From positions 62,001-126,000 of the forward strand of contig CANNFD010000005.1 in the NCBI GenBank assembly GCA_947503885.1: a stretch of 64,000 bases of DNA. Direction: 5' to 3'. Of this stretch, positions 1 to 64,000 are shown piece after piece. A program made the position numbers and the translations under genes. Positions within the stretch are counted from its first letter, which is position 1, and every line of letters starts with the position of its first letter. Under the pieces are notes generated by a model. That model was not told where the DNA came from and did no database searches. It worked only from the letters and a program-made list of their open reading frames with translations. Source of the stretch: an uncultured Olleya sp. (lineage in GTDB: Bacteria > Bacteroidota > Bacteroidia > Flavobacteriales > Flavobacteriaceae).

Positions 1-16
1 TAGGTAAAACTTAGTA

Positions 17-24
17 TATTTTTG
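17..24 (+). promoter_or_regulatory. Predicted -7 box for the SusCD operon
   Basis: The sequence TATTTTTG matches the Bacteroidetes -7 consensus TAnnTTTG. It would give a leader of about 90 bases before the susC-like start codon at 123. The -33 element would lie outside the window, so the assignment rests on one box only. Confidence 0.35.
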
Positions 25-122
25 AATATTTGAAAAATAAATTGAAATTTTAACCAATAAATATTGTTTAATTAACTTTTTATTATGATTTTTGGCGTAG
101 ACTAATTCAAATAAATTATAAA

Positions 123-3100
123 ATGAAAACAAAGTTTAGTGGAATTTTAACGCTATTTCTAGCGTTTGTTGTGCAACTATCGTTCGCACAAGACAAAACA
201 GTTTCAGGAGTTGTTTCTGACGAAAATGGGTTGCCTTTACCTTCGGCAACTATTGTAGTTAAAGGAACCTCTCAAGGAACGACAACAGATTTTGATGGTA
301 ACTACTCAATTGGTGTAACAACTGGTGGTGTGTTAACATTTAGTTATGTTGGTTATGGTACTAAAGAAGTAACAGTTGGTGCTAGTAACAGTATTAATGT
401 AAGTCTAGAGCCAGACAATGCTCTTGACGAAGTAGTAATTACCGTTTTAGGTATTGAGAGAAAAGCGGATGAGCTTACTGCAGCTACTGAGACAGTAGAC
501 GCAGAAGTACTTACGCAAGCATCTAACCCTAACGTAATACAGAGTTTAGCTGGTAAAGTATCAGGATTAAAAATTAACACAACTAATAACGGTGTTAATC
601 AATCAACTCGTATTGTATTAAGAGGTAATAGATCTTTAACAGGTAGTAATGAAGCGTTAATTGTTATTGATGGAGCAATTTCATCAGCTAACACATTAGC
701 AAACCTTTCTCCTGAGATTATTGCATCTACAAACGTAATTAAAGGAGCTGGTGGTAGTGCACTATACGGTTCTCAAGGTGCGAATGGAGTTATTATTGTA
801 ACAACTAAAAGAGGTACATCTGACGAAAAAATTAGAGTAGACGTAAACAGTTCTATTCAATTTGAGTCAGTATCTTTCTTACCAAAAAGACAGACTAAGT
901 ATGGTCAAGGTTGGAATGGTGGTCACGTAGCTTACGAAAACGGAGGATGGGGTCCAGAATTTGATGGATCAATGATGCCTGTAGGTTTAGCTCAAGCTGA
1001 CGGTTCTTACATTATGGCACCTTACTCTCCTATTGAAGATAACATTAAAGATTTCTTCAAAACAGGTACAATTAAGCAAACAGGTGTTTCTATATCTGGT
1101 GGTGATGCTTCATCTTATGCGCTTCTTTCTGTTAACAGACAAAACACTGATTTTGTTGTTGATAAAGATGAGTTAGGAAGAACAAACATCCTTTTTAAAG
1201 GAGGTAAAACTATCGGAAAATGGGAATTAGGTGGAAACGTAAACTATGTAAACTCTAAGAGTGGTACAACTACTTCTGCTTTATTTACAGAGTTATTACA
1301 AACTGCAACTAACATACCTGTAGGAATGTTTTCTCAACCATTAAATCAATATCACTGGACATCATATTACAGAAGTCCATATTGGATGAGAGATAATATT
1401 AGAAACAATAACGAAAGCGATCGTTTTAATGGTATAATTAATTTAAAATATCAAATTAATGATAACATCAACATTAGCTCTCTTTCAAGTTTAAGAACTT
1501 TTAGCAGTAACTTTATGGGTTATACTAATGGATACACTGACCAATTAGGTGTTGGAGGTGGAGACCACTCTACTGTATCTACATTTAGTACAAACAACCA
1601 AGAGTCTAAAAATATCTATAATGATATATTCTTAAACTTTGACTATATGTTAAACGAAGATGTTTCTTTAAAAGCAACACTTGGTAATAACATACAAGAT
1701 AACTGGTCTACATTTACTAGTGTAGGAGGAAGTAACTTAACAATTCCTGGTTTTTACAACATTGACAACATTACAGGAACACCAAGTGTTTCTAACAGTT
1801 CAAGTAGAAATAGAAGTTTTGCAGTTTTTGCAAGTGTAGATTTAGGTTATAAAGATTTCTTATTTGCTACATTAACAGGAAGAAATGACTGGACATCAAG
1901 ATTAAATAAAGACAATAACTCTTTCTTTTATCCAAGTGCTGGTTTATCTTTCATAGCAACAAAAGCATTCCCAGAATTAAAAGGAGATGTTTTAAACTAT
2001 GCTAAATTCTCTGCTAACTACGCAAGAGTAGGTAATGACCGTGTAAACACATATGAGATTAACAGTACTTTAAATCAAGTTAGTGGTTTCCCATTCGGAG
2101 GACTTAACTCTTTTGGTTTAGATACAAGTGTTGCAGATCCTAACTTAGTAAATGAGTTTATCACTAATAAAGAAATAGGATTTAACTTAGCTTTCTTTAA
2201 AGGTGACCGTGTAACATTAGGAGGTTCTTTCTACAAAACAAACAATACAGACTTAGTAACTAACGTTACTTCTTCTACTGCTTCTGGTTTAACAAGATCT
2301 ACAATTAACATTGGAGAAACTGAAACTACAGGTTATGAGATTGATTTAGGACTTACTCCTTTTAGAAATGAAAACTTTAGATGGGACTTAAACTTCAACA
2401 TTGCTTCTGATGAAACAATCGTTAAAAAAGTATCTGACAACACTGATGAAGTTGCTTTAGGAAACGGAAATGCAGATATAGGTGTTTTTGCAACTGTAGG
2501 TGAAGCTTTCCCTTTAATTAAAGGTACAGGTTACCAAAGAGACCCTAATGGTCGTGTTTTAATTGATCCTTCAACAGGAAACCCATTAAAAACTTCAGAA
2601 TTTATCAACTTAGGTGTTGCTAACCCTGATTATGTATTAGGATTAAGTTCTTCATTAACATATAAAGGATTTAGATTAGCTGGTGTATTTGATTACAGAA
2701 CTGGAGGTCAGTTTTGGGCAGGTACTAAAGACTGGTTATCTTGGAGTGGACATTTAATTGAGTCTGCTGAAAACGGAAGAAGAGGATTTATTTTCCCTAA
2801 CTCTGCAATCGAGACTTCTCCAGGAGTTTATACAGCTAACACAAACGTAGTAACAGGTGGTACAACTTATGCTAACTACCTAGATTATTTCTCTAACGAA
2901 TATAGAGATGTATCAGAAAACTTTGTATTAGATGCAACAGCATTTAAAGTAAGAGAGCTTTCATTAAGCTATAGCTTCGACAAAAAAGTATTAGACCAAA
3001 TAGGGTTTACTAACTTAAGAGTTGGTGTTAATGCAAGAAATCCTTTTGTTGTATTACCTAAAGAAAACAGAGGATATGCTGATCCAGAATTCTCTAACAC

Positions 3101-3185
3101 AACCGGTAACGCACAAGGTTTAAGTGTATCTGGACAATATCCAGCTACAAGAAGCTACGGATTAAGTGTTAATTTAACTTTTTAA
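123..3185 (+). CDS. SusC/RagA-family TonB-linked outer membrane protein
   Basis: This is a 1020-residue outer-membrane transporter of the SusC type, which imports a ligand captured by its SusD partner using TonB energy. A signal peptide (residues 1-22, ending SFA before QDK) is followed by a carboxypeptidase-like regulatory domain (about 25-105), then a TonB plug (about 108-232) containing VVITVLGIERKADEL, LRGNRSL and GAGGSALYGSQGANGVI, then a long aromatic-rich beta-barrel that ends in NLTF, with the terminal Phe expected for outer-membrane insertion. The SusD-like gene starts 12 bases after its stop. The regulatory and plug domains are about two-thirds identical to a segment inside the macroglobulin at 18332-24868. 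The substrate cannot be read from the sequence, because no glycan or peptide hydrolase is attached to the operon. Confidence 0.95.
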   Translation: MKTKFSGILTLFLAFVVQLSFAQDKTVSGVVSDENGLPLPSATIVVKGTSQGTTTDFDGNYSIGVTTGGVLTFSYVGYGTKEVTVGASNSINVSLEPDNALDEVVITVLGIERKADELTAATETVDAEVLTQASNPNVIQSLAGKVSGLKINTTNNGVNQSTRIVLRGNRSLTGSNEALIVIDGAISSANTLANLSPEIIASTNVIKGAGGSALYGSQGANGVIIVTTKRGTSDEKIRVDVNSSIQFESVSFLPKRQTKYGQGWNGGHVAYENGGWGPEFDGSMMPVGLAQADGSYIMAPYSPIEDNIKDFFKTGTIKQTGVSISGGDASSYALLSVNRQNTDFVVDKDELGRTNILFKGGKTIGKWELGGNVNYVNSKSGTTTSALFTELLQTATNIPVGMFSQPLNQYHWTSYYRSPYWMRDNIRNNNESDRFNGIINLKYQINDNINISSLSSLRTFSSNFMGYTNGYTDQLGVGGGDHSTVSTFSTNNQESKNIYNDIFLNFDYMLNEDVSLKATLGNNIQDNWSTFTSVGGSNLTIPGFYNIDNITGTPSVSNSSSRNRSFAVFASVDLGYKDFLFATLTGRNDWTSRLNKDNNSFFYPSAGLSFIATKAFPELKGDVLNYAKFSANYARVGNDRVNTYEINSTLNQVSGFPFGGLNSFGLDTSVADPNLVNEFITNKEIGFNLAFFKGDRVTLGGSFYKTNNTDLVTNVTSSTASGLTRSTINIGETETTGYEIDLGLTPFRNENFRWDLNFNIASDETIVKKVSDNTDEVALGNGNADIGVFATVGEAFPLIKGTGYQRDPNGRVLIDPSTGNPLKTSEFINLGVANPDYVLGLSSSLTYKGFRLAGVFDYRTGGQFWAGTKDWLSWSGHLIESAENGRRGFIFPNSAIETSPGVYTANTNVVTGGTTYANYLDYFSNEYRDVSENFVLDATAFKVRELSLSYSFDKKVLDQIGFTNLRVGVNARNPFVVLPKENRGYADPEFSNTTGNAQGLSVSGQYPATRSYGLSVNLTF

Positions 3186-3197
3186 TAAAAATCAAAG

Positions 3198-4685
3198 ATG
3201 AAAACAAAATTTAATATTATACTATTAGTAATTGTCACAATTACTATGTCATGTAGCAACTATCTGGATGTAAATGACAGTCCAAATAGTCCGTCTTCAG
3301 ATGTTGTAACTCCTGATTTAGTATTAGCAGGTGCTTTAACATCAACTTATAGAACGCAAGCTAGAAGAATGAACATTCTAGGAAACGTAATGATGAACAG
3401 ATGGGGAGCTAACGTAAATGCTTTTACAGGAGGTTTCTCTGAAGAATTCTCTTTAGCAATTGATAATGCTTTTTATGATGATATCTACGATAACTTGTAT
3501 TTATCAACAGCTAACTTTCAAGCTATTATAGATTACCCAGGAACTGAATATAACAACCATAAAGCAATTGCTAAAATCATGAAAGCTTTTTACTTTCAGT
3601 ATTTAGTTGATTTATATGGAGATATTCCTTACACTGAAGCTCATAAAGGTATTGATAACTTAACACCTGCATACGATGATGATGCTGTTATCTATAGAGA
3701 TTTAGTTTCTGAGATTGATGAAGCAATTCAATTAATTCAATCTTCTGGTTCTTCTAAATCAGTAGGATCTGAAGATGTAGTTTACAATGGAGCAATGACT
3801 AACTGGACAGCTTTAGCTAACACAGTTAAGTTAAGATTACTATTAAGACAAGCGACTAAAGCTTATACTTTAGCTAATGATGCTGAGTTAGCAACTTACT
3901 TAGATACTCAATTTGCTTTATTAGACGGGAATACTTTTATTTCTTCTGATGCTAAAATCAACCCAGGATATTCAAATGGGCAAGTTGCTCAACAAAATCC
4001 TTTTTATGCTTTAATGTTTTCTAATAACGAGACAACATCAGTTAGTTATAACTTCTACAGAGGTTCTGACTACGCTATTGAGTTCTTAAAAGGAAACTTC
4101 CCAGGAGCTGTACCAGATGTTAGGTTAACTGCTCTTTACGGTCAAGATGACGATGGTAACTACACAGGACATACACAAGGTTTAGATGGAACACAATCTC
4201 CAGAAACACTTTCTCCAATTGGTCCAGGTTTAGTAATAAACTCTGCTCAAGATGGATACATCATGACAGCTGCTGAATCTTACTTATTACAAGCTGAAGC
4301 ACAGTTATTAGGTAAAATAAGTGGTAATGCAGGAAACAGCTTCCAAGCTGGTATTGATGCATCATTTGCTTTATTTGGTTTATCATCAGCTTCATATAAC
4401 CCAACTGCTCCAACTATTGGATGGGCTGGTACTGATGCTGAAAAAACTGAAGCTATCATGAGACAAAAATGGGTAGCATTAAATGGAATTAATGGAATTG
4501 AATCTTATATCGAGTTTACAAGAACTGGATATCCTTCAGGAATCCCATTAGCTACAACTGCTCAATCATCAACTAGACCTAAGAGATTATTATATCCTTC
4601 GTCTGAGTTAATTTCTAATGCGTCTAATGTACCATCAGTATCAAGTGCTCAAGCATTTGCTACGGGACCATTCTGGGCACAATAA
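3198..4685 (+). CDS. SusD/RagB-family surface lipoprotein
   Basis: A 495-residue SusD-type ligand-binding lipoprotein that caps the SusC barrel encoded just upstream. The N-terminus is a lipoprotein signal with the acylated Cys at residue 19 (ITMSC). The body resembles the SusD_RagB-like branch: helical TPR-like repeats with motifs such as AIAKIMKAFYFQYLVDLYGDIPY, shortened here as KAFYFQYLVDLYGDIPY, and a late region with ESYLLQAEAQL and IMRQKWVALNGINGIESY, seen as RQKWVALNGINGIESY. The first residues MKTKFN echo the SusC leader MKTKFS. It is certainly co-transcribed with SusC (12-base gap). The bound substrate is unknown. Confidence 0.93.
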   Translation: MKTKFNIILLVIVTITMSCSNYLDVNDSPNSPSSDVVTPDLVLAGALTSTYRTQARRMNILGNVMMNRWGANVNAFTGGFSEEFSLAIDNAFYDDIYDNLYLSTANFQAIIDYPGTEYNNHKAIAKIMKAFYFQYLVDLYGDIPYTEAHKGIDNLTPAYDDDAVIYRDLVSEIDEAIQLIQSSGSSKSVGSEDVVYNGAMTNWTALANTVKLRLLLRQATKAYTLANDAELATYLDTQFALLDGNTFISSDAKINPGYSNGQVAQQNPFYALMFSNNETTSVSYNFYRGSDYAIEFLKGNFPGAVPDVRLTALYGQDDDGNYTGHTQGLDGTQSPETLSPIGPGLVINSAQDGYIMTAAESYLLQAEAQLLGKISGNAGNSFQAGIDASFALFGLSSASYNPTAPTIGWAGTDAEKTEAIMRQKWVALNGINGIESYIEFTRTGYPSGIPLATTAQSSTRPKRLLYPSSELISNASNVPSVSSAQAFATGPFWAQ

Positions 4686-4703
4686 TCTATAAAAAGAAAA
4701 ATT

Positions 4704-5606
4704 ATGAAAAATTTAAGAACTTATTTGTTGGCAGTTTTAAGCTGCTCGCTTTTAGCATCATGTATCGTTGATGACGAGATAGATGTAAATGAACAATACT
4801 ATAACAGCCCACTAGTTGTAGGATTTAAAACTGCTGAAAACTTAGGAAACTTTGTAGAAGAGCCAGGTGCACAGTTTGATTTTGATATCCCTGTACACCT
4901 AATTGGAGGACAATCAGGTCAACCATCAGGATCTACAATCACTATGTCTTACGAGATTGGAACATTTGCAGATTTAAAAATATCTGATGATCAATTAGCT
5001 GAATTAGAGACAATGTTAGATGTTAACAACACACCACTTGATCCAAGTGATGATGTTAGAAAATATCCGATTGCAGAAGTTGGAACTCATTTTGACTGGG
5101 TAGATACTACATTAGAAACTACTATCCCTGCAAACTCAACATTTGATTTAATTCCTATTAAAGTAAATAATGACGCTTTAGATAATGCAAAAACTACAGT
5201 TTTTGTTGTTAATCTTAAAACGTTAGTAACAGTTGATAACGTTGTAATATCTGAGCAATTAGAATCTACACTTGTTAAGTTACAATTATGTCGTACAGAT
5301 TTAGCTGGAACTTATAGTGTAAACTATAGTAATCCTGCTAACCATACGATTGTACACTTAGGTGGTGGTAACTATGAAATGGACTCTATGTTTGGATGGC
5401 CAGGTTCTGGTTATACGTCATATTTTTATGCATGTGCTGGACAATTAATCTTTACTGAATGGGCATTCTCTAACGAGATTATTCAAGGAAGTCCTGGTTA
5501 TGTTGATCAAAATACAGGTCAATTAGTATTCCCTGAGTTTGGTATTGGTAGAGCATCTGGTCCTCCAATCTACTCTGGTTCTACTTGGATATTAACTTTA
5601 CAATAA
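4704..5606 (+). CDS. Surface lipoprotein of the SusCD operon, function unknown
   Basis: A 300-residue lipoprotein with acylated Cys20 in the lipobox LASC. It follows the SusD gene by 18 bases. An N-terminal half with beta-sandwich character (residues about 30-195) is followed by a C-terminal part with several Trp, Tyr and Gly residues (GWPGSGYTSYFYACAGQ), which might bind a ligand. Position and composition are those of the third or fourth gene of many Sus-like loci, which encode accessory surface binding proteins. I do not recognise a named family with confidence. A role in ligand capture beside SusCD is inference from context. Confidence 0.75.
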   Translation: MKNLRTYLLAVLSCSLLASCIVDDEIDVNEQYYNSPLVVGFKTAENLGNFVEEPGAQFDFDIPVHLIGGQSGQPSGSTITMSYEIGTFADLKISDDQLAELETMLDVNNTPLDPSDDVRKYPIAEVGTHFDWVDTTLETTIPANSTFDLIPIKVNNDALDNAKTTVFVVNLKTLVTVDNVVISEQLESTLVKLQLCRTDLAGTYSVNYSNPANHTIVHLGGGNYEMDSMFGWPGSGYTSYFYACAGQLIFTEWAFSNEIIQGSPGYVDQNTGQLVFPEFGIGRASGPPIYSGSTWILTLQ

Positions 5607-5618
5607 AAAATATAAAAG

Positions 5619-6635
5619 ATGAAATACATTAAAAATATATTATTATCATTTACAGTTGTAGCTTTTACTTCTTGTGTTAATGATGATGTAAACTATACTA
5701 CTTCAGTTAAGCCTATAGTATCAAAAACAGGTCAATCTGCAACTAGTGTAATGGAAGGAGAAACTATCACTGTTTCTCTTGAGACAAACATGACTTATAA
5801 AGAAAGAATGGACTTTAAACTAGAATTAGTTTCTGGTGGTTCAAACTCTGATTATTTTGTTAGTGATGCTGATGGTTTACCTGTAGGTGCAACATCTGTT
5901 GATGATGGTTTTGGAGCTTTTGGTTATAAAGTTTCGTTTCCTGCATATGCTGAAACGCACACATTTAATGTAACAGCTACTAAAGATGTTTTAAATGAGC
6001 CTACTGAAACTTTAAAGTTTAAGTTAACAAGTGCTGATAACAAAAATGGTTTAGCTGCAGGTGGAGCAATTTACTTTGATTTAGAAGTAACTAACTTTGT
6101 CGATGATAGATTATCTGTGGTTGTTGATTGGGATAATGTAGTAACTTATTCTACTTTAAAGAGAAACATTTTAGAAACAGATTTAGATGATGAAGAAATT
6201 AGTCATACTGAAAGTTTATGTGGAATAGTTGATTACGACTTTTTCCTTAACACTTTTGATGCTTACGCATTTACTGGAGACTGTCCTGAAAATGTAAATC
6301 ATAACACTGTAAATAGTGGTAGCGTTGGGACATCAGTTTTAGCTGATGGTACTTACGATGTAGTTATTGATTTATGGGATTATGACTTTGGTTTAGATGC
6401 TGATGATAATGAAGAATTAAGCGCTGACATTGCTTTTCCTTTCAGTGTACAAATTTCTCATATCGGAACATTTAATGCTACTTTAGATTTCCCTGACCTA
6501 TATTTCTCTTCTAATACTACTAGTGCTAATGGTGCTAATGGTGATGAAGGAAGTGTTGTTGTAGCTACTATTGAAGTAGTTGGAGGAAAGTATAAAGTAT
6601 ATGACAGATTTGGTGACTTAGTTGCTGCTGAATAA
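5619..6635 (+). CDS. Surface lipoprotein of the SusCD operon, Calx-beta-like fold possible
   Basis: A 338-residue lipoprotein with acylated Cys19 (FTSC). Residues about 35-160 look like a Calx-beta or immunoglobulin-like beta-sandwich, with MEGETITVSLETNMTYKE and NEPTETLKFKLTSA. The rest is strongly acidic (DLDDEEISHTE, DYDFGLDADDNEEL), as in many calcium-binding surface proteins of marine bacteria. It lies 12 bases after the previous lipoprotein and is the last gene of the operon; a strong terminator follows 28 bases after its stop. Function unknown; an accessory binding role with SusCD is inferred. Confidence 0.75.
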   Translation: MKYIKNILLSFTVVAFTSCVNDDVNYTTSVKPIVSKTGQSATSVMEGETITVSLETNMTYKERMDFKLELVSGGSNSDYFVSDADGLPVGATSVDDGFGAFGYKVSFPAYAETHTFNVTATKDVLNEPTETLKFKLTSADNKNGLAAGGAIYFDLEVTNFVDDRLSVVVDWDNVVTYSTLKRNILETDLDDEEISHTESLCGIVDYDFFLNTFDAYAFTGDCPENVNHNTVNSGSVGTSVLADGTYDVVIDLWDYDFGLDADDNEELSADIAFPFSVQISHIGTFNATLDFPDLYFSSNTTSANGANGDEGSVVVATIEVVGGKYKVYDRFGDLVAAE

Positions 6636-6663
6636 GCATTATATTTCTTTTAAGAAACACATT

Positions 6664-6694
6664 AAAGAGCCTGCAATTTGCAGGCTCTTTTTTT
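6664..6694 (+). terminator. Rho-independent terminator of the SusCD operon
   Basis: An 11-bp perfect stem (AAAGAGCCTGC paired with GCAGGCTCTTT), a 5-base loop and a run of seven T. It ends directly before the -7 box of rlmB, so the terminator and the next promoter touch. Confidence 0.9.
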
Positions 6695-6695
6695 A

Positions 6696-6703
6696 TACCT
6701 TTG
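6696..6703 (+). promoter_or_regulatory. Predicted -7 box of rlmB, giving a near-leaderless transcript
   Basis: TACCTTTG is an exact TAnnTTTG match. The only candidate -33 element (TTTG at 6677-6680) lies in the terminator loop with a short 15-base spacer. The ATG at 6708 is 4 bases after the box, so initiation would occur at or next to the start codon. Confidence 0.6.
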
Positions 6704-6707
6704 TGTC

Positions 6708-7442
6708 ATGGAAAAAACAACTCAGATATTTGGACTTAGAGCAATTATTGAAGCTTTAAATGCAGGAGAACATGTAGATAAAGTCTTTTTACAAAAAGGA
6801 CTGAAAGGAGACTTGTTTCAGGAACTAGAAACAGTTTTAAAAACCAAAAGGGTTAACTCATCTTATGTTCCTGTTGAAAAATTAAATAGATTAACAAAAA
6901 ATAATCACCAAGGTGCTGTTGCGCAAATATCTCCTGTCAAATTTTATGACATTGAAGAGTTATATGAAATGGTATCTAATAAAAACAAAACTCCTTTGTT
7001 TTTATTACTTGATCAACTAAGTGATGTTAGAAACTTTGGTGCCATAATACGTACCGCAGAGTGTACTGGTGTTGATGGTATAATTATACAAAGTAAAGGT
7101 GCTGCTCCTGTTAATGGAGATACTATTAAAACAAGTGCGGGTGCGGTTTTTAAAGTGCCTATTTGTAGAGTTGACCATATTAAGGATGCTGTTTTCTTTT
7201 TGCAAGCATCAGATATTAAAGTGATTGCTGCTACAGAAAAAACAGATAACACATTATACGATGTGTCTTTTAAAGAACCTTGTGCTATAATTATGGGATC
7301 TGAAGGTCGTGGTATTAATCCATCGATTTTAAAAATTGCAAACGAGAAAGCTAAATTACCTTTACTTGGTGAAATAGAATCTTTAAACGTAAGTGTGGCT
7401 TGTGGTGCTTTTTTATATGAAGCGGTAAGACAACGTTTATAA
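6708..7442 (+). CDS. rlmB: 23S rRNA (guanosine(2251)-2'-O)-methyltransferase RlmB
   Basis: A SpoU-family (SPOUT) methyltransferase of 244 residues that 2'-O-methylates G2251 in the peptidyl-transferase P-loop of 23S rRNA using S-adenosylmethionine. The N-terminal substrate-binding part begins QIFGLRAIIEAL. The C-terminal knot carries the three family motifs: NFGAIIRTAECTGVDG, IIMGSEGRGI and LNVSVACGAFLYEAVR. I chose ATG 6708 because the in-frame ATG 30 bases upstream lies inside the terminator stem. The last 6 bases overlap the convergent rhomboid gene. It is a single-gene unit with its own promoter. Confidence 0.93.
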   Translation: MEKTTQIFGLRAIIEALNAGEHVDKVFLQKGLKGDLFQELETVLKTKRVNSSYVPVEKLNRLTKNNHQGAVAQISPVKFYDIEELYEMVSNKNKTPLFLLLDQLSDVRNFGAIIRTAECTGVDGIIIQSKGAAPVNGDTIKTSAGAVFKVPICRVDHIKDAVFFLQASDIKVIAATEKTDNTLYDVSFKEPCAIIMGSEGRGINPSILKIANEKAKLPLLGEIESLNVSVACGAFLYEAVRQRL

Positions 7443-8189
7443 GTCTTTATTTTCTTTAAAAGTATAATGGATATTTAAAGGTTGAGTTACTTCTGGAGGG
7501 TTAGCTTCTGGTAGCTCCTCCTCTACTTTACTTTCAATAAAATATCCGTTTTCGTCAAAGTGCTGTAAAAACTCATCGTCTGCTTCGTTGTAATTTGGTT
7601 CTTCCCAGACGTAACGTTTTGGTTTTGCTATTTGTTTTCTAAATAGTAAAGCAAAAACTAAACCTACGATTAACCCACTTAAATGCCCTTCCCAAGAGAC
7701 ACCTACTTCTAAGGGTAATGTATTCCAAATCATACTACCATATAAAAACGCGACTAAAAGAGATAATGCTATAAGCCTATAGTATTTGGCAAAAACACCT
7801 TTAAAAAAAATAAAACTGGCTAATACATATATTAATCCGCTAGCCCCAATATGGTAAGAGGGTCTTCCAAAAGTCCAGGTTAAAAAACCTGAAAGTAAAA
7901 TACCGTATATTATTACTTTAAATGCTATTGGTCTATAAAAATAAAACAGTGCGGTACTTAGCACAAATAAAGGAATGGTATTATGCCATAAGTGTGAAAT
8001 ACCAGAATGTATAAATGGGCTAAAAAACACGCCTACTAAGCCTGATATTTTTTGTGGATAAACACCTAGTTTGTTTAAATTGAAACCAAACCTTATCTCG
8101 ATAGCAAAAATTAGCCATAACAATAGTACGAACGCTATTGGAAAGACTATTACATCTACTGTAAACTTAAATGGTTCTTGTTGTTTCAT
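7437..8189 (-). CDS. Rhomboid-family intramembrane serine protease
   Basis: A 250-residue polytopic membrane protease that cleaves substrates within the bilayer. The Ser-His dyad is visible: Ser117 in HIGASGLIY and His169 in WEGHLSG on a later helix. The protein has about six hydrophobic segments (from residue 12 to about 183) and a cytosolic C-terminal tail of about 65 acidic residues (NEADDEFLQHFDENGYF). The HxxxN-type element HSGISHLWHN (61-70) fits the loop and TM2 of rhomboids. The gene converges on rlmB with a 6-base overlap. Substrates are unknown. Confidence 0.9.
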   Translation of the reverse strand: MKQQEPFKFTVDVIVFPIAFVLLLWLIFAIEIRFGFNLNKLGVYPQKISGLVGVFFSPFIHSGISHLWHNTIPLFVLSTALFYFYRPIAFKVIIYGILLSGFLTWTFGRPSYHIGASGLIYVLASFIFFKGVFAKYYRLIALSLLVAFLYGSMIWNTLPLEVGVSWEGHLSGLIVGLVFALLFRKQIAKPKRYVWEEPNYNEADDEFLQHFDENGYFIESKVEEELPEANPPEVTQPLNIHYTFKENKDL

Positions 8190-8253
8190 TGATTATAAAT
8201 ATAGCAAATAGTTATCCATTATTAATGATACGCAAAATTGTCAGTCGGTTATT

Positions 8254-8358
8254 GCGTGAGGGATGGAACGGTTTGTTTGAAATCCTTTTTGCCTTAGCAA
8301 AAAGATTGAGTAGTGACAGCCCGACTTTTTTGTGAAGAATGAGCAAAAAAGGCACGCC
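8254..8358 (-). repeat. Structured intergenic element, copy A
   Basis: A 105-base element closed by GCGTG/CACGC ends, with an internal hairpin (CTTTTTGC, loop CTTA, GCAAAAAG) and the shared blocks GGATGGAA, ATCCTTTTT, AAAGAT and GACAGCCCGAC. It matches copy B at 26021-26129 in block order and shows a compensatory change in the closing stem. A C-A mismatch on the plus strand becomes a G-U pair on the minus strand, so any RNA is more likely read from the minus strand. It lies upstream of rarA between divergent genes. I recall similar elements from other Flavobacteriaceae but could not check. Confidence 0.6.
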
Positions 8359-8386
8359 AAAACAAAATTTAATTTAATTTTACATT

Positions 8387-9664
8387 ATGAACACGCCATT
8401 AGCCGAAAGATTGAGACCGCAAACCTTAGACGACTATATTAGTCAGTCGCATTTAGTGGGTAAAAACGGTACATTAACCAAACATATCCAACAAGGTATT
8501 ATACCTAGCATGATACTTTGGGGGCCACCTGGGATTGGAAAAACGACTTTGGCTAATATTATTGCACAAACGTCTAAACGCCCATTTTACACCTTAAGTG
8601 CTATTAGCTCTGGGGTAAAAGATGTGCGCGAGGTTATTGAAAAGGCTAAAAATAGTGGTGGTTTGTTTACTGCTAAGAATCCTATTTTATTTATTGACGA
8701 GATCCATAGGTTTAGCAAATCGCAACAAGATAGCTTACTTCAAGCTGTGGAAAAGGGTTGGGTGACTTTAATTGGTGCTACGACTGAAAACCCAAGTTTT
8801 GAAGTCATATCCGCATTATTGTCACGCTGTCAGGTTTATATTTTAAATGCTTTTGAAAAAAAGGATTTAGAAGCCCTTTTAAAGCGTGCTATTGATAAAG
8901 ATGAATACATATCTAAAAAGAATATAAAACTTAAAGAAACTAGCGCTTTATTGCGTTTATCTGGTGGTGATGCCCGAAAGTTATTAAACATATTTGAACT
9001 TGTTGTAAATAGCGAAGACATAGAGCCTATCACAATAACTGATGCAATGGTTTTGGATAAGGTGCAAAATAATACAGTACGTTATGATAAAACTGGAGAG
9101 CAGCATTATGATATTGTGTCGGCTTTTATAAAATCTATTAGAGGTAGTGATCCTAATGCTGCTGTGTATTATTTGGCTAGAATGGTTGAAGGCGGTGAGG
9201 ATGTAAAATTTATTGCACGACGCATGCTTATTTTAGCTAGTGAGGATATTGGTAATGCTAATCCTACTGCATTGGTTATGGCAAATACTACGTTTCAGGC
9301 TGTAACAACAATTGGTTATCCTGAGTCTAGGATTATTTTAAGCCAATGTGCAACGTATTTAGCATGTTCGCCAAAAAGTAATGCTGCTTATATGGCAATT
9401 AACCAAGCACAGCAATTAGTAAAACAAACTGGCGATTTAAGCGTGCCTTTAAATATTAGAAATGCACCAACAAAATTAATGAAGGACATTGGTTATGGCG
9501 AGGACTATAAATACAGCCATGATTTTGAAAATAATTTTGCTAATCAAGAGTTTTTACCAAAAGAAATTAGCAACACTAAATTATACAAACCAGGTAATAA
9601 TGCTAGAGAAAATGCACAACGTGACTTTTTAAAATTACGTTGGAAAGAAAAATATGGCTACTAG
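8387..9664 (+). CDS. rarA: Replication-associated recombination ATPase RarA (MgsA)
   Basis: A 425-residue AAA+ ATPase of the RarA/MgsA/WRNIP1 family that acts at stalled replication forks. It begins PLAERLRPQTLDDYISQSHL, with Walker A GPPGIGKTT (46-54) and Walker B FIDEIHRF (102-109). The sensor 1 segment is GATTENPSF. The C-terminal tetramerisation region includes GSDPNAAVYYLARMVEGGED and the end part YKPGNNARENAQRDFLKLRW, here shortened by the length limit. The length is typical of the family. Its last 4 bases overlap the convergent gene at 9661-10497. Confidence 0.95.
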   Translation: MNTPLAERLRPQTLDDYISQSHLVGKNGTLTKHIQQGIIPSMILWGPPGIGKTTLANIIAQTSKRPFYTLSAISSGVKDVREVIEKAKNSGGLFTAKNPILFIDEIHRFSKSQQDSLLQAVEKGWVTLIGATTENPSFEVISALLSRCQVYILNAFEKKDLEALLKRAIDKDEYISKKNIKLKETSALLRLSGGDARKLLNIFELVVNSEDIEPITITDAMVLDKVQNNTVRYDKTGEQHYDIVSAFIKSIRGSDPNAAVYYLARMVEGGEDVKFIARRMLILASEDIGNANPTALVMANTTFQAVTTIGYPESRIILSQCATYLACSPKSNAAYMAINQAQQLVKQTGDLSVPLNIRNAPTKLMKDIGYGEDYKYSHDFENNFANQEFLPKEISNTKLYKPGNNARENAQRDFLKLRWKEKYGY

Positions 9665-10497
9665 AATTTAATATCTAAACTTTTTACTTGTAGTGCATTA
9701 TCTAAATATTGTGCTATTACCCATTGGTTATTAATTTTATAAATTAATGCGTCAACCCCTTGTACAATATAATAGTCTTCTTTTCCAGAAAACAGAATAG
9801 TATAAACAACTTTATTGTTACTGTCTTTTAAATTATAACTAAATACTGAACCTTCAATTAAATGGGCTTTTAAAGTAGTGTTTATTTTAGTTGCTGTTTG
9901 TGGTGTATCCTCTACTTTAAGATTAGCTTTAACTGCTTTTACAGTTTCTGGTTTATTGTTTTCTGCAATTGGCTTATCTTGATTTTGAGTTGCTTTAAGT
10001 GTTTTGATTTCTTCCTTTAAAGCTGCGACTTGTTCTGTTGTTTTGTCAACTTTAGGGTTGTAGTCATGTGTAAAACTAGAAAAGGTTTTAAACGCATTAC
10101 GTGTAGCTTCATTATAAGCTACAATGTATTTTTTATCTCTAGATTCACCAATTTGTGATGTAAAAACAATTTCTTTTCTGCAGTTTTCAAATTGTACCGC
10201 AACTTTAGTATTAAATATTGAAGACGAATTAATTAAACTTGCATGTAATACTAAACAGCCATTATTAATAGCATCTTCCGGTAGTTCTTGACGGTTTGTA
10301 AATGCTGTAAAATTTTGCTTTTCTAATAAAAACTTAGTCAATCCATTGATTCTATATTGATTGGCTTCCGTTTGAAACTCAAATTGATCTGGTACAACGA
10401 CATACTTATAATCATTAAGTTGTTCTTGTGCATGCAATCCAGTAGATATACTAATTAGTACTATTAATATTGTAAGGATTTTATATTGAATTTTCAT
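9661..10497 (-). CDS. Exported protein of unknown function with coiled-coil linker
   Basis: A 278-residue protein with a signal peptide (residues 1-23, ending LHA before QEQ). Residues 25-150 form a compact domain (YKYVVVPDQFEFQ, GLTKFLLEKQNF, RKEIVFTSQIGESRDKKYIV). A Lys/Glu/Gln-rich linker (about 155-205, TTEQVAALKEEIKTLKATQ) of likely coiled-coil character follows, then a C-terminal beta-rich domain ending IAQYLDNALQVKSLDIKF. It is the last gene of a three-gene minus-strand run, 2 bases after the HAD phosphatase, and overlaps rarA by 4 bases. I do not recognise a functional family; a periplasmic location is inferred from the signal peptide. Confidence 0.75.
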   Translation of the reverse strand: MKIQYKILTILIVLISISTGLHAQEQLNDYKYVVVPDQFEFQTEANQYRINGLTKFLLEKQNFTAFTNRQELPEDAINNGCLVLHASLINSSSIFNTKVAVQFENCRKEIVFTSQIGESRDKKYIVAYNEATRNAFKTFSSFTHDYNPKVDKTTEQVAALKEEIKTLKATQNQDKPIAENNKPETVKAVKANLKVEDTPQTATKINTTLKAHLIEGSVFSYNLKDSNNKVVYTILFSGKEDYYIVQGVDALIYKINNQWVIAQYLDNALQVKSLDIKF

Positions 10498-10499
10498 AA

Positions 10500-11192
10500 T
10501 TATAGGTATTTTTTAATGTCTAATAAGTGATTTACTACTTTTATTTCTGGTTTAATTTCTGCTTTATGATAATTAAAACAAATGGCATCCAAGCCAATGT
10601 CTAATGCACCTAATATATCTGCTTCATAATTATCTCCAATCATTATGCTGTTTTCAAAACCTGCATTAGCTAAATCTAATGCATAATTAAATATTTTAGG
10701 GTTAGGTTTTTTTACACCTGCTACCTCTGCACTTGTTACTGTTACAAAGTATTTATCTAACTTAGATCCTTTTAATTTATTGTTTTGTGCCTCCTTAAAT
10801 CCATTGGTAATTATGTGTAACTTATATTTATTTTTAAGATAGTCTAACAACTCTATTGTGCCATCAAAAACATGGTTAAAACTTGTTAGATGGTTTAAAT
10901 AATCGTTGGATAAGTTATTAATTAAATCGTCATTGATAGTATACTGCATAGCATCAAATGTTTCTTTTAATCGGTTGTAGCGCAAATCATCCTTTGTTAC
11001 TTTTTCGTCTCTATATAGTTTCCAATATTTAAGATTAATAGGTTCATAATGACTTAAAAAGTCTGTTAATCCTGTATTAACATTATGTTTTTTAAAAATA
11101 AAATCAAAGGTTAATGCTGAATTTTTATCAAAATCCCAAAGGGTATGATCTAAATCAAAAAACACATGTTCTACTTTATTTTGTTTTGGCAT
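10500..11192 (-). CDS. YjjG-family HAD nucleotidase
   Basis: A 230-residue haloacid-dehalogenase-superfamily phosphatase, closest to the YjjG pyrimidine 5'-nucleotidases that remove non-canonical nucleotides. Motif I is FFDLDHTLWD with Asp13 and Asp15. Motif II is HIITNG, motif III a lysine in GVKKPNPKIF, and motif IV MIGDNYEADILGA. A helical cap lies between motifs I and II. It overlaps the upstream deacetylase-like gene by 17 bases and precedes the exported protein by 2 bases, so the three genes form an operon. The substrate is assigned only by family resemblance. Confidence 0.85.
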   Translation of the reverse strand: MPKQNKVEHVFFDLDHTLWDFDKNSALTFDFIFKKHNVNTGLTDFLSHYEPINLKYWKLYRDEKVTKDDLRYNRLKETFDAMQYTINDDLINNLSNDYLNHLTSFNHVFDGTIELLDYLKNKYKLHIITNGFKEAQNNKLKGSKLDKYFVTVTSAEVAGVKKPNPKIFNYALDLANAGFENSIMIGDNYEADILGALDIGLDAICFNYHKAEIKPEIKVVNHLLDIKKYL

Positions 11193-12474
11193 CTAATATT
11201 ATATTAAAAAGTGTTTTAAAATGTTTCCAACGCTCTTGTTTACTAAACGTATAGTTATGAAAAACAGGCACAAAAGTACCATTAACATTTTTTACACTAT
11301 GTATTAATCTTTTTAAGGCTTGCTCCTTATCTAATAACGAGTTGTATTTTAAAAAAGCAAAATCTAAGGCTTGATATGGTACTACTTTTAGAGGTGTTTG
11401 AACTTCAAAATCTACATCGTAAAATAAAAACGGTGTACAAGTTCCTGCTCTAAAACCTAGGTGGTTTACATAACCCATTGTATAATCTTCTGGGATTTCT
11501 AACTCAACTAGATTGCGATAGGATTCCGGTAAATTTACTTTAGAAAACGATTGCCTAGACCCTACAATAGCTGTATTAATTATAGCTTCCATTCTGTTTT
11601 TTTCCTCTTTAAGCAAGTTTAAATTTGTTAATGCAAAAAAAGAAGTCTTAATACCTACTTGACAATAATCTGCTACGTGCTTTATAAGCGAAATAAATTT
11701 TTGCTTTTGTGGGTTTATATTTTTATCAAAAGTTGAAAAATCCCCTATTAAAAAGAAAAAGACAAATTTAAATTTTGAAGATTTTTGTTTATTGATAATA
11801 TACTTATAAGTATCGTAGGGATCACGTTTAAACCCAGTTAATACTGAAACTCTTTCGTACAAGCGTTTAAATTTAAAAGTAAATAAATCTTTAGTTGTAC
11901 CACCTATAGTACGCATCATTCCTTTTAGCTTATACTCGTAAGCAAGCGGGACATCAATTACAGGTTTTACAGTATATTTTTGTTTCGGAAACTTAAAATC
12001 GGGATAGTTTTCTTTTAAAACATCTTTAAACTTATACGCCCAAATATCAACTACTGGCTGGTCTAAAAAGTTGTTCTGAAAGGCTAAACTTTCTTCTGCT
12101 GTAAAACGACCAAATTCGTCTTTTACATGCGGTAGATACTCCTCATATCTACTAATTAAATAAAAAGAGGCAGCAAAAATATCAAAAGGCAAAGCGCTTT
12201 TATCTCCTGTTGGAAAAAAGCATTTAGTATCCAACCAAGGTAACACTGTAATATCTATATCTGATAGTCCTTGCTCAAATAGCAAGTCATTACTGCGTAT
12301 AAAAATCTCGCTACTTAATGGTTGTCTAGCGTAGGACATTTTTAAACTGTCATGTGCTATAAACTCTTCAATTACGGTAGTAAAACTTACAGGTATCCCT
12401 AAAATTCTAGTACAAATATGTTTAAAAACATATTTAACTCTTGGCGTGATTTTATGTGTATATACTAATAGCAT
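11176..12474 (-). CDS. Polysaccharide deacetylase-like protein
   Basis: A 432-residue protein of a Bacteroidetes family annotated as polysaccharide deacetylase-like. An N-terminal extra domain (MLLVYTHKITPRVKYVFKH, about 1-190) precedes a C-terminal region resembling a NodB fold, with FFFLIGDFSTFDKNINPQ, IGSRQSF-like segment VGSRQSFSKVNLPESY, the stretch MGYVNHLGFRAGTCTPFLFY and a final VFHNYTFS. The FRAGT and HNYTFS segments match conserved spots of this group. It is predicted cytosolic, with no signal peptide. It starts the three-gene minus-strand operon. An envelope polysaccharide role is probable, but the substrate is unknown. Confidence 0.75.
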   Translation of the reverse strand: MLLVYTHKITPRVKYVFKHICTRILGIPVSFTTVIEEFIAHDSLKMSYARQPLSSEIFIRSNDLLFEQGLSDIDITVLPWLDTKCFFPTGDKSALPFDIFAASFYLISRYEEYLPHVKDEFGRFTAEESLAFQNNFLDQPVVDIWAYKFKDVLKENYPDFKFPKQKYTVKPVIDVPLAYEYKLKGMMRTIGGTTKDLFTFKFKRLYERVSVLTGFKRDPYDTYKYIINKQKSSKFKFVFFFLIGDFSTFDKNINPQKQKFISLIKHVADYCQVGIKTSFFALTNLNLLKEEKNRMEAIINTAIVGSRQSFSKVNLPESYRNLVELEIPEDYTMGYVNHLGFRAGTCTPFLFYDVDFEVQTPLKVVPYQALDFAFLKYNSLLDKEQALKRLIHSVKNVNGTFVPVFHNYTFSKQERWKHFKTLFNIILDAKTK

Positions 12475-12585
12475 TATTAAGTAGTTAGTGACTAGTATTA
12501 AGTAAACAGTCCACTAATCTCAAAAATATGAAATTCTGAAATCTAATCTTCAGTTTTAGATATATGTTTTAGAAAAATTAAGATT

Positions 12586-13284
12586 TTAAAGCATCCCATC
12601 ATCTGCAAAGCTAAAGTAACTTTGTTCTGTAATAATCAAATGGTCTAACACTTTTATGTCTAAACTTTGCGCTGCAGTTTTTAATTTTAAAGTCACTTCT
12701 TTATCTGCTTGACTAGGTTTTAAAGTGCCTGACGGATGGTTATGAGATAATATTAGTCCAACTGCACCAACCTCTAAAGCTGTTTTTAAAACTAAACGCG
12801 TATCCACTAAAGTCCCAGTAATACCTCCTTTACTTAATTGATTTTTATAAATGACTTTATTAGAATTATTTAGATATACAATCCAAAACTCTTCATGTGG
12901 TAACTCACCAATAATAGGCTGCATCAACTCGAAAACAGACTTACTTGATGTAATTTTCTTTTTATCTAATGCTTCTTCTCCCCTGCGTCGTCTTCCTAAT
13001 TCTAAAGCTGCAATAATGCTTATGGCTTTAGCTTCACCAATACCTTTAAAAGCAGTTAATTGCTTGATGCTAAGCTTACCAAGTTTGCTTAAATTATTAT
13101 CTGTAGAGGCTAAAATACGTTTACATAATGCTACTGCACTTTCTTCTCTGTTACCAGAACCTATTAGGATAGCAACCAACTCTGCATCACTTAATGCTGC
13201 TTTTCCTTTATACAATAGCTTTTCGCGAGGTTGATCATCTTGAGACCAGTTTTTTATTGAAAATGAAGTGCTTTTATCAGACAT
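12586..13284 (-). CDS. radC: RadC-family JAB/MPN domain protein
   Basis: A 232-residue RadC homologue. An N-terminal helix-hairpin-helix region (about 20-100, LSDAELVAILIGSG and LTAFKGIGEAKA) precedes a JAB1/MPN metalloprotease-like domain with the JAMM zinc ligands His181, His183 and Asp194 in SHNHPSGTLKPSQAD and the upstream glutamate near residue 131-132 (HEEFW). The historical DNA repair role is disputed, so the true substrate is open. It has its own upstream region and is divergent from the GMC oxidoreductase. Confidence 0.92.
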   Translation of the reverse strand: MSDKSTSFSIKNWSQDDQPREKLLYKGKAALSDAELVAILIGSGNREESAVALCKRILASTDNNLSKLGKLSIKQLTAFKGIGEAKAISIIAALELGRRRRGEEALDKKKITSSKSVFELMQPIIGELPHEEFWIVYLNNSNKVIYKNQLSKGGITGTLVDTRLVLKTALEVGAVGLILSHNHPSGTLKPSQADKEVTLKLKTAAQSLDIKVLDHLIITEQSYFSFADDGML

Positions 13285-13451
13285 TTGATAAATCTACACA
13301 ATATTTTTTTATTTTTTAAATTAAACAAAAGAGTTTCAGCATAATAGCTTCTCCCTTTATTCTATAAATTAAAAACAACCATAAATTAAACTATTGATAA
13401 AGTATCAAATATTAAATTATCAGTGATTTATTTCTATTATATTAGTGGTTT

Positions 13452-13466
13452 AGACATATAATGTCT
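13452..13466. promoter_or_regulatory. Short inverted repeat upstream of the GMC oxidoreductase
   Basis: AGACAT-ATA-ATGTCT is a perfect 6-bp inverted repeat, 26 bases before the GMC start codon in the 208-base divergent region with radC. It has the form of a dimeric repressor site, but AT-rich DNA yields such repeats by chance. Confidence 0.25.
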
Positions 13467-13492
13467 TATTAAAACGCCTTGTTAAAATAAAA

Positions 13493-15067
13493 ATGGAATA
13501 CGATTATATAATAGTTGGTAGTGGTTTTGGAGGCTCGGTAAGTGCATTACGCTTATCTAAAAAAGGCTATAAGGTTTTAGTTGTTGAAAAAGGAAAATGG
13601 TTTAAGGCTAAAGACTTCCCTAAAACCAATTGGAATTTTAAAAAATGGTTATGGATGCCAAAATTACATTTTTTTGGTATTATGAAGCTAAGCGTCTTTA
13701 GACACGTAGCTATACTTTCTGGAACAGGTGTTGGTGGTGGCTCGTTAGTATATGCTAATACTTTACCTATACCAAAATCCACTTTTTTTAAAACAGGAAC
13801 TTGGTCCAAACTTAATGATTGGGAAACCGAGTTAAAACCTTATTATGACGAAGCTTTAAGAATGCTTGGCGCAACTAAAAACCCTAAATTATTTGATGGA
13901 GATATTGGGTTAAAAAAAGTAGCACAACAACTTAATATGGAAGCTAAGTTTGACGCTACAAATGTTGCTGTTTATTTTGGTGAAGAAAATGTAACAAAAG
14001 AAGACCCTTATTTTGAAGGAATAGGTCCAGATAGAACCGGCTGTAATTTTTGTGGAGCTTGTATGACTGGTTGCCGAAACAACTCCAAAAACACTTTGGA
14101 TAAAAACTATTTGTATTTAGCACAAAAGTATGGTGCTAAAATCTTATCCGAACACGAGGTTTATGATGTAAAACCTATAAATGTAGAAGATGGTACAGAA
14201 GGTTATGAAGTCGCAATAAAAACAAGCACAAAACTTTTTACTAAAAGAAAAACAATTAAGAGTAAAGCTGTTATTTTTTCAGGTGGTGTATTAGGTACTG
14301 TCAAACTTTTACTAAAGTTAAAAACAACTTCTTTACCAAACATTTCTGATAGATTAGGACAAGATATTAGAACCAATAATGAAACTTTAGTCAGCGTGTC
14401 TAGCCTTGATAAAGACAAAGACTTCTCTAAAGGTGTAGCAATTGGTAGCATTTTAGATACTGACGAGAATAGTCATCTTGAAATTTGTAGATACTCTGAA
14501 GGGTCTAATGCATGGAAACTGATTCATTTTCCATATGTTACAGGTCGTAACGTTTTAGTGCGTTTATTAAAAGTTATAGCAGCTTTAATAAAATCGCCCG
14601 TTAAGTATTTCAAAATCTATTTTGTTAATAGCTGGGCTAAAAAAACAGTAGTTTTACTTTTTATGCAAACTTTAGATAGCACCCTTAGATTTAAACGGAA
14701 TATTTTTGGGTTAATGACCTCAACAGTTAGCACAGGTCAAAAACCAACCCCTTTTATACCGGAATCTATCAAACTAATCAAAGCGTATAGTAAAGCTGTA
14801 AATGGTGTTAGCACCTCTTTTGCTTTAGAGACTTTAGCTGGCATCCCTTCTACTGCTCATGTTTTAGGTGGTGCAGTAATGGGAGAATCTGCTACGGAAG
14901 GCGTAATTGATAAAAACAATAACGTCTTTGGTTACAAAAACCTTTATATTATTGATGGGTCAATGATATCAGCAAATCCTGGTGTTAATCCATCGTTGTC
15001 AATCACTGCAATTGCAGAGCGAGCAATGGACCAAATACCAAATAAAAGTGAACTAAACAACTACTAA
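13493..15067 (+). CDS. GMC-family FAD oxidoreductase with ferredoxin-like cysteine motif
   Basis: A 524-residue glucose-methanol-choline oxidoreductase, nearest to the cholesterol-oxidase-like bacterial branch. The Rossmann FAD motif is VGSGFGG (Gly9, Gly11, Gly14), followed by VVEKGKWF. A second FAD contact region is GTGVGGGSLVYANTL. The C-terminal GMC motif includes VLGGAVMGES and IIDGSMISANPGVNPSLSI. Between them lie Cys184, Cys187, Cys190 and Cys194 (CNFCGACMTGC), a CxxCxxCxxxC array like a [4Fe-4S] ferredoxin site, which this GMC branch often carries. It is the first gene of a likely pair with the transglutaminase-like gene 40 bases downstream. The alcohol or sterol-like substrate is unknown. 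Confidence 0.88.
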   Translation: MEYDYIIVGSGFGGSVSALRLSKKGYKVLVVEKGKWFKAKDFPKTNWNFKKWLWMPKLHFFGIMKLSVFRHVAILSGTGVGGGSLVYANTLPIPKSTFFKTGTWSKLNDWETELKPYYDEALRMLGATKNPKLFDGDIGLKKVAQQLNMEAKFDATNVAVYFGEENVTKEDPYFEGIGPDRTGCNFCGACMTGCRNNSKNTLDKNYLYLAQKYGAKILSEHEVYDVKPINVEDGTEGYEVAIKTSTKLFTKRKTIKSKAVIFSGGVLGTVKLLLKLKTTSLPNISDRLGQDIRTNNETLVSVSSLDKDKDFSKGVAIGSILDTDENSHLEICRYSEGSNAWKLIHFPYVTGRNVLVRLLKVIAALIKSPVKYFKIYFVNSWAKKTVVLLFMQTLDSTLRFKRNIFGLMTSTVSTGQKPTPFIPESIKLIKAYSKAVNGVSTSFALETLAGIPSTAHVLGGAVMGESATEGVIDKNNNVFGYKNLYIIDGSMISANPGVNPSLSITAIAERAMDQIPNKSELNNY

Positions 15068-15107
15068 ACTTTAGTACTAGTGGTTTTTAAATTAAAAACT
15101 TAAGTTA

Positions 15108-15770
15108 ATGGAAAACACATATTTAGAAGAGAATTATAATTTTGATTATTCCTCTATTGAAATTCAAAATTTAATTAAAAAAATTAATGATGCAAACAAT
15201 AAAAACACATCATTAGATTTTGCTTTAAATGCTTATTACTATATCCGAGATACTTGGCCATATAACCCGTATCGCTTAAGCTTAAATGAAGACGATTGGA
15301 AAGCCTCTAAAATTTGCACACATAAAACTGGACATTGTTTAGACAAAGCGGTGTTATTAATTAGTGTTTTACGCGCAAAAAATATTCCGGCTAGATTAGG
15401 TTTAGCAAAAGTTAAAAACCATATTGCTGTTGAAGAAATTGTCGAAAAATTTGGTAATGATGTCCTTGTACCACATGGTTATGTGGAGATTTATTTAAAT
15501 AAAAAATGGGTGAAAGCAACTCCTGCTTTTAATAAAACTTTATGCGAAAAACTTAATGTTTCGCCTTTAGAATTTGATGGTGAGAATGACTCAATATTTC
15601 AGTCATATGACGTGTCTGGAAAAGTAGAATTTATGGAGTATTTAGAAGATTATGGCACTTTTAATCACGTACCACTTCCTTATATGTTTCAACTAATGAA
15701 AGAGTCTTACCCTGCAATAAAAGAGCGTAATATTAAATTAGGAATGGTATTAAACTTAGCAGACATTTAA
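15108..15770 (+). CDS. Transglutaminase-like domain protein
   Basis: A 220-residue cytosolic protein of the transglutaminase-like superfamily. The nucleophile region is KTGHCLDKAVLLISVLRAKN with Cys77, and the probable catalytic His123 lies in VPHGYVEIYL. The third position, usually an Asp in a W..VDPT-like strand, reads KWVKATPAF, so the usual Asp is absent or displaced. It has no signal peptide. It follows the GMC oxidoreductase by 40 bases on the same strand, suggesting co-expression, and converges with mpl 17 bases away. Whether it is a hydrolase, a peptide-bond enzyme or inactive cannot be told from the sequence. Confidence 0.8.
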   Translation: MENTYLEENYNFDYSSIEIQNLIKKINDANNKNTSLDFALNAYYYIRDTWPYNPYRLSLNEDDWKASKICTHKTGHCLDKAVLLISVLRAKNIPARLGLAKVKNHIAVEEIVEKFGNDVLVPHGYVEIYLNKKWVKATPAFNKTLCEKLNVSPLEFDGENDSIFQSYDVSGKVEFMEYLEDYGTFNHVPLPYMFQLMKESYPAIKERNIKLGMVLNLADI

Positions 15771-15787
15771 TAATACATTACAGAATA

Positions 15788-17143
15788 TTACCCTAACAAC
15801 CCTTTAACCTCATCAAAATCTAATCCACCATAATTACCGCTACTCATTAACAACAACGCTTTATTATCAAGGTCTTGAGAGAATAAGTAGTTTTTAAAAT
15901 CATCTGGATTGGTATAAATAATTAAGTCGTCACGCTCAAAAGCATTGGCAATTTGCTCATGCGATACTGTATCCAATTTTTTTATTTCTACAGCATGTGG
16001 ACTATAAAATACTACTGCAACATCTGCTGCATCTAAAGCGCCTTTATATTCTTTTAAAAACTCAGCATTTAAACTACTATAAGTATGCAACTCTAAACAA
16101 GCGACTAAGGTACGGTTTACATATTGTTCTTTAACCGCGTTAGTTGTTGCCTCTACTTTACTTGGCGAGTGTGCAAAATCCTTATAAATCACGCTAGTTT
16201 TGCTTTCTGCAATTTTCTCTAAACGCTTACTTGCACCTTTAAAGGTTGCAATAGCTTCGTAAAAATCGTCTTCGTCAATTCCCATGTGTTGACAAATCCA
16301 TTTTGCTCCTGCTAAATTGTTTAAATTATGTTTTCCAAAGACTTCAATAGGCATTGGACCTTCTGGAGTATCTAAAAGGGTTTCGCCATTATCAACCGTA
16401 TATTCCGGTGTTTGGTAAGCGATTTTTCGAATTGGATTTTCTGATGCTTCAACAACACGTTTTACCTCAGCATCTTCTTCGTTATAATTAATGCTTCCGC
16501 CTTTTACTATGCTATCTACAAAAATGCTAAATTGCTCTACATAATTTTGATAAGTAGGAAACACATTAATGTGGTCCCAAGCAATTCCGCTTAATAACGC
16601 AATATTAGGTTTGTATAAATGAAACTTAGGTCGTCTGTCTATTGGGCTACTTAAATACTCGTCACCTTCTAACACGATAAAATCGTTGTTGTCTGTTAGT
16701 TTAACCATAACATCAAACCCTTCTAATTGTGCACCAACCATATAATCTACATCGCGATCATGGTAATGCATTACATGTAATATCATTGATGTAATAGTTG
16801 TTTTACCATGACTACCACCAATAACAACTCTAGTTTTGTGTTTAGATTGCTCGTATAAAAACTCTGGATAACTATAAATTTTTAAGCCTAAATCTTGTGC
16901 TTTAAGTAGCTCAGGATTATCTGCTTTGGCATGCATCCCTAAAACAATAGCATCTAAATTGTCCGTGATTTTTTCTGGAAACCATCCAAATTGTTCTGGT
17001 AACAATCCTTTGGCTTCTAATCTTGATTTTGAAGGTTCAAAAATAGTATCATCACTACCTGTAACTTGGTAGCCTTTATTATGTAATGCTAGTGCTAAGT
17101 TGTGCATGGCACTTCCGCCAATAGCTATAAAATGTACGTTCAT
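15788..17143 (-). CDS. mpl: UDP-MurNAc:L-Ala-gamma-D-Glu-meso-DAP ligase Mpl
   Basis: A 451-residue Mur-ligase-family enzyme that reattaches recycled murein tripeptide to UDP-MurNAc in the cytosol. The N-terminal UDP-binding motif is IAIGGSAMHNLALALHNKGY, the ATP P-loop GGSHGKTTITSMILHV and the central segment FIVLEGDEYLSSPIDRRPKF. The conserved DFAHSPSKVEATTNAV and ending SSGNYGGLDF separate it from MurC (which has GTHGKTTT). It stands alone with its own promoter box at 17166-17173. Confidence 0.92.
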   Translation of the reverse strand: MNVHFIAIGGSAMHNLALALHNKGYQVTGSDDTIFEPSKSRLEAKGLLPEQFGWFPEKITDNLDAIVLGMHAKADNPELLKAQDLGLKIYSYPEFLYEQSKHKTRVVIGGSHGKTTITSMILHVMHYHDRDVDYMVGAQLEGFDVMVKLTDNNDFIVLEGDEYLSSPIDRRPKFHLYKPNIALLSGIAWDHINVFPTYQNYVEQFSIFVDSIVKGGSINYNEEDAEVKRVVEASENPIRKIAYQTPEYTVDNGETLLDTPEGPMPIEVFGKHNLNNLAGAKWICQHMGIDEDDFYEAIATFKGASKRLEKIAESKTSVIYKDFAHSPSKVEATTNAVKEQYVNRTLVACLELHTYSSLNAEFLKEYKGALDAADVAVVFYSPHAVEIKKLDTVSHEQIANAFERDDLIIYTNPDDFKNYLFSQDLDNKALLLMSSGNYGGLDFDEVKGLLG

Positions 17144-17165
17144 TATCCTGATTTTGTAGAGTATT

Positions 17166-17173
17166 CAAAGATA
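17166..17173 (-). promoter_or_regulatory. Predicted -7 box of mpl
   Basis: On the minus strand the sequence reads TATCTTTG, an exact TAnnTTTG match, 22 bases before the mpl start codon. No clear -33 TTG is seen at the usual spacing. Confidence 0.5.
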
Positions 17174-17211
17174 ATAATAGATGTTAGAAACTGAAAGCTT
17201 TTTAATTAATA

Positions 17212-18156
17212 CTACAAACCTTCTTTAAAGTCTAGAAATACTTCAATTTTAGGTAATTCGGCAATAGCCAAATTAACATATTTTAAAGCGTTTGTTTTGT
17301 CATTTTTATGCTTATAGATTTGCGCCAGTCGGTAATTAGCCCAAGCTTTTGGTACACCATCTTTAGACGAGTAATTTGAAAGGTAAACTTTTAGGCAACG
17401 CTCTCCTTTTTCTAATTGTACATTATAATCTGCACACACCTTTCCTATTTGGTAATGCAAACTATTACGTTGGTGCTTGATTTGTGCAGCTTCAATATTT
17501 GATACTGCTTTTTCTGGTTGGTTTTCCTTTTCATATAAAGCAGTTAACTTATCATAACACGTTAAGGAGCCTCCAACTTTTATAGCTTTTAAATAATATT
17601 CTTCTGCTAAATCTGGTTCGTTATCGTATTCATAGATATAGCCTTTTGCTAAGTAACCATCAACTTTAGACAAGTTTTCAAGTTGGTTTGCATATTTTAA
17701 AGACTTGCTTTTGCTTCCGCCAATTATACCTGGTAATTGCATATATAATTCTACTAAAGCCCAACGGGTTTCGATATGGTTTGGGTCTAATTCGGCAGCT
17801 TTTAAAAACGACGTTTTTACATCTCCAATAATACCCAAAGCCGATATTTTGCTAACCGACAAAGCCTTCATCCCTAAAGCACCTCCTAATTTATAATGGT
17901 AATTAGCAGTGTTTGGATTTGCTTCTACTAATTTTTTATATTCTGTAGCTGCTTTATCCCATTTTTTTTGGTGTCCATAAGCATCTCCAAGCAATTCAAT
18001 AGCTTCTAAATTATCACTATGGTAAGTCACATATGCGGATAATTCTTGTTCTGCTTTAGCAAATTGTTTGCTATCTAAATACGTTTTCCCTTTTTCTATG
18101 GAAGTCTGAGCAAGAATAGCAACAGGAAATAATAAAACGAATAAAAATGTTTTCAT
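17212..18156 (-). CDS. Exported tetratricopeptide-repeat protein
   Basis: A 314-residue protein with a signal peptide (residues 1-16, ending ILA before QTS) and at least six TPR-like helical pairs: AEQELSAYVTYHSDNLEAIE, AATEYKKLVEANPNTANYHY, SFLKAAELDPNHIETRWAL and repeats to the C-terminus. A Ser/Lys-rich segment (GGSKSKSLKYANQ) interrupts the array near residue 155. TPR arrays mediate protein-protein contacts; the partner is unknown. It is monocistronic, with a -7 box 20 bases upstream, and lies between mpl (same strand) and the divergent macroglobulin gene. Confidence 0.82.
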   Translation of the reverse strand: MKTFLFVLLFPVAILAQTSIEKGKTYLDSKQFAKAEQELSAYVTYHSDNLEAIELLGDAYGHQKKWDKAATEYKKLVEANPNTANYHYKLGGALGMKALSVSKISALGIIGDVKTSFLKAAELDPNHIETRWALVELYMQLPGIIGGSKSKSLKYANQLENLSKVDGYLAKGYIYEYDNEPDLAEEYYLKAIKVGGSLTCYDKLTALYEKENQPEKAVSNIEAAQIKHQRNSLHYQIGKVCADYNVQLEKGERCLKVYLSNYSSKDGVPKAWANYRLAQIYKHKNDKTNALKYVNLAIAELPKIEVFLDFKEGL

Positions 18157-18175
18157 ATTGAATAGTAAAGGTTTA

Positions 18176-18183
18176 CAAAAATA
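18176..18183 (-). promoter_or_regulatory. Predicted -7 box of the TPR protein gene
   Basis: The minus strand reads TATTTTTG, an exact TAnnTTTG match, ending 19 bases before the start codon at 18156. No convincing -33 element is seen. Confidence 0.45.
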
Positions 18184-18331
18184 GTATTCTCTTGGTATTG
18201 TTTTTGATTAAAATGATTAAATATTACTTAACTTTAAATTTATAACACGTCCCTCATTGAAACGTTTACTTTACGCATTTATGTTTTAGTTGACTTAAAA
18301 ACTAAAGTATCTTGCTTAAAAAATTAATAAA

Positions 18332-21300
18332 ATGAAGCACCTATCTACTTTTTTAATGATTTTACTTTTTGCAACGTCTTACTCACAAACCAACAATTAT
18401 TCCAAACTTTGGAACAAAGTTGAAACACACGAGGTTAACGGACTTCCAAAAAGTGCACTTGAGGTTGTTAAACTTATCGAGACTAAAGCTGTAGCTGAAA
18501 AAAATACAGACCAACATATAAAAGTCTTATTGTATAAAAGCAAATTTGCCTTGTTATTAGAGGAAGATGCGCAACTTAGTATCATTAATAGTTTTAAAGC
18601 TGAAATAGCTAAAAGCACCGCGCCAACAAAAAACGTACTAGAAAATATGCTGGCAACAATGTATTGGCAATATTTTCAGCAAAACAGATATCAATTTTAC
18701 AATCGTACAAAAACTAAAGAGAAAGCAGATGCTATAGATTTTAGAACTTGGGATTTAGAAACCCTTTTTACCAAAATTAAAACCCTATTTGACAGCTCAC
18801 TTAACAATGGTCTAATCCTACAACAGACAAACACTAATCAGTTTGAAGCTATTATTACTAAAGGTAAGGACTCTGAAGTTTATAGACCTACACTTTTTGA
18901 TTTTTTAAGCCATAATGCGCTTCAGTTTTACAAAACATCAGAAAACAGTATTACTCAACCTGCTTATAAATTTTTAATTGATAATGTGTCTTATTTGGAA
19001 GCTTCAGAAGCGTTTTCTAAAATAAACATCACATCTAAAGATACGTCTTCTCTTCAGCTTCAAGCCTTAAAAGTTTATCAAGACTTAATCAAATTTCATT
19101 TAAAAGATAAAAAACCTTACGCTTTAACAGATGTTAATACCGACCGTTTAGACTACGTATTTAACAATGCTACTTTTGAAGATAAGGACAATTTATATTT
19201 AAATGCGCTTAAAGCCGAAGCTAAAAAACATAGCTCGCATGAAGTTTCTGGATTATATAACTATAAAATAGCCACCTTTTATAATACTCAAGGTCAAGGT
19301 TATAATAAAGACACCAATCCTGAGGTTAGATTTAAAATTAAAGAGGCTTTAACGCTATGCCAACAAGTGATTGCCGATTTTCCTGATAGTAAGGGAGCCA
19401 GTTTATGCAAAATATTACAATCGCATATTTTACAACCTAATTTATCGATTACTGCCGAGCAATTTGTACCCATAAATACACATTCTCGTTTTTTGGTGAG
19501 TTATAAAAACATTCAGGATTTAACTTTTGAAAGCTATTTAATAAACAAAAAACAGCGTGATGCCTTTTCTAAATTATATAAAGAAGACGATAAAAAAGAA
19601 TTTATAAAGACACTTAAAGTTGAAAAAACATGGACTTCAACTTTAAAAAACGAAAACGATTACCAACAACACACAACCGAAACTTTAGTACCTAAACTTG
19701 ATAATGGCTTATACCTTATTGTTGGAAAATCAACAGATCTTGAAGATAACTTTTTTGCTACAACCTTAACCCAAGTCACCAATATTGCTATCATTAATTT
19801 TGAAGATCAAAACCAAGAGTTTTATCAAGTTATTGACCGTAATAACGGACAACCATTAGCTAACGTAAAAGTCGATATCAAATATATTTATAGAAACGAG
19901 ACCGTTAATACCACTTCGACCACAACTAACTCTAAAGGGATTATTACATTAAATAAAAACAATAGCAACAATCGCAATAATGTTAGTTTAACTATAAAAA
20001 CCAAGTCTGACACTGCTTATTTTGGTAATTATTATATTAGTAATCATTACCGTTACAAAGACAATAACGATACTAATTATAAAGCGTATGTGTTTACAGA
20101 TCGTAGTATTTATAGACCATCGCAAACCGTTTATTTTAAAGCAATTGCTTTAAAAAACAAAGACAATAAAACCGAGGTTATTACAAATAGAAAAGTAGAA
20201 GTCATTTTATATAATACTAATGGCGAAAAAGTTAGCCCGTTGGATCTAGTAACCAACGACTTTGGATCGGTTTCTGGCGAGTTTGTTTTACCAAACGATG
20301 GATTGACAGGTAGTTATAATATTCAGATAAACGACAATAAGATCTATGGAAACACTTCGTTTTCTGTTGAAGAATATAAACGTCCTAAATTTGAAACTAA
20401 CTTTAATCCTATTACCGAAACTATCAAAATAAACGACAGTATTACCGTAAAAGGAGAAGCTATTGCGTTTGCAGGAAGCAAAATTACTGACGCTAAAGTC
20501 GTATATCGTGTGGTTAGAAACGTACAATTTCCTGATTGGTACAGATGGTATCGTCCAAGTTTTAATACAGAACCACAAGAAATTACTCATGGCGAAACTA
20601 TTACAGATGCTGATGGTAATTATGAGATTATTTTTAAAGCTATTCCTGACAAAAAAGTAGACAAATCTGGCTTACCTATTTTTAATTATGAGATTACTGC
20701 AGATGTTACAGATATTAATGGCGAAACTAGAAGCACCTCAACCAGAGTAAAGGTTGGGTATCATGCTTTAACTGCAACTATAGGTGTAGCTTCAGTAATT
20801 GACAAATCTAAAAAAGATAATCAGATTAACATTAGCACACAAAACTTAAATGGTCAATTTGTTCCAGCAAAAGGAACTTTAAAAATCTATAAATTACAAG
20901 CGCCAAACAATGTACTAAGAGCACGTCCTTGGGCTGCTCCAGATTATGAAGGCTTTACAGAGCATGCTTTTAAAGACTATTTTCCGCATGACGCTTACAC
21001 CAATGAGGATAATCCAGAAAATTGGGAAAAAGGAGACTTAGTTTTAACTAAAACCTTTGATACAGAAAAATCTAAAATTATAGACTTAAAAAACACCAAA
21101 CGCTGGTTATCTGGAGCTTACATTTTAGAGCTAGAAACTAAAGACAAGTTTGGTCAAGAGGTCAAAGACAAAGCAAAAACCATGTTGTTTTCTGATAAAG
21201 ATAACACACTTGCAGACCAACAATTAATTACAGTGACTACAGATAAAACTAGTTATAACGTTGGAGATAAACTAAAACTAACTTTAGCGACAGCTGCTAA

Positions 21301-24300
21301 AAATATAACTGTTACCGTAAGTGTAGAACGTGAGTATCAAATCAAAGATCATTATGTTATTGATTTAAATCAAAATAAAAAAACCATCACTATTCCTATT
21401 AATAAAAACGATTTAGGTGGTTTTGGGATTCATTATAGTTTAGCTGCTTTTAATAGTTATAAAAGTGGCAGCATAACTATAAACGTGCCCTACCCTAAAA
21501 CAGATTTAGAGATTGAAACTTTGACATTTAGAGACAAGTTACAACCAGGAACGGAGGAGACTTGGAGCTTTAAAGTTAAAGGAACAAAAGGAGAAAAAAT
21601 AGCTTCAGAGGTAATAGCAAGCATGTATGATGCGTCCTTAGACCAATTTAAATCTCATAACTGGGACTTCTCAAGCTTTACGCCTAGAAGTTATTACGTT
21701 TCCTACAGAAGAAGTAATGGTAACAGTTTTGGAAATACTAATTTTAGGGTAGACCGACCTTATAAATATGAAAGGTTTAATAATCAAAAAAGTTTTGATC
21801 AATTTAATTGGTATGGCTTTACTATTACTAATAATCGTTGGGTATATAATCAATATGTAAATAGATTAAGGATTAACAGAGTGGTGACCTCATACGATAG
21901 TAAAATTAAAAAAGGTTACGTCACAGGAACTGTTAGTGACGAAAACGGGTTACCATTACCTAGTGTTAATGTTATAGTAAAAGGGAATACAGAAGGCACC
22001 ACAACCAACTTTGATGGTAATTATATTATTAATGCAAAAAGTGGTAATATTTTAACATATAACTATGTTGGATATGCTACAATCCAAAAAACAGTTGGTA
22101 GCGATAATGTAATTAATATAACTCTTATCCCAGATAACACTCTAGATGAAGTGGTTATTACTGCATTAGGAATAGAGAGAAAGGCTGATGAACTTACTAC
22201 TGAAGATGAAAATGATTTTGCCTATTATAGAGGAAATGGATACACAAAAAATCTTTTAAATGAAGATGGAACTGTAAAAACAATCACACTTAGAGGCAAC
22301 AGATCTATATCAGGAAGCAATGCAGCGTTAATAGTTGTTGATGGGGTGATTATGACTGCAGATGAATTAAAAAACCTAGATCCAAACTCTATACTAAACA
22401 CACAAGTATTAAAAGGTGCAGGCGGTACTGCCTTATATGGGTCTCAAGGTGCCAATGGTGTGATTATTATCACTACAACAAAAGGTACATCAGAAGGTTT
22501 CTCTCAAGTTAAAGCAAGAACCAATTTACAAGAAACCGCCTTTTTCTTTCCGCAATTAACAACAGATAAAGATGGTAATGTATCATTTAACTTTACAACA
22601 CCAGAAGCATTAACTAAATGGAATCTTAATCTGTTTGCACATGACAAACAAGGTAATTACGCTAAAAGCACATTACAAACCGTGACGCAAAAAGACTTGA
22701 TGGTATTACCTAATGTGCCTCGATTTTTACGTCAAGGAGACCAAATACAGATTAGCACAAAAATTTCTAATCTTAGTAAAAAGGATTTAACTGGTACTGC
22801 TGTGCTTCAGTTGTTTGATGCATTAACAGGAAAAGCTATAGACTCAGAATTAGCCAATACTTTAAATCAGCAATCGTTTTCCGCGAAAGCAAAAGGAAAC
22901 ACGCAAGTGACATGGACGCTATCTATTCCGGATAACGTAAGTGCTGTACAATATAAAATATTAGCTAAATCTGACAATTTTAGTGATGGCGAACAAAATG
23001 CTTTACCGGTTTTAACAAACCGAATGTTGGTGACTGAAACCTTACCAATGTGGATTAAAAGTAACGAGACTAGAACCTTTACTTTGGATAAATTAAAAAC
23101 TAACACGTCTACCACTTTAAAGCATCACAAATTAACGCTAGAGATGACTAGCAATCCTGCTTGGTATGCAGTACAAGCGCTACCATACTTAATGGAGTAC
23201 CCATACGAGTGTAATGAGCAAACCTTTAGTCGTTTTTACGCCAACGCATTAGCAAGTCATATTGTAAATAGTAATCCACGCATTAAAGAGGTCTTTAACC
23301 AATGGAAAAATACAGATGCTTTATTGAGTAATTTAGAGAAAAACCAAGACTTGAAATCTATTTTAATACAAGAAACTCCTTGGTTACGAGATGCACAGTC
23401 AGAAACTGAACAGAAAAAACGTATCGCCTTGTTATTTGATTTAAACAAAATGAATAATGAATTAACACGTGCTAAAAAGAAACTAAAAAATAACCAAATG
23501 AATAATGGTGGTTGGTCTTGGTTTGGAGATTATCGTGTTAACCGTTACATCACACAACATATTATTACTGGTTTTGGGCATCTTAAAAAATTAAATGTGC
23601 TTAGTGACAAAGATGAAGACATTACCGACATGGTTAAAAATGCTTTAGACTATTTAGATGAAGCGTTTGAAAAAGAATATACCGATTTAACCAAGTATAC
23701 TAATGATGTGGATTATACCAAAGACCATTTAAGTTACACGCAGTTACATTATTTATACATGCGAAGCTTTTTTCCTGAATACAAGCTGTCTAAAAAACAA
23801 CAAGAAATACACAACTATTACTTGTCACAAATTAGAAACTACTGGTTAAAACGTCCTTTATATGCAAAAGGCATGATGGCTTTAATAATGAATAGAAACG
23901 AGGACAAAACAACCGCTAATGCGATTTTAAAGTCTGTTAAAGAAAACAGTATTACGTCTGACCAATTAGGTATGTATTGGAAAGAAAACACCAACTCTTA
24001 CTTCTGGTATCAAGCCTCTATTGAAACACAAGCCTTAATGATTGAAGCGTTTGCTGAAGCAGGAACAGGAATACAGAGCGAAGCCAAAAATGTAGATACT
24101 ATTAACAATCTTAAAATCTGGTTACTTAAAAATAAGCAGACTAACCGATGGAAAACGACCAAAGCAACTACAGATGCTGTATATGCTTTATTACTACAAG
24201 GTAATGATTGGTTAAGTGTTACAGATATGGTAGATGTAGTTTTAGGTGGCGAAAAAATAACACCTGCTACTTTAGAAGATGTTAAAGTTGAAGCTGGTAC

Positions 24301-24868
24301 TGGTTATTATAAAACATCTTGGTCTAAAGACGAAATCAAACCAGAAATGGCTGATGTTAAGCTTACCAAAAAAGGAGATGGTATTGCTTGGGGCGCTTTA
24401 TATTGGCAATATTTTGAGAATTTAGACAAGATTACCTCAGCTGAAACACCTTTAAAACTAAAAAAACAACTGTACCTTAAAACTAACACAGATAAAGGCG
24501 AAGTTATTACTGCCATAACAAATGACACTAAACTAAAAGTTGGAGATTTAATAAGAGTCCGTGTTGAGTTACGAAGTGATCGTGCAATGGAATTTGTACA
24601 CATGAAAGATATGCGTGCAGCAGGTTTAGAACCTATAAATGTAATAAGTCAATACAAATATCAAGATGGTTTAGGCTATTACGAAGCTACTAAAGATGCA
24701 TCAACTAACTTCTTTTTTGACTACTTACCAAAAGGTGTCTTTGTGTTTGAATATGATTTACGTGTTAATAATGCGGGTAATATGAGCAATGGTATCACAA
24801 CCATACAAAGTATGTATGCTCCAGAATTTAGTAGCTATAGTGAAGGTGTTAGAATTAAAGTAGAATAA
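18332..24868 (+). CDS. Alpha-2-macroglobulin with embedded SusC-type regulatory and TonB-plug domains
   Basis: A 2178-residue exported protein. A signal peptide (about 1-18, ATSYS before QTN) is followed by helical repeats, then macroglobulin beta-domains with the MG2 landmark AYVFTDRSIYRPSQTVYFKA, shortened here as YVFTDRSIYRPSQTVYFKA. At about 1196-1275 comes a carboxypeptidase-like regulatory domain, then a plug-like segment (about 1318-1389: LRGNRSI, GAGGTALYGSQGANGVI). The macroglobulin core resumes near residue 1400 (TAFFFPQLTTDKDGNVSF). The thioester motif is Cys1627-Asn-Glu-Gln1630 in YPYECNEQTFSRFYAN, so covalent trapping of proteases is probable. There is no lipobox, and a periplasmic or surface location is likely. 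The embedded segment is about two-thirds identical to the SusC at 123-3185, but its plug is shortened. A secreted alpha/beta hydrolase follows by 28 bases. Confidence 0.92.
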   Translation: MKHLSTFLMILLFATSYSQTNNYSKLWNKVETHEVNGLPKSALEVVKLIETKAVAEKNTDQHIKVLLYKSKFALLLEEDAQLSIINSFKAEIAKSTAPTKNVLENMLATMYWQYFQQNRYQFYNRTKTKEKADAIDFRTWDLETLFTKIKTLFDSSLNNGLILQQTNTNQFEAIITKGKDSEVYRPTLFDFLSHNALQFYKTSENSITQPAYKFLIDNVSYLEASEAFSKINITSKDTSSLQLQALKVYQDLIKFHLKDKKPYALTDVNTDRLDYVFNNATFEDKDNLYLNALKAEAKKHSSHEVSGLYNYKIATFYNTQGQGYNKDTNPEVRFKIKEALTLCQQVIADFPDSKGASLCKILQSHILQPNLSITAEQFVPINTHSRFLVSYKNIQDLTFESYLINKKQRDAFSKLYKEDDKKEFIKTLKVEKTWTSTLKNENDYQQHTTETLVPKLDNGLYLIVGKSTDLEDNFFATTLTQVTNIAIINFEDQNQEFYQVIDRNNGQPLANVKVDIKYIYRNETVNTTSTTTNSKGIITLNKNNSNNRNNVSLTIKTKSDTAYFGNYYISNHYRYKDNNDTNYKAYVFTDRSIYRPSQTVYFKAIALKNKDNKTEVITNRKVEVILYNTNGEKVSPLDLVTNDFGSVSGEFVLPNDGLTGSYNIQINDNKIYGNTSFSVEEYKRPKFETNFNPITETIKINDSITVKGEAIAFAGSKITDAKVVYRVVRNVQFPDWYRWYRPSFNTEPQEITHGETITDADGNYEIIFKAIPDKKVDKSGLPIFNYEITADVTDINGETRSTSTRVKVGYHALTATIGVASVIDKSKKDNQINISTQNLNGQFVPAKGTLKIYKLQAPNNVLRARPWAAPDYEGFTEHAFKDYFPHDAYTNEDNPENWEKGDLVLTKTFDTEKSKIIDLKNTKRWLSGAYILELETKDKFGQEVKDKAKTMLFSDKDNTLADQQLITVTTDKTSYNVGDKLKLTLATAAKNITVTVSVEREYQIKDHYVIDLNQNKKTITIPINKNDLGGFGIHYSLAAFNSYKSGSITINVPYPKTDLEIETLTFRDKLQPGTEETWSFKVKGTKGEKIASEVIASMYDASLDQFKSHNWDFSSFTPRSYYVSYRRSNGNSFGNTNFRVDRPYKYERFNNQKSFDQFNWYGFTITNNRWVYNQYVNRLRINRVVTSYDSKIKKGYVTGTVSDENGLPLPSVNVIVKGNTEGTTTNFDGNYIINAKSGNILTYNYVGYATIQKTVGSDNVINITLIPDNTLDEVVITALGIERKADELTTEDENDFAYYRGNGYTKNLLNEDGTVKTITLRGNRSISGSNAALIVVDGVIMTADELKNLDPNSILNTQVLKGAGGTALYGSQGANGVIIITTTKGTSEGFSQVKARTNLQETAFFFPQLTTDKDGNVSFNFTTPEALTKWNLNLFAHDKQGNYAKSTLQTVTQKDLMVLPNVPRFLRQGDQIQISTKISNLSKKDLTGTAVLQLFDALTGKAIDSELANTLNQQSFSAKAKGNTQVTWTLSIPDNVSAVQYKILAKSDNFSDGEQNALPVLTNRMLVTETLPMWIKSNETRTFTLDKLKTNTSTTLKHHKLTLEMTSNPAWYAVQALPYLMEYPYECNEQTFSRFYANALASHIVNSNPRIKEVFNQWKNTDALLSNLEKNQDLKSILIQETPWLRDAQSETEQKKRIALLFDLNKMNNELTRAKKKLKNNQMNNGGWSWFGDYRVNRYITQHIITGFGHLKKLNVLSDKDEDITDMVKNALDYLDEAFEKEYTDLTKYTNDVDYTKDHLSYTQLHYLYMRSFFPEYKLSKKQQEIHNYYLSQIRNYWLKRPLYAKGMMALIMNRNEDKTTANAILKSVKENSITSDQLGMYWKENTNSYFWYQASIETQALMIEAFAEAGTGIQSEAKNVDTINNLKIWLLKNKQTNRWKTTKATTDAVYALLLQGNDWLSVTDMVDVVLGGEKITPATLEDVKVEAGTGYYKTSWSKDEIKPEMADVKLTKKGDGIAWGALYWQYFENLDKITSAETPLKLKKQLYLKTNTDKGEVITAITNDTKLKVGDLIRVRVELRSDRAMEFVHMKDMRAAGLEPINVISQYKYQDGLGYYEATKDASTNFFFDYLPKGVFVFEYDLRVNNAGNMSNGITTIQSMYAPEFSSYSEGVRIKVE

Positions 24869-24896
24869 CTAATCCATAAAAAAAACAAATAATTGT

Positions 24897-25997
24897 ATGA
24901 AAATTATAATTAAATCAACCTTAGTACTATTGCTTTTAGTGTCTAGTTTTTCTTTTGCGCAAACTGAAAAACCACAAACACCAAAAGCACCTTTTGATTA
25001 CACTATAGAGGATGTCACTTTTATAAATAAAGCTGCAGACAGCATCAAATTAGCAGGTACTTTAACAGTACCCAAAAATATTAAAAATCCAGCTGTTGCT
25101 ATTTTAATAAATGGTTCTGGCGCACATGATAGGGATTGTAATATTTTGGGGCATAAACCTTTTTGGGTGATTGCTGATTATTTAACTAATAACGGAATTG
25201 CGGTTTTACGCTTTGACGAGCGTGGTACAGCTAAATCTGAAGGTGATTTTAGTACTGCTACCACTTATGACTTAGCTTTAGATGTTGAAGCTGGAATATC
25301 ATTTTTAAAAAACAGAAAAGATATTGATAGCAATAAAATAGGGTTAATTGGTCATAGTGAAGGTGGTGCGATAGCTCCGATTATAGCATCTAAAAATAAA
25401 GACGTAGCGTTTATTGTCCTACTTGCTGGTCCAGGAGTAAGAGGCGATAAAATTATGTATACTCAAAATGAAAAAATATTAAATCAAAGAGGTTATACCA
25501 AAGCGTTTATAGACACTCAACTAGAACTAAATACTAACTTTTATAAAATTGTTATTGAAAAAGAAAATGACAGTATTAGTAATACTATTAAAACGTATTT
25601 AGATAATTATCTTGCTAAAAATAAGGATAATAAAACGGTAAATTTTATACTTAATGATTTTGCAAAAAAACAGTTTGCATCAGTGTATTCCAACCCTTGG
25701 TTTAGAGAGTTTATAAGGTTTGACCCAAAACCTTATTTAGAAAAAACAACTTGTCCTGTCTTAGCTTTAAACGGTTCTAAAGATGTACAAGTACTCCCAG
25801 AGTATAATTTACCTGAAATAAAAAAACATCTTGAAACTGCAAAAAATAAAGATATTACTGTAAAAGAATTAGAGGGGTTAAACCATTTATTCCAGACTGC
25901 TACAACAGGAGCACCATCAGAGTATGGTAAAATTGAAGAAACTTTTTCACCTTTAGTTTTACAGATTATTGTCAATTGGATTAATGACCGTTTTTAG
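24897..25997 (+). CDS. Secreted alpha/beta hydrolase
   Basis: A 366-residue exported serine hydrolase with a signal peptide (1-21, SFSFA before QTE). The nucleophile elbow is GHSEGG with Ser154. The oxyanion region is INGSGAHDRD, the acid is probably in LNGSKDVQV, and the catalytic His is in GLNHLFQ. The strand VLRFDERGTAKSEG is typical of BAAT/dienelactone-type peptidase-like esterases of Bacteroidetes. It follows the macroglobulin gene by 28 bases on the same strand, so the two are probably co-transcribed. Whether it acts on peptides or esters is not visible. Confidence 0.88.
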   Translation: MKIIIKSTLVLLLLVSSFSFAQTEKPQTPKAPFDYTIEDVTFINKAADSIKLAGTLTVPKNIKNPAVAILINGSGAHDRDCNILGHKPFWVIADYLTNNGIAVLRFDERGTAKSEGDFSTATTYDLALDVEAGISFLKNRKDIDSNKIGLIGHSEGGAIAPIIASKNKDVAFIVLLAGPGVRGDKIMYTQNEKILNQRGYTKAFIDTQLELNTNFYKIVIEKENDSISNTIKTYLDNYLAKNKDNKTVNFILNDFAKKQFASVYSNPWFREFIRFDPKPYLEKTTCPVLALNGSKDVQVLPEYNLPEIKKHLETAKNKDITVKELEGLNHLFQTATTGAPSEYGKIEETFSPLVLQIIVNWINDRF

Positions 25998-26020
25998 TTA
26001 CTGCTACTAATTTTAGCATT

Positions 26021-26129
26021 GCGTTAAGGATGGAAATGGCATCCTTTTTTTGCTGCCATAAATGGCAAAAAAAGATATAATGGACAGCCTGACCCACTTT
26101 TACAATAACAGTAAAAGTGGGTAACGCCC
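26021..26129 (-). repeat. Structured intergenic element, copy B
   Basis: The second copy of the element at 8254-8358, lying between the convergent hydrolase and obgE. It is closed by GCGTTA/TAACGC (copy A has GCGTG/CACGC, a compensated change). It contains the poly-T/poly-A hairpin around TGCCATAAATGGCA and an 11-bp hairpin CCCACTTTTAC/GTAAAAGTGGG that copy A lacks in this form. Shared blocks are GGATGGAA, ATCCTTTTT, AAAGAT and GACAGCC.GAC. Confidence 0.6.
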
Positions 26130-26137
26130 AAAAAAGT

Positions 26138-27133
26138 TTAGTTAAGCATTTTCCAAAGTGTATCTTTAAGCTCGGTAAGTCCTTGCTGTGCTACACTTGA
26201 TATAAATTGGTAAGGGATTGGTAATGTTTTGTCTAATTCTGCTTTCATTTCGGCTTTAAGCTCGTCGTCCAACATATCAGATTTAGAGATCGCAATCATG
26301 CGGTCTTTATCTAACATTTCTGGGTTATAACGTCTTAATTCGTCCAACAAAATTTCGTACTGCGCGTTAATATCTGGCGCATCTGCAGGGATTAAAAATA
26401 GTAATATAGAGTTACGCTCTATATGACGTAAAAAGTAATACCCAAGTCCTTTTCCTTCTGCTGCACCTTCAATAATTCCAGGGATATCAGCCATTACAAA
26501 AGTTTGAAAATCTCTGTATTTTACAATCCCTAAATTTGGTTTAAGTGTTGTAAACTCGTAATCTGCAATTTTTGGTTTTGCTGAAGTTACTACAGATAAC
26601 AGTGTAGATTTTCCTGCATTTGGAAATCCTACCAATCCTACATCTGCCAATACTTTAAGTTCTAAAGTAATAAAGCGCTCCTCTAAAGGCATACCTGGTT
26701 GGGCATAACGCGGGGTTTGATTTGTAGAGGTTTTAAAGTGCCAGTTACCTAACCCTCCTTTTCCACCTTGAGCAACAATACGCTCTTCTCCGTCTTCTGT
26801 AATTTCGAATAAAATCTCGTTAGTTTCAGTATCTCTTACAACTGTACCTAATGGTACTTCTGCGTACATATCTTGACCATCCTCTCCGGTACTTCTACTT
26901 TTACTTCCGTGTCCACCATGTCCTGCTCTAATATGTCTTTTAAATTTTAGATGCAAAAGTGTCCACAGGTTAGAGTTTCCTCTTAATATAACGTGTCCTC
27001 CACGTCCACCATCACCTCCGTCTGGTCCTCCTTTTGTAATAAATTTTTCGCGATGTAAATGCACAGACCCTTTACCTCCGTTTCCAGATGATACATGCAT
27101 TTTTACGTAGTCTACAAAATTTCCCTCAGTCAT
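26138..27133 (-). CDS. obgE: GTPase Obg (CgtA)
   Basis: A 331-residue ribosome-associated GTPase needed for 50S assembly and stress control. The glycine-rich Obg fold spans about 1-158 ([39 protein letters not shown]). The G domain has G1 GFPNAGKST (169-177), DIPGIIEGA as G3 and SKSD as G4. It ends soon after the G domain, so it lacks the long C-terminal extension of Gram-positive Obg, as is usual in Bacteroidetes. It lies 78 bases downstream of hpt-adk on the same strand and may be partly co-transcribed. Confidence 0.95.
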
Positions 27134-27211
27134 TGTTTTTATATATAAGTTAAGAGTTTTAAGTTAAAAGTTAGTCACTCTCTTACTTACTCAATAGTAA
27201 TAGTTATAATA

Positions 27212-28327
27212 TTATAATTTGTCAATTACAGTATTTATGCGCTTAGTAATATCTTCTATACTACCAATACCGTCTACTCCAAAATATTTATTTTGTTCGG
27301 CATAATAGTCTTTTAATATAGCTGTTTGTTTATAGTACACTTTAATTCTGTTTCTTATAATAGACTCGTCAGAATCATCTTTTCTTCCACTAGTTTTTCC
27401 ACGTTCTAATAAACGTTGTACTAATACTTCGTCTTCGACTTCTAAAGCTACCATTGCGCTTACTTCAGAATCTTTATCAGACATAATCTTATCTAATGCT
27501 TTTGCTTGTGTTTCGTTTCTTGGAAAACCATCAAAAATAAAACCTTTAGCATCCGTGTTTCTTTCTACTTCAGCTTCTAACATATCAATAGTTACTTGGT
27601 CAGGTACTAAATGCCCTTTGTCCATATATGATTTTGCTAATGTCCCTAAAGCGGTTTCGTTTTTAATATTGTATCTAAACACATCTCCAGTTGATATGTG
27701 TATTAAATCATACTTTTCTTTTAAAAAATTGGCTTGAGTTCCTTTTCCTGCACCTGGAGGTCCAAATAGCACTAAATTAGTCATGTGTTGTGTTGTTTTT
27801 AGTTGATATACTGCTGGTAAATCACGTCCTAATCCATCATAGTCTAAACCATAGCCTACTATAAATTTATTAGGAATCTCAATACCAACGTAGTGTAATT
27901 TAAAGTCTTTTTTATATGCTTCCGGTTTGTAAAACAATGTTGCAATTAATAATTGTTTTACGTTTTCGGATTTAAAAATACGATGCACTTCTTCAAGAGT
28001 ATTACCAGTATCAATAATATCCTCTAATATTACTACTGTACGACCAGACAAATCTTGTGTTAACCCAATTAACCGCTGTATGTCTTCAGTAGATTTTACA
28101 CCTTCGTAAGAGGCTAGCTTGATAAAAGTAACTTCACAAGCTGTAGGGTATTTTTTAACAAAATCGCTAACTAGCATAAATGACCCGTTTAAAATCCCAA
28201 CAAAAACAGGGACTTCATCGCCTAAATCATTAGCCACTTGTTCTACCATTTTTGATACAGCTATATCTAATTCTTTTTCAGAAATAAAAGGTTTAAACTG
28301 TTTGTCGTGAAGCGTAATAGTTTGCAT
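27212..28327 (-). CDS. hpt-adk: Hypoxanthine phosphoribosyltransferase-adenylate kinase fusion
   Basis: A single 371-residue frame holding two enzymes. Residues 1-180 are a hypoxanthine-guanine phosphoribosyltransferase, which makes IMP and GMP from free bases and PRPP, with PRPP loop VILEDIIDTGNTL (99-111). Residues 182-371 are a short-type adenylate kinase (AMP + ATP to 2 ADP), with P-loop GPPGAGKGT (189-197), ISTGDVFR, FDGFPRNETQ and RKDDSDE. The junction TTQHMTNLV places a Met exactly where a separate adk would start. The gene is divergent from purK, so purine salvage, nucleotide interconversion and the end of AIR carboxylation are neighbours. I believe this fusion is common in Flavobacteriaceae; not checked here. 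Confidence 0.93.
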   Translation of the reverse strand: MQTITLHDKQFKPFISEKELDIAVSKMVEQVANDLGDEVPVFVGILNGSFMLVSDFVKKYPTACEVTFIKLASYEGVKSTEDIQRLIGLTQDLSGRTVVILEDIIDTGNTLEEVHRIFKSENVKQLLIATLFYKPEAYKKDFKLHYVGIEIPNKFIVGYGLDYDGLGRDLPAVYQLKTTQHMTNLVLFGPPGAGKGTQANFLKEKYDLIHISTGDVFRYNIKNETALGTLAKSYMDKGHLVPDQVTIDMLEAEVERNTDAKGFIFDGFPRNETQAKALDKIMSDKDSEVSAMVALEVEDEVLVQRLLERGKTSGRKDDSDESIIRNRIKVYYKQTAILKDYYAEQNKYFGVDGIGSIEDITKRINTVIDKL

Positions 28328-28344
28328 TATATAATTTTAAAGCG

Positions 28345-28352
28345 CAAATATA
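28345..28352 (-). promoter_or_regulatory. Predicted -7 box of hpt-adk
   Basis: The minus strand reads TATATTTG (TAnnTTTG), 17 bases before the start codon at 28327. It sits in a 120-base region shared with the divergent purK promoter. Confidence 0.5.
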
Positions 28353-28417
28353 CGTATTTGTGACCGCTTTACAGATATTTGAATTCGATTTTTAGGTGCT
28401 GTTTTAGTTTTAAAATG

Positions 28418-28425
28418 TATTTTTG
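28418..28425 (+). promoter_or_regulatory. Predicted -7 box of purK-purE
   Basis: TATTTTTG is an exact TAnnTTTG match, 22 bases before the purK start. No purine riboswitch-like structure is apparent in the short leader. Confidence 0.5.
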
Positions 28426-28447
28426 TTGCTAACACGATTTATGACTC

Positions 28448-29602
28448 ATGAATTATTTTTCTTCAGACTTTAAATTAGGTATTTTAGGTGGTGGCCAATT
28501 AGGTAAAATGCTACTTTATAATACCCGTAAATTTGACATATACACTTGCGTTTTAGATAGTAGCAACGAAGCCCCAAGCAAGATAGCTTGTAACGAGTTT
28601 AGTAATGGGGATTTAATGGATTTTGATACCGTTTATAACTTTGGAAAGCAAGTTAACGTGTTGACTATCGAGATTGAAAATGTAAATGTTGAAGCTCTTG
28701 AAAAGTTAGAAAAAGAAGGTGTAAAAGTATATCCTTCTTCAAAAACATTATTTCGCATTCAAAATAAAGCGACTCAAAAATTATTTTATCAAGATCACAA
28801 TTTACCAACTGCTCCTTTTAGCAGATTTGCCTATTTATCGGAAATTGAAGATGCTATCGATAATGGGGGTTTAAACCTACCTTTTGTATGGAAAGCTGCA
28901 CAATTTGGTTATGATGGTAATGGTGTTAAAATTGTAAGACAACTATCTGATTTGGAAGGTTTGCCTAAAGGCGAATGTATCGCTGAGCAATTAGTACCGT
29001 TTAAAAATGAACTTGCGGTAATTGTTGCTAGAAGTGAAAATGGAGATATTAAAACATATCCTGTGGTCGAAATGGAGTTTCATCCAGAAGCTAACCAAGT
29101 AGAATATGTTATTTGTCCAGCTAGAATCAGTCCAGAAGTTGCAAAAAAAGCACAAGATATTGCTTTAAAAACATCGCAAGCTTTTAACCATGTTGGCTTA
29201 TTAGCGGTAGAATTATTTCAAACTGAAGACGATAAAATTTTAATTAATGAGGTTGCTCCAAGACCACATAACTCTGGACACCAAACTATAGAAGCAAGCT
29301 ACACCTCTCAATTTGAGCAACACATCCGTGCTATTTTAGGTTTACCGTTAGGTAAAACTGATAATAAAGTTGCTAGCGTAATGGTTAATCTTGTTGGTGC
29401 TGAAGGATACACCGGTCAAGTACATTATAAAAATATAGAATCTATTATGGCTATGGATGGGGTGACACCTCATATTTATGGTAAAAAAGAAACGCGACCG
29501 TTTAGAAAAATGGGACATGTTACAATTGTCGATAAAGATTTAGATGTAGCACGACAAATAGCAGAAAAAGTTAAGAATAGTATAAAAGTTATAACGCAAT
29601 AA
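28448..29602 (+). CDS. purK: 5-(carboxyamino)imidazole ribonucleotide synthase PurK
   Basis: A 384-residue ATP-grasp ligase that converts AIR, bicarbonate and ATP to N5-CAIR in purine synthesis. The N-terminal Rossmann-like motif is LGILGGGQLGKMLLYN. ATP-grasp signatures include PFVWKAAQFGYDGNGVKIV, the loop ECIAEQLVPFKNELAVIVAR, and NEVAPRPHNSGHQTIEA near residue 270. The start at 28448 leaves 22 bases after the promoter box; an out-of-frame ATG at 28441 is ignored. It is translationally close to purE, whose ATG is 2 bases after the purK stop. Confidence 0.95.
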   Translation: MNYFSSDFKLGILGGGQLGKMLLYNTRKFDIYTCVLDSSNEAPSKIACNEFSNGDLMDFDTVYNFGKQVNVLTIEIENVNVEALEKLEKEGVKVYPSSKTLFRIQNKATQKLFYQDHNLPTAPFSRFAYLSEIEDAIDNGGLNLPFVWKAAQFGYDGNGVKIVRQLSDLEGLPKGECIAEQLVPFKNELAVIVARSENGDIKTYPVVEMEFHPEANQVEYVICPARISPEVAKKAQDIALKTSQAFNHVGLLAVELFQTEDDKILINEVAPRPHNSGHQTIEASYTSQFEQHIRAILGLPLGKTDNKVASVMVNLVGAEGYTGQVHYKNIESIMAMDGVTPHIYGKKETRPFRKMGHVTIVDKDLDVARQIAEKVKNSIKVITQ

Positions 29603-29603
29603 A

Positions 29604-30086
29604 ATGAATAAAGTAGCAGTAATAATGGGAAGCAATAGCGATATGCCAGTCATGCAAGACGCTATAGATATTTTAAAAGAATTTGATATAGAAACTGAAG
29701 TTGATATTGTATCCGCACATCGTACCCCTGAAAAATTATTTGATTTTAGTAAAAACGCACATAAAAGAGGTATTAAAGTTATAATTGCTGGCGCTGGTGG
29801 TGCTGCACATTTACCTGGTATGGTAGCGTCTTTAAGCCCATTACCTATTATAGGTGTACCTGTAAAAAGCAGCAACTCTATTGATGGATGGGATTCTGTT
29901 TTATCAATCCTTCAAATGCCAGGAGGTGTTCCTGTAGCTACTGTAGCTTTAAACGGAGCAAAAAATGCTGGTATTTTAGCTGCTCAAATTATTGGTAGTG
30001 CAGACCCAAAAGTGTTAGATAAAATTATTGCTTATAAAGACAATTTAAAATTAAAAGTGGAGCAAGCAGCAAAAGATATTAAATAG
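29604..30086 (+). CDS. purE: 5-(carboxyamino)imidazole ribonucleotide mutase PurE
   Basis: A 160-residue class I PurE that moves the carboxylate of N5-CAIR to give CAIR. The substrate loop is MGSNSDMPVM, followed by VSAHRTPEKL, GAGGAAHLPGMVAS and QMPGGVPVATVALNG, all canonical. It shares an operon with purK (2-base gap). No plus-strand U-run terminator of normal quality follows. The first hairpin of the intergenic small-RNA array lies 14 bases after the stop and may stop read-through on either strand. Confidence 0.96.
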   Translation: MNKVAVIMGSNSDMPVMQDAIDILKEFDIETEVDIVSAHRTPEKLFDFSKNAHKRGIKVIIAGAGGAAHLPGMVASLSPLPIIGVPVKSSNSIDGWDSVLSILQMPGGVPVATVALNGAKNAGILAAQIIGSADPKVLDKIIAYKDNLKLKVEQAAKDIK

Positions 30087-30090
30087 CTAA

Positions 30091-30171
30091 AAACAGAAAA
30101 CCCCAACAAAGTTGGGGCTTTCAATCGCTATTAATCTTTTTAAATGAAAAATTACTCTCACATCAAAAAAA
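30091..30171 (-). ncRNA. Candidate small RNA, unit 1 of a tandem array
   Basis: Read on the minus strand: a 5' hairpin (TGAGAG with TTTTCA, two G-U pairs), the tag TAATAGCGAT, a terminator hairpin GCCCCAAC/GTTGGGG and a T-rich tail ending just after purE. The -7-like box CAACTTTG (30179-30186) has one mismatch to TAnnTTTG. The exact ends are estimates. The G-U pairs would be A-C mismatches on the plus strand. Confidence 0.45.
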
Positions 30172-30272
30172 CCTGAGGCAAAGTTGACCTATTTCCTTCT
30201 CTTTCTAATATTTAGAATGTAAAAACTAGGTCGATTCGTTTAAAGTCGATAATATCCGACTAATAACATCTT

Positions 30273-30353
30273 TACAAAAAAAAGCCCCAAACTAAGTTTG
30301 AGGCTTCCATCGCTATTATTTTCTATAATATGAGATTTAACACTCACATCAAA
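30273..30353 (-). ncRNA. Candidate small RNA, unit 2 of a tandem array
   Basis: Minus strand: 5' hairpin ATGTGAG/CTCATAT with one G-U pair, tag TAATAGCGAT, terminator stem AAGCCTCAAAC/GTTTGGGGCTT with one G-U pair and eight T. On the plus strand both G-U pairs become mismatches and there is no U-run, so the minus strand is the transcribed one. The promoter box CAATTTTG (plus 30363-30370) is one base off consensus. Confidence 0.5.
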
Positions 30354-30455
30354 AAAACAGTTGCAAAATTGCTACTTTTCTTACAAAATCTTGAAACAAT
30401 TTAAAAAAATATTTTTTTTTAGACTAAGTGCACAATACCTCGTTAAAAAACTTCC

Positions 30456-30541
30456 AAAAAAAAAGCCTCAGAAGTATCTGAGGCTTTTTATCGCTATTAA
30501 TCAATAATTTTTAAGTGAGTAACCAACCCACGGGAAAAAAT
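30456..30541 (-). ncRNA. Candidate small RNA, unit 3 of a tandem array
   Basis: Minus strand: 5' hairpin GTGGGT/ACTCAC with one G-U pair, tag TAATAGCGAT, terminator stem AAGCCTCAGA/TCTGAGGCTT and nine T. This unit has the best promoter of the three (30547-30578). The predicted RNA is about 85 bases. Confidence 0.55.
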
Positions 30542-30546
30542 CAGTA

Positions 30547-30578
30547 CAAAAATAGGTAAATAAATAATTAAAATGCAA
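30547..30578 (-). promoter_or_regulatory. Promoter of small-RNA unit 3
   Basis: On the minus strand, TTG (30578-30576) is followed by a 21-base spacer and TATTTTTG (30554-30547). This fits the Bacteroidetes pattern TTG-N17-23-TAnnTTTG and places the start a few bases before the first hairpin. Confidence 0.6.
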
Positions 30579-30623
30579 TTAAAATATTAATTTTAACATC
30601 AATTTTTTAACTACAACGTTATA

Positions 30624-32654
30624 ATGAACAAACTTTTAACATTTTTTCCTACAAAATATAATACAGCCCCATTTAATTCAATAAAAAATGAAGACTTTAA
30701 ACCGGCAATTTTACAACTTATTGAAGAAGCTAAACAAGAAATAAACACTATAGTTAATAACAATGAACCACCATCTTTTAAAAACACCATAGAAGCATTA
30801 GATTTTTCAGGCCAACAATTAGATCGTGTGACTAGTATTTTTTTTAATTTAAACTCTGCCGAAACCAATGACGAGATTCAGAAAATAGCTCAAGACATCT
30901 CACCTATTTTAACCGAGTTTGGTAATGACATAACCTTAAATCAAGAGTTGTTTAAAAAAGTTAAATCAGTTTATGACAACCAAGCGTCTTTTAATTTAAC
31001 AACGGAGCAAAGTACATTATTAGATAAAAAATATAAAAGCTTTTCTAGAAATGGTGCAAACCTAGATGAATCAAAAAAACAAAAACTAAGAGCAATAGAT
31101 AAACAATTAGCTAGTCTTAAATTAAAGTTTGGAGAAAATATCCTAGCAGAGACCAATGCTTTTGAAATGCATTTAACTAATGAAGACGAAGTTGCAGGTT
31201 TACCAGAGGGTGCTAAAGAAGCTGCAAAACAGTTAGCAGAAAGCAAAAACAAAACGGGCTGGTTAATTACATTAGACTACCCAAGCTACATCCCTTTTAT
31301 GACCTATGCAGATCGTAGAGACTTACGTAAAAAATTAGCATTAGCTTTTGGGGCTAAAGGATTTAATAATGACAAACTAGACAATCAAGATCATGTGTTA
31401 CAAATAGCAAAACTACGTTTTGAACGCGCCAATTTACTAGGCTATAAAACGCATGCACATTTTGTATTGGAAGAGCGTATGGCTCAAACTCCAGAAAAAG
31501 TTAATGCCTTTTTACAGGATTTACTAGTTAAAGCAAAACCAGCTGCTGAACGTGAATTTAATCAACTTGAAAATTTTGCAAAAGCATTGGATGGGATTGA
31601 TCAATTACAAAAATGGGACTCGGCTTATTATTCTGAAAAATTAAAACAAAAATTATTTAATCTAGATGACGAGCAGCTTAAACCTTATTTTAAATTAGAA
31701 AATGTTATTGATGGCGCGTTTCAAGTTGCTAACAAACTATTTGGACTTCAGTTTAAACAAATTGACTCCATAGATAAATATCATGAAGATGTCATGACAT
31801 ACGAAGTGTTGGACGAAAACAACCAATTGGTTTCTTTATTTTATGCAGACTTTTTTCCAAGACCAGGAAAACGAAATGGTGCTTGGATGACATCCTACAA
31901 GCCACAATATATTAAAGATGGTATAAATGAAAGACCACATATATCTAATGTATGCAACTTTACAAAGCCAACCAAAAGCAAACCATCATTACTTACTTTT
32001 AACGAAGTCACAACATTGTTTCACGAATTTGGACATGGACTACATGGCATGCTAGCAAATACAACGTACCCTAGCTTATCTGGTACAAGTGTGTTTTGGG
32101 ATTTTGTTGAATTACCAAGTCAAGTTTTAGAAAACTGGTGTTATGAAAAAGAAGCATTAGAGTTGTTTGCTAAACATTACGAAACAGGAGAAGTAATTCC
32201 AATGGATTTAGTAGAAAAAATTAAAGACAGCGCAACCTTCCAACAAGGGATGCAAACCTTAAGACAGCTAAGTTTTGGCTTATTAGACATGAGTTGGCAT
32301 GGTGTTGACCCAACAAATATAACAGATGTAAAAACTCAAGAAAACAAAACGTTTAAGGATACTAATCTTTTCCCTGATGTTAAAGAAAATTGTATGAGCA
32401 CTGCTTTTGCCCATATTTTTCAAGGCGGTTATTCTTCTGGATATTACAGCTATAAATGGGCTGAAGTTTTGGATGCTGATGCATTTGAATATTTTAAAGA
32501 AAAAGGAATCTTTAATAAAGACGTTGCTTCAAAATTTAAAGAACATATTTTATCTAAAGGAGGAACGGAAAACCCAATGGTACTATATAAACGATTTAGA
32601 GGACAAGAACCTAAACCAGAAGCTTTATTAAAACGTGCAGGACTGATTAAATAG
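30624..32654 (+). CDS. M3-family zinc metallopeptidase (Dcp/oligopeptidase A type)
   Basis: A 676-residue cytosolic peptidase that degrades small peptides, either as a dipeptidyl carboxypeptidase or an oligopeptidase. The thermolysin-like zinc motif HEFGHGLH has His467, Glu468 and His471. The third ligand glutamate is probably in GTSVFWDFVELPSQVLENW, seen as FWDFVELPSQ. There is no signal peptide. Conserved substrate-side residues appear in AFAHIFQGGYSSGYYSYKWA. The gene stands alone: the small-RNA array is upstream and a terminator lies 23 bases downstream. Distinguishing Dcp from OpdA activity needs biochemical data. Confidence 0.92.
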   Translation: MNKLLTFFPTKYNTAPFNSIKNEDFKPAILQLIEEAKQEINTIVNNNEPPSFKNTIEALDFSGQQLDRVTSIFFNLNSAETNDEIQKIAQDISPILTEFGNDITLNQELFKKVKSVYDNQASFNLTTEQSTLLDKKYKSFSRNGANLDESKKQKLRAIDKQLASLKLKFGENILAETNAFEMHLTNEDEVAGLPEGAKEAAKQLAESKNKTGWLITLDYPSYIPFMTYADRRDLRKKLALAFGAKGFNNDKLDNQDHVLQIAKLRFERANLLGYKTHAHFVLEERMAQTPEKVNAFLQDLLVKAKPAAEREFNQLENFAKALDGIDQLQKWDSAYYSEKLKQKLFNLDDEQLKPYFKLENVIDGAFQVANKLFGLQFKQIDSIDKYHEDVMTYEVLDENNQLVSLFYADFFPRPGKRNGAWMTSYKPQYIKDGINERPHISNVCNFTKPTKSKPSLLTFNEVTTLFHEFGHGLHGMLANTTYPSLSGTSVFWDFVELPSQVLENWCYEKEALELFAKHYETGEVIPMDLVEKIKDSATFQQGMQTLRQLSFGLLDMSWHGVDPTNITDVKTQENKTFKDTNLFPDVKENCMSTAFAHIFQGGYSSGYYSYKWAEVLDADAFEYFKEKGIFNKDVASKFKEHILSKGGTENPMVLYKRFRGQEPKPEALLKRAGLIK

Positions 32655-32677
32655 TCTTAATTATCAAATTATTAAAA

Positions 32678-32713
32678 GTGCCATTCTTTATTTTGTTTAG
32701 AATGGCATTTTTA
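32678..32713 (+). terminator. Terminator after the M3 peptidase gene
   Basis: The stem TGCCATTC/GAATGGCA (8 bp) with a 13-base AT-rich loop is followed by TTTTTATTT. It lies between the peptidase and the sigma factor start. Confidence 0.75.
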
Positions 32714-32785
32714 TTTAACAAAATAATACCACAGTCTTTAATTCTAATTTCACTATTTTTAGAACGAAAAAGAAAACAAAAATTT

Positions 32786-33340
32786 ATGTCTAATCATAAA
32801 ATAGATCCCAATAAATGGATAGATCTATATAGCAACTACCTTTTTAATTACGCAATTACACGCGTAAATGACAGAGCTATAGCGCAAGACCTTGTCTCGG
32901 AGACCTTTTTAGCAGGCTTAAAAAGCATGAAGAATTTTAAAGGAGAAGCTAGCGAGCGCACATGGTTAGTTTCTATTTTAAAAAGAAAAGTCATAGACCA
33001 CTATCGTAAAACAAATTCTATTAAAGGCAAAGCTGAAGTCAGAATGTCTTATAATAGTGATAGCGAAACCGAAGGTGATTGGTTAGAAGAACGTGTTGCA
33101 GATCCATTTGATAAGACAGCAGAAGACCAAATAGAAAATACAGAGTTAGCAGATGCAATTGACAACTGTTTATCGAAACTCCCAAAAAAACAAGCTCAAA
33201 TATTTGAAATGAAAACCATTTTAAATTACGATACAGAAACTATTTGTAATGAATTAAAAATTACTCCGTCTAATCTATGGGTCATAATACACAGAGCCAG
33301 AGTATCTATGGCAAGTTGTTTAGAAAATAATTGGTTTTAA
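32786..33340 (+). CDS. ECF-type sigma-70 family RNA polymerase sigma factor
   Basis: A 184-residue sigma factor. Region 2 is visible as RVNDRAIAQDLVSETFLAGL and ERTWLVSILKRKVIDHYRK. The region 4 helix-turn-helix spans LPKKQAQIFEMKTIL to ITPSNLWVIIHRARVSM. I start at ATG 32786 (MSNHKIDPNKW), because the in-frame upstream extension begins inside the preceding terminator and has no sigma-like sequence. The next gene, one base after its stop, encodes a zinc anti-sigma-like protein, so the two form a regulator pair. Its target promoters are unknown. Confidence 0.88.
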   Translation: MSNHKIDPNKWIDLYSNYLFNYAITRVNDRAIAQDLVSETFLAGLKSMKNFKGEASERTWLVSILKRKVIDHYRKTNSIKGKAEVRMSYNSDSETEGDWLEERVADPFDKTAEDQIENTELADAIDNCLSKLPKKQAQIFEMKTILNYDTETICNELKITPSNLWVIIHRARVSMASCLENNWF

Positions 33341-33341
33341 A

Positions 33342-33596
33342 ATGAAGAAAAAAATTATGTTATCCTGTGAGGAAACAAGACATATCTGTGATAAAACACA
33401 ATACAATGAAGCTTCGTTTTGGGAAAAAGTGAAGTTTAAATTTCATGTTATTATATGTGGTGTTTGTAAAAAACACTCGTCAAATAATATTAAACTGACC
33501 GCTTTATTAAATAAATTAAAATCAAAAAGTTTAACCAATACAGAAAAACAAGAGTTAGAATCTTCTTTTAAAAAAGAATTACAAAAGCATAAATAA
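33342..33596 (+). CDS. Small zinc-binding anti-sigma-like protein
   Basis: An 84-residue soluble protein with Cys9, His35, Cys39 and Cys42, in the spacing C-x25-H-x3-C-x2-C. This is the ZAS (zinc-binding anti-sigma) signature, although the rest of the protein is short and highly basic. It starts one base after the stop of the sigma gene, the usual place of the cognate anti-sigma factor. No membrane segment is present, so it would act in the cytosol, perhaps as a redox- or metal-sensitive switch. The last 18 bases overlap the convergent membrane-protein gene. The function is inferred from motif plus position. Confidence 0.7.
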   Translation: MKKKIMLSCEETRHICDKTQYNEASFWEKVKFKFHVIICGVCKKHSSNNIKLTALLNKLKSKSLTNTEKQELESSFKKELQKHK

Positions 33597-34406
33597 CATC
33601 CATAAAATAGGTATTGCTTCAACCCAAAAAGAGGAGTAATACTTGTTCCTATTTTGGTTAGAAAACATTAAAAACAATCCAATAACTATACAGACAATCA
33701 TCTGTATAATTAAATAGTCTGACCGTAAATTATCCTTAAAAAATTCTGACAAATAAAAGACCAACAACAATATTAATCCCAATATTTTTGTTCGTCTAAC
33801 ACCAATTCTTTGCGGTATTGTAGCTAGCTTAAGACTATCAAAACTTAAATCCCTTATTTCAAAAGGCAACATTAATGTGACAACTAATATAAAATTTTGA
33901 AATATAGTAATTACCATATCTTCATTTAATAATAAGTGGCTATTAACTATTGGTAACACCACCGTTACACCACTCCACACCAAAGCAATAACATACACTT
34001 TTAATCCACTTACACCTCTTAAGTTTTGTTTGGTATCTATGTACCACTTTTTAGGTATAAACGGGATAGCATATAAAAAAGTTATAATACCAAAAACTAA
34101 TATTAATTGCAGCGTATTAAATTCTAATTTAAAAGCATAATAGCAAAGCATTATAAAAGAGGCAAAAGAAAATAACTGAATCACTTTTAACCAACTAGCC
34201 AAACCTCGGCGGTGCCATTTAGCAAGACCATAATACTTTACAAAATTGTAACCTGTGATTGTAGCATAAAAATTAAACCATAACAGATTTTGATCAAAAC
34301 TTAAATCTAACTTTTTAAAAGTTACAAAACTTAAAGCGTACACCGCTAAAGCAACGTGTATACTGCTATTAATGTAAAAATCAAAAAGTTGTTTTAACAC
34401 CTTCAT
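33579..34406 (-). CDS. Polytopic membrane protein, weakly UbiA-like
   Basis: A 275-residue integral membrane protein with about eight hydrophobic helices. The layout, and short motifs such as GYNFVKYYGLAKWHRRG and FEIRDLSFDSLKLATIPQR (here shortened), recall the UbiA prenyltransferase superfamily, with a DxxxD-like second motif (RDLSFD). The first Asp-rich motif NxxxDxxxD is not present, so catalysis is doubtful. It is convergent with the sigma/anti-sigma pair (18-base overlap) and divergent from gcvP. I would annotate it as a membrane protein of unknown function. Confidence 0.7.
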   Translation of the reverse strand: MKVLKQLFDFYINSSIHVALAVYALSFVTFKKLDLSFDQNLLWFNFYATITGYNFVKYYGLAKWHRRGLASWLKVIQLFSFASFIMLCYYAFKLEFNTLQLILVFGIITFLYAIPFIPKKWYIDTKQNLRGVSGLKVYVIALVWSGVTVVLPIVNSHLLLNEDMVITIFQNFILVVTLMLPFEIRDLSFDSLKLATIPQRIGVRRTKILGLILLLVFYLSEFFKDNLRSDYLIIQMIVCIVIGLFLMFSNQNRNKYYSSFWVEAIPILWMLFMLL

Positions 34407-34492
34407 TAAACAAAAATAATTAATCTGTTAATAAAGCGGTCGATTAGTTGAAAACTTTCAATTTTTAACAAAACATTACTATTAGTTTTCAT

Positions 34493-34500
34493 TAATTTTG
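34493..34500 (+). promoter_or_regulatory. Predicted -7 box of gcvP
   Basis: TAATTTTG matches TAnnTTTG. The leader of about 65 bases to the gcvP start is AT-rich; I see no glycine riboswitch in it. Confidence 0.5.
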
Positions 34501-34569
34501 TAAAAAATTAAAAAACAACTATTTTTTTCTCAGTCCTTTTAAAATCAGGGCTTAAACAACACAACACAA

Positions 34570-37413
34570 ATGAACACAAACGCTTTCGCATTACGTCACA
34601 TTGGTCCTAGAGAAAATGATCAAAAACTAATGCTTCAAACAGTTAACGCAGATACTATTGATCAATTAATATCTGAAACCGTTCCTACTAATATTCGTCT
34701 TAAAAAAGACTTAGATTTAGACGAAGCAATGACAGAGTATGAGTATTCAAACCATATTAACAACCTGTCAAAACTTAATAAAACATACAAAACTTACATT
34801 GGTCTAGGGTATCATCCAACTATTTTACCTGCAGTTATACAACGTAACATTTTAGAAAATCCAGGCTGGTATACTGCCTACACACCTTACCAAGCAGAAA
34901 TCGCTCAAGGTCGTTTAGAAGCATTACTTAACTTCCAAACCATGATTACTGACCTAACAGGAATGGAACTAGCAAACGCATCGTTATTAGATGAAAGTAC
35001 TGCTGCAGCAGAAGCGATGAGCCTATTGTTTTCGGTTAGAGAACGTGATCAGAAAAAAGCTGGAGTCATCAAATTTTTTGTTAGCGACGCTATTTTACCA
35101 CAAACATTATCGTTATTAAAAACACGTACTACTCCAATTGGTGTAGAATTGGTTGTAGGTAATGAAGCTGACTTTGATTTTTCATCAGACTATTTTGGTG
35201 CACTTTTACAATACCCAGGAAAAGATGGGCAAATTACAGACATCAAAACTTTTATAGAAAAAGCAAATGCAAACAATATAAAAGTAGCAGTTGCAGCAGA
35301 TATTTTAAGCTTAATAAAATTAGAAGCGCCAGGTAAATTTGGTGCAGATGTGGTAGTAGGTACAACACAACGTTTTGGGATACCAATGGGTTATGGAGGA
35401 CCACATGCTGCATATTTTGCAACTAAAGAAGCATACAAACGTGATATTCCGGGTCGTATTATTGGTGTAACAAAAGATACTAATGGTAACAGAGCCTTAC
35501 GTATGGCTTTACAAACTAGAGAGCAACACATTAAACGTGACAAAGCAACCTCTAACATCTGTACTGCCCAAGTATTATTAGCAGTTATGGCTGGTATGTA
35601 CGCAGTCTATCATGGACCAAAAGGGTTAACTTTTATTGCAAACAAAGTACACAATGCAGCGTCTACCTTAGCAAACGCATTGACTAAAATGGGAGTCGAA
35701 CAGTTAAACACTGCTTTTTTTGATACCATCCAACTTAAAGCAAATGCTTCAAAAGTAAAAGCAATTGCAGAAAAACACGAGGTTAACTTCTATTATCCTG
35801 ATGACAATACTGTGACAGTTTCCGTAAACGAAACCACTTCTGTTAAAGATATAAACCAGATTATTTCAATTTTCGCTGAAGCGGAAGCAAAGCCGGCTGT
35901 ATCTATAGACAAATTTACTGAAGCTAACAATATTCAAAATAACATACAACGTCAAACAGAGTTTTTAACTTTAGACGTGTTTAATACGCATCATTCTGAA
36001 ACCGAATTAATGCGTTACATAAAAAAATTAGAACGTAAAGATTTAGCATTAAATCACTCTATGATTTCTCTTGGATCTTGCACCATGAAGCTAAATGCAG
36101 CTTCAGAAATGTTACCATTAAGTAATCCTAATTGGGGAAGCATCCATCCATTTGTACCAATCGATCAAGCGGAAGGTTACCAACAAATGCTAAAAGCTTT
36201 AGAAAACCAATTGACAGAAATCACTGGTTTTGCTGCTACGTCATTACAACCTAATTCTGGCGCTCAAGGTGAGTATGCTGGATTAATGGTTATTAGAGCG
36301 TATCACGAATCTAGAGGTGACAACCACAGAAACATCTGCTTAATACCAAGCTCAGCACACGGAACAAATCCTGCAAGTGCTGTAATGGCTGGGATGAAAG
36401 TTGTTGTTACTAAAGCTGATGAAAATGGTAATATTGACATTGACGACTTACGTGAAAAAGCAGAATTACATAAAGATAATTTAGCAGCCTTAATGGTTAC
36501 GTATCCATCAACACATGGTGTTTATGAATCTGGAATTAAAATTATCACAAAAATAATACATGACAATGGTGGGCAAGTCTATATGGATGGTGCCAACATG
36601 AATGCTCAAGTAGGCTTAACAAATCCAGGGAATATTGGTGCAGATGTGTGTCACTTAAATTTACACAAAACGTTTGCTATCCCTCATGGTGGTGGTGGAC
36701 CAGGTGTTGGACCAATTTGTGTGGCTAAACAATTAGTGCCATTTTTACCAGGTAATCCAATAATTAAAACTGGAGGAGACCAAGCAATTACAGCAATATC
36801 TGCAGCACCTTTTGGATCTGCATTAGTTTGTTTAATTTCTTATGGATACATTAAAATGTTAGGTGCTGAAGGTTTAAAAAAATCAACCGAAATCGCTATT
36901 CTAAACGCCAACTATATTAAACACAGATTACAAGGTGCTTACGAAACGTTATACTCTGGTGAACAAGGTCGTGCTGCACATGAGATGATTATCGACTGTC
37001 GTCCGTTTAAAGACAATGGTATTGAAGTGGTTGATATTGCAAAACGTTTAATGGATTATGGTTTTCATGCACCAACAGTATCGTTTCCGGTTGCAGGAAC
37101 TATGATGATTGAACCAACTGAAAGCGAAAGTAAAGCTGAAATGGATCGTTTTTGCGATGCTATGATTTCTATTAGAAAAGAAATTGATGCTGCATCTAAG
37201 GATGACGATAATAATCCTTTAAAAAATGCACCACACACATTAGCAATGCTAACTAACGACGATTGGACCTTACCGTACTCTCGTGAGAAAGCAGCTTATC
37301 CTTTAGATTACGTTATGGATAACAAGTTTTGGCCTTCTGTACGTCGTGTTGATGACGCCTATGGAGACCGTAATTTAATCTGTACTTGTGCACCAATAGA
37401 GGCATATATGTAA
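34570..37413 (+). CDS. gcvP: Glycine dehydrogenase (aminomethyl-transferring), P protein
   Basis: A 947-residue single-chain P protein of the glycine cleavage system. It decarboxylates glycine with pyridoxal phosphate and passes the methylamine to lipoyl-GcvH. The N-terminal half opens FALRHIGPRENDQKLML; the C-terminal half holds the PLP lysine K700 in LNLHKTFAIPHGGGGPGVG and the glycine-rich loop. Both halves are fused, as in Gram-negatives, rather than split into GcvPA/PB. The terminal CTCAPIEAYM-like segment is intact. gcvT and gcvH are not in the window, but lipA (lipoate synthesis) is, about 14 kb away. A terminator-like hairpin follows. Confidence 0.97.
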   Translation: MNTNAFALRHIGPRENDQKLMLQTVNADTIDQLISETVPTNIRLKKDLDLDEAMTEYEYSNHINNLSKLNKTYKTYIGLGYHPTILPAVIQRNILENPGWYTAYTPYQAEIAQGRLEALLNFQTMITDLTGMELANASLLDESTAAAEAMSLLFSVRERDQKKAGVIKFFVSDAILPQTLSLLKTRTTPIGVELVVGNEADFDFSSDYFGALLQYPGKDGQITDIKTFIEKANANNIKVAVAADILSLIKLEAPGKFGADVVVGTTQRFGIPMGYGGPHAAYFATKEAYKRDIPGRIIGVTKDTNGNRALRMALQTREQHIKRDKATSNICTAQVLLAVMAGMYAVYHGPKGLTFIANKVHNAASTLANALTKMGVEQLNTAFFDTIQLKANASKVKAIAEKHEVNFYYPDDNTVTVSVNETTSVKDINQIISIFAEAEAKPAVSIDKFTEANNIQNNIQRQTEFLTLDVFNTHHSETELMRYIKKLERKDLALNHSMISLGSCTMKLNAASEMLPLSNPNWGSIHPFVPIDQAEGYQQMLKALENQLTEITGFAATSLQPNSGAQGEYAGLMVIRAYHESRGDNHRNICLIPSSAHGTNPASAVMAGMKVVVTKADENGNIDIDDLREKAELHKDNLAALMVTYPSTHGVYESGIKIITKIIHDNGGQVYMDGANMNAQVGLTNPGNIGADVCHLNLHKTFAIPHGGGGPGVGPICVAKQLVPFLPGNPIIKTGGDQAITAISAAPFGSALVCLISYGYIKMLGAEGLKKSTEIAILNANYIKHRLQGAYETLYSGEQGRAAHEMIIDCRPFKDNGIEVVDIAKRLMDYGFHAPTVSFPVAGTMMIEPTESESKAEMDRFCDAMISIRKEIDAASKDDDNNPLKNAPHTLAMLTNDDWTLPYSREKAAYPLDYVMDNKFWPSVRRVDDAYGDRNLICTCAPIEAYM

Positions 37414-37456
37414 TACCAACTAAATGTTGGACATCGTAAATAATTAATCATTTAAA

Positions 37457-37518
37457 ATTGCCTTTAGTTTTTACTGCTTATCTTAGCAGATAAACAATTA
37501 AAGGCAATCCTTTTTTTT
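37457..37518 (+). terminator. Nested terminator/attenuator-like hairpin abutting the ketoacyl synthase start
   Basis: The outer stem ATTGCCTTTA/TAAAGGCAAT is a perfect 10 bp and encloses an inner hairpin CTGCT/AGCAG. CC and eight T follow, and the next gene's ATG begins one base after the T-run. It can serve as the gcvP terminator; its position also allows attenuation of the downstream gene. Confidence 0.75.
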
Positions 37519-38577
37519 ATGAATATTAAAATTACTGGAACAGGAAGTTATATACCAAGCGTTATAGAAAAAAACGAAGGTTTTTATAATCACGAATTTC
37601 TAAATGCTGATGGTAGCAAAATTAATAGCTCAAATGAAGTTATTGTAGATAAGTTTAAGGCTATAACAGGTATTGCAGAGAGACGCTACATAAAACCAGA
37701 ATTATTAAATTCTGATATTGCTTTTTATGCAGCAGAAAAAGCTATAGCTGATGCCCAAATTGACAAAGAAAGTTTAGACTATATAATTGTAGCGCACAAT
37801 TATGGAGACGTAAAAATCGACTCGGAACAAAGTGATACTGTACCAAGTTTAGCCTCTCGTGTAAAACACCTATTACAAATAAAAAATCCAAAATGTGTTG
37901 GGTATGATTTACTATTTGGATGTCCAGGTTGGATTGAAGGTGTCATACAAGCCAATGCTTTTATTAAAGCAGGTATAGCAAAACGGTGTTTGGTTATTGG
38001 TACAGAAACCTTGTCTCGTGTAGTAGATAAACATGATCGTGACTCTATGATTTATAGTGATGGTGCTGGTGCTGTTATAGTATCTGAGTCTGAAGAAGAA
38101 GGCGGAATTATAGCTCATGAAACTGCAACTTTTGCATTAGATGAAGCACATTTTATTTTCTTTGGAGAGACTAATAAACCTGAAGTTACAGACAAGCGCC
38201 GCTACATTAAAATGTATGGTCGTAAAATATACGAATTTGCTTTAACCAACGTCCCACTAGCTTTAAAGTCTTGTTTAGAAAAAAGCGGTCATTCTATAAC
38301 TGATGTCAAAAAAATATTGATACATCAAGCTAACGAAAAAATGGACGAAGCAATTGTAAAACGTTTTTACAAGCTGCACGACATGAAAATGCCCGAAGGA
38401 ATTATGCCAATGAGCATTAACACACTTGGTAATTCTAGCGTAGCAACGGTCCCTACATTATATGATCTAATTCTAAATGGGCAACTTGATAATCAAGAAA
38501 TAAACAAAGGTGATATAATACTTTTTGCTAGTGTTGGTGCTGGAATGAATATAAATGCAATAGTCTATAAACAATAA
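37519..38577 (+). CDS. 3-oxoacyl-ACP synthase III-like protein
   Basis: A 352-residue thiolase-fold condensing enzyme of the KAS III (FabH-like) group. The catalytic triad is complete: Cys135 in LLFGCPGWIEG, His269 in LIHQANEK and Asn305 in LGNSSVATVP. The dimer and CoA regions begin ITGTGSYIPSVIEKNEGF. It is longer than housekeeping FabH (about 317) and has neighbours outside fatty-acid synthesis (a small methyltransferase and a family 2 glycosyltransferase), so a special acyl product is possible. No ribosome binding site precedes its ATG, which sits at the end of a T-run. Confidence 0.87.
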   Translation: MNIKITGTGSYIPSVIEKNEGFYNHEFLNADGSKINSSNEVIVDKFKAITGIAERRYIKPELLNSDIAFYAAEKAIADAQIDKESLDYIIVAHNYGDVKIDSEQSDTVPSLASRVKHLLQIKNPKCVGYDLLFGCPGWIEGVIQANAFIKAGIAKRCLVIGTETLSRVVDKHDRDSMIYSDGAGAVIVSESEEEGGIIAHETATFALDEAHFIFFGETNKPEVTDKRRYIKMYGRKIYEFALTNVPLALKSCLEKSGHSITDVKKILIHQANEKMDEAIVKRFYKLHDMKMPEGIMPMSINTLGNSSVATVPTLYDLILNGQLDNQEINKGDIILFASVGAGMNINAIVYKQ

Positions 38578-38613
38578 GACTCTATATTAAATACAGAACA
38601 AAAATACATTTTT

Positions 38614-39141
38614 GTGTACGAACAAACATTTCCGCATAAACGCTACAAGCTTACCTATCAATTTTTAGAAAAACACATTTCTAAAACTCACACTATTTTA
38701 GATTTAGGTGTAGAAAACCCATTTACCAAAATTTTAAAGGCTAATGGTTATTCTGTTAAAAACACAAAGGGTGAAGATTTAGATTTAGACACCTCAACCA
38801 TCGTAAATAGTGATGCTACTGTGGTAACTGCTTTTGAAATTTTTGAACACCTACTCTCCCCTTTTACAGTTTTACAAAGCATAAAAGCAGATAAGCTAGT
38901 TATTAGTGTTCCGCTTCGTTTGTGGTTTGCTTCTGCTTATAGAAGTAAAACAGATAAATGGGACAGACATTACCACGAATTTGAAGATTGGCAATTAGAT
39001 TGGTTATTAGAAAAAACAGGATGGAAAATTATAGACCGTCAAAAGTGGACCAATCCAACAAAAAAACTTGGAATTAGACCAATTTTACGTTGGTTTACCC
39101 CAAGGTATTATATTGTTTATGCTGAAAGAGTTTCAAAATAA
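38614..39141 (+). CDS. Small SAM methyltransferase-like protein, GTG start
   Basis: A 175-residue protein with a class I methyltransferase-like core: HTILDLGVENPFTKILKANG (motif I, with a Glu instead of the usual GxGxG), a DATVVTAFEIFEHLLSP motif IV-like segment and KLVISVPLRL. It starts at GTG 38614, 36 bases after the ketoacyl synthase stop, and the glycosyltransferase begins 8 bases after its stop. The atypical motif I makes substrate and cofactor use uncertain. It is presumably part of the same three-gene pathway. Confidence 0.75.
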   Translation: MYEQTFPHKRYKLTYQFLEKHISKTHTILDLGVENPFTKILKANGYSVKNTKGEDLDLDTSTIVNSDATVVTAFEIFEHLLSPFTVLQSIKADKLVISVPLRLWFASAYRSKTDKWDRHYHEFEDWQLDWLLEKTGWKIIDRQKWTNPTKKLGIRPILRWFTPRYYIVYAERVSK

Positions 39142-39149
39142 ATAGTATT

Positions 39150-40001
39150 ATGAAATTTTCAATTATCATTCCTGCACATAACGAAGACAAATCTATTGGA
39201 TTAACGCTACAGTCCTTAGTGGATCAAACTTTAACACCAAAAGAAATTGTGGTAGTAAATGATAATTCTACAGACAATACAAAAACTATAGTTGAAGGTT
39301 TTCAAAGTAAATTTGACTTTATAAAACTAGTTAACATCACCTCATCTAACAAACACATACCAGGGACAAAAATTATTAATGCTTTTTACAAAGGTTATGA
39401 CGTTTTAAATAAAGATTTTGATGTGATTTGTAAGTTTGATGCCGACTTAATTTTTCCATTACATTATTTAGAAACTTTAGCAGGTCATTTTAACACAAAC
39501 AAAACCATCGGGATGGTAGCTGGTTATTGTTATATAGAAAAAAATAACGATTGGATTTTAGAATCTATTACAGGAAAAGACCATATTCGAGGTGCACTAA
39601 AAGCTTATAAAAAAGAATGTTTTGAAGCTATTGGCCAACTTAAAAAATCTATGGGTTGGGATACCATTGATGAGCTATTAGTTAAATATAACAATTGGGA
39701 CATTGTACTTGACAACTCCTTACACGTAAAACATTTAAAACCTACAGGCTCAAGCTACAATAAAGGCGCTAAATACCTGCAAGGTGAAGCGATGTACAAA
39801 ATGCGCTATGGATTTACACTTACTTTTATAACTGCCTTAAAAATGGGCTTAAAAAAGAAAAGCTTCCGTTATTTTAAAGATTATATTATTGGTTATTTAA
39901 AAGCAAAAAGCAACAAACCGGATTATTTAGTTACGGTTGAAGAAGGACAATTTATTAGAAACTTACGCTGGACTGGCATTAAGAAAAAACTTAAACTTTA
40001 A
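39150..40001 (+). CDS. Family 2 glycosyltransferase
   Basis: A 283-residue GT-A fold glycosyltransferase. The nucleotide-binding start is FSIIIPAHNEDKSIGLTLQS, followed by VVVNDNSTDNT and the metal-binding CKFDADLIFPL (DxD). A later DTIDEL acid region gives the probable catalytic base. No clear membrane helix is present. It is the last gene of the KAS III-methyltransferase-GT run. The sugar donor and acceptor are not identifiable, but a cell-envelope glycan or glycolipid is the most likely context. Confidence 0.85.
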   Translation: MKFSIIIPAHNEDKSIGLTLQSLVDQTLTPKEIVVVNDNSTDNTKTIVEGFQSKFDFIKLVNITSSNKHIPGTKIINAFYKGYDVLNKDFDVICKFDADLIFPLHYLETLAGHFNTNKTIGMVAGYCYIEKNNDWILESITGKDHIRGALKAYKKECFEAIGQLKKSMGWDTIDELLVKYNNWDIVLDNSLHVKHLKPTGSSYNKGAKYLQGEAMYKMRYGFTLTFITALKMGLKKKSFRYFKDYIIGYLKAKSNKPDYLVTVEEGQFIRNLRWTGIKKKLKL

Positions 40002-40084
40002 AGAGTTTGTAGATAATAAATAGACTACCGCCCCTTTTGCCTTTTTAACTTTTACCTTTAACCTGTTTCTTTTAAAACGCTCAC

Positions 40085-40891
40085 TTAAAAACTCCACCCT
40101 TTATAATCGCTTGAAGCTTCAAGTTTATCCTCTAAAGCATCATCTAATTCTGAAAAGAAATTAATTCCTGTTAAGTTTTCAATAGTATCAACAGAGGTCA
40201 CAAACTTGTATAATGGTTGGTCCGACTCTTGATGAGGCATTAAAAATGCAATCACTTTAGTTTTACCGTTATTATTGTCTATTAATACTTTATAAAACTG
40301 ATTAGGCACTGCTACACGCTCTTCTCCAATAGTCTTCATATTACCTTTTAACACTCCTCCAGAAACTACAAAAACCCCATCATACTTACTTGCCCAATAG
40401 CGTGTTTTTTGCTCTAACCTATTCCAAATTCCAGCATTAAAATCATGTTTTTGAGGCGATATGTTACTAGTTAAAAACGTTTCGTCATGTGCGGATTGAC
40501 TATATTTTCTATCTCCTGCAGGACACAAATGACCACGATCATAACCTGATTTTTTATAATTACGCCAATGTGCTGCTCCTGTTTTAACTGCGTTATCCAC
40601 TTCAAAATAAGGGCGTTTAAAATCAGCATTACTTAAATGTGATTTTTTAAGCTCATAAGCAACCCACTCCGCTTGCTCATGTGGCTCGCTATAACTTAAG
40701 CTATATCCTTCATGATGTACAACTTGTCCTGTTGTACTAGTAGGCAAAAAATACTCGTTAGTATTTATCTTAACTTCTGCGCCACCTTTTACTACTTCTA
40801 ATTTATCTGTAGCTGCTATATAATCTTTACTTAAATAAGTTACAATTATAACAAGTGCGGTTAATAATGAATAGATTGTTTTTTTTGACAT
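40085..40891 (-). CDS. DNA/RNA non-specific endonuclease (NUC1 family)
   Basis: A 268-residue beta-beta-alpha-metal nuclease. An N-terminal hydrophobic segment (about 5-22) acts as a signal anchor or signal peptide. The catalytic motif is YDRGHLCPAGDR with His121, and the Mg-binding Asn and partners lie in NAGIWNRLEQKTR, where Asn152 or Asn157 and Glu160 fit. The domain is about residues 60-260. It is predicted to act outside the cytosol, consistent with nutrient scavenging or removal of extracellular DNA. No immunity protein is adjacent. It lies 91 bases downstream of valS. Confidence 0.9.
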   Translation of the reverse strand: MSKKTIYSLLTALVIIVTYLSKDYIAATDKLEVVKGGAEVKINTNEYFLPTSTTGQVVHHEGYSLSYSEPHEQAEWVAYELKKSHLSNADFKRPYFEVDNAVKTGAAHWRNYKKSGYDRGHLCPAGDRKYSQSAHDETFLTSNISPQKHDFNAGIWNRLEQKTRYWASKYDGVFVVSGGVLKGNMKTIGEERVAVPNQFYKVLIDNNNGKTKVIAFLMPHQESDQPLYKFVTSVDTIENLTGINFFSELDDALEDKLEASSDYKGWSF

Positions 40892-40931
40892 AACTAATAT
40901 TTGATTACAAGATACTTACTATTTTACAATA

Positions 40932-40960
40932 AAAGCCTTCCCAAAAACTGGAAAGGCTTT
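40932..40960 (-). terminator. Terminator of valS
   Basis: The stem AAAGCCTT/AAGGCTTT with an inner loop of mixed bases gives TTTTATTG on the minus strand. It lies just beyond the valS stop and before the nuclease gene, and it can work in both directions. Confidence 0.7.
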
Positions 40961-40982
40961 ATTGAATTATAAAATTAAGCTT

Positions 40983-43619
40983 CTACTTTAAGCTATCTAA
41001 ACTAGCTTTTAAAGTTTCGATTTTAGCTAAAGCATCTGCTTCTTTTTTCTTCTCTGAAGCAACAACTTGCTCTGGTGCTCCTGCAACAAAACGCTCGTTA
41101 GACAACTTCTTTTGTACAGATTTAAGGAAACCTTCAGTATAGTTTAACTCTTCAGTTAACTTAACAATTTCTGCTTCTACGTCAATTGCACCATCCATCG
41201 GAATAAAATACTCGTTAGATTTTACTCTAAAGGTTAATGCACCTTCAACAGGTTCTTTAACGTATTGAATTGCTTCTAAGTTTCCTAATTTTGCGATGAC
41301 TTCATCAAATGTTGTCTCTGCGTTTTCGTTATTAATAACAGAAAAACCAATAGCATCTTTAAACGCTATGTTTTTTTCTTTTCTAACGGTTCTTATTCCA
41401 GAAATAACTTCTGAAGCAAATTCAAACTGAGAAATCAACTCTTGATTTACAGGTTTTGCTTCTGGCCATTTTGCAACTATTAATGCTTCTTCTGGAGCAC
41501 GCTTTGCAATATATTGCCAAATTTCTTCTGTTAAGAAAGGCATAAATGGATGTAATATTTTTAAGTTATCTTCAAAAATAGCCATCACTTTATTATACGT
41601 TGCAGCATCAATTGGTTGTTGATATGCTGGTTTTACAATCTCTAATAACCATCCACAAAAATCATCATAAATCAATTTATAAATAGACATTAAAGCATCA
41701 CTTAGTCTATATTTACTAAAGTGGTCTTCAATTTCTACTAATGCTGTGCTAAACTTAGCTTCGTACCAATCTAAAGCTATTTTACTTGAGTTTGGCTGCT
41801 TGATAGAGTCACTAACTTCCCATAAATTAGTTAAGTTAAAGGCGTTCCAAACTTTATTTCCAAAGCCTTTTCCTTGTTGACAAAGCGCTTCGTCAAACAT
41901 TAAATCGTTTCCTGCTGCGCTACTTAATAGCAATCCAACACGAACACCATCTGCACTATATTCTTCAATTAATTTTAAAGCGTCTGGCGAGTTCCCTAAA
42001 GATTTACTCATTTTACGACGTTGCTTATCACGTACTAAACCTGTTAAGTATACATTGTTAAATGGTTTTTGATCTTTATACTCGTAACCTGCAATAATCA
42101 TACGGGCTACCCAAAAGAATAAAATATCTGGTCCCGTAACTAAATCGTTTGTAGGATAGTAATATTTTATTTCTTCGTTTTCTGGGTTACGGATACCATC
42201 AAACACAGACATTGGCCATAACCAAGAGGAGAACCAAGTGTCTAAAGCATCTGTATCTTGACGCAAGTTACTAGCTGTTAGCTCTTGGTTTTTAGCTGCC
42301 ACTCTTGCTTTTACAACTGCTTCTTCTATATTCTTTGCAACTACAAAGTCTTCTTTTCCGTCACCATAGAAATACGCAGGGATTTGTTGTCCCCATAGTA
42401 ATTGACGGGAGATATTCCAATCACGGATATTTTCCATCCAATGACGATAGGTGTTTTCAAATTTTTTCGGAAACAATTTAATCTCTGCATCATCACCTAA
42501 AACAGCTTCAATTGCAGGTTTAACCAACTCTTCCATTTTTAAGAACCATTGGTCACTTAATCTTGGTTCGATAACAGCTTTTGTACGCTCTGACGTCCCT
42601 ACTTTATTCATATGTGTTTCAGTCTTCACTAAAACACCAATTGATTCTAACTCTTTAGCAACATTTTTTCTTGCAACAAAACGATCTTGACCTTCAAACT
42701 GCAACCCGAAGCTATTTAACGAAGCGTCTTCATGAAAGATATCAATAACTTCTAAATTGTGTTTGTCTCCAAGATTTTTATCGTTTTCGTCATGTGCAGG
42801 TGTTACTTTTAAACAACCTGTTCCAAACTCTACATCAACATAGTCGTCTTCAATAATAGGAATAACACGATTACAAATTGGTACTATGGCTTTTTTTCCA
42901 CGTAAGTGTGCAAAACGCTCGTCTTCTGGATTAATACAGATTGCTGTATCTCCGAATATAGTTTCAGGGCGCGTTGTTGCTATAGTTAATGTATCGTCGC
43001 TTCCTTCTATTTTATAATTAATATAGTATAAGTTTCCTTGACGCTCTTCATGGATTACCTCTTCATCAGACAATGTTGTTTTTGCTTCAGGGTCCCAGTT
43101 TACCATGCGGTAACCTCTATAAATCAGTCCTTTTTCATGCAAATCAACAAAAACTTTAATAACAGCTTCAGACATGTCGTCGTCCATTGTAAACTTGGTG
43201 CGGTCCCAGTCGCAAGAACATCCTAATTTTTTAAGTTGTTCTAGGATTACGCCTCCATATTCTTCTGTCCACTCCCAAGCATGTGCTAAAAACTCGTCTC
43301 TAGTCAAGTCGTTTTTATCAATACCTTGTTCTTTTAATTTAGCAACAACCTTAGCTTCTGTTGCAATTGACGCGTGATCTGTACCAGGCACCCAACAAGC
43401 ATTTTTACCTTGCAAACGTGCACGACGGATTAATACATCTTGTATAGTATTATTAAGCATATGCCCCATATGTAAGACTCCTGTTACGTTTGGTGGAGGG
43501 ATTACAATAGTATAAGGCTCTCTGTCGTCTGGCTCTGAATGAAAGTAATTATTTTTCATCCAGTAGTCGTACCACTTATTTTCTGCTTCAATAGCATTAT
43601 ATTTTGATGGAATTTGCAT
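40983..43619 (-). CDS. valS: Valyl-tRNA synthetase
   Basis: An 878-residue class Ia synthetase that charges tRNA-Val. The class I HIGH motif is HMGH (50-53) in NVTGVLHMGHML, and KMSKS is at 536-540. Between these lies the CP1 editing domain (TTRPETIFGDTAICINP and similar). The C-terminus ends in the typical valine-specific coiled-coil arm with ELNYTEGFLKSVQKKLSNER, which is slightly shortened here. The promoter box TACTTTTG lies at 43650-43657, 30 bases upstream. Confidence 0.97.
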   Translation of the reverse strand: MQIPSKYNAIEAENKWYDYWMKNNYFHSEPDDREPYTIVIPPPNVTGVLHMGHMLNNTIQDVLIRRARLQGKNACWVPGTDHASIATEAKVVAKLKEQGIDKNDLTRDEFLAHAWEWTEEYGGVILEQLKKLGCSCDWDRTKFTMDDDMSEAVIKVFVDLHEKGLIYRGYRMVNWDPEAKTTLSDEEVIHEERQGNLYYINYKIEGSDDTLTIATTRPETIFGDTAICINPEDERFAHLRGKKAIVPICNRVIPIIEDDYVDVEFGTGCLKVTPAHDENDKNLGDKHNLEVIDIFHEDASLNSFGLQFEGQDRFVARKNVAKELESIGVLVKTETHMNKVGTSERTKAVIEPRLSDQWFLKMEELVKPAIEAVLGDDAEIKLFPKKFENTYRHWMENIRDWNISRQLLWGQQIPAYFYGDGKEDFVVAKNIEEAVVKARVAAKNQELTASNLRQDTDALDTWFSSWLWPMSVFDGIRNPENEEIKYYYPTNDLVTGPDILFFWVARMIIAGYEYKDQKPFNNVYLTGLVRDKQRRKMSKSLGNSPDALKLIEEYSADGVRVGLLLSSAAGNDLMFDEALCQQGKGFGNKVWNAFNLTNLWEVSDSIKQPNSSKIALDWYEAKFSTALVEIEDHFSKYRLSDALMSIYKLIYDDFCGWLLEIVKPAYQQPIDAATYNKVMAIFEDNLKILHPFMPFLTEEIWQYIAKRAPEEALIVAKWPEAKPVNQELISQFEFASEVISGIRTVRKEKNIAFKDAIGFSVINNENAETTFDEVIAKLGNLEAIQYVKEPVEGALTFRVKSNEYFIPMDGAIDVEAEIVKLTEELNYTEGFLKSVQKKLSNERFVAGAPEQVVASEKKKEADALAKIETLKASLDSLK

Positions 43620-43649
43620 ACTTTGGAATAGTTTTTGAAATATATCTTA

Positions 43650-43657
43650 CAAAAGTA
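43650..43657 (-). promoter_or_regulatory. Predicted -7 box of valS
   Basis: The minus strand reads TACTTTTG (TAnnTTTG), 30 bases before the start codon at 43619. No T-box or other leader structure is visible in the short leader. Confidence 0.5.
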
Positions 43658-43721
43658 CTTATATTTCTGTTTTTGTGAAATTTTAATGAGTATTAATGTA
43701 CAGTTAAATAACTCACAAGTA

Positions 43722-43753
43722 TTTGCAGGAGTACATTACATCTAATAATTTTG
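43722..43753 (+). promoter_or_regulatory. Full promoter of the DUF1573 gene, with direct repeat
   Basis: TTTG (43722-43725), a 20-base spacer and TAATTTTG (43746-43753) make a complete Bacteroidetes promoter. The -33 and -7 TTTG cores each begin a perfect direct repeat TTTGCAGGAG (43722-43731 and 43750-43759). The leader to the start codon at 43806 is about 45 bases. Confidence 0.7.
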
Positions 43754-43805
43754 CAGGAGGAATAAAAAGTAATTAAATTTACAAACCATTTAAAATCAAA
43801 ATACA

Positions 43806-44231
43806 ATGAAAAAATTATTTACAATATTATTTATCGGAGTAATTAGTTTATCGGTAAATGCTCAGGAAAAAGTAGCAAAAATTGAGTTTAAGGACACAAC
43901 AATTGACTATGGAACAATAAACAAAGGAGATAATGGTGTTAGAACTTTTGAGTTTACAAACACTGGAGATGCACCTCTTATTATATCTAAAGTAAATTCT
44001 AGTTGTGGTTGTACTGTGCCTAAAAAGCCGACAGAACCAATTATGCCTGGACAAACTGGTGAGATTGAAGTAAAATATGACACACAAAGAGTTATGCCTA
44101 TTAGAAAAACTATCACCGTTTTATCTAATGCTGATACACCAACAGTAGCACTTAAGATTAAAGGTGTGGTTATTGACCCTTCAAAAACTAGTGTCTTAGA
44201 GAAAAAAGGTAAAAGTGTTATGGAACAATAA
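43806..44231 (+). CDS. Exported DUF1573-family protein
   Basis: A 141-residue protein with a signal peptide (1-19, SVNA before QEK) and a single Ig-like DUF1573 domain with the family signature NSSCGCTVPKKPTEPIMPG. The strand pattern starts FKDTTIDYGTINKGDNG and FEFTNTGDAPLIIS, as in ASPM/Hydin-type domains. The function is unknown in the family; such proteins are often abundant in Bacteroidetes envelopes. It is monocistronic, with the best promoter in the window upstream and a strong terminator downstream, suggesting steady expression. Confidence 0.88.
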   Translation: MKKLFTILFIGVISLSVNAQEKVAKIEFKDTTIDYGTINKGDNGVRTFEFTNTGDAPLIISKVNSSCGCTVPKKPTEPIMPGQTGEIEVKYDTQRVMPIRKTITVLSNADTPTVALKIKGVVIDPSKTSVLEKKGKSVMEQ

Positions 44232-44255
44232 TAAGTCCCATAAATTATAATATTG

Positions 44256-44289
44256 AAAAAGCCAAAACTTATATTTTGGCTTTTTTTTT
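44256..44289 (+). terminator. Terminator of the DUF1573 gene
   Basis: The stem AAAAAGCCAAAA pairs with TTTTGGCTTTTT around a short loop and runs into nine T. The convergent aspartyl-protease gene ends at 44288 inside the T-run. Confidence 0.85.
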
Positions 44290-45628
44290 ATTCTAATGGT
44301 GATTTTAATTTAAACTTAAATTCTTTTTCATACCCATTTCTATTTACTAACAATTTAATTTGTGTACCTGATTTTTTATAAAAATGATTTACAATTTTCT
44401 CTAAGCTTAAATCACTAGTGTTTTTATTGTTTATTTCTAGTATAACATCTCCTTTTTGTAATCCTGCCCAATAGGCTGGCGAGTCCTTAACAACATTATA
44501 AATTATAAATGTGGGTTTTAGTGTATATTTTCTTGTGGGCTTTACTATGCTATTTACTGAAATCATGTCAGAGCTTGAACCTCTTTGCGTAAAAGCTTTG
44601 TTGTCCTCTAAATTTATCTCCATAACCATCCTCACCCCATCATGCTCTACCTGTAAACCACTTTTATTGTAACTAAAAGCGTCATTAAAATAACTGTTTT
44701 TTTTAAAAGTGATTTTAGCATTTGGATAGTCAATAATAATATTAAAACGTTTTAAGATTTCGCCTCCAATAGTACCATCTCTTTCTTTAAATTTTTTAAC
44801 TGAATTTACAGTTATAGAATCTGGAAAAGCAACTTTAGGGTCGCTAATAATAAATTGCTTTAACTTTAATGCATTGATTTTTGTTCTTTTACCAAAAACA
44901 TCTCCACTAAGTCCAGAGCCTAAAAAATCTTCAAAATAATTATTGCTAATTACTAAACCTTTACTATCGTCTTCAAAAAGCCACAAAGCATCACTAGCAC
45001 CAGAGTCGATTAACAATTTAACCGGTATTGGATGTTCTTTAATTATGATTTTAGTATCTAAATAAGGCTTATTATTTTTAAACTCTAATTCTAAGGTTTC
45101 GCATTTATTACATTTTTTATACTTGTAATATTTAGGGTTAAGAAGTCTAATATATTGACTAACGTAATTAATTTCTACTACAAAATCTTTAAAAAGATCA
45201 TAACCAATAATACCGTCTATTGCAGTACCTAACTTTGGAGCAAAGTTAATTCTAGGGTCAAAAACTGCAAAAAAAGTTTGATCGGTATTAATAACCTCGC
45301 CAATCTTAAAGGTATTATGACTAGACCTTAAAACCTCTACAAGGTCTCCATCTCCAAGTCCTTTAATCTTAATTTTTTCAGCATTTAAAATCTTTAAAGA
45401 ATCAGACCCTTTTAAAAAATTAAAAACAATAGGCTTGCTAACTCCTGTATCTAATAGAAATTTTAATTCTATACCATTAACTTCAACAGGAATAAGAATA
45501 ACATTATTAATTAACTCAAATTTTATTTTTTTTGATTTCTGACCTTCATTTAAGGTATAATTACTTTGTGCTTTAGCAAAAAAACTAATTATTAAAATAA
45601 AGAAAATACTTAATTTAGGTAAATGCAT
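44288..45628 (-). CDS. Exported retropepsin-like aspartyl protease with PDZ domain
   Basis: A 446-residue protein with a signal peptide (1-20, FFAKA before QSN). Two pepsin-type active-site motifs are present: FLLDTGVSK with Asp60 and LLIDSGASD with Asp208, each followed by a hydrophobic-Gly strand (GIIGYDLF, TIGGEIL). A C-terminal PDZ domain spans about 355-445 (YNVVKDSPAYWAGLQKGDVI, then EINNKNTSDLSLEKIV). The two lobes within one chain suggest a monomeric enzyme acting in the periplasm. It is convergent with the DUF1573 gene and overlaps its terminator. The substrate is unknown. Confidence 0.87.
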   Translation of the reverse strand: MHLPKLSIFFILIISFFAKAQSNYTLNEGQKSKKIKFELINNVILIPVEVNGIELKFLLDTGVSKPIVFNFLKGSDSLKILNAEKIKIKGLGDGDLVEVLRSSHNTFKIGEVINTDQTFFAVFDPRINFAPKLGTAIDGIIGYDLFKDFVVEINYVSQYIRLLNPKYYKYKKCNKCETLELEFKNNKPYLDTKIIIKEHPIPVKLLIDSGASDALWLFEDDSKGLVISNNYFEDFLGSGLSGDVFGKRTKINALKLKQFIISDPKVAFPDSITVNSVKKFKERDGTIGGEILKRFNIIIDYPNAKITFKKNSYFNDAFSYNKSGLQVEHDGVRMVMEINLEDNKAFTQRGSSSDMISVNSIVKPTRKYTLKPTFIIYNVVKDSPAYWAGLQKGDVILEINNKNTSDLSLEKIVNHFYKKSGTQIKLLVNRNGYEKEFKFKLKSPLE

Positions 45629-45756
45629 TCATGATATTATAAATTATGTCTATCTTAAAATTACAAATCTTTTAACTATAATCTGTTTTAAAAGGTCTTT
45701 TTTTAAAGAAACTTTACAAATATTTTTCGCAAATTTGTACTCTAAACGATTTTGTA

Positions 45757-46947
45757 ATGCCAAAGATTTCAATAAAAGGGCAATCAATGCCTCAATCACC
45801 AATAAGAAAATTAGTACCATTTGCTGAAGAAGCTGTAAAAAATGGTAAAAGTATTTATTATTTAAATATTGGACAGCCAGATATTAAAACACCTAAAATA
45901 GCGATGCAAGCTGTTAAAGATGCAGATATTGATGTATTATCATACTCAAGATCTGAAGGCTCTGAACAATACAGAAAAAAAATAGCTAACTATTACCAAA
46001 ACAATGATATCCATGTAAATCATGATGATATTATTGTAACAACTGGTGGTAGTGAAGCTTTACTTTTTGCTTTTGGTAGTATTATGGATGTGGATGACGA
46101 AGTGATTATCCCAGAACCTTTTTATGCTAACTACAATGGGTTTTCAACTGCATCTGGCGTTAAGGTTGTTCCTGTAATTTCAAAAATTGAAGATAATTTT
46201 GCACTGCCTCCAATTGAAGAATTTGAAAAATTAATTACACCTAAGACTAAAGCAATATTAATATGTAATCCTGGTAACCCAACTGGATATTTATATTCTA
46301 AAGAAGAAATAAAAAAACTAGCTGCTATTGTTAAAAAGCACGACTTATTTTTAATAGCTGACGAGGTATATCGTGAGTTTGCTTATGATGGTGCAACACA
46401 CTACTCTATTTTACAAGAAGAGGGGTTAGACGACAATGCAATTGTTGTAGACTCAGTATCAAAACGATACAGTATGTGTGGCGCTCGAATTGGGTGTTTA
46501 GTCTCTAAAAACAAAGATGTAATTGCTACTGCTTTAAAATTTGCTCAAGCAAGATTAAGCCCACCAACATTAGCACAAATAGCAAGTGAAGCAGCTTTAG
46601 ATACTCCGCAAAGCTATTTTGATGATGTTATTGAAGAGTATGTAGAAAGAAGAAATGTCTTAATTGAAGAGTTAAATAAAATTGAAGGCGTACAAGTTGC
46701 CAATCCAAAAGGTGCTTTTTATTGTATTGCACAGTTACCTATAAAAAACAGTGATGCATTTGCACAGTGGCTTTTAGAAGACTTTGATGTAGATGGTGAA
46801 ACTGTTATGGTTGCTCCTGCTGCAGGATTTTACAGCACTCCTGGAGTTGGATTAAACCAAATCCGTATTGCTTATGTTTTAAATACGGACAGTCTTAAAA
46901 AAGCAGTAAATATTATCAAGCAAGCACTTAAAGTATATAAAGACTAG
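45757..46947 (+). CDS. PLP-dependent class I/II aminotransferase
   Basis: A 396-residue fold type I aminotransferase in the aspartate/aromatic aminotransferase group. The PLP lysine is K236 in DSVSKRYSMCGARIG. Substrate contacts include YYLNIGQPDI, ILICNPGNPTGYLYS and the arginine in NQIRIAY for the alpha-carboxylate. It probably transaminates aspartate or a related amino acid, but the exact substrate cannot be fixed by sequence. Its stop TAG shares its last G with the GTG start of murB, so the two are translationally coupled. Confidence 0.88.
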   Translation: MPKISIKGQSMPQSPIRKLVPFAEEAVKNGKSIYYLNIGQPDIKTPKIAMQAVKDADIDVLSYSRSEGSEQYRKKIANYYQNNDIHVNHDDIIVTTGGSEALLFAFGSIMDVDDEVIIPEPFYANYNGFSTASGVKVVPVISKIEDNFALPPIEEFEKLITPKTKAILICNPGNPTGYLYSKEEIKKLAAIVKKHDLFLIADEVYREFAYDGATHYSILQEEGLDDNAIVVDSVSKRYSMCGARIGCLVSKNKDVIATALKFAQARLSPPTLAQIASEAALDTPQSYFDDVIEEYVERRNVLIEELNKIEGVQVANPKGAFYCIAQLPIKNSDAFAQWLLEDFDVDGETVMVAPAAGFYSTPGVGLNQIRIAYVLNTDSLKKAVNIIKQALKVYKD

Positions 46948-47960
46948 TGCAAATTTTAAACAACATATCTTTAAAACCATACAATACTTTTGGTATTGAT
47001 GTTGCTGCAAAACAATTTGTTTCGGTTGCTTCTATAGAAGAATTAATAACTATTTATTCTACTAATAAGGACCTAGACAAATTTATCCTTGGAGGTGGTA
47101 GCAATATGCTACTGACCAAGCCTATTGATGCTTTAGTTATTCATTTAAATTTAAAAGGAAAAACTATTCTCTCTAAAACAGAGCATCAAGTTTTGATTGA
47201 ATGTCAAGCGGGAGAAAATTGGCACGAGTTTGTGCAATGGGCCCTTAGCCAAGATTTTGGCGGGTTAGAAAACCTATCCTTAATACCAGGAAATGTAGGT
47301 ACAAGCCCTATTCAAAATATAGGGGCTTATGGTGTAGAGTTAAAAGATAATTTTCACTCATGTAACGCCTTAAACTTAGACACTTTAAAGATTGAAACCT
47401 TTACTAACAAAGACTGTAAATTTGGTTACCGCAACTCCATATTTAAGCAGGAAGCTAAAGGCAAATATATTATAACAAGTGTGGTTTTTAGCCTAAGTAC
47501 TAAAAACCATACTTTACATACTAATTATGGAGCAATCACTTCAGAGTTAGAAAACATGCAAATTAAACAGCCAACCATACAAGATGTATCCAAAGCTGTT
47601 ATTGCTATTCGCGAAAGCAAATTACCAAACCCTAAAGAGATTGGTAATTCAGGAAGCTTTTTTAAAAACCCTGTGATATCCAAATCTCAGTTTAAAGTAT
47701 TACAACAAAATTTTCCAGAAGCACCACATTACATCGTGTCAGACGACCAAATAAAAGTACCTGCGGGATGGTTAATAGAAACTGCAGGCTTTAAAGGCAA
47801 AACTTTTGGCAATTATGGCGTGCACAAAAAACAAGCGTTAGTCCTTGTTAATTATGACGATGCAAAAGGTGAAGACATATTAAAGCTATCAAAATTAATA
47901 CAAAATACTATTTATCGTATCTTTAATATTTCAATTGAAGCTGAAGTCAACATCTTTTAA
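46947..47960 (+). CDS. murB: UDP-N-acetylmuramate dehydrogenase MurB
   Basis: A 337-residue FAD enzyme that reduces UDP-GlcNAc-enolpyruvate to UDP-MurNAc in peptidoglycan synthesis. FAD-binding motifs are LGGGSNMLL and LSLIPGNVGTSPIQNIGAYG. The catalytic Ser is in GNSGSFFKNP, and the C-terminal IRIFNI-like end reads YRIFNISIEAEVNIF. It starts with GTG at 46947, overlapping the aminotransferase stop by one base, so translation is coupled. It resembles the type I enzyme, which has an extra C-terminal segment. The sigma factor gene follows by 38 bases. Confidence 0.94.
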   Translation: MQILNNISLKPYNTFGIDVAAKQFVSVASIEELITIYSTNKDLDKFILGGGSNMLLTKPIDALVIHLNLKGKTILSKTEHQVLIECQAGENWHEFVQWALSQDFGGLENLSLIPGNVGTSPIQNIGAYGVELKDNFHSCNALNLDTLKIETFTNKDCKFGYRNSIFKQEAKGKYIITSVVFSLSTKNHTLHTNYGAITSELENMQIKQPTIQDVSKAVIAIRESKLPNPKEIGNSGSFFKNPVISKSQFKVLQQNFPEAPHYIVSDDQIKVPAGWLIETAGFKGKTFGNYGVHKKQALVLVNYDDAKGEDILKLSKLIQNTIYRIFNISIEAEVNIF

Positions 47961-47998
47961 GTTTAAAACAACAAACCTAACAACTACAATATCATAGC

Positions 47999-48529
47999 TT
48001 GGAATTTTCTATAGAAAAACATATCATCGCACATCTTAAAAATGGTGACAAACAAGCCATTAATTTGTTATACGAAAACTATGCAGATGCGCTTTTTGGT
48101 GTTATAAAAAAAGTGATATCTGATGATGACTTAGCACAAGATGTACTTCAAGAAACTTTAATTAAAGTATGGAAAAAAGGAAAAAGTTATAACCCTGAAA
48201 AAGCTAAATTATTTACTTGGTTGTACCGTATTGCATACAATACAGCAATAGACAAAATCCGATCAGTAAATAATAAATCTAAAAAAGAAATCCAAATTGA
48301 AGATTCAAACGTATATAAACTGACAACTAACAGTTTAAACGAGGATGTTTTAGACATAAAAAAACACCTAAACACCCTAGAAGAAAAATATCAAATTGTT
48401 ATAAACGCGCTCTTTTTTGAAGGAATGACGCAACAAGAAGCGAGCGAAGAATTAGAGATTCCGTTAGGAACAATAAAATCAAGATTAAAAATTGCGTTAC
48501 GTGAATTGAAAAAGATTTACAACCCCTAA
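47999..48529 (+). CDS. ECF sigma factor, TTG start
   Basis: A 176-residue ECF sigma factor. Region 2 is YADALFGVIKKVISDDDLAQ with the melting strand LFTWLYRIAYNTAIDKIR. Region 4 is LEEKYQIVINALFFEGMTQQ with the helix-turn-helix ASEELEIPLGTIKSRLKIAL. The only in-frame start that fits is TTG 47999. The next gene, 11 bases downstream, is an RskA-type anti-sigma factor, so this is a canonical ECF pair that probably responds to an envelope signal. It may be co-transcribed with murB. Confidence 0.9.
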   Translation: MEFSIEKHIIAHLKNGDKQAINLLYENYADALFGVIKKVISDDDLAQDVLQETLIKVWKKGKSYNPEKAKLFTWLYRIAYNTAIDKIRSVNNKSKKEIQIEDSNVYKLTTNSLNEDVLDIKKHLNTLEEKYQIVINALFFEGMTQQEASEELEIPLGTIKSRLKIALRELKKIYNP

Positions 48530-48540
48530 GTACAAAAGTG

Positions 48541-49335
48541 ATGAATGAAAAAATAAATACTTTTTTAAACTCTGATTTATTAAGTAAATACTTAATAGGT
48601 CAAACTACAGCTTCAGAAACTTTGGAGGTCGAACATTATATATCAGAGTATCCTAAAGTAAAAAAAGCATACCAAACACTGCAAGACAAATTAGAGTTTA
48701 CCGCACAATTAAACGCAGTTAAAGCTCCAAAATTAGTTTTAGATAATGTGTTAAATGCTTTAGACCAGAAACCTGTTGTTACATTAAAGCCTAAGCGTAC
48801 AAAAAAATGGTACAGTCTAGCAATTGCTGCTAGTGTAGCTGCACTTTTATTTGCTGCTAGCTCTACATATCTTTTTAATCAAAACAAAAATCTTACTGAC
48901 GAGAACCAAACAATTGCAGATGAAATTTTTGATTTAAGAAGCGATATCGCTAATAACAATAGTACATTAAACCAATTATTAGAACAATTTAAGCAACTAA
49001 ATAATCCTGAAACAGAAAAGTATGTTTTAAAAGGAAACACAAGAGCTAAAAATTTAAAAACAGTAGCCTATATAAATCCTAAAGACAAAAAATCTATGAT
49101 TGATGTAGTGTCTTTACCTAAATTACCAGATGACAAAGTATACCAAATATGGGCAGAGTTACAAGGTAAAATGGTTAATCTAGGAGTACTAAGCGAAGCC
49201 GATAGACGCCTGCAAGAAATCCCTTACACCGAGGATGCTTTAGGACTAAGCATATCTATAGAGTCTAAAGGTGCTATTCAAGTTAGACCTAACGATACGC
49301 CTGTTGCAGAAATCTCTTTAAAGATTAATGATTAA
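48541..49335 (+). CDS. RskA-family transmembrane anti-sigma factor
   Basis: A 264-residue membrane protein. The N-terminal cytosolic domain has the anti-sigma ZAS-like layout (LIGQTTASETLEVEHYI). A single membrane span lies near residues 86-107 (WYSLAIAASVAALLFAAS), then a coiled-coil stretch (DEIFDLRSDIANNNSTLNQL) leads to the periplasmic anti-sigma-K domain (VYQIWAELQGKMVNLGVL). I choose ATG 48541 over GTG 48538. It holds the sigma factor encoded just upstream, and in the RskA family it is released by regulated proteolysis. The rhomboid at 7437 is too distant to link to it. A strong terminator follows. Confidence 0.87.
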   Translation: MNEKINTFLNSDLLSKYLIGQTTASETLEVEHYISEYPKVKKAYQTLQDKLEFTAQLNAVKAPKLVLDNVLNALDQKPVVTLKPKRTKKWYSLAIAASVAALLFAASSTYLFNQNKNLTDENQTIADEIFDLRSDIANNNSTLNQLLEQFKQLNNPETEKYVLKGNTRAKNLKTVAYINPKDKKSMIDVVSLPKLPDDKVYQIWAELQGKMVNLGVLSEADRRLQEIPYTEDALGLSISIESKGAIQVRPNDTPVAEISLKIND

Positions 49336-49356
49336 CTTTTGATCTTAATAATTTAT

Positions 49357-49391
49357 AAAAAAAGCACCGTTTTAAAAACGGTGCTTTTTTT
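49357..49391 (+). terminator. Terminator of the sigma/anti-sigma operon
   Basis: AAGCACCGTTTT pairs with AAAACGGTGCTT around an A loop, followed by a T-run. It is symmetric enough to act on both strands. Confidence 0.85.
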
Positions 49392-49505
49392 ATGGCTTTA
49401 CTCTATTTCTAATAGTCATCTGTCTTATTAAAAATATAATGAAAATTAAAATATATTTAACAAATTTTGATTTAATAAAACAAATCCAATTTCTTTAAAA
49501 TTTAG

Positions 49506-49513
49506 TATCTTTG
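49506..49513 (+). promoter_or_regulatory. Predicted -7 box of the small cysteine-rich protein gene
   Basis: TATCTTTG is an exact TAnnTTTG match, with a 24-base leader to the TTG start at 49538. Confidence 0.5.
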
Positions 49514-49537
49514 TACCAACAATAAAAAGCAATTATT

Positions 49538-49741
49538 TTGAAACTTTTATTACTTACATTAGGTCTTTTAGCTCTTGGATTTGCAGGAATTGCAATTAAA
49601 ATCTGGGCAAAAAAAGACGGTAAATTTGCTGGTACATGTGCTAGCCAAAACCCAATGCTAAATAAAGAAGGAGAATCTTGTGGGTTTTGCGGAAAAACGC
49701 CAGACCAATTCGAGAACTGTACCGACACTCAACATTCTTAA
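49538..49741 (+). CDS. Small membrane-anchored cysteine-rich protein, TTG start
   Basis: A 67-residue protein with one N-terminal membrane segment (LLLLTLGLLALGFAGIAIKI). A soluble tail of about 42 residues contains Cys34, Cys48, Cys51 and Cys60 (CASQNP, SCGFCGKTPDQFENC), including one CxxC. It starts at TTG 49538 after an exact promoter box. The glycosyltransferase gene follows 3 bases after its stop and a sigma factor follows that, so the three are an operon. I know it as a type of small protein found in Flavobacteriaceae but cannot assign a function; metal or disulfide binding is possible. Confidence 0.75.
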   Translation: MKLLLLTLGLLALGFAGIAIKIWAKKDGKFAGTCASQNPMLNKEGESCGFCGKTPDQFENCTDTQHS

Positions 49742-49744
49742 AAC

Positions 49745-50860
49745 ATGCTAGTACTTGGGGTTATATTCTACAGTTTTGTAGCTGTAGTTGTTATTCAAGT
49801 ATTATACTATGCTGTACTGTTTGGTAGTTTTTCTTTTTCAAAAAGCATCAAAACATCATCCAATAAAGACCTTCCTGTTTCTGTAATTATCTGTGCTAAA
49901 AACGAAGCAGATAATATTAAACGTTTCTTACCAAGCATATTAAATCAAGATTATAAAAATTTTGAAGTTGTTTTAATTAACGACTCTTCAAAAGACCACA
50001 CTTTAGACGTGTACGAAGATTTTAAATCTATGCACGACAACATTAAAATTGTAGATGTAAAAAACATTGAAGCCTTCTGGGGGAACAAAAAATACGCACT
50101 ATCTTTAGGTATTAAGGCTGCTACACATGATAATTTATTATTTACAGATGCAGATTGCCAACCAGTATCCAACCAATGGATAAAAACAATGAGTGCTAAT
50201 TTTACTAAAGAAGACACTATTGTTTTGGGTTATGGCGCTTATAATAAAGTAAAAAACTCTTTACTTAATAAGCTTATTAGATTTGAAACCCTTTTAACTG
50301 CTACTCAGTATTTTTCTTTTGCTAAAGTTGGGATTCCGTTTATGGGTGTTGGTCGTAATTTAGCTTATCACAGAGATGAATTTTTTAAAACCAACGGTTT
50401 TATAAATCATATCAAAATTAGATCTGGTGATGACGACCTATTTATAAACGAAGCTGCAAATGCTAAGAATACTGCTATTTGTTTTAAAAAAGAAAGCTTT
50501 ACTACATCAATACCAAAAACGACTTTAAACGATTGGCTAAAACAAAAACGCAGACACGTTTCCACCGCTAAACATTACAAGTTTAAACATAAGTTTTTAT
50601 TAGCTACTTTTTACATATCACAAGTATTGTTTTGGGTGTTAGGTTTCTTTTTAGCGATAACTACCTACTTATGGCCATTTGTAATAGGATTAATTATTTT
50701 AAGATTTATAATTCAGTTTATATCATTAGGGTTTTCAGCAAAAAAATTAGACGAAAAAGACACTATATTATTACTTCCTTTTTTAGAAGTCACATTGATT
50801 GTTATGCAATTTAGTATCTTTATAGCCAATCAAATTTCAAAACCAAATTATTGGAAATAG
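49745..50860 (+). CDS. Membrane-bound family 2 glycosyltransferase
   Basis: A 371-residue processive-type GT2. An N-terminal membrane segment (about 5-30) precedes the GT-A domain (VIICAKNEADNIKRFLPSIL, VVLINDSSKDHT). The DxD motif is FTDADCQP, the acceptor side SGDDDLFINEA and the product-binding QxxR-like KQKRRH. It ends with two to three C-terminal helices. Enzymes of this layout extend lipid- or membrane-linked glycans. It overlaps the downstream sigma gene by 10 bases. The sugar is not identifiable. Confidence 0.87.
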   Translation: MLVLGVIFYSFVAVVVIQVLYYAVLFGSFSFSKSIKTSSNKDLPVSVIICAKNEADNIKRFLPSILNQDYKNFEVVLINDSSKDHTLDVYEDFKSMHDNIKIVDVKNIEAFWGNKKYALSLGIKAATHDNLLFTDADCQPVSNQWIKTMSANFTKEDTIVLGYGAYNKVKNSLLNKLIRFETLLTATQYFSFAKVGIPFMGVGRNLAYHRDEFFKTNGFINHIKIRSGDDDLFINEAANAKNTAICFKKESFTTSIPKTTLNDWLKQKRRHVSTAKHYKFKHKFLLATFYISQVLFWVLGFFLAITTYLWPFVIGLIILRFIIQFISLGFSAKKLDEKDTILLLPFLEVTLIVMQFSIFIANQISKPNYWK

Positions 50861-51399
50861 AAGAAGCCATAAATAGAGCCAAAAAAAACGACCAAAAAGC
50901 GTTTAACTATCTACTACATAATTATTGGGATAAAGTTTATGGTTTTCAGCTAAAGCGAATTCAAAATGAAAACGATGCAGAGGATATTACCATCCAAACT
51001 TTTTCTAAAGCTTTTGACAAAATTGATTCTTACGACAGTAAATATGCCTTCAACACTTGGTTAATTACTATTTCTAAAAATATCCATATTGATATAATAA
51101 GAAAAGAAAAAAACAGCATAAAACAAGCCCTATCTAGTAATAATGAAAATGAAGTCTATCAAGTTTTAGACGAAACCCCTTCGGTTGAAGACAAATTAAT
51201 TACCGAGCAAAACCTTGCTAAGCTGCTACGAGATATAAAAAAATTAAAACCGCACTATCAGGAAGTAATAAATCTACGATACTTCCAAGAATTGAGTTAT
51301 AAAGAAATTTCAGAAGAACTTAAAGAACCTATAAATAACATAAAGGTCAAATTGCTACGTGCTAAAAAATTATTAGCAGAAATTATTCAGAAAAAGTAG
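50851..51399 (+). CDS. Sigma-70 family sigma factor, TTG start, overlapping the glycosyltransferase
   Basis: A 182-residue ECF-like sigma factor. Region 2 is NYWDKVYGFQLKRIQNENDA and the DNA-melting strand AFNTWLITISKNIHIDIIRK. Region 4 is KLKPHYQEVINLRYFQELSY with KEISEELKEPINNIKVKLLR. It starts at TTG 50851, 10 bases inside the upstream gene. No anti-sigma gene is adjacent, since lipA follows after a promoter. It is probably expressed as the third cistron of the small protein-GT operon. Confidence 0.87.
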   Translation: MEIEEAINRAKKNDQKAFNYLLHNYWDKVYGFQLKRIQNENDAEDITIQTFSKAFDKIDSYDSKYAFNTWLITISKNIHIDIIRKEKNSIKQALSSNNENEVYQVLDETPSVEDKLITEQNLAKLLRDIKKLKPHYQEVINLRYFQELSYKEISEELKEPINNIKVKLLRAKKLLAEIIQKK

Positions 51400-51454
51400 T
51401 AATATCCTAACGTTACTTTAGCACTTCTGCCTAAACTTTAAACAAAATACTTTG

Positions 51455-51462
51455 TATCTTTG
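51455..51462 (+). promoter_or_regulatory. Predicted -7 box of lipA
   Basis: TATCTTTG (TAnnTTTG) lies 19 bases before the lipA ATG at 51482. Confidence 0.5.
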
Positions 51463-51481
51463 CCATTAGAAAACTGCAACT

Positions 51482-52360
51482 ATGAATACAGAAACTGCAT
51501 CTAATATATTACCCGAAAGACAACCCAAACCCAAATGGCTTCGCGTTAAATTACCGACTGGTAAAAAATACACCGAATTAAGAGGTCTGGTTGACAAGTA
51601 TAAACTAAACACTATTTGTGCTTCAGGTAGTTGCCCAAATATGGGTGAATGCTGGGGAGAAGGTACTGCTACATTCATGATTTTAGGTAATGTTTGCACA
51701 AGATCTTGTGGCTTTTGTGGTGTAAAAACTGGACGCCCGGAAGATGTAGATTGGGACGAGCCAGAAAAAGTGGCACGATCTATAAAAATCATGGGAATTA
51801 AACATGCTGTATTAACTAGCGTTGATAGAGATGATTTAAAAGATATGGGAAGTATAATGTGGGCAGAAACTGTAAATGCTGTCCGTAGGATGAATCCTGA
51901 AACTACACTTGAAACATTAATCCCTGATTTTCAAGGTATAGAAATGCATATTGACCGAATTATAGACGTCGCTCCAGAAGTAGTATCTCATAACATAGAA
52001 ACTGTAAAAAGACTAACCAGAGAAGTACGCATACAAGCTAAATACGAAAGAAGTTTAGGTGTCTTAAAATACCTAAAACAACAAGGACAGCGCAGAACCA
52101 AATCTGGTATTATGTTAGGTCTTGGAGAAGAACGTGAAGAAGTTATACAAACACTTCATGACTTACGTGATAACGATGTGGATGTTGTTACCATTGGGCA
52201 ATACCTGCAACCAAGTAAAAAACATTTACCTGTTAAACGTTTTATTTTACCTGATCAGTTTAAAGAATACGAAGAAATTGGACTTAAATTAGGTTTTAGA
52301 CATGTAGAGAGTAGTGCATTAGTACGCTCATCTTACAAAGCTCAAAAACACATAAATTAG
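51482..52360 (+). CDS. lipA: Lipoyl synthase LipA
   Basis: A 292-residue radical-SAM enzyme that inserts two sulfurs into octanoyl-carrier proteins. The radical-SAM motif CxxxCxxC is Cys72, Cys76 and Cys79 (CTRSCGFC). The auxiliary [4Fe-4S] ligands are Cys46, Cys51 and Cys57 ([12 protein letters not shown]). The C-terminal RSSY serine signature is present ([10 protein letters not shown]). All essential residues are intact. Its product serves GcvH, whose partner gcvP is in this window. It may be co-transcribed with gap, whose ATG follows its stop by 1 base. Confidence 0.97.
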
Positions 52361-52361
52361 T

Positions 52362-53360
52362 ATGATTACTGTCGCCATAAATGGTTTTGGTCGTATTGGA
52401 AGACGTGTCTTTAGGTTACTTCATAATAACACACAAATTAAAGTTGTTGCTATTAATGACTTGGCAGATGCTAAAACATTAAGTCACTTATTAAAGTATG
52501 ATAGCATACATGGTGTATTTCCTGCAGACCTATCGGCTATAGAAAACACAATTATTGTCAATCAAACTAACATACCGCTTTTAAATCAAAAACACCCTAA
52601 AGACATTGATTGGAGTCCTTTTTCTCCAGATTTTGTAATAGAGTCTTCAGGTAAGTTTAAAACTACTACAGACCTACAACATCATATCAAAAATGGTGCA
52701 AAGCGAGTTATTTTAAGTGTCCCACCAACCGAGGACGATATTAAAACTATTGTTTTAGGGGTTAACCAAAATGATTTAGACGGGTCAGAAACTATTATTT
52801 CTAATGCATCATGCACAACAAATAATGCAGCTCCGATGATTGATATCATTAATGACCTTTGCGGAATAAATCAAGCTTATATTACAACTATACACTCCTA
52901 TACAACAGATCAAAGTTTACACGACCAGCCACATCGAGACTTACGTCGTGCAAGAGCAGCAGGTCAAAGTATAGTTCCAACCACAACGGGAGCTGCCAAA
53001 GCATTAACTAAAATTTTTCCTGATTTATCAGACGTTATTGGTGGTTGTGGTATCAGAGTTCCGGTGGCAAATGGATCACTTACAGATATCACATTTAATG
53101 TTAAAAAATCTGTAACTATTGAAGAAATTAACCAAGCTTTTAAAAAAGCTTCAGAAGAAAAATTTAAAGATATTTTAGAATATACAGAGGACCCAATTGT
53201 ATCTATTGATATTGTTGGAAATCCACACTCTTGCATATTTGATGCTCAAATGACATCAGTTATTGGGACCATGGTTAAAATTATTGGATGGTACGATAAC
53301 GAGACCGGTTACTCTAGCAGGATTATTGACCTGATTTCCAATTTATCTGAAAACAAATAA
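52362..53360 (+). CDS. gap: Type I glyceraldehyde-3-phosphate dehydrogenase
   Basis: A 332-residue NAD(P)-dependent dehydrogenase of glycolysis or gluconeogenesis. The Rossmann motif is AINGFGRIGRRVFR, the catalytic Cys151 lies in SNASCTTNN and the active-site His is in TIHSYTTDQ. The C-terminal WYDNETGYS motif is complete. Whether it is the catabolic or anabolic isozyme cannot be told. The start codon follows the lipA stop by one base, suggesting co-transcription with lipA, which is an unusual pairing. Confidence 0.94.
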   Translation: MITVAINGFGRIGRRVFRLLHNNTQIKVVAINDLADAKTLSHLLKYDSIHGVFPADLSAIENTIIVNQTNIPLLNQKHPKDIDWSPFSPDFVIESSGKFKTTTDLQHHIKNGAKRVILSVPPTEDDIKTIVLGVNQNDLDGSETIISNASCTTNNAAPMIDIINDLCGINQAYITTIHSYTTDQSLHDQPHRDLRRARAAGQSIVPTTTGAAKALTKIFPDLSDVIGGCGIRVPVANGSLTDITFNVKKSVTIEEINQAFKKASEEKFKDILEYTEDPIVSIDIVGNPHSCIFDAQMTSVIGTMVKIIGWYDNETGYSSRIIDLISNLSENK

Positions 53361-53374
53361 CTTATATCGGATAA

Positions 53375-53400
53375 ATATTTATATTTGTTTATATAAATAT
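53375..53400. promoter_or_regulatory. Inverted repeat overlapping the promoter of the hybrid kinase
   Basis: A perfect 10-bp inverted repeat (ATATTTATAT at 53375-53384 and ATATAAATAT at 53391-53400, 6-base gap) encloses the -7 box TATATTTG (53380-53387). The start codon is at 53406. The arms are pure AT, so the repeat could arise by chance. An operator is possible. Confidence 0.4.
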
Positions 53401-53405
53401 AAAAA

Positions 53406-55634
53406 ATGAAGTCCCATTTTACTACTCTTTTTACGTGCTTAATACTTTGTTTATCAAACATAGGTCTGCAAGCACAAAACTTAACAGAAAAAGAAAAGGA
53501 TGTCATTAAAGCTAAAATTAATTTTAATATTAGTTTAGCTCAAAAAAACATTGACTCTAACCAATTTTATAAAGCACAAGACGATTTAGACCAGGCGCTA
53601 GCCTTAGCTAATCAGATTAATGATAATAAAAGTATAGGATTAATTTATTCTAAAATTGGTAAAATTCAGTTTATAACTGAAGAACCTACCGAAGCTTTAC
53701 AAACTTTAATTAAAGCTATAGAAAAACAACGCTTTGCAGAAGACAATATAAACATTGCAGAAACCTATAAGACTATTGGTAATGTTTACATGAGCAAAAA
53801 TAATTTTAAGCGAGCATTAGATTACTTTAACTCTGCCCAACAGTTATTTGAGAATGAAGACTTACATGATTTTGAAGCAGAAACTGTTATTTACAAAGGA
53901 GACGTCTATTATAATTTAGAGGAATACAAAAAAGCTGAAACAGAATATAAAAATGCTGTTAGTATATCTAAACAATATTTAAATAATAAAATACTAAGTA
54001 GTGCCTACATTAATCTTGGTAAAAATACGATCATATTAGGTGATTTAGAAGAGGCTGAAAGTATTACAATGCAAGGTTTAAATATTGCCAAACAAAATAA
54101 TTTTGCAGACCTACTAAACAATGCCTATCAAGTTTTAAGTGATATCTATAATGAAAAAGCAAATTACAAAAAAGCAAATCAATATTTAAAAAAACATATA
54201 GCACTTAATGATTCTTTATTAAAAGCTAAGCGTAACTATCTTTCTCCAGAAAAAAGGTTAAGTAAACTTTATAATAATCAGATTGAATATCAAAAAGAAA
54301 AAGAAGCTGACTTAGAAAAAGAAGCTAGTTCTACTTGGTTAGAAAAATTAACCACAATTTTAAGTATCGCTTTAATAACAATCTTGTCTTTACTTACATT
54401 ATCACTTTATAAAAACAATAACATTAGATTAAAATCTAATAATATTTTACATAAAAAAAATGCTGAATTAACCATTGCGATGGAAAAAGCAGAATTAGCT
54501 ACAAAAACTAAAGCTAACTTCTTATCAACAGTTACGCATGAGCTTAGGACACCACTTTACGCGGTAACGGGTTTAACTAATATGTTATTAGAAGAAAACC
54601 CAAAACCAGAGCAAGTACAGCATTTAAAATCATTAAAATTTTCTGGAGACTACCTATTAACTTTTATTAATGACATCCTTCAAATTAATAAGATTGAAGC
54701 GAACAAAGTAGATATCGAACCTGAAGTATTTAATTTAAAAAAGAAAGTAGAAAATGTAATTTCAGCATTAAACAACTCTGCTTTAGACAACAACATTACG
54801 TTGCATTTAGAGTATGACAGAGATTTGCCAAACAACTTTATAGCAGATCAATTAAAGATTTCTCAGGTATTAATTAACCTTATTGGTAACTCGATTAAGT
54901 TTACCAAAGATGGTGATATTTGGGTTAGAGTCATTAAACAAAACCAATCTAATAACGACTTTATATTACGTTTTGAAGTTGAAGATAACGGTATTGGAAT
55001 AAGTCAAGAAAAACAAGAAAACATGTTTGAAAGTTTCTCTCAGGGCTCTATCCAAATCAACAGAAAATATGGAGGAACAGGTCTTGGGCTATCAATTGTT
55101 AAAGGGCTAATAGACATATTAAAAGGAAAAATATACATGAAGAGTGAGCTTGGTAAAGGCACCACTTTTTTCTTTGAAATACCATTAAAAAAGAGCGATG
55201 AAGTTATCGTTAATAAAAAAGCAAATTACTTTAATGAAGTTGACGAGATAGAACTAAGTAACATCAAAATTTTAGTTGTCGAGGATAATAAGATCAACCA
55301 AATGATCACCAAAAAAATCCTTAATAAAATGAAGCTATATTGCGATGTTGTTGATAATGGCGAGGATGCTGTAGACCGAGTTAAAACACATAATTACGAT
55401 GTTGTTTTAATGGATATACATATGCCAGGAATTAGCGGTATAGAGGCTACTAAAATTATTAGGAGTTTTGATAAAAAGCTAACTATCTTTGCGTTAACAG
55501 CAGTTACTATAGAAGATAAAATGCAAGAATTTGATGAAGCTGGTTTTACAGACATTATCCCTAAACCTTTTAAACAAGAGGATTTTGAGAAAAAACTATT
55601 TAACGCATTAATGCTTACAGAAAAAACCAGCTAG
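53406..55634 (+). CDS. TPR-domain hybrid sensor histidine kinase/response regulator
   Basis: A 742-residue two-component protein. A signal peptide is followed by about seven TPR repeats (residues 30-290, for example ALQTLIKAIEKQRFAEDNIN). One membrane helix lies near 316-336 (LTTILSIALITILSLLTL), followed by a coiled coil. The HisKA domain has the phosphorylated His378 in STVTHELRTP. HATPase_c has N boxes in LIGNSIKFT and GTGLGLSIV. A REC domain carries Asp670 in VVLMDIHMPG. The TPR part faces the periplasm, so a peptide or protein signal is likely. There is no DNA-binding output, so it presumably acts through phosphotransfer. Confidence 0.92.
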   Translation: MKSHFTTLFTCLILCLSNIGLQAQNLTEKEKDVIKAKINFNISLAQKNIDSNQFYKAQDDLDQALALANQINDNKSIGLIYSKIGKIQFITEEPTEALQTLIKAIEKQRFAEDNINIAETYKTIGNVYMSKNNFKRALDYFNSAQQLFENEDLHDFEAETVIYKGDVYYNLEEYKKAETEYKNAVSISKQYLNNKILSSAYINLGKNTIILGDLEEAESITMQGLNIAKQNNFADLLNNAYQVLSDIYNEKANYKKANQYLKKHIALNDSLLKAKRNYLSPEKRLSKLYNNQIEYQKEKEADLEKEASSTWLEKLTTILSIALITILSLLTLSLYKNNNIRLKSNNILHKKNAELTIAMEKAELATKTKANFLSTVTHELRTPLYAVTGLTNMLLEENPKPEQVQHLKSLKFSGDYLLTFINDILQINKIEANKVDIEPEVFNLKKKVENVISALNNSALDNNITLHLEYDRDLPNNFIADQLKISQVLINLIGNSIKFTKDGDIWVRVIKQNQSNNDFILRFEVEDNGIGISQEKQENMFESFSQGSIQINRKYGGTGLGLSIVKGLIDILKGKIYMKSELGKGTTFFFEIPLKKSDEVIVNKKANYFNEVDEIELSNIKILVVEDNKINQMITKKILNKMKLYCDVVDNGEDAVDRVKTHNYDVVLMDIHMPGISGIEATKIIRSFDKKLTIFALTAVTIEDKMQEFDEAGFTDIIPKPFKQEDFEKKLFNALMLTEKTS

Positions 55635-55639
55635 CACGA

Positions 55640-56644
55640 CTACTTTAAAGCAAATGTCTTTATAAGACTTTCAAACAAAACAGCATTATCCACTTCTGTT
55701 TTAATAGGTAAGTAATACAATTTACCCATTAAAGACGGTTCTGTTTTTAAACGCATATAATCCTTTTCGGTAGTAATAATACATTTATATTTAGATAAAT
55801 ACTCAATCTCTGATGAAGTAAATAAATGGTGATCTTTAAACTCGATATGCTCAAAATTTAAATTATTTTTTTCTAAAAAAGCCACCAAAGGTTTAGCATT
55901 TGCAATCCCTGTAACTAACTTAAAACTTGGCAATTGGTTTATTGCAACCTTATTGGTTTCAGTAACAACATACTCACCATAACTAATAGAGCTAAAAAAA
56001 ACATGCTGATTAGATAATGGCTGTATCTCTGTAATAATGTTTTGCTTATCACTTTCACTTAAATCAGTTGGACATTTGGTTACTACAATTAAATCCGCAC
56101 GTTTAGCACCAGATTTTGGCTCGCGTAAATTACCAGTTGGCAACACAAAATCTTTAGTATAGATATTATTATAAGTCGTTAATAAAATATTTAACCCTGC
56201 TTTAACTTTTCTGTGCTGAAAAGCATCATCTAAAACAATTACATCAGGTTTAGGCTTGGTGTTTAATAGTTTAGATATACCTTCTTGCCTATTAGCATCT
56301 ACTGCAACAAGCACATCTTCTGAAAACTTATTATAAAACTGAAACGGTTCATCTCCTAAACTTTCTGCATTAGATGTAGGATTTCCTAATACAAACCCGG
56401 TGCTTTTTCTACCATACCCCCTACTAAGTGTCGCTAACTTTACATCTTCTTTTAATAGTCTAATTAAATATTCAACCATTGGTGTTTTACCTGTCCCACC
56501 TGTACTTAAATTACCAACACAAATAACTGGTAGATCGTAACTTTTAGACGTTCTCCACCCTTTATCATACATGATATTTCTAAACCAAGTTATGACATAA
56601 TAAACCGGAACAATAGGAAATAATAAAAGACGTAAAAATTTCAT
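55640..56644 (-). CDS. lpxK: Tetraacyldisaccharide 4'-kinase LpxK
   Basis: A 334-residue membrane-associated kinase that adds the 4'-phosphate to lipid A. The N-terminal hydrophobic segment (LFPIVPVYYVITWFRNIM) anchors it. The P-loop-like motif is NLSTGGTGKTPMVEYLI and the catalytic-site strand VDANRQEG is followed by VIVLDDAFQHRKV. It ends in the usual TTEKDYMRL region. It is convergent with the hybrid kinase (5 bases apart) and divergent from the Nif3-family gene. Confidence 0.93.
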   Translation of the reverse strand: MKFLRLLLFPIVPVYYVITWFRNIMYDKGWRTSKSYDLPVICVGNLSTGGTGKTPMVEYLIRLLKEDVKLATLSRGYGRKSTGFVLGNPTSNAESLGDEPFQFYNKFSEDVLVAVDANRQEGISKLLNTKPKPDVIVLDDAFQHRKVKAGLNILLTTYNNIYTKDFVLPTGNLREPKSGAKRADLIVVTKCPTDLSESDKQNIITEIQPLSNQHVFFSSISYGEYVVTETNKVAINQLPSFKLVTGIANAKPLVAFLEKNNLNFEHIEFKDHHLFTSSEIEYLSKYKCIITTEKDYMRLKTEPSLMGKLYYLPIKTEVDNAVLFESLIKTFALK

Positions 56645-56664
56645 TTAAATAATTTAGTATCTAA

Positions 56665-56684
56665 TTTCATTTTTAAAAATGAAA
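56665..56684. promoter_or_regulatory. Perfect 20-bp palindrome between lpxK and the Nif3-family gene
   Basis: TTTCATTTTTAAAAATGAAA is a perfect 20-base palindrome in the 109-base divergent region, 20 bases from the lpxK start and 36 bases upstream of the -7 box at 56721. Its symmetry and place suit an operator for a homodimeric regulator. It is AT-rich, and only one copy is seen in the window. Confidence 0.4.
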
Positions 56685-56720
56685 AACATATAACATTAAG
56701 AGTAACGAAAGTAAATATTT

Positions 56721-56728
56721 TATATTTG
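56721..56728 (+). promoter_or_regulatory. Predicted -7 box of the Nif3-family gene
   Basis: TATATTTG (TAnnTTTG) lies 25 bases before the ATG at 56754. Confidence 0.45.
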
Positions 56729-56753
56729 TTTTAAATAATAAAGACAGAAAAGT

Positions 56754-57848
56754 ATGTTAGTTAAAGACTTAATTAGTCATATAGAAGAAATAGCGCCTTT
56801 AAAATATGCAGAAGATTTTGATAATGTTGGATTGCTTATTGGCGATAAAAACACTACTGTTACAGGTGTATTAGTAACACTTGACACCTTAGAAGCTGTT
56901 GTTGATGAAGCAATAGAAAACAATTGTAACTTTATTTTAAGTTTTCATCCAATAATTTTTAAAGGGTTAAAAAGTATAACAGGTAAAAACTATGTAGAGC
57001 GTACTGTATTAAAAGCAATCAAAAACAATATAGCCATTTACGCTATACACACAGCATTAGACAACGACAAAGACGGTGTAAATGCAATGATATGCAATCA
57101 GCTAAACCTTAAAAAACAACGTATATTAATACCGCAAAAGCAAACTATAAAAAAATTAACAACGTACGCACCAAAAGCTGAAGCAGAAGCACTTAGAAAC
57201 GCTTTATTTAGTATTGGTGCTGGAAAAATTGGTAATTACTCTGATTGCAGTTTTAATATTGAAGGCTCAGGAACCTTTAAACCAAATGATGACGCTACCC
57301 CTTCTATAGGTAAAATTGGAGAACGACATACTGAAGAAGAAACACAAATAAATATAACCTTTGCTAAACATTTAGAAAGTAAAGTTTTAAAAACGCTTTT
57401 TGAAGCACATTCCTATGAAGAGGTAGCATACGAGATTAGTACATTAGAAAATACCAATCAAAATATTGGAATGGGTATGATTGCAGAATTAGAAAATGAG
57501 CTTTCAGAAACAGAATTTTTAAACTATTTAAAGAAAAAAATGAATGTTTCTAATATTAGACACTCACAATTAACAAATAAACCCATAAAAAAAGTAGCAG
57601 TATTAGGTGGCTCAGGAAGTTTTGCTATAAATGCAGCAAAAGCAGCAGGAGCCGATGTTTTTGTTACTGCCGACTTAAAATATCACGACTTTTTTCAAGC
57701 AGAAAACAACATTTTATTAGCAGATATTGGGCATTATGAAAGTGAACAATACACAAAAAATGGTTTAGTAGCAATACTTACGAAAAAAATTCCTAATTTT
57801 GCATTCATTTTATCGAACACAAATACCAATCCTGTTAAGTATTTTTAA
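56754..57848 (+). CDS. Nif3-like dinuclear metal centre protein
   Basis: A 364-residue Nif3/YqfO-type protein. The metal-binding halves are seen as FDNVGLLIGD, FILSFHPIIFKGLKS, IYAIHTALDNDKDGVN and, at the C-terminus, AADLKYH-like VFVTADLKYHDFF with DIGHYESEQ. An inserted ACT-like domain (about 125-235) separates the two halves, as in YqfO. The fold forms hexamers; its biochemical role is poorly known (GTP cyclohydrolase 1 type 2 has been proposed). The zinc-ribbon-family gene follows by 3 bases, so they form an operon. Confidence 0.88.
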   Translation: MLVKDLISHIEEIAPLKYAEDFDNVGLLIGDKNTTVTGVLVTLDTLEAVVDEAIENNCNFILSFHPIIFKGLKSITGKNYVERTVLKAIKNNIAIYAIHTALDNDKDGVNAMICNQLNLKKQRILIPQKQTIKKLTTYAPKAEAEALRNALFSIGAGKIGNYSDCSFNIEGSGTFKPNDDATPSIGKIGERHTEEETQINITFAKHLESKVLKTLFEAHSYEEVAYEISTLENTNQNIGMGMIAELENELSETEFLNYLKKKMNVSNIRHSQLTNKPIKKVAVLGGSGSFAINAAKAAGADVFVTADLKYHDFFQAENNILLADIGHYESEQYTKNGLVAILTKKIPNFAFILSNTNTNPVKYF

Positions 57849-57851
57849 AAT

Positions 57852-58634
57852 ATGGCAAAGACAAAAGAAGCAACCGTAGAAGATCGCCTAAGAGCGTTAT
57901 ATGATCTACAATTAATAGACTCTAGAATTGACGAAATAAGAAGCGTACGTGGAGAATTACCTTTAGAGGTTAGCGATTTAGAAGACGAAGTTGCAGGATT
58001 AAAAACTAGATTAGAAAAATTAGAAGACAGTTTAAGCAATGTAGATGCTGAAATTACTTCTAAGAAAAATTTGATTGAAGAATCTAAAGCTTTAATCAAA
58101 AAGTACTCTGAGCAACAAAAAAATGTTAGAAATAACAGAGAATTTAACTCTTTAACTAAAGAAGTTGAATACCAAGAATTAGAAATTGAATTAGCTGAAA
58201 AACATATCAGAGAATTTAAAGCTCAAATAGAGCAGAAAAAAGAAGTTATTGCTAAGACAAAAGAGCATAACAAAGAGCGTGAAACTCACTTAAAACATAA
58301 GAAAAGCGAATTAGATGCTATCTTAAAAGAAACTGAGAAAGAGGAAAAAGCGTTAATTGCTAAGTCTGATGATTATAAAAATAAAATCGAAGAACGTTTA
58401 GTAAAAGCTTACAACCGCATTAGAGCAAATGTAAAGAATGGATTAGCAGTAGTACCAATTGAAAGAGGTGCATCTGGAGGATCTTACTTTACAATTCCAC
58501 CACAAGTACAAATGGAAATTGCTGCTCGTAAAAAAATTATTACTGATGAGCACAGTGGACGTATACTTGTAGATGCTGCTTTAGCAGACGAACAAAAAAT
58601 CAAAATGGAAAAAATGTTTGCTAAATTATCGTAA
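57852..58634 (+). CDS. Coiled-coil protein of the zinc-ribbon family with all zinc cysteines lost
   Basis: A 260-residue protein of the COG1579 type. A long N-terminal coiled coil (about 15-190, rich in Glu, Lys, Leu) is followed by the C-terminal ribbon region (GGSYFTIPPQVQMEIAARKK and ITDEHSGRILVD). The four positions that hold zinc cysteines in the family (CxxC and CxxC) are Ser208, Ser211, Asp232 and Ser235 here; the protein has no cysteine at all. The fold may persist without metal. It follows the Nif3-family gene by 3 bases, a pairing frequent in bacteria. A strong terminator follows. Confidence 0.88.
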   Translation: MAKTKEATVEDRLRALYDLQLIDSRIDEIRSVRGELPLEVSDLEDEVAGLKTRLEKLEDSLSNVDAEITSKKNLIEESKALIKKYSEQQKNVRNNREFNSLTKEVEYQELEIELAEKHIREFKAQIEQKKEVIAKTKEHNKERETHLKHKKSELDAILKETEKEEKALIAKSDDYKNKIEERLVKAYNRIRANVKNGLAVVPIERGASGGSYFTIPPQVQMEIAARKKIITDEHSGRILVDAALADEQKIKMEKMFAKLS

Positions 58635-58651
58635 ACAATTTTAATATTATA

Positions 58652-58684
58652 AAAAGCCTTTACAATTTGTAAAGGCTTTTTTTT
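58652..58684 (+). terminator. Terminator of the Nif3-zinc-ribbon operon
   Basis: A 13-bp stem AAAAGCCTTTACA/TGTAAAGGCTTTT with a 3-base loop and a T-run. It starts 18 bases after the stop codon. Confidence 0.9.
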
Positions 58685-58774
58685 GCTCTAATATTAAAAA
58701 TTATGAAACCTTTATTACTCTTTAAATTAAGGATTGCATAATTTATACGTCCAATTGAAAAAGAAAAAAGCACT

Positions 58775-59431
58775 ATGAAAAAATTAATTCCGTTTTTATT
58801 ACTATCCGCATTATTTAGCTGTAACAACCAAGCACAAACCAATCCAAAACTAGAAGCAATTAAAAATGCAACCCCAGTTGAAATACCTTTAGAAAACGGA
58901 AAAGCTAAAGCCTATTTTGCTAGTGGTTGCTTTTGGTGCGTAGAGGCTATTTACGAAAGTGTAAAAGGTGTAGATGAAGTTATAAATGGATACGCAGGTG
59001 GATTTACCGATAATCCAACTTACGAGAAAAGTAATACTGGAAAAACTGGACATGCAGAAGCTGTTGAAGTCATTTACAACCCTAAAGTTGTTAGCTATGA
59101 AACTTTAGTAGATGTTTATTTTGCATCGCAAAACCCAACTCAAGTTAATGGCCAAGGTCCAGATAGAGGTAGTCAATACCGCTCAATTATTTTTTATCAA
59201 AACGACTCTCAAAAACAAATAATTGAAACTAAAAAGGCTTCTTTAGCAAAAAAATTAAACGCTAAAATAGCTGCAGAAGTTTACCCATTTATAAAGTTTT
59301 GGATTGGTGAAGACTATCATCAAAACTACGAAAAACTACATCCTGAAAACCCATATATCCAAAATGTATCTATTCCTAGATTGAAAAAATTTCAATCAAA
59401 AATGCCTAAAGTGCTGAAACAAAAACACTAA
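58775..59431 (+). CDS. msrA: Peptide-methionine (S)-S-oxide reductase, lipoprotein form
   Basis: A 218-residue MsrA that repairs oxidised methionine with thioredoxin-type reductants. A lipoprotein signal (LFSC, acylated Cys16) precedes the catalytic domain, so the enzyme is exported and anchored rather than cytosolic. The active site is GCFWCVEAIYE with Cys52 and Cys55. Other signatures are NGYAGGFTDNPTYE, GPDRGSQYRSIIF and EDYHQNYEKLHPE. No resolving Cys is found near the C-terminus, so Cys55 may resolve. It is monocistronic. Confidence 0.93.
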   Translation: MKKLIPFLLLSALFSCNNQAQTNPKLEAIKNATPVEIPLENGKAKAYFASGCFWCVEAIYESVKGVDEVINGYAGGFTDNPTYEKSNTGKTGHAEAVEVIYNPKVVSYETLVDVYFASQNPTQVNGQGPDRGSQYRSIIFYQNDSQKQIIETKKASLAKKLNAKIAAEVYPFIKFWIGEDYHQNYEKLHPENPYIQNVSIPRLKKFQSKMPKVLKQKH

Positions 59432-59543
59432 GACTTATCCTTTCATCTTATTTTAAGTGTATTTTAGCGATATAGAAAGTACTTTTTTAATTGAATTATC
59501 AATTTTGATGTACAGCTATTACTTTAGTAAAAAACTTAAACAC

Positions 59544-61427
59544 ATGAAAAAAGGTTTCCTTTTTAGTAGTATTATCTTGTTATGCTTTATAGCTAACGCT
59601 CAAACATCAGAAGTTATTATTTCTGTTAATTGGCCTAATTGGTCTACAGAAAACAAAGTTGAGCTATATGACCCATCGGGAACTTTGATCACACCAATTA
59701 TATCTAATAATTATGGAACAAGCTCAGATACCCCATACGATAATGGGGCTGGAGAAAATTATGGCTTTTTAATTGATAACGAAAACAACCCTAATGGCAC
59801 CGGTTATTATGTTACAGTCTATGACAATTACGGAGATGGGTGGAATAACGGTGGAACAATGACTATTACTGTTGATGGAGCTACTGTTGTTAATTTTGAC
59901 GGGCAATTTAGCGCAAGTGGCTCAAACATAGAAATTACAGAAACCTTTTATTTTAGAGTTGGAGATCCAGTACCTCCAACAGCTGGTGATTCTATATTTG
60001 ATGGTAGCGGTAATAATTATATAGAATATATTAAAGGTAATTTACCTATTATTATATCTGCTCCCCATGGAGGTACAATAACATCTGGAGCGTTACCAAA
60101 CAGATCGTGTGGTGTATCAGAACCAGATGACAATACTACTACATTAATTAGAGCAATACAGGATGAGATTTACTCTCAAACTGGTGGATATGCACATGTT
60201 ATTATTAATAATTTAAATAGAATAAAATTAGACCCTAACAGAGATAAAGAGGAAGCTACCTGTAATAATTTAGCCTCCGGAATTGATAATCCATTATATT
60301 ACTGGAATGCTTGGCATGGCTTTATTGATGAAGCAAGTGCATCTGTTGAAGCTAATTGGGGTAAAGGCTTATATATTGACCTACACGGACAAAGTCATAG
60401 TACTCCAAGAATAGAAATCGGGTATAGAATCTCTAGAACAGATTTGTTAAATGGAGATGTAAGCGCTATAACTGGTACATCTATTACAAGTCTTGTTAGT
60501 AATAACATCAACGGGTTAACACAAGAGGAATTGGTAAGAGGTCCTAACAGTTTAGGAGCTTTATTTCACAATGCTCCAGGCACATATTATGCAAGTCAGA
60601 ATTATCCTGGTTGTGGCAGAAACGGAACTAATGGTTACAGAGCAACACCAAGTAATTATAATTTTAGTTCTGGAAATTGTAATGATACAGCACCTAATAA
60701 CAGTAATTATTTTAGTGGTTTTTACTATAATAACGAAAGACATGGTTCAGGTCCTGCAGCAAGTGATGGCCTTGGTGGCGGTGGAGCTATCGACGGTATT
60801 ATGACCGAAGTAAATAGACGTGTAAGAGATATTGGTAGCACTTTAGAGCCTTTTGCAGTAGATTATGCTAATGTAGTACTTGATTATATAAATATTCACT
60901 ACAACGACTTTACTGGTTTCAGCTATCAAAATTCTAGTTATGACTTAGCAGACTCTAACCCTACACCTACCCTTAATACAGGGGTTTCTGGTGGGCTATA
61001 TTTAAGCTCTGCTTCAGGATTAGTTGTAGACCCAGATACTGGCGAAATTGATTTATCATCCTCTACACCTGGCAACTACACTGTAACATACTCTGTTGGA
61101 CCAACATCTTTAAATAGTAATCCTAATAGATATTATGCTTCTAGTCAAAATATAACTATTACAGACAACACATTAACGGTGTCTAATTTTGATAAAATCG
61201 AATTTAAAATATACCCAAATCCTACAAATGGTATAGTCTCATTTATTTCAACTTTAGAGGTTAATAGTATTAAAGTATTTAATCTATTAGGACAAAATGT
61301 TATAAATGCAGCTTCAAATAAAACTGAAGATACGATTAACTTAAAAACATTAAAAACTGGAACTTACATCATAAAATTTTATAATAACAAATCAGAAATT
61401 GGTTCCAAAATGATCATAAAAAATTAA
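59544..61427 (+). CDS. Type IX-secreted N-formylglutamate-amidohydrolase-like protein
   Basis: A 627-residue secreted protein. Signal peptide 1-19 (IANA before QTS). An N-terminal beta-sandwich contains the DNYGDGWNNGG motif (about 95-110). An amidohydrolase-like core of the FGase type follows: LPIIISAPHGG, NLNRIKLDPNRDKEEAT and LYIDLHGQSHS hold the zinc His and Glu pattern. The Por/T9SS sorting tail (about 550-627) starts FKIYPNPTNGIVSF and ends KMIIKN. It is therefore exported by the type IX system and surface-attached or released. I start at ATG 59544, because the upstream extension has no signal peptide. The substrate is unknown. Confidence 0.87.
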   Translation: MKKGFLFSSIILLCFIANAQTSEVIISVNWPNWSTENKVELYDPSGTLITPIISNNYGTSSDTPYDNGAGENYGFLIDNENNPNGTGYYVTVYDNYGDGWNNGGTMTITVDGATVVNFDGQFSASGSNIEITETFYFRVGDPVPPTAGDSIFDGSGNNYIEYIKGNLPIIISAPHGGTITSGALPNRSCGVSEPDDNTTTLIRAIQDEIYSQTGGYAHVIINNLNRIKLDPNRDKEEATCNNLASGIDNPLYYWNAWHGFIDEASASVEANWGKGLYIDLHGQSHSTPRIEIGYRISRTDLLNGDVSAITGTSITSLVSNNINGLTQEELVRGPNSLGALFHNAPGTYYASQNYPGCGRNGTNGYRATPSNYNFSSGNCNDTAPNNSNYFSGFYYNNERHGSGPAASDGLGGGGAIDGIMTEVNRRVRDIGSTLEPFAVDYANVVLDYINIHYNDFTGFSYQNSSYDLADSNPTPTLNTGVSGGLYLSSASGLVVDPDTGEIDLSSSTPGNYTVTYSVGPTSLNSNPNRYYASSQNITITDNTLTVSNFDKIEFKIYPNPTNGIVSFISTLEVNSIKVFNLLGQNVINAASNKTEDTINLKTLKTGTYIIKFYNNKSEIGSKMIIKN

Positions 61428-62218
61428 AGCTTAGTGGCTTTAAGTTCAAAAATAAGAGGATATAATTTATCTTTAAGTTCAAAATTGCCAGATTTAGTTT
61501 CGACTAGGTCTGGCAAAATATTATATGGGCTTTCGTCATATTCATTTAAATAATCAATATGTAACCCTGCTTGAGTAAGCGCGTTAATAACTTCGCTTAA
61601 TCCATGATTCCAAGCATACTCTTTACTTATCATTTTAGAACTAGTATCTGCATAAGTACCTTCATATTCTTCATAAATAACCTCATCTTGCATATAACCA
61701 TATTTAATAACAGGCTGTCCTTTTAAATAATCAAACATCCAAATAATGGGATGGAACTCTGCCATATAAAATGTCCCGCCTACATTTAATCGCTCAGCAA
61801 TCATTTTTCCCCAAGGTTTTAAATCTGGCAACCAACCAATAACACCATAACTTGTAAAAACAATATCAAAAGTCTCTTTAATATGTTTTGAGGTATCTAA
61901 AACATTACAGCATACAAATTTAGCGTCCAAACCCAATTCGTTATTCAGCTCTTGCGCTAAAGCTACTCCTTGATCACTTAAATCTACTCCAACACATTTT
62001 GCACCTAACCTACTCCAGCTTAATGTATCTTGACCAAAATGACATTGTAAGTGCAATAAAGATTTTCCTTCAACATTTTGTAAAGCTTTCAACTCATATT
62101 GCTTTAATGTTGTTTCGCCTTTTTTAAAAGCATTCATATTATAAAAAGCACTATCTGCATGGATTTTCACCTTTTCATTCCAAGTCGACTTATTGATTTC
62201 AAAATAATTTGATTTCAT
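61424..62218 (-). CDS. Class I SAM-dependent methyltransferase
   Basis: A 264-residue cytosolic methyltransferase. Motif I is LLHLQCHFGQDTLSWSRLGA, with VGVDLSDQGV after it and DIVFTSYGVIGWLPDLKPWG as motif IV. It overlaps the convergent secreted-protein gene by 4 bases. The C-terminal half (EFHPIIWMFDYLKGQ, YAWNHGLSEVINAL) is typical of a small-molecule methyltransferase group. No substrate can be named. Confidence 0.85.
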   Translation of the reverse strand: MKSNYFEINKSTWNEKVKIHADSAFYNMNAFKKGETTLKQYELKALQNVEGKSLLHLQCHFGQDTLSWSRLGAKCVGVDLSDQGVALAQELNNELGLDAKFVCCNVLDTSKHIKETFDIVFTSYGVIGWLPDLKPWGKMIAERLNVGGTFYMAEFHPIIWMFDYLKGQPVIKYGYMQDEVIYEEYEGTYADTSSKMISKEYAWNHGLSEVINALTQAGLHIDYLNEYDESPYNILPDLVETKSGNFELKDKLYPLIFELKATKL

Positions 62219-62295
62219 AAAACATCTTTTTTTTACTAAAATATTCTTTTTTAATTTAAATCAATCTCTTACTTATCTTTACTAAAATTAAAAAA

Positions 62296-62955
62296 ATGAA
62301 AAAACTATTTCTTATTGGTATTACTTTAGTTTGTTTGTCATGCAAAAAGGATACAAAAACAAGTATAAAACAATTAACCACAACAGAAAAAATAGCAAAT
62401 GCACACGGAGTTTCTAATTGGGATAAAGTAACCCTAATAGAATTTACTTTTAATGTTGATAAAGATAGTAGCCACTTTGAACGATCTTGGGTATGGAAAC
62501 CAAAAACTAATGATGTCACTTTAATAACTAATAAAGACACCATAAGCTATAACAGAAAAAACATTGATAGTTTATCATTAGCTGCTGACCAAGGATTTAT
62601 AAATGATAAGTTTTGGTTATTAGCCCCGTTTCAATTAGTATGGGACAAAGAGACTATAACTTTAGACTCCATTAACAAAACAGCACCGATAAGCAAAAAA
62701 CAGGCTAATAAACTAACAACAATATACAGTAACCAAGGTGGTTACACACCTGGCGATGCTTACGATTTTTATTATAATAACAGTAATTTAATAACAGAAT
62801 GGGTGTTTAGACAAGGTAATACTAAAAAACCCACAATGATTACAACATTTGAAAACTATGAAGATTTTAATGGTATTAAAATAGCTAAAGACCACAAAAA
62901 GCCTAATGAAAATTGGAATCTTTATTTTACAGGTATTTTAATTAAAACAGAGTAA
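62296..62955 (+). CDS. Lipoprotein of unknown function
   Basis: A 219-residue lipoprotein with acylated Cys16 (CLSC). The mature part (about 30-219) is a single domain with several Trp residues (FERSWVWKPKTNDVTLITNK, FWLLAPFQLVWDKE) and an all-beta look. It is expressed alone, 77 bases from the divergent methyltransferase. I do not recognise a named family. A surface or periplasmic role is inferred from the signal. Confidence 0.75.
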   Translation: MKKLFLIGITLVCLSCKKDTKTSIKQLTTTEKIANAHGVSNWDKVTLIEFTFNVDKDSSHFERSWVWKPKTNDVTLITNKDTISYNRKNIDSLSLAADQGFINDKFWLLAPFQLVWDKETITLDSINKTAPISKKQANKLTTIYSNQGGYTPGDAYDFYYNNSNLITEWVFRQGNTKKPTMITTFENYEDFNGIKIAKDHKKPNENWNLYFTGILIKTE

Positions 62956-63014
62956 TAATTAAATGGGACACATCTAAACAATACATTATTTTTAGTTTTA
63001 AAACACCTCCAATC

Positions 63015-63045
63015 GGGCTTCATTAATTATTTAATAATGGAGCCC
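63015..63045 (+). terminator. Hairpin after the lipoprotein gene
   Basis: An 11-bp stem (GGGCTTCATTA/TAATGGAGCCC, one T-G pair) with a 9-base AT loop. The U-tract after it is poor (ATTTATG), so termination on the plus strand may be weak. Confidence 0.45.
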
Positions 63046-63090
63046 ATTTATGTATTAAAATTACTGCTTCCATTCTAAACTAATTATTCT

Positions 63091-63098
63091 TATTTTTG
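63091..63098 (+). promoter_or_regulatory. Predicted -7 box of kynU
   Basis: TATTTTTG is an exact TAnnTTTG match. Transcription would start near 63103-63106, which decides the start codon of the next gene. Confidence 0.5.
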
Positions 63099-63122
63099 TT
63101 GAACACCGAAAAACAAACAACT

Positions 63123-64000
63123 TTGACTAACTACAAACAAGGTTTAGATTTTGCTAAACAACAAGATCAAAACGACCAACTTTCAAAATACAGAGACCAA
63201 TTTCATATCCCAAAAGACAATCAGGGAAATAACTGGTTATACTTTACAGGAAACTCCTTAGGCTTACAACCAAAATCTACCCAAAAATATATTGAGCAAG
63301 AACTTGAAGATTGGGCAAATTTAGGAGTAGAAGGTCATTTTGAAGCAAAAAACCCATGGATGCCATATCATGAATTCTTAACAGAATCTATGGCTAAAGT
63401 TGTCGGAGCTAAACCAATTGAAGTAGTTATAATGAATACCTTAACTACCAATCTACATTTGTTAATGGTAAGTTTTTACCAGCCAACAAAAACAAAATAT
63501 AAAATTGTAATAGAAAGTGATGCATTTCCAAGTGATAGGTATGCTGTACAAACTCAATTAGATTTTCATGGTTTTGATGCCAATGAAGGAGTAATAGAAT
63601 GGAAACCAAGACAAGGCGAAGAGCTTTTAAATATTGAAGATTTAGAAACTATCCTAGAAGAACAAGGTGACGAGATTGCGCTATTACTCATTGGTGGTGT
63701 AAATTATTACACAGGACAATATTTAGATTTAAAGCGCATTGCCCAACTTGGTCACTCAAAAAACTGTATGGTTGGTATAGACTTAGCTCATGGTGCAGGA
63801 AACATTCAGCCAAATCTGCACGATTCTGGTGTTGACTTTGCAGCTTGGTGTACTTACAAGTATTTAAACTCTGGACCAGGAAGTTTAGGTGGACTATTTG
63901 TACACGAAAAACACGCACATAATAAAAAACTAAAACGATTTGCTGGTTGGTGGAGTCATAATAAAGCAACACGTTTTAACATGCGACAACCATTAGATGT
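63123..64000 (+). CDS. kynU: Kynureninase (5' part, truncated by the window end)
   Basis: The first 292 or so codons of a PLP-dependent kynureninase, which cleaves kynurenine to anthranilate and alanine. Family marks are FHIPKDNQGNNWLYFTGNSL, ESDAFPSDRYAVQTQLDFHG, IGGVNYYTGQYLDL, GIDLAHGAGNIQPNL and the PLP lysine region WCTYKYLNSGPGSLGGLF. The start is TTG at 63123: the earlier in-frame TTG at 63099 lies upstream of the predicted transcription start. Nothing suggests a broken gene; the frame stays open to the last base. Confidence 0.9.
   Translation, partial: MTNYKQGLDFAKQQDQNDQLSKYRDQFHIPKDNQGNNWLYFTGNSLGLQPKSTQKYIEQELEDWANLGVEGHFEAKNPWMPYHEFLTESMAKVVGAKPIEVVIMNTLTTNLHLLMVSFYQPTKTKYKIVIESDAFPSDRYAVQTQLDFHGFDANEGVIEWKPRQGEELLNIEDLETILEEQGDEIALLLIGGVNYYTGQYLDLKRIAQLGHSKNCMVGIDLAHGAGNIQPNLHDSGVDFAAWCTYKYLNSGPGSLGGLFVHEKHAHNKKLKRFAGWWSHNKATRFNMRQPLD

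Follow-up and report, generated by a model that had tools for sequence, protein, structure and literature searches.

What would three short tandem units in the gap between purE and a gene for a family M3 peptidase encode, and on which partners would their products act? The units lie in a 64,000-nt stretch of DNA from an uncultured Olleya species (hereafter "the window"). Regulatory RNA of the Flavobacteriaceae is little charted: in a study of Flavobacterium psychrophilum, in the parts available, many transcripts were mapped and one sRNA (Rfp18) was deleted (PMC9723704). We propose, and consider it probable, that the array encodes a trans-acting, base-pairing sRNA family of the Flavobacteriaceae that lowers the translation of secreted and outer-membrane proteins and is accompanied by a candidate sponge array. 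All that is set out below on layout and conservation, on covariation and synteny, on complementarity and the shared occurrence of sRNA and motif, and on gene classes was obtained from sequence. The gain would be a conserved sRNA family whose seed is predicted, a candidate envelope regulon defined by sequence, a candidate sponge array and a linked regulator, covering the genera with named strains Olleya, Lacinutrix, Bizionia and Mesoflavibacter, and the purE-linked sRNA would probably be a helper in cell-surface control.

A first-pass annotation had described three minus-strand units with a constant tag between purE and the peptidase gene. This description was borne out: the whole window holds three exact copies of the 10-mer TAATAGCGAT, always on the minus strand (30124-30133, 30309-30318 and 30490-30499), and successive tags are spaced 185 and 181 bases apart. 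We name the units A, B and C in their 5' to 3' order on that strand (about 85 nt each, spanning 30088-30543; Table 1). In each of them a TAnnTTTG-like box is followed by a U-run, a hairpin, the tag, and a terminator hairpin with its T-run. The full promoter earlier assigned to the third unit of the annotation, our unit A, could be read as TTG-N21-TATTTTTG (30578-30547), and its TATTTTTG box is kept with small changes across the Olleya alignment. In the boxes of B (CAATTTTG) and C (CAACTTTG) the first T of TAnnTTTG is replaced by C, and for this reason their promoters look weaker. A simple terminator scan listed the terminators of B and C and did not list that of A, which is visible in the fold. 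As judged from sequence, unit A thus has the promoter and intrinsic terminator of its own that are expected of a trans-acting sRNA, and the promoters of B and C are imperfect. We infer that unit A, and more weakly C and B, would be transcribed from a Bacteroidota-type promoter and end at the intrinsic terminator.

Table 1. Features of the purE–M3 gap, with their positions in the window, and loci elsewhere that carry the tag and terminator.
Feature	Position	Strand	Remarks
Unit A sRNA (conserved member)	30456..30543	-	about 87 nt; predicted 5' end near 30542
Unit A promoter	30547..30578	-	TTG (30578-30576), N21, TATTTTTG (30554-30547)
Unit A single-stranded linker TTGATTAATAGCGAT, proposed seed	30490..30504	-	exposed in predicted fold; core near-invariant
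Unit A intrinsic terminator hairpin	30460..30489	-	fold and covarying helix
Unit B sRNA	30275..30360	-	-7-like CAATTTTG at 30371-30364; tag 30309-30318
Unit B terminator hairpin	30280..30308	-	terminator scan and fold
Unit C sRNA	30088..30174	-	-7-like CAACTTTG at 30186-30179; tag 30124-30133
Unit C terminator hairpin	30096..30122	-	terminator scan and fold; ends 9 bases past purE stop codon
purE (AIR carboxylase domain)	29604..30086	+	syntenic flank, convergent with array
Peptidase family M3 gene	30624..32654	+	syntenic flank, divergent from array
AcrB-type loci with module	L116, L122, L126, L128, L129, L133, L135, L136, L140; probably L144		

Two further readings of letters in this region were rejected. 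A short open frame in A (GTG AGY TGG TTA CTC ACT TAA) was set aside, as the A units of Lacinutrix are without the GTG and the C loops vary in length. Within purE, the codons for GSNSD hold CAATAGCGAT (29633-29642, same sense as the tag), which differs from the tag at one position and matches it exactly in Mesoflavibacter; we judge this near copy to be probably a coincidence of codons.

The three units fold well on the minus strand, at -28.2 (A), -28.9 and -29.5 kcal/mol (z from -5.3 to -5.6, with A at -5.3), and none of 200 shuffles of any unit folded as well. The same stretches reach -22.7, -13.8 and -14.2 kcal/mol on the plus strand, a minus-strand advantage of 5.5 to 15.3 kcal/mol that is in line with the earlier argument that G-U pairs fix the minus strand as the one transcribed. 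That the hairpins vary in sequence while pairing is kept found support in strong compensatory change among homologues aligned with a covariance model. Specifically, in 37 such units 98.0% of 615 cells are paired and two-sided changes occur in 15 of 17 pairs, a level that none of 500 shuffles reached and that drops to 29–59% (maximum 59.2%) when columns are slid by one to three positions, though this alignment was fitted to the structure, which favours the pairing score. In an unfitted MAFFT alignment of 23 homologues the terminator helix was recovered, with two-sided changes in 5 of 11 pairs, and the 5' hairpin was not recovered by RNAalifold. This hairpin is present in the predicted folds as the annotation had it, but it is longer than the six or seven pairs given there, since the U-run also pairs with the A-rich spacer.

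Between its two hairpins, unit A is predicted to leave exposed a 15-nt linker (UUGAUUAAUAGCGAU), with an unpaired probability above 0.75 at 13 of the 15 positions and a core that is near-invariant across aligned homologues. The tag had been described as single-stranded, and in the predicted folds this holds for A (mean unpaired probability 0.92 over the 11-nt core) but not for B (0.44) and C (0.42), where the linker is partly folded away. Unit B is also without the GAU ahead of UAAUAGC. The half-hidden linkers suggest that B and C would have altered or conditional activity, and the amplification to A, B and C in Olleya may tune dose.

The family had not been recognised at first, and the Rfam comparison then proposed agrees: no gathering-score match to Rfam 15 was obtained on the three units or in 20 homologue loci. 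All 38 low-threshold matches on 29900-30700 (BSnc120, rimP, Phe leader and others) fall below the gathering score, and their alignments, as read, are mostly terminator matches, that of BSnc120 being on the plus strand. The sole gathering match in the window lies elsewhere; it is a Flavo-1 RNA (RF01705; 26011-26098, plus strand, 63.3 bits against a cutoff of 42), which follows an alpha/beta-hydrolase gene and converges on obgE, and the units were accordingly not assigned to Flavo-1. A Trp-leader match at 6605-6693 (plus strand) has a strong terminator and scores 34.3 bits, below the cutoff of 41. Among the literature matches listed (titles and abstracts, with most subscription journals outside reach), none describes this RNA.

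The array is not a chance feature of one genome: all ten Olleya genomes searched have it, nine of them with the exact tag three times over between purE and the M3 gene. In the tenth (G006, 75% complete) there are two tags, the middle unit is tagless, and the contig shows the M3 flank alone. That middle unit (L009), between A and C, keeps a hairpin and a terminator-like stretch. Across Olleya, A varies least, and B and C vary mostly in hairpin and terminator with pairing retained. An exact 20-mer from the linker gave 27 stretches in named genomes, 23 of which proved on reading to be this RNA (Olleya, Lacinutrix, Bizionia, Mesoflavibacter and other Flavobacteriaceae); the other four were rejected as chance matches, one in Psychroserpens (L045) and three outside the family (L056, L060, L062). 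In seven of nine Lacinutrix records, in Mesoflavibacter and in two MAGs, A is followed by another unit with the exact tag, which is of type C, and weaker second model matches occur in some other genomes, while unit B was found only in Olleya. Seven loci among those returned by the pattern TAATAGCGATNRAARSCY (21 of 397 family genomes) were unlike this RNA on reading (L021, L022, L025, L030, L033, L034, L037).

Two covariance models, R1 (from 26 A units) and R2 (from 37 units), were run on the family genomes. At E ≤ 1e-3, R1 matched 98 of 299 genomes, and many of its matches looked like other terminators; our counts therefore rest on R2 at 1e-6. In the window, unit A gives a covariance-model match at 30456-30542 with 113 bits (the unit is itself part of the model). 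At the 1e-6 cut R2 matches 59 of 299 sampled family genomes, from 48 of 236 genera. Both purE and the M3 gene adjoin the match in 51 of the 59 (tblastn with the window proteins) and, owing to contig ends, a single flank in two more (M3 in G114, purE in G179), giving 53 genomes and 43 genera with a purE–M3 sRNA; in the other six (G076, G077, G117, G195, G204, G296) the match lies away from this gap. The 53 genomes are a lower bound, as two more (G018 and G033) were found by a permissive search to carry the sRNA at purE–M3 below the cut. The homologues stand on the strand opposite to purE and M3, and the covarying relatives near purE by which the array was to be checked thus occupy the same gap across much of the family. 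In an order-wide draw, 5 of 246 genomes matched at 1e-5, three of them within the family (one, G186, not at purE) and two outside it without the tag. A dispersed copy with its own TATTTTTG box was seen away from purE in a member of the Lacinutrix group (L141 2328-2410, G325).

We next consider what the conserved linker could recognise. Its stretch UUGAUUAAUAGC is complementary to GCTATTAAT(C/T)AA, a sequence that turns up repeatedly where mRNA leaders are predicted to begin. The annotation had supposed that units of this kind often carry seeds acting on targets; complementary leaders do recur, but the hairpins appear less likely to be the seed than the tag with its 5' neighbours (UUGAUUAAUAGC). 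In the genome of origin, 19 sites match an 18-nt linker region with at most three mismatches, against eight for the reversed pattern, and in three of the 19 (L146, L147, L163) the complement lies about 9–12 nt upstream of a start codon. Within the window there are four further GCTATTAAT matches, none with an ATG within 80 nt that opens a frame of at least 50 codons.

Across 60 genomes we scored GCTATTAATYAA-N(0-30)-ATG, counting each ATG, so that some sites count two or three times. The 42 sRNA-positive genomes hold 346 matches (mean 8.24, range 3–15) and the 18 sRNA-negative genomes 15 (mean 0.83, range 0–5). A permuted core (GCATTTAAT) gave 66 (mean 1.57) and 33 (mean 1.83), respectively, and the backwards pattern means of 0.71 and 0.44. 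The negatives had been picked for having no R2 match at 1e-6, and six are of one genus (g147, probably Flavobacterium in view of its many species); the genomes are related, so the co-occurrence is not independent across species and p-values are overstated. Three of the 20 original negatives were site-rich (G018 with 13 matches, G033 with 11 and G030 with 5). Predicting the sRNA from the motif was right for G018 and G033, not for G030, and the first two, whose 13 and 11 matches had been included among those of the 20 negatives, were regrouped only after their sRNA had been located; no genome was dropped from the counts. In the remaining 18 negatives, G030 included, the tag is absent within about 800 nt after purE. 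The five matches of G030 may be due to chance or to another seed carrier. As judged from these genomes, sRNA and motif are largely present or absent together, and a seed complementary to recurrent target sites, as expected of a trans-acting sRNA, is predicted here.

The same comparison bears on whether the RNAs serve purE alone, acting in cis as its antisense RNAs or terminators. The layout would suit such a role, the array being convergent with purE and the C terminator standing directly after its stop codon. However, purE is without a tag behind it in all 18 sRNA-negative genomes, in 16 of which the M3 gene is in the same locus, and action in cis would leave the leader motifs unexplained; we regard it as highly improbable.

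What do the motif sites precede? Loci were fetched for part of the matches listed, 142 distinct sites from 17 sRNA-positive genomes and nine from seven sRNA-negative ones. The 142 comprise 48 leaders, 10 doubtful leaders, 62 other intergenic sites (including at least one sRNA itself, L164), 12 coding sites, seven antisense to coding sequence and three in the sRNA; the nine comprise two leaders, four doubtful leaders, two other intergenic sites, one antisense site and none in coding sequence or the sRNA. The enrichment is therefore one of site number and not of leader fraction, which does not separate the two groups. Genes behind the motif seem mostly to be secreted or outer-membrane-like, OmpA-type proteins and curlins among them. 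By a simple home-made rule, 35 of the 48 leader genes are signal-peptide-like, against 14 of 46 ORFs of the window. Pfam domains were sought in nine leader genes and gave OmpA (L213, L186), Curlin_rpt (L205, L244), an LTD lamin-tail domain (L203) and, for four, no match. An OmpA-domain leader gene recurs in four genera (G017, G173, G177, G240; 55–64% identical), a secreted protein of 46–47 residues in G061, G162, G173 and G017 (there cut by the contig end), and both curlin-like proteins and a protein of 152–155 residues in Olleya and Bizionia. The loci were picked for the site, so the sites in them are bound to be alike; that the same genes return does not follow from this choice.

The leader sites stand close to both the predicted promoter and the start codon. 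A site begins 4 nt past a box (at least four of six TAnnTTTG positions) in 23 of the 48 leaders and 5 nt past it in six more, and from its first base to the ATG there are 14–40 nt (once 59). This preferred spacing to the -7 box is what one would expect were GCTATTAATCAA a promoter element, read as DNA or as initially transcribed sequence by a transcription factor or a sigma factor, with its RNA complementarity incidental. We find that improbable: it would not account for 12-nt complementarity to a near-invariant single-stranded linker, for the co-occurrence of sRNA and motif or for two correct predictions out of three, and in the sRNA gene the linker runs the other way and lies about 40 nt past the promoter of that gene.

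We favour pairing in the cell, in which the exposed linker UUGAUUAAUAGC of the sRNA would bind GCUAUUAAU(C/U)AA right at the 5' terminus of the target mRNAs, with leaders so short that the duplex would fall where a 30S ribosome must sit. Pairing this close to the AUG is within the ribosome landing zone. The most likely outcome would be less translation of a set of proteins that are secreted or belong to the outer membrane, OmpA-type and curlin-type ones among them; repression is favoured by the position of the pairing in the ribosome zone and by analogy with FopS and Yfr1 (see below), which for the most part act as repressors of outer-membrane protein mRNAs. Pairing at the very 5' end can have another effect, as in streptococcal FasX, where it stabilises or activates the target mRNA. 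The main rival to repression is that the same happens here: the site is at the predicted 5' terminus, often 4 nt past the -7 box, where end protection would act, and its distance to the AUG varies (14–59 nt from the first site base). Near-start pairing by FopS and Yfr1, with similar target classes, is nevertheless mostly repressive, one Yfr1 target being activated, and on that analogy we hold stabilisation to be unlikely. The leader sites were chosen for complementarity, so that the good energies of unit A alone prove nothing; those of unit B lie inside the shuffled-leader range for four of five Olleya leaders tested, three of these near the shuffled mean.

The linker is not confined to the array and also precedes terminators of other transcripts, for example downstream of an efflux permease gene in nine loci (Table 1), whose permeases are mutually 74–91% identical (that of L126 is AcrB/AcrD/AcrF by Pfam). 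There, in several genera, hairpin, linker tag and terminator follow 18–104 nt past the stop codon, and the module stands at 12 further intergenic places among the sites fetched. Such recurrence would be natural if the tag were a site for an RNA-binding protein or for processing beside terminators and the seeds were instead in the hairpin loops. This we think quite unlikely, as complementary leaders are not predicted by it and the unit A loop YUGGUUA is conserved only among closer genera. The tag could be such a site and a seed at once, and the 3' modules may either be sRNAs that derive from 3' ends and share the seed, or reflect a processing or protein-binding role.

Base pairing by the linker also has a possible counterpart in the opposite sense, as some of the intergenic target-motif sites would begin small RNAs with a terminator of their own. 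In Olleya these form a second tandem array of predicted small RNAs, with units of about 140 nt in which a palindrome (AATACGTAGTTCTACGTATT) is followed by a box resembling TAYCTTTAC, in most cases by GCTATTAAT or a sequence close to it, and then by a terminator. An example is L197 1169-1668 (G000 C2:191408-191907), with a TACGTA palindrome and most units starting with the target motif. Similar array DNA is present in all ten Olleya genomes, and G014 and G022 match it weakly; a simple rule counts two to nine palindromes per locus in nine of the ten loci and none in L381. In the genome of origin the array adjoins a gene for a LuxR-type response regulator (Response_reg and GerE domains by Pfam), and a gene 79–100% identical to it shares the array locus in each of the ten Olleya genomes; homologues (47 and 53%) stand beside single-copy candidates in G033 (L337) and G240 (L346).

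The simplest role of these candidate RNAs would be that of a sponge for the purE-linked sRNA: starting with the target sequence, they would titrate it and release its targets. A reciprocal circuit can be drawn on this basis, in which the purE-linked sRNA reads a shared 12-nt 5' address, regulator-linked RNAs bearing the address soak it up, and the seed at 3' ends (AcrB-type) ties in other transcripts; it is a tentative proposal, to which we give not quite even weight. Seed and address are both short and vary hardly at all, so that the mechanism lends itself to a single, direct compensatory-mutation experiment. The first 20–26 bases of the array query, which make up the TACGTA palindrome, also match by themselves at many further positions in G004, G005 and other Olleya, which suggests a wider regulon of the neighbouring regulator.

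How does this system compare with those already described? We rate it as a new sRNA family, with an unusual pairing of two tandem arrays. MicA and RybB are Hfq-dependent enterobacterial sRNAs of the envelope-stress type. In the available parts of the reports, enterobacterial and Vibrio envelope-stress sRNAs lower omp mRNA in a Sigma-E-dependent manner, and VrrA pairs with the 5' region of ompA mRNA (PMC1804206, PMC2628432). Envelope mRNAs as targets, here predicted, are a likeness to VrrA and the MicA/RybB type, with sequence compared through Rfam only. Within the phylum, FopS and GibS of Bacteroides are multicopy paralogous sRNAs with outer-membrane protein mRNAs as targets; FopS, as described in the part of the paper available, is 65–70 nt long, encoded at several loci and conserved in Bacteroidaceae, and binds with a 5'-region seed near the start codon of susC-type mRNA (PMC11697453). 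The purE-linked RNAs resemble them in phylum, multicopy paralogy and predicted outer-membrane targets, but differ, as far as that part of the paper goes, in an internal conserved exposed stretch (about positions 40–54 of unit A), a target site at the 5' terminus and a constant location at purE. Binding by RbpB is a further mark of the FopS/GibS family. Rfp18 of F. psychrophilum is, in the part of its report available, a conserved structured Flavobacteriaceae sRNA with secreted-protein targets and predicted pairing through its third stem-loop, and its deletion lowered two metalloprotease mRNAs (PMC9723704). The purE-linked units are predicted to have two hairpins, and Rfp18 is described with at least three stem-loops; the comparison between them is one of descriptions.

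A further close scheme is that of cyanobacterial Yfr1, in which the motif likewise lies between two hairpins. From the part of the source available, Yfr1 is a small conserved sRNA with a fully conserved motif, and outer-membrane proteins are enriched among its predicted targets; of 11 targets tested, 10 were repressed, mostly through sites just upstream of the start codon, and one was activated, while Yfr2, which has a complementary region (four repeats in Nostoc), sequesters Yfr1 (PMC6974561). A conserved exposed seed, envelope targets and a complementary multicopy RNA are all found here too, as predictions from genomes. Yfr1 nevertheless belongs to another phylum and has another seed, the CCUCAC of its motif region, as given in that part of the source, being absent from the three units, and the Olleya sponge candidates, unlike Yfr2, are in tandem behind a response-regulator gene.
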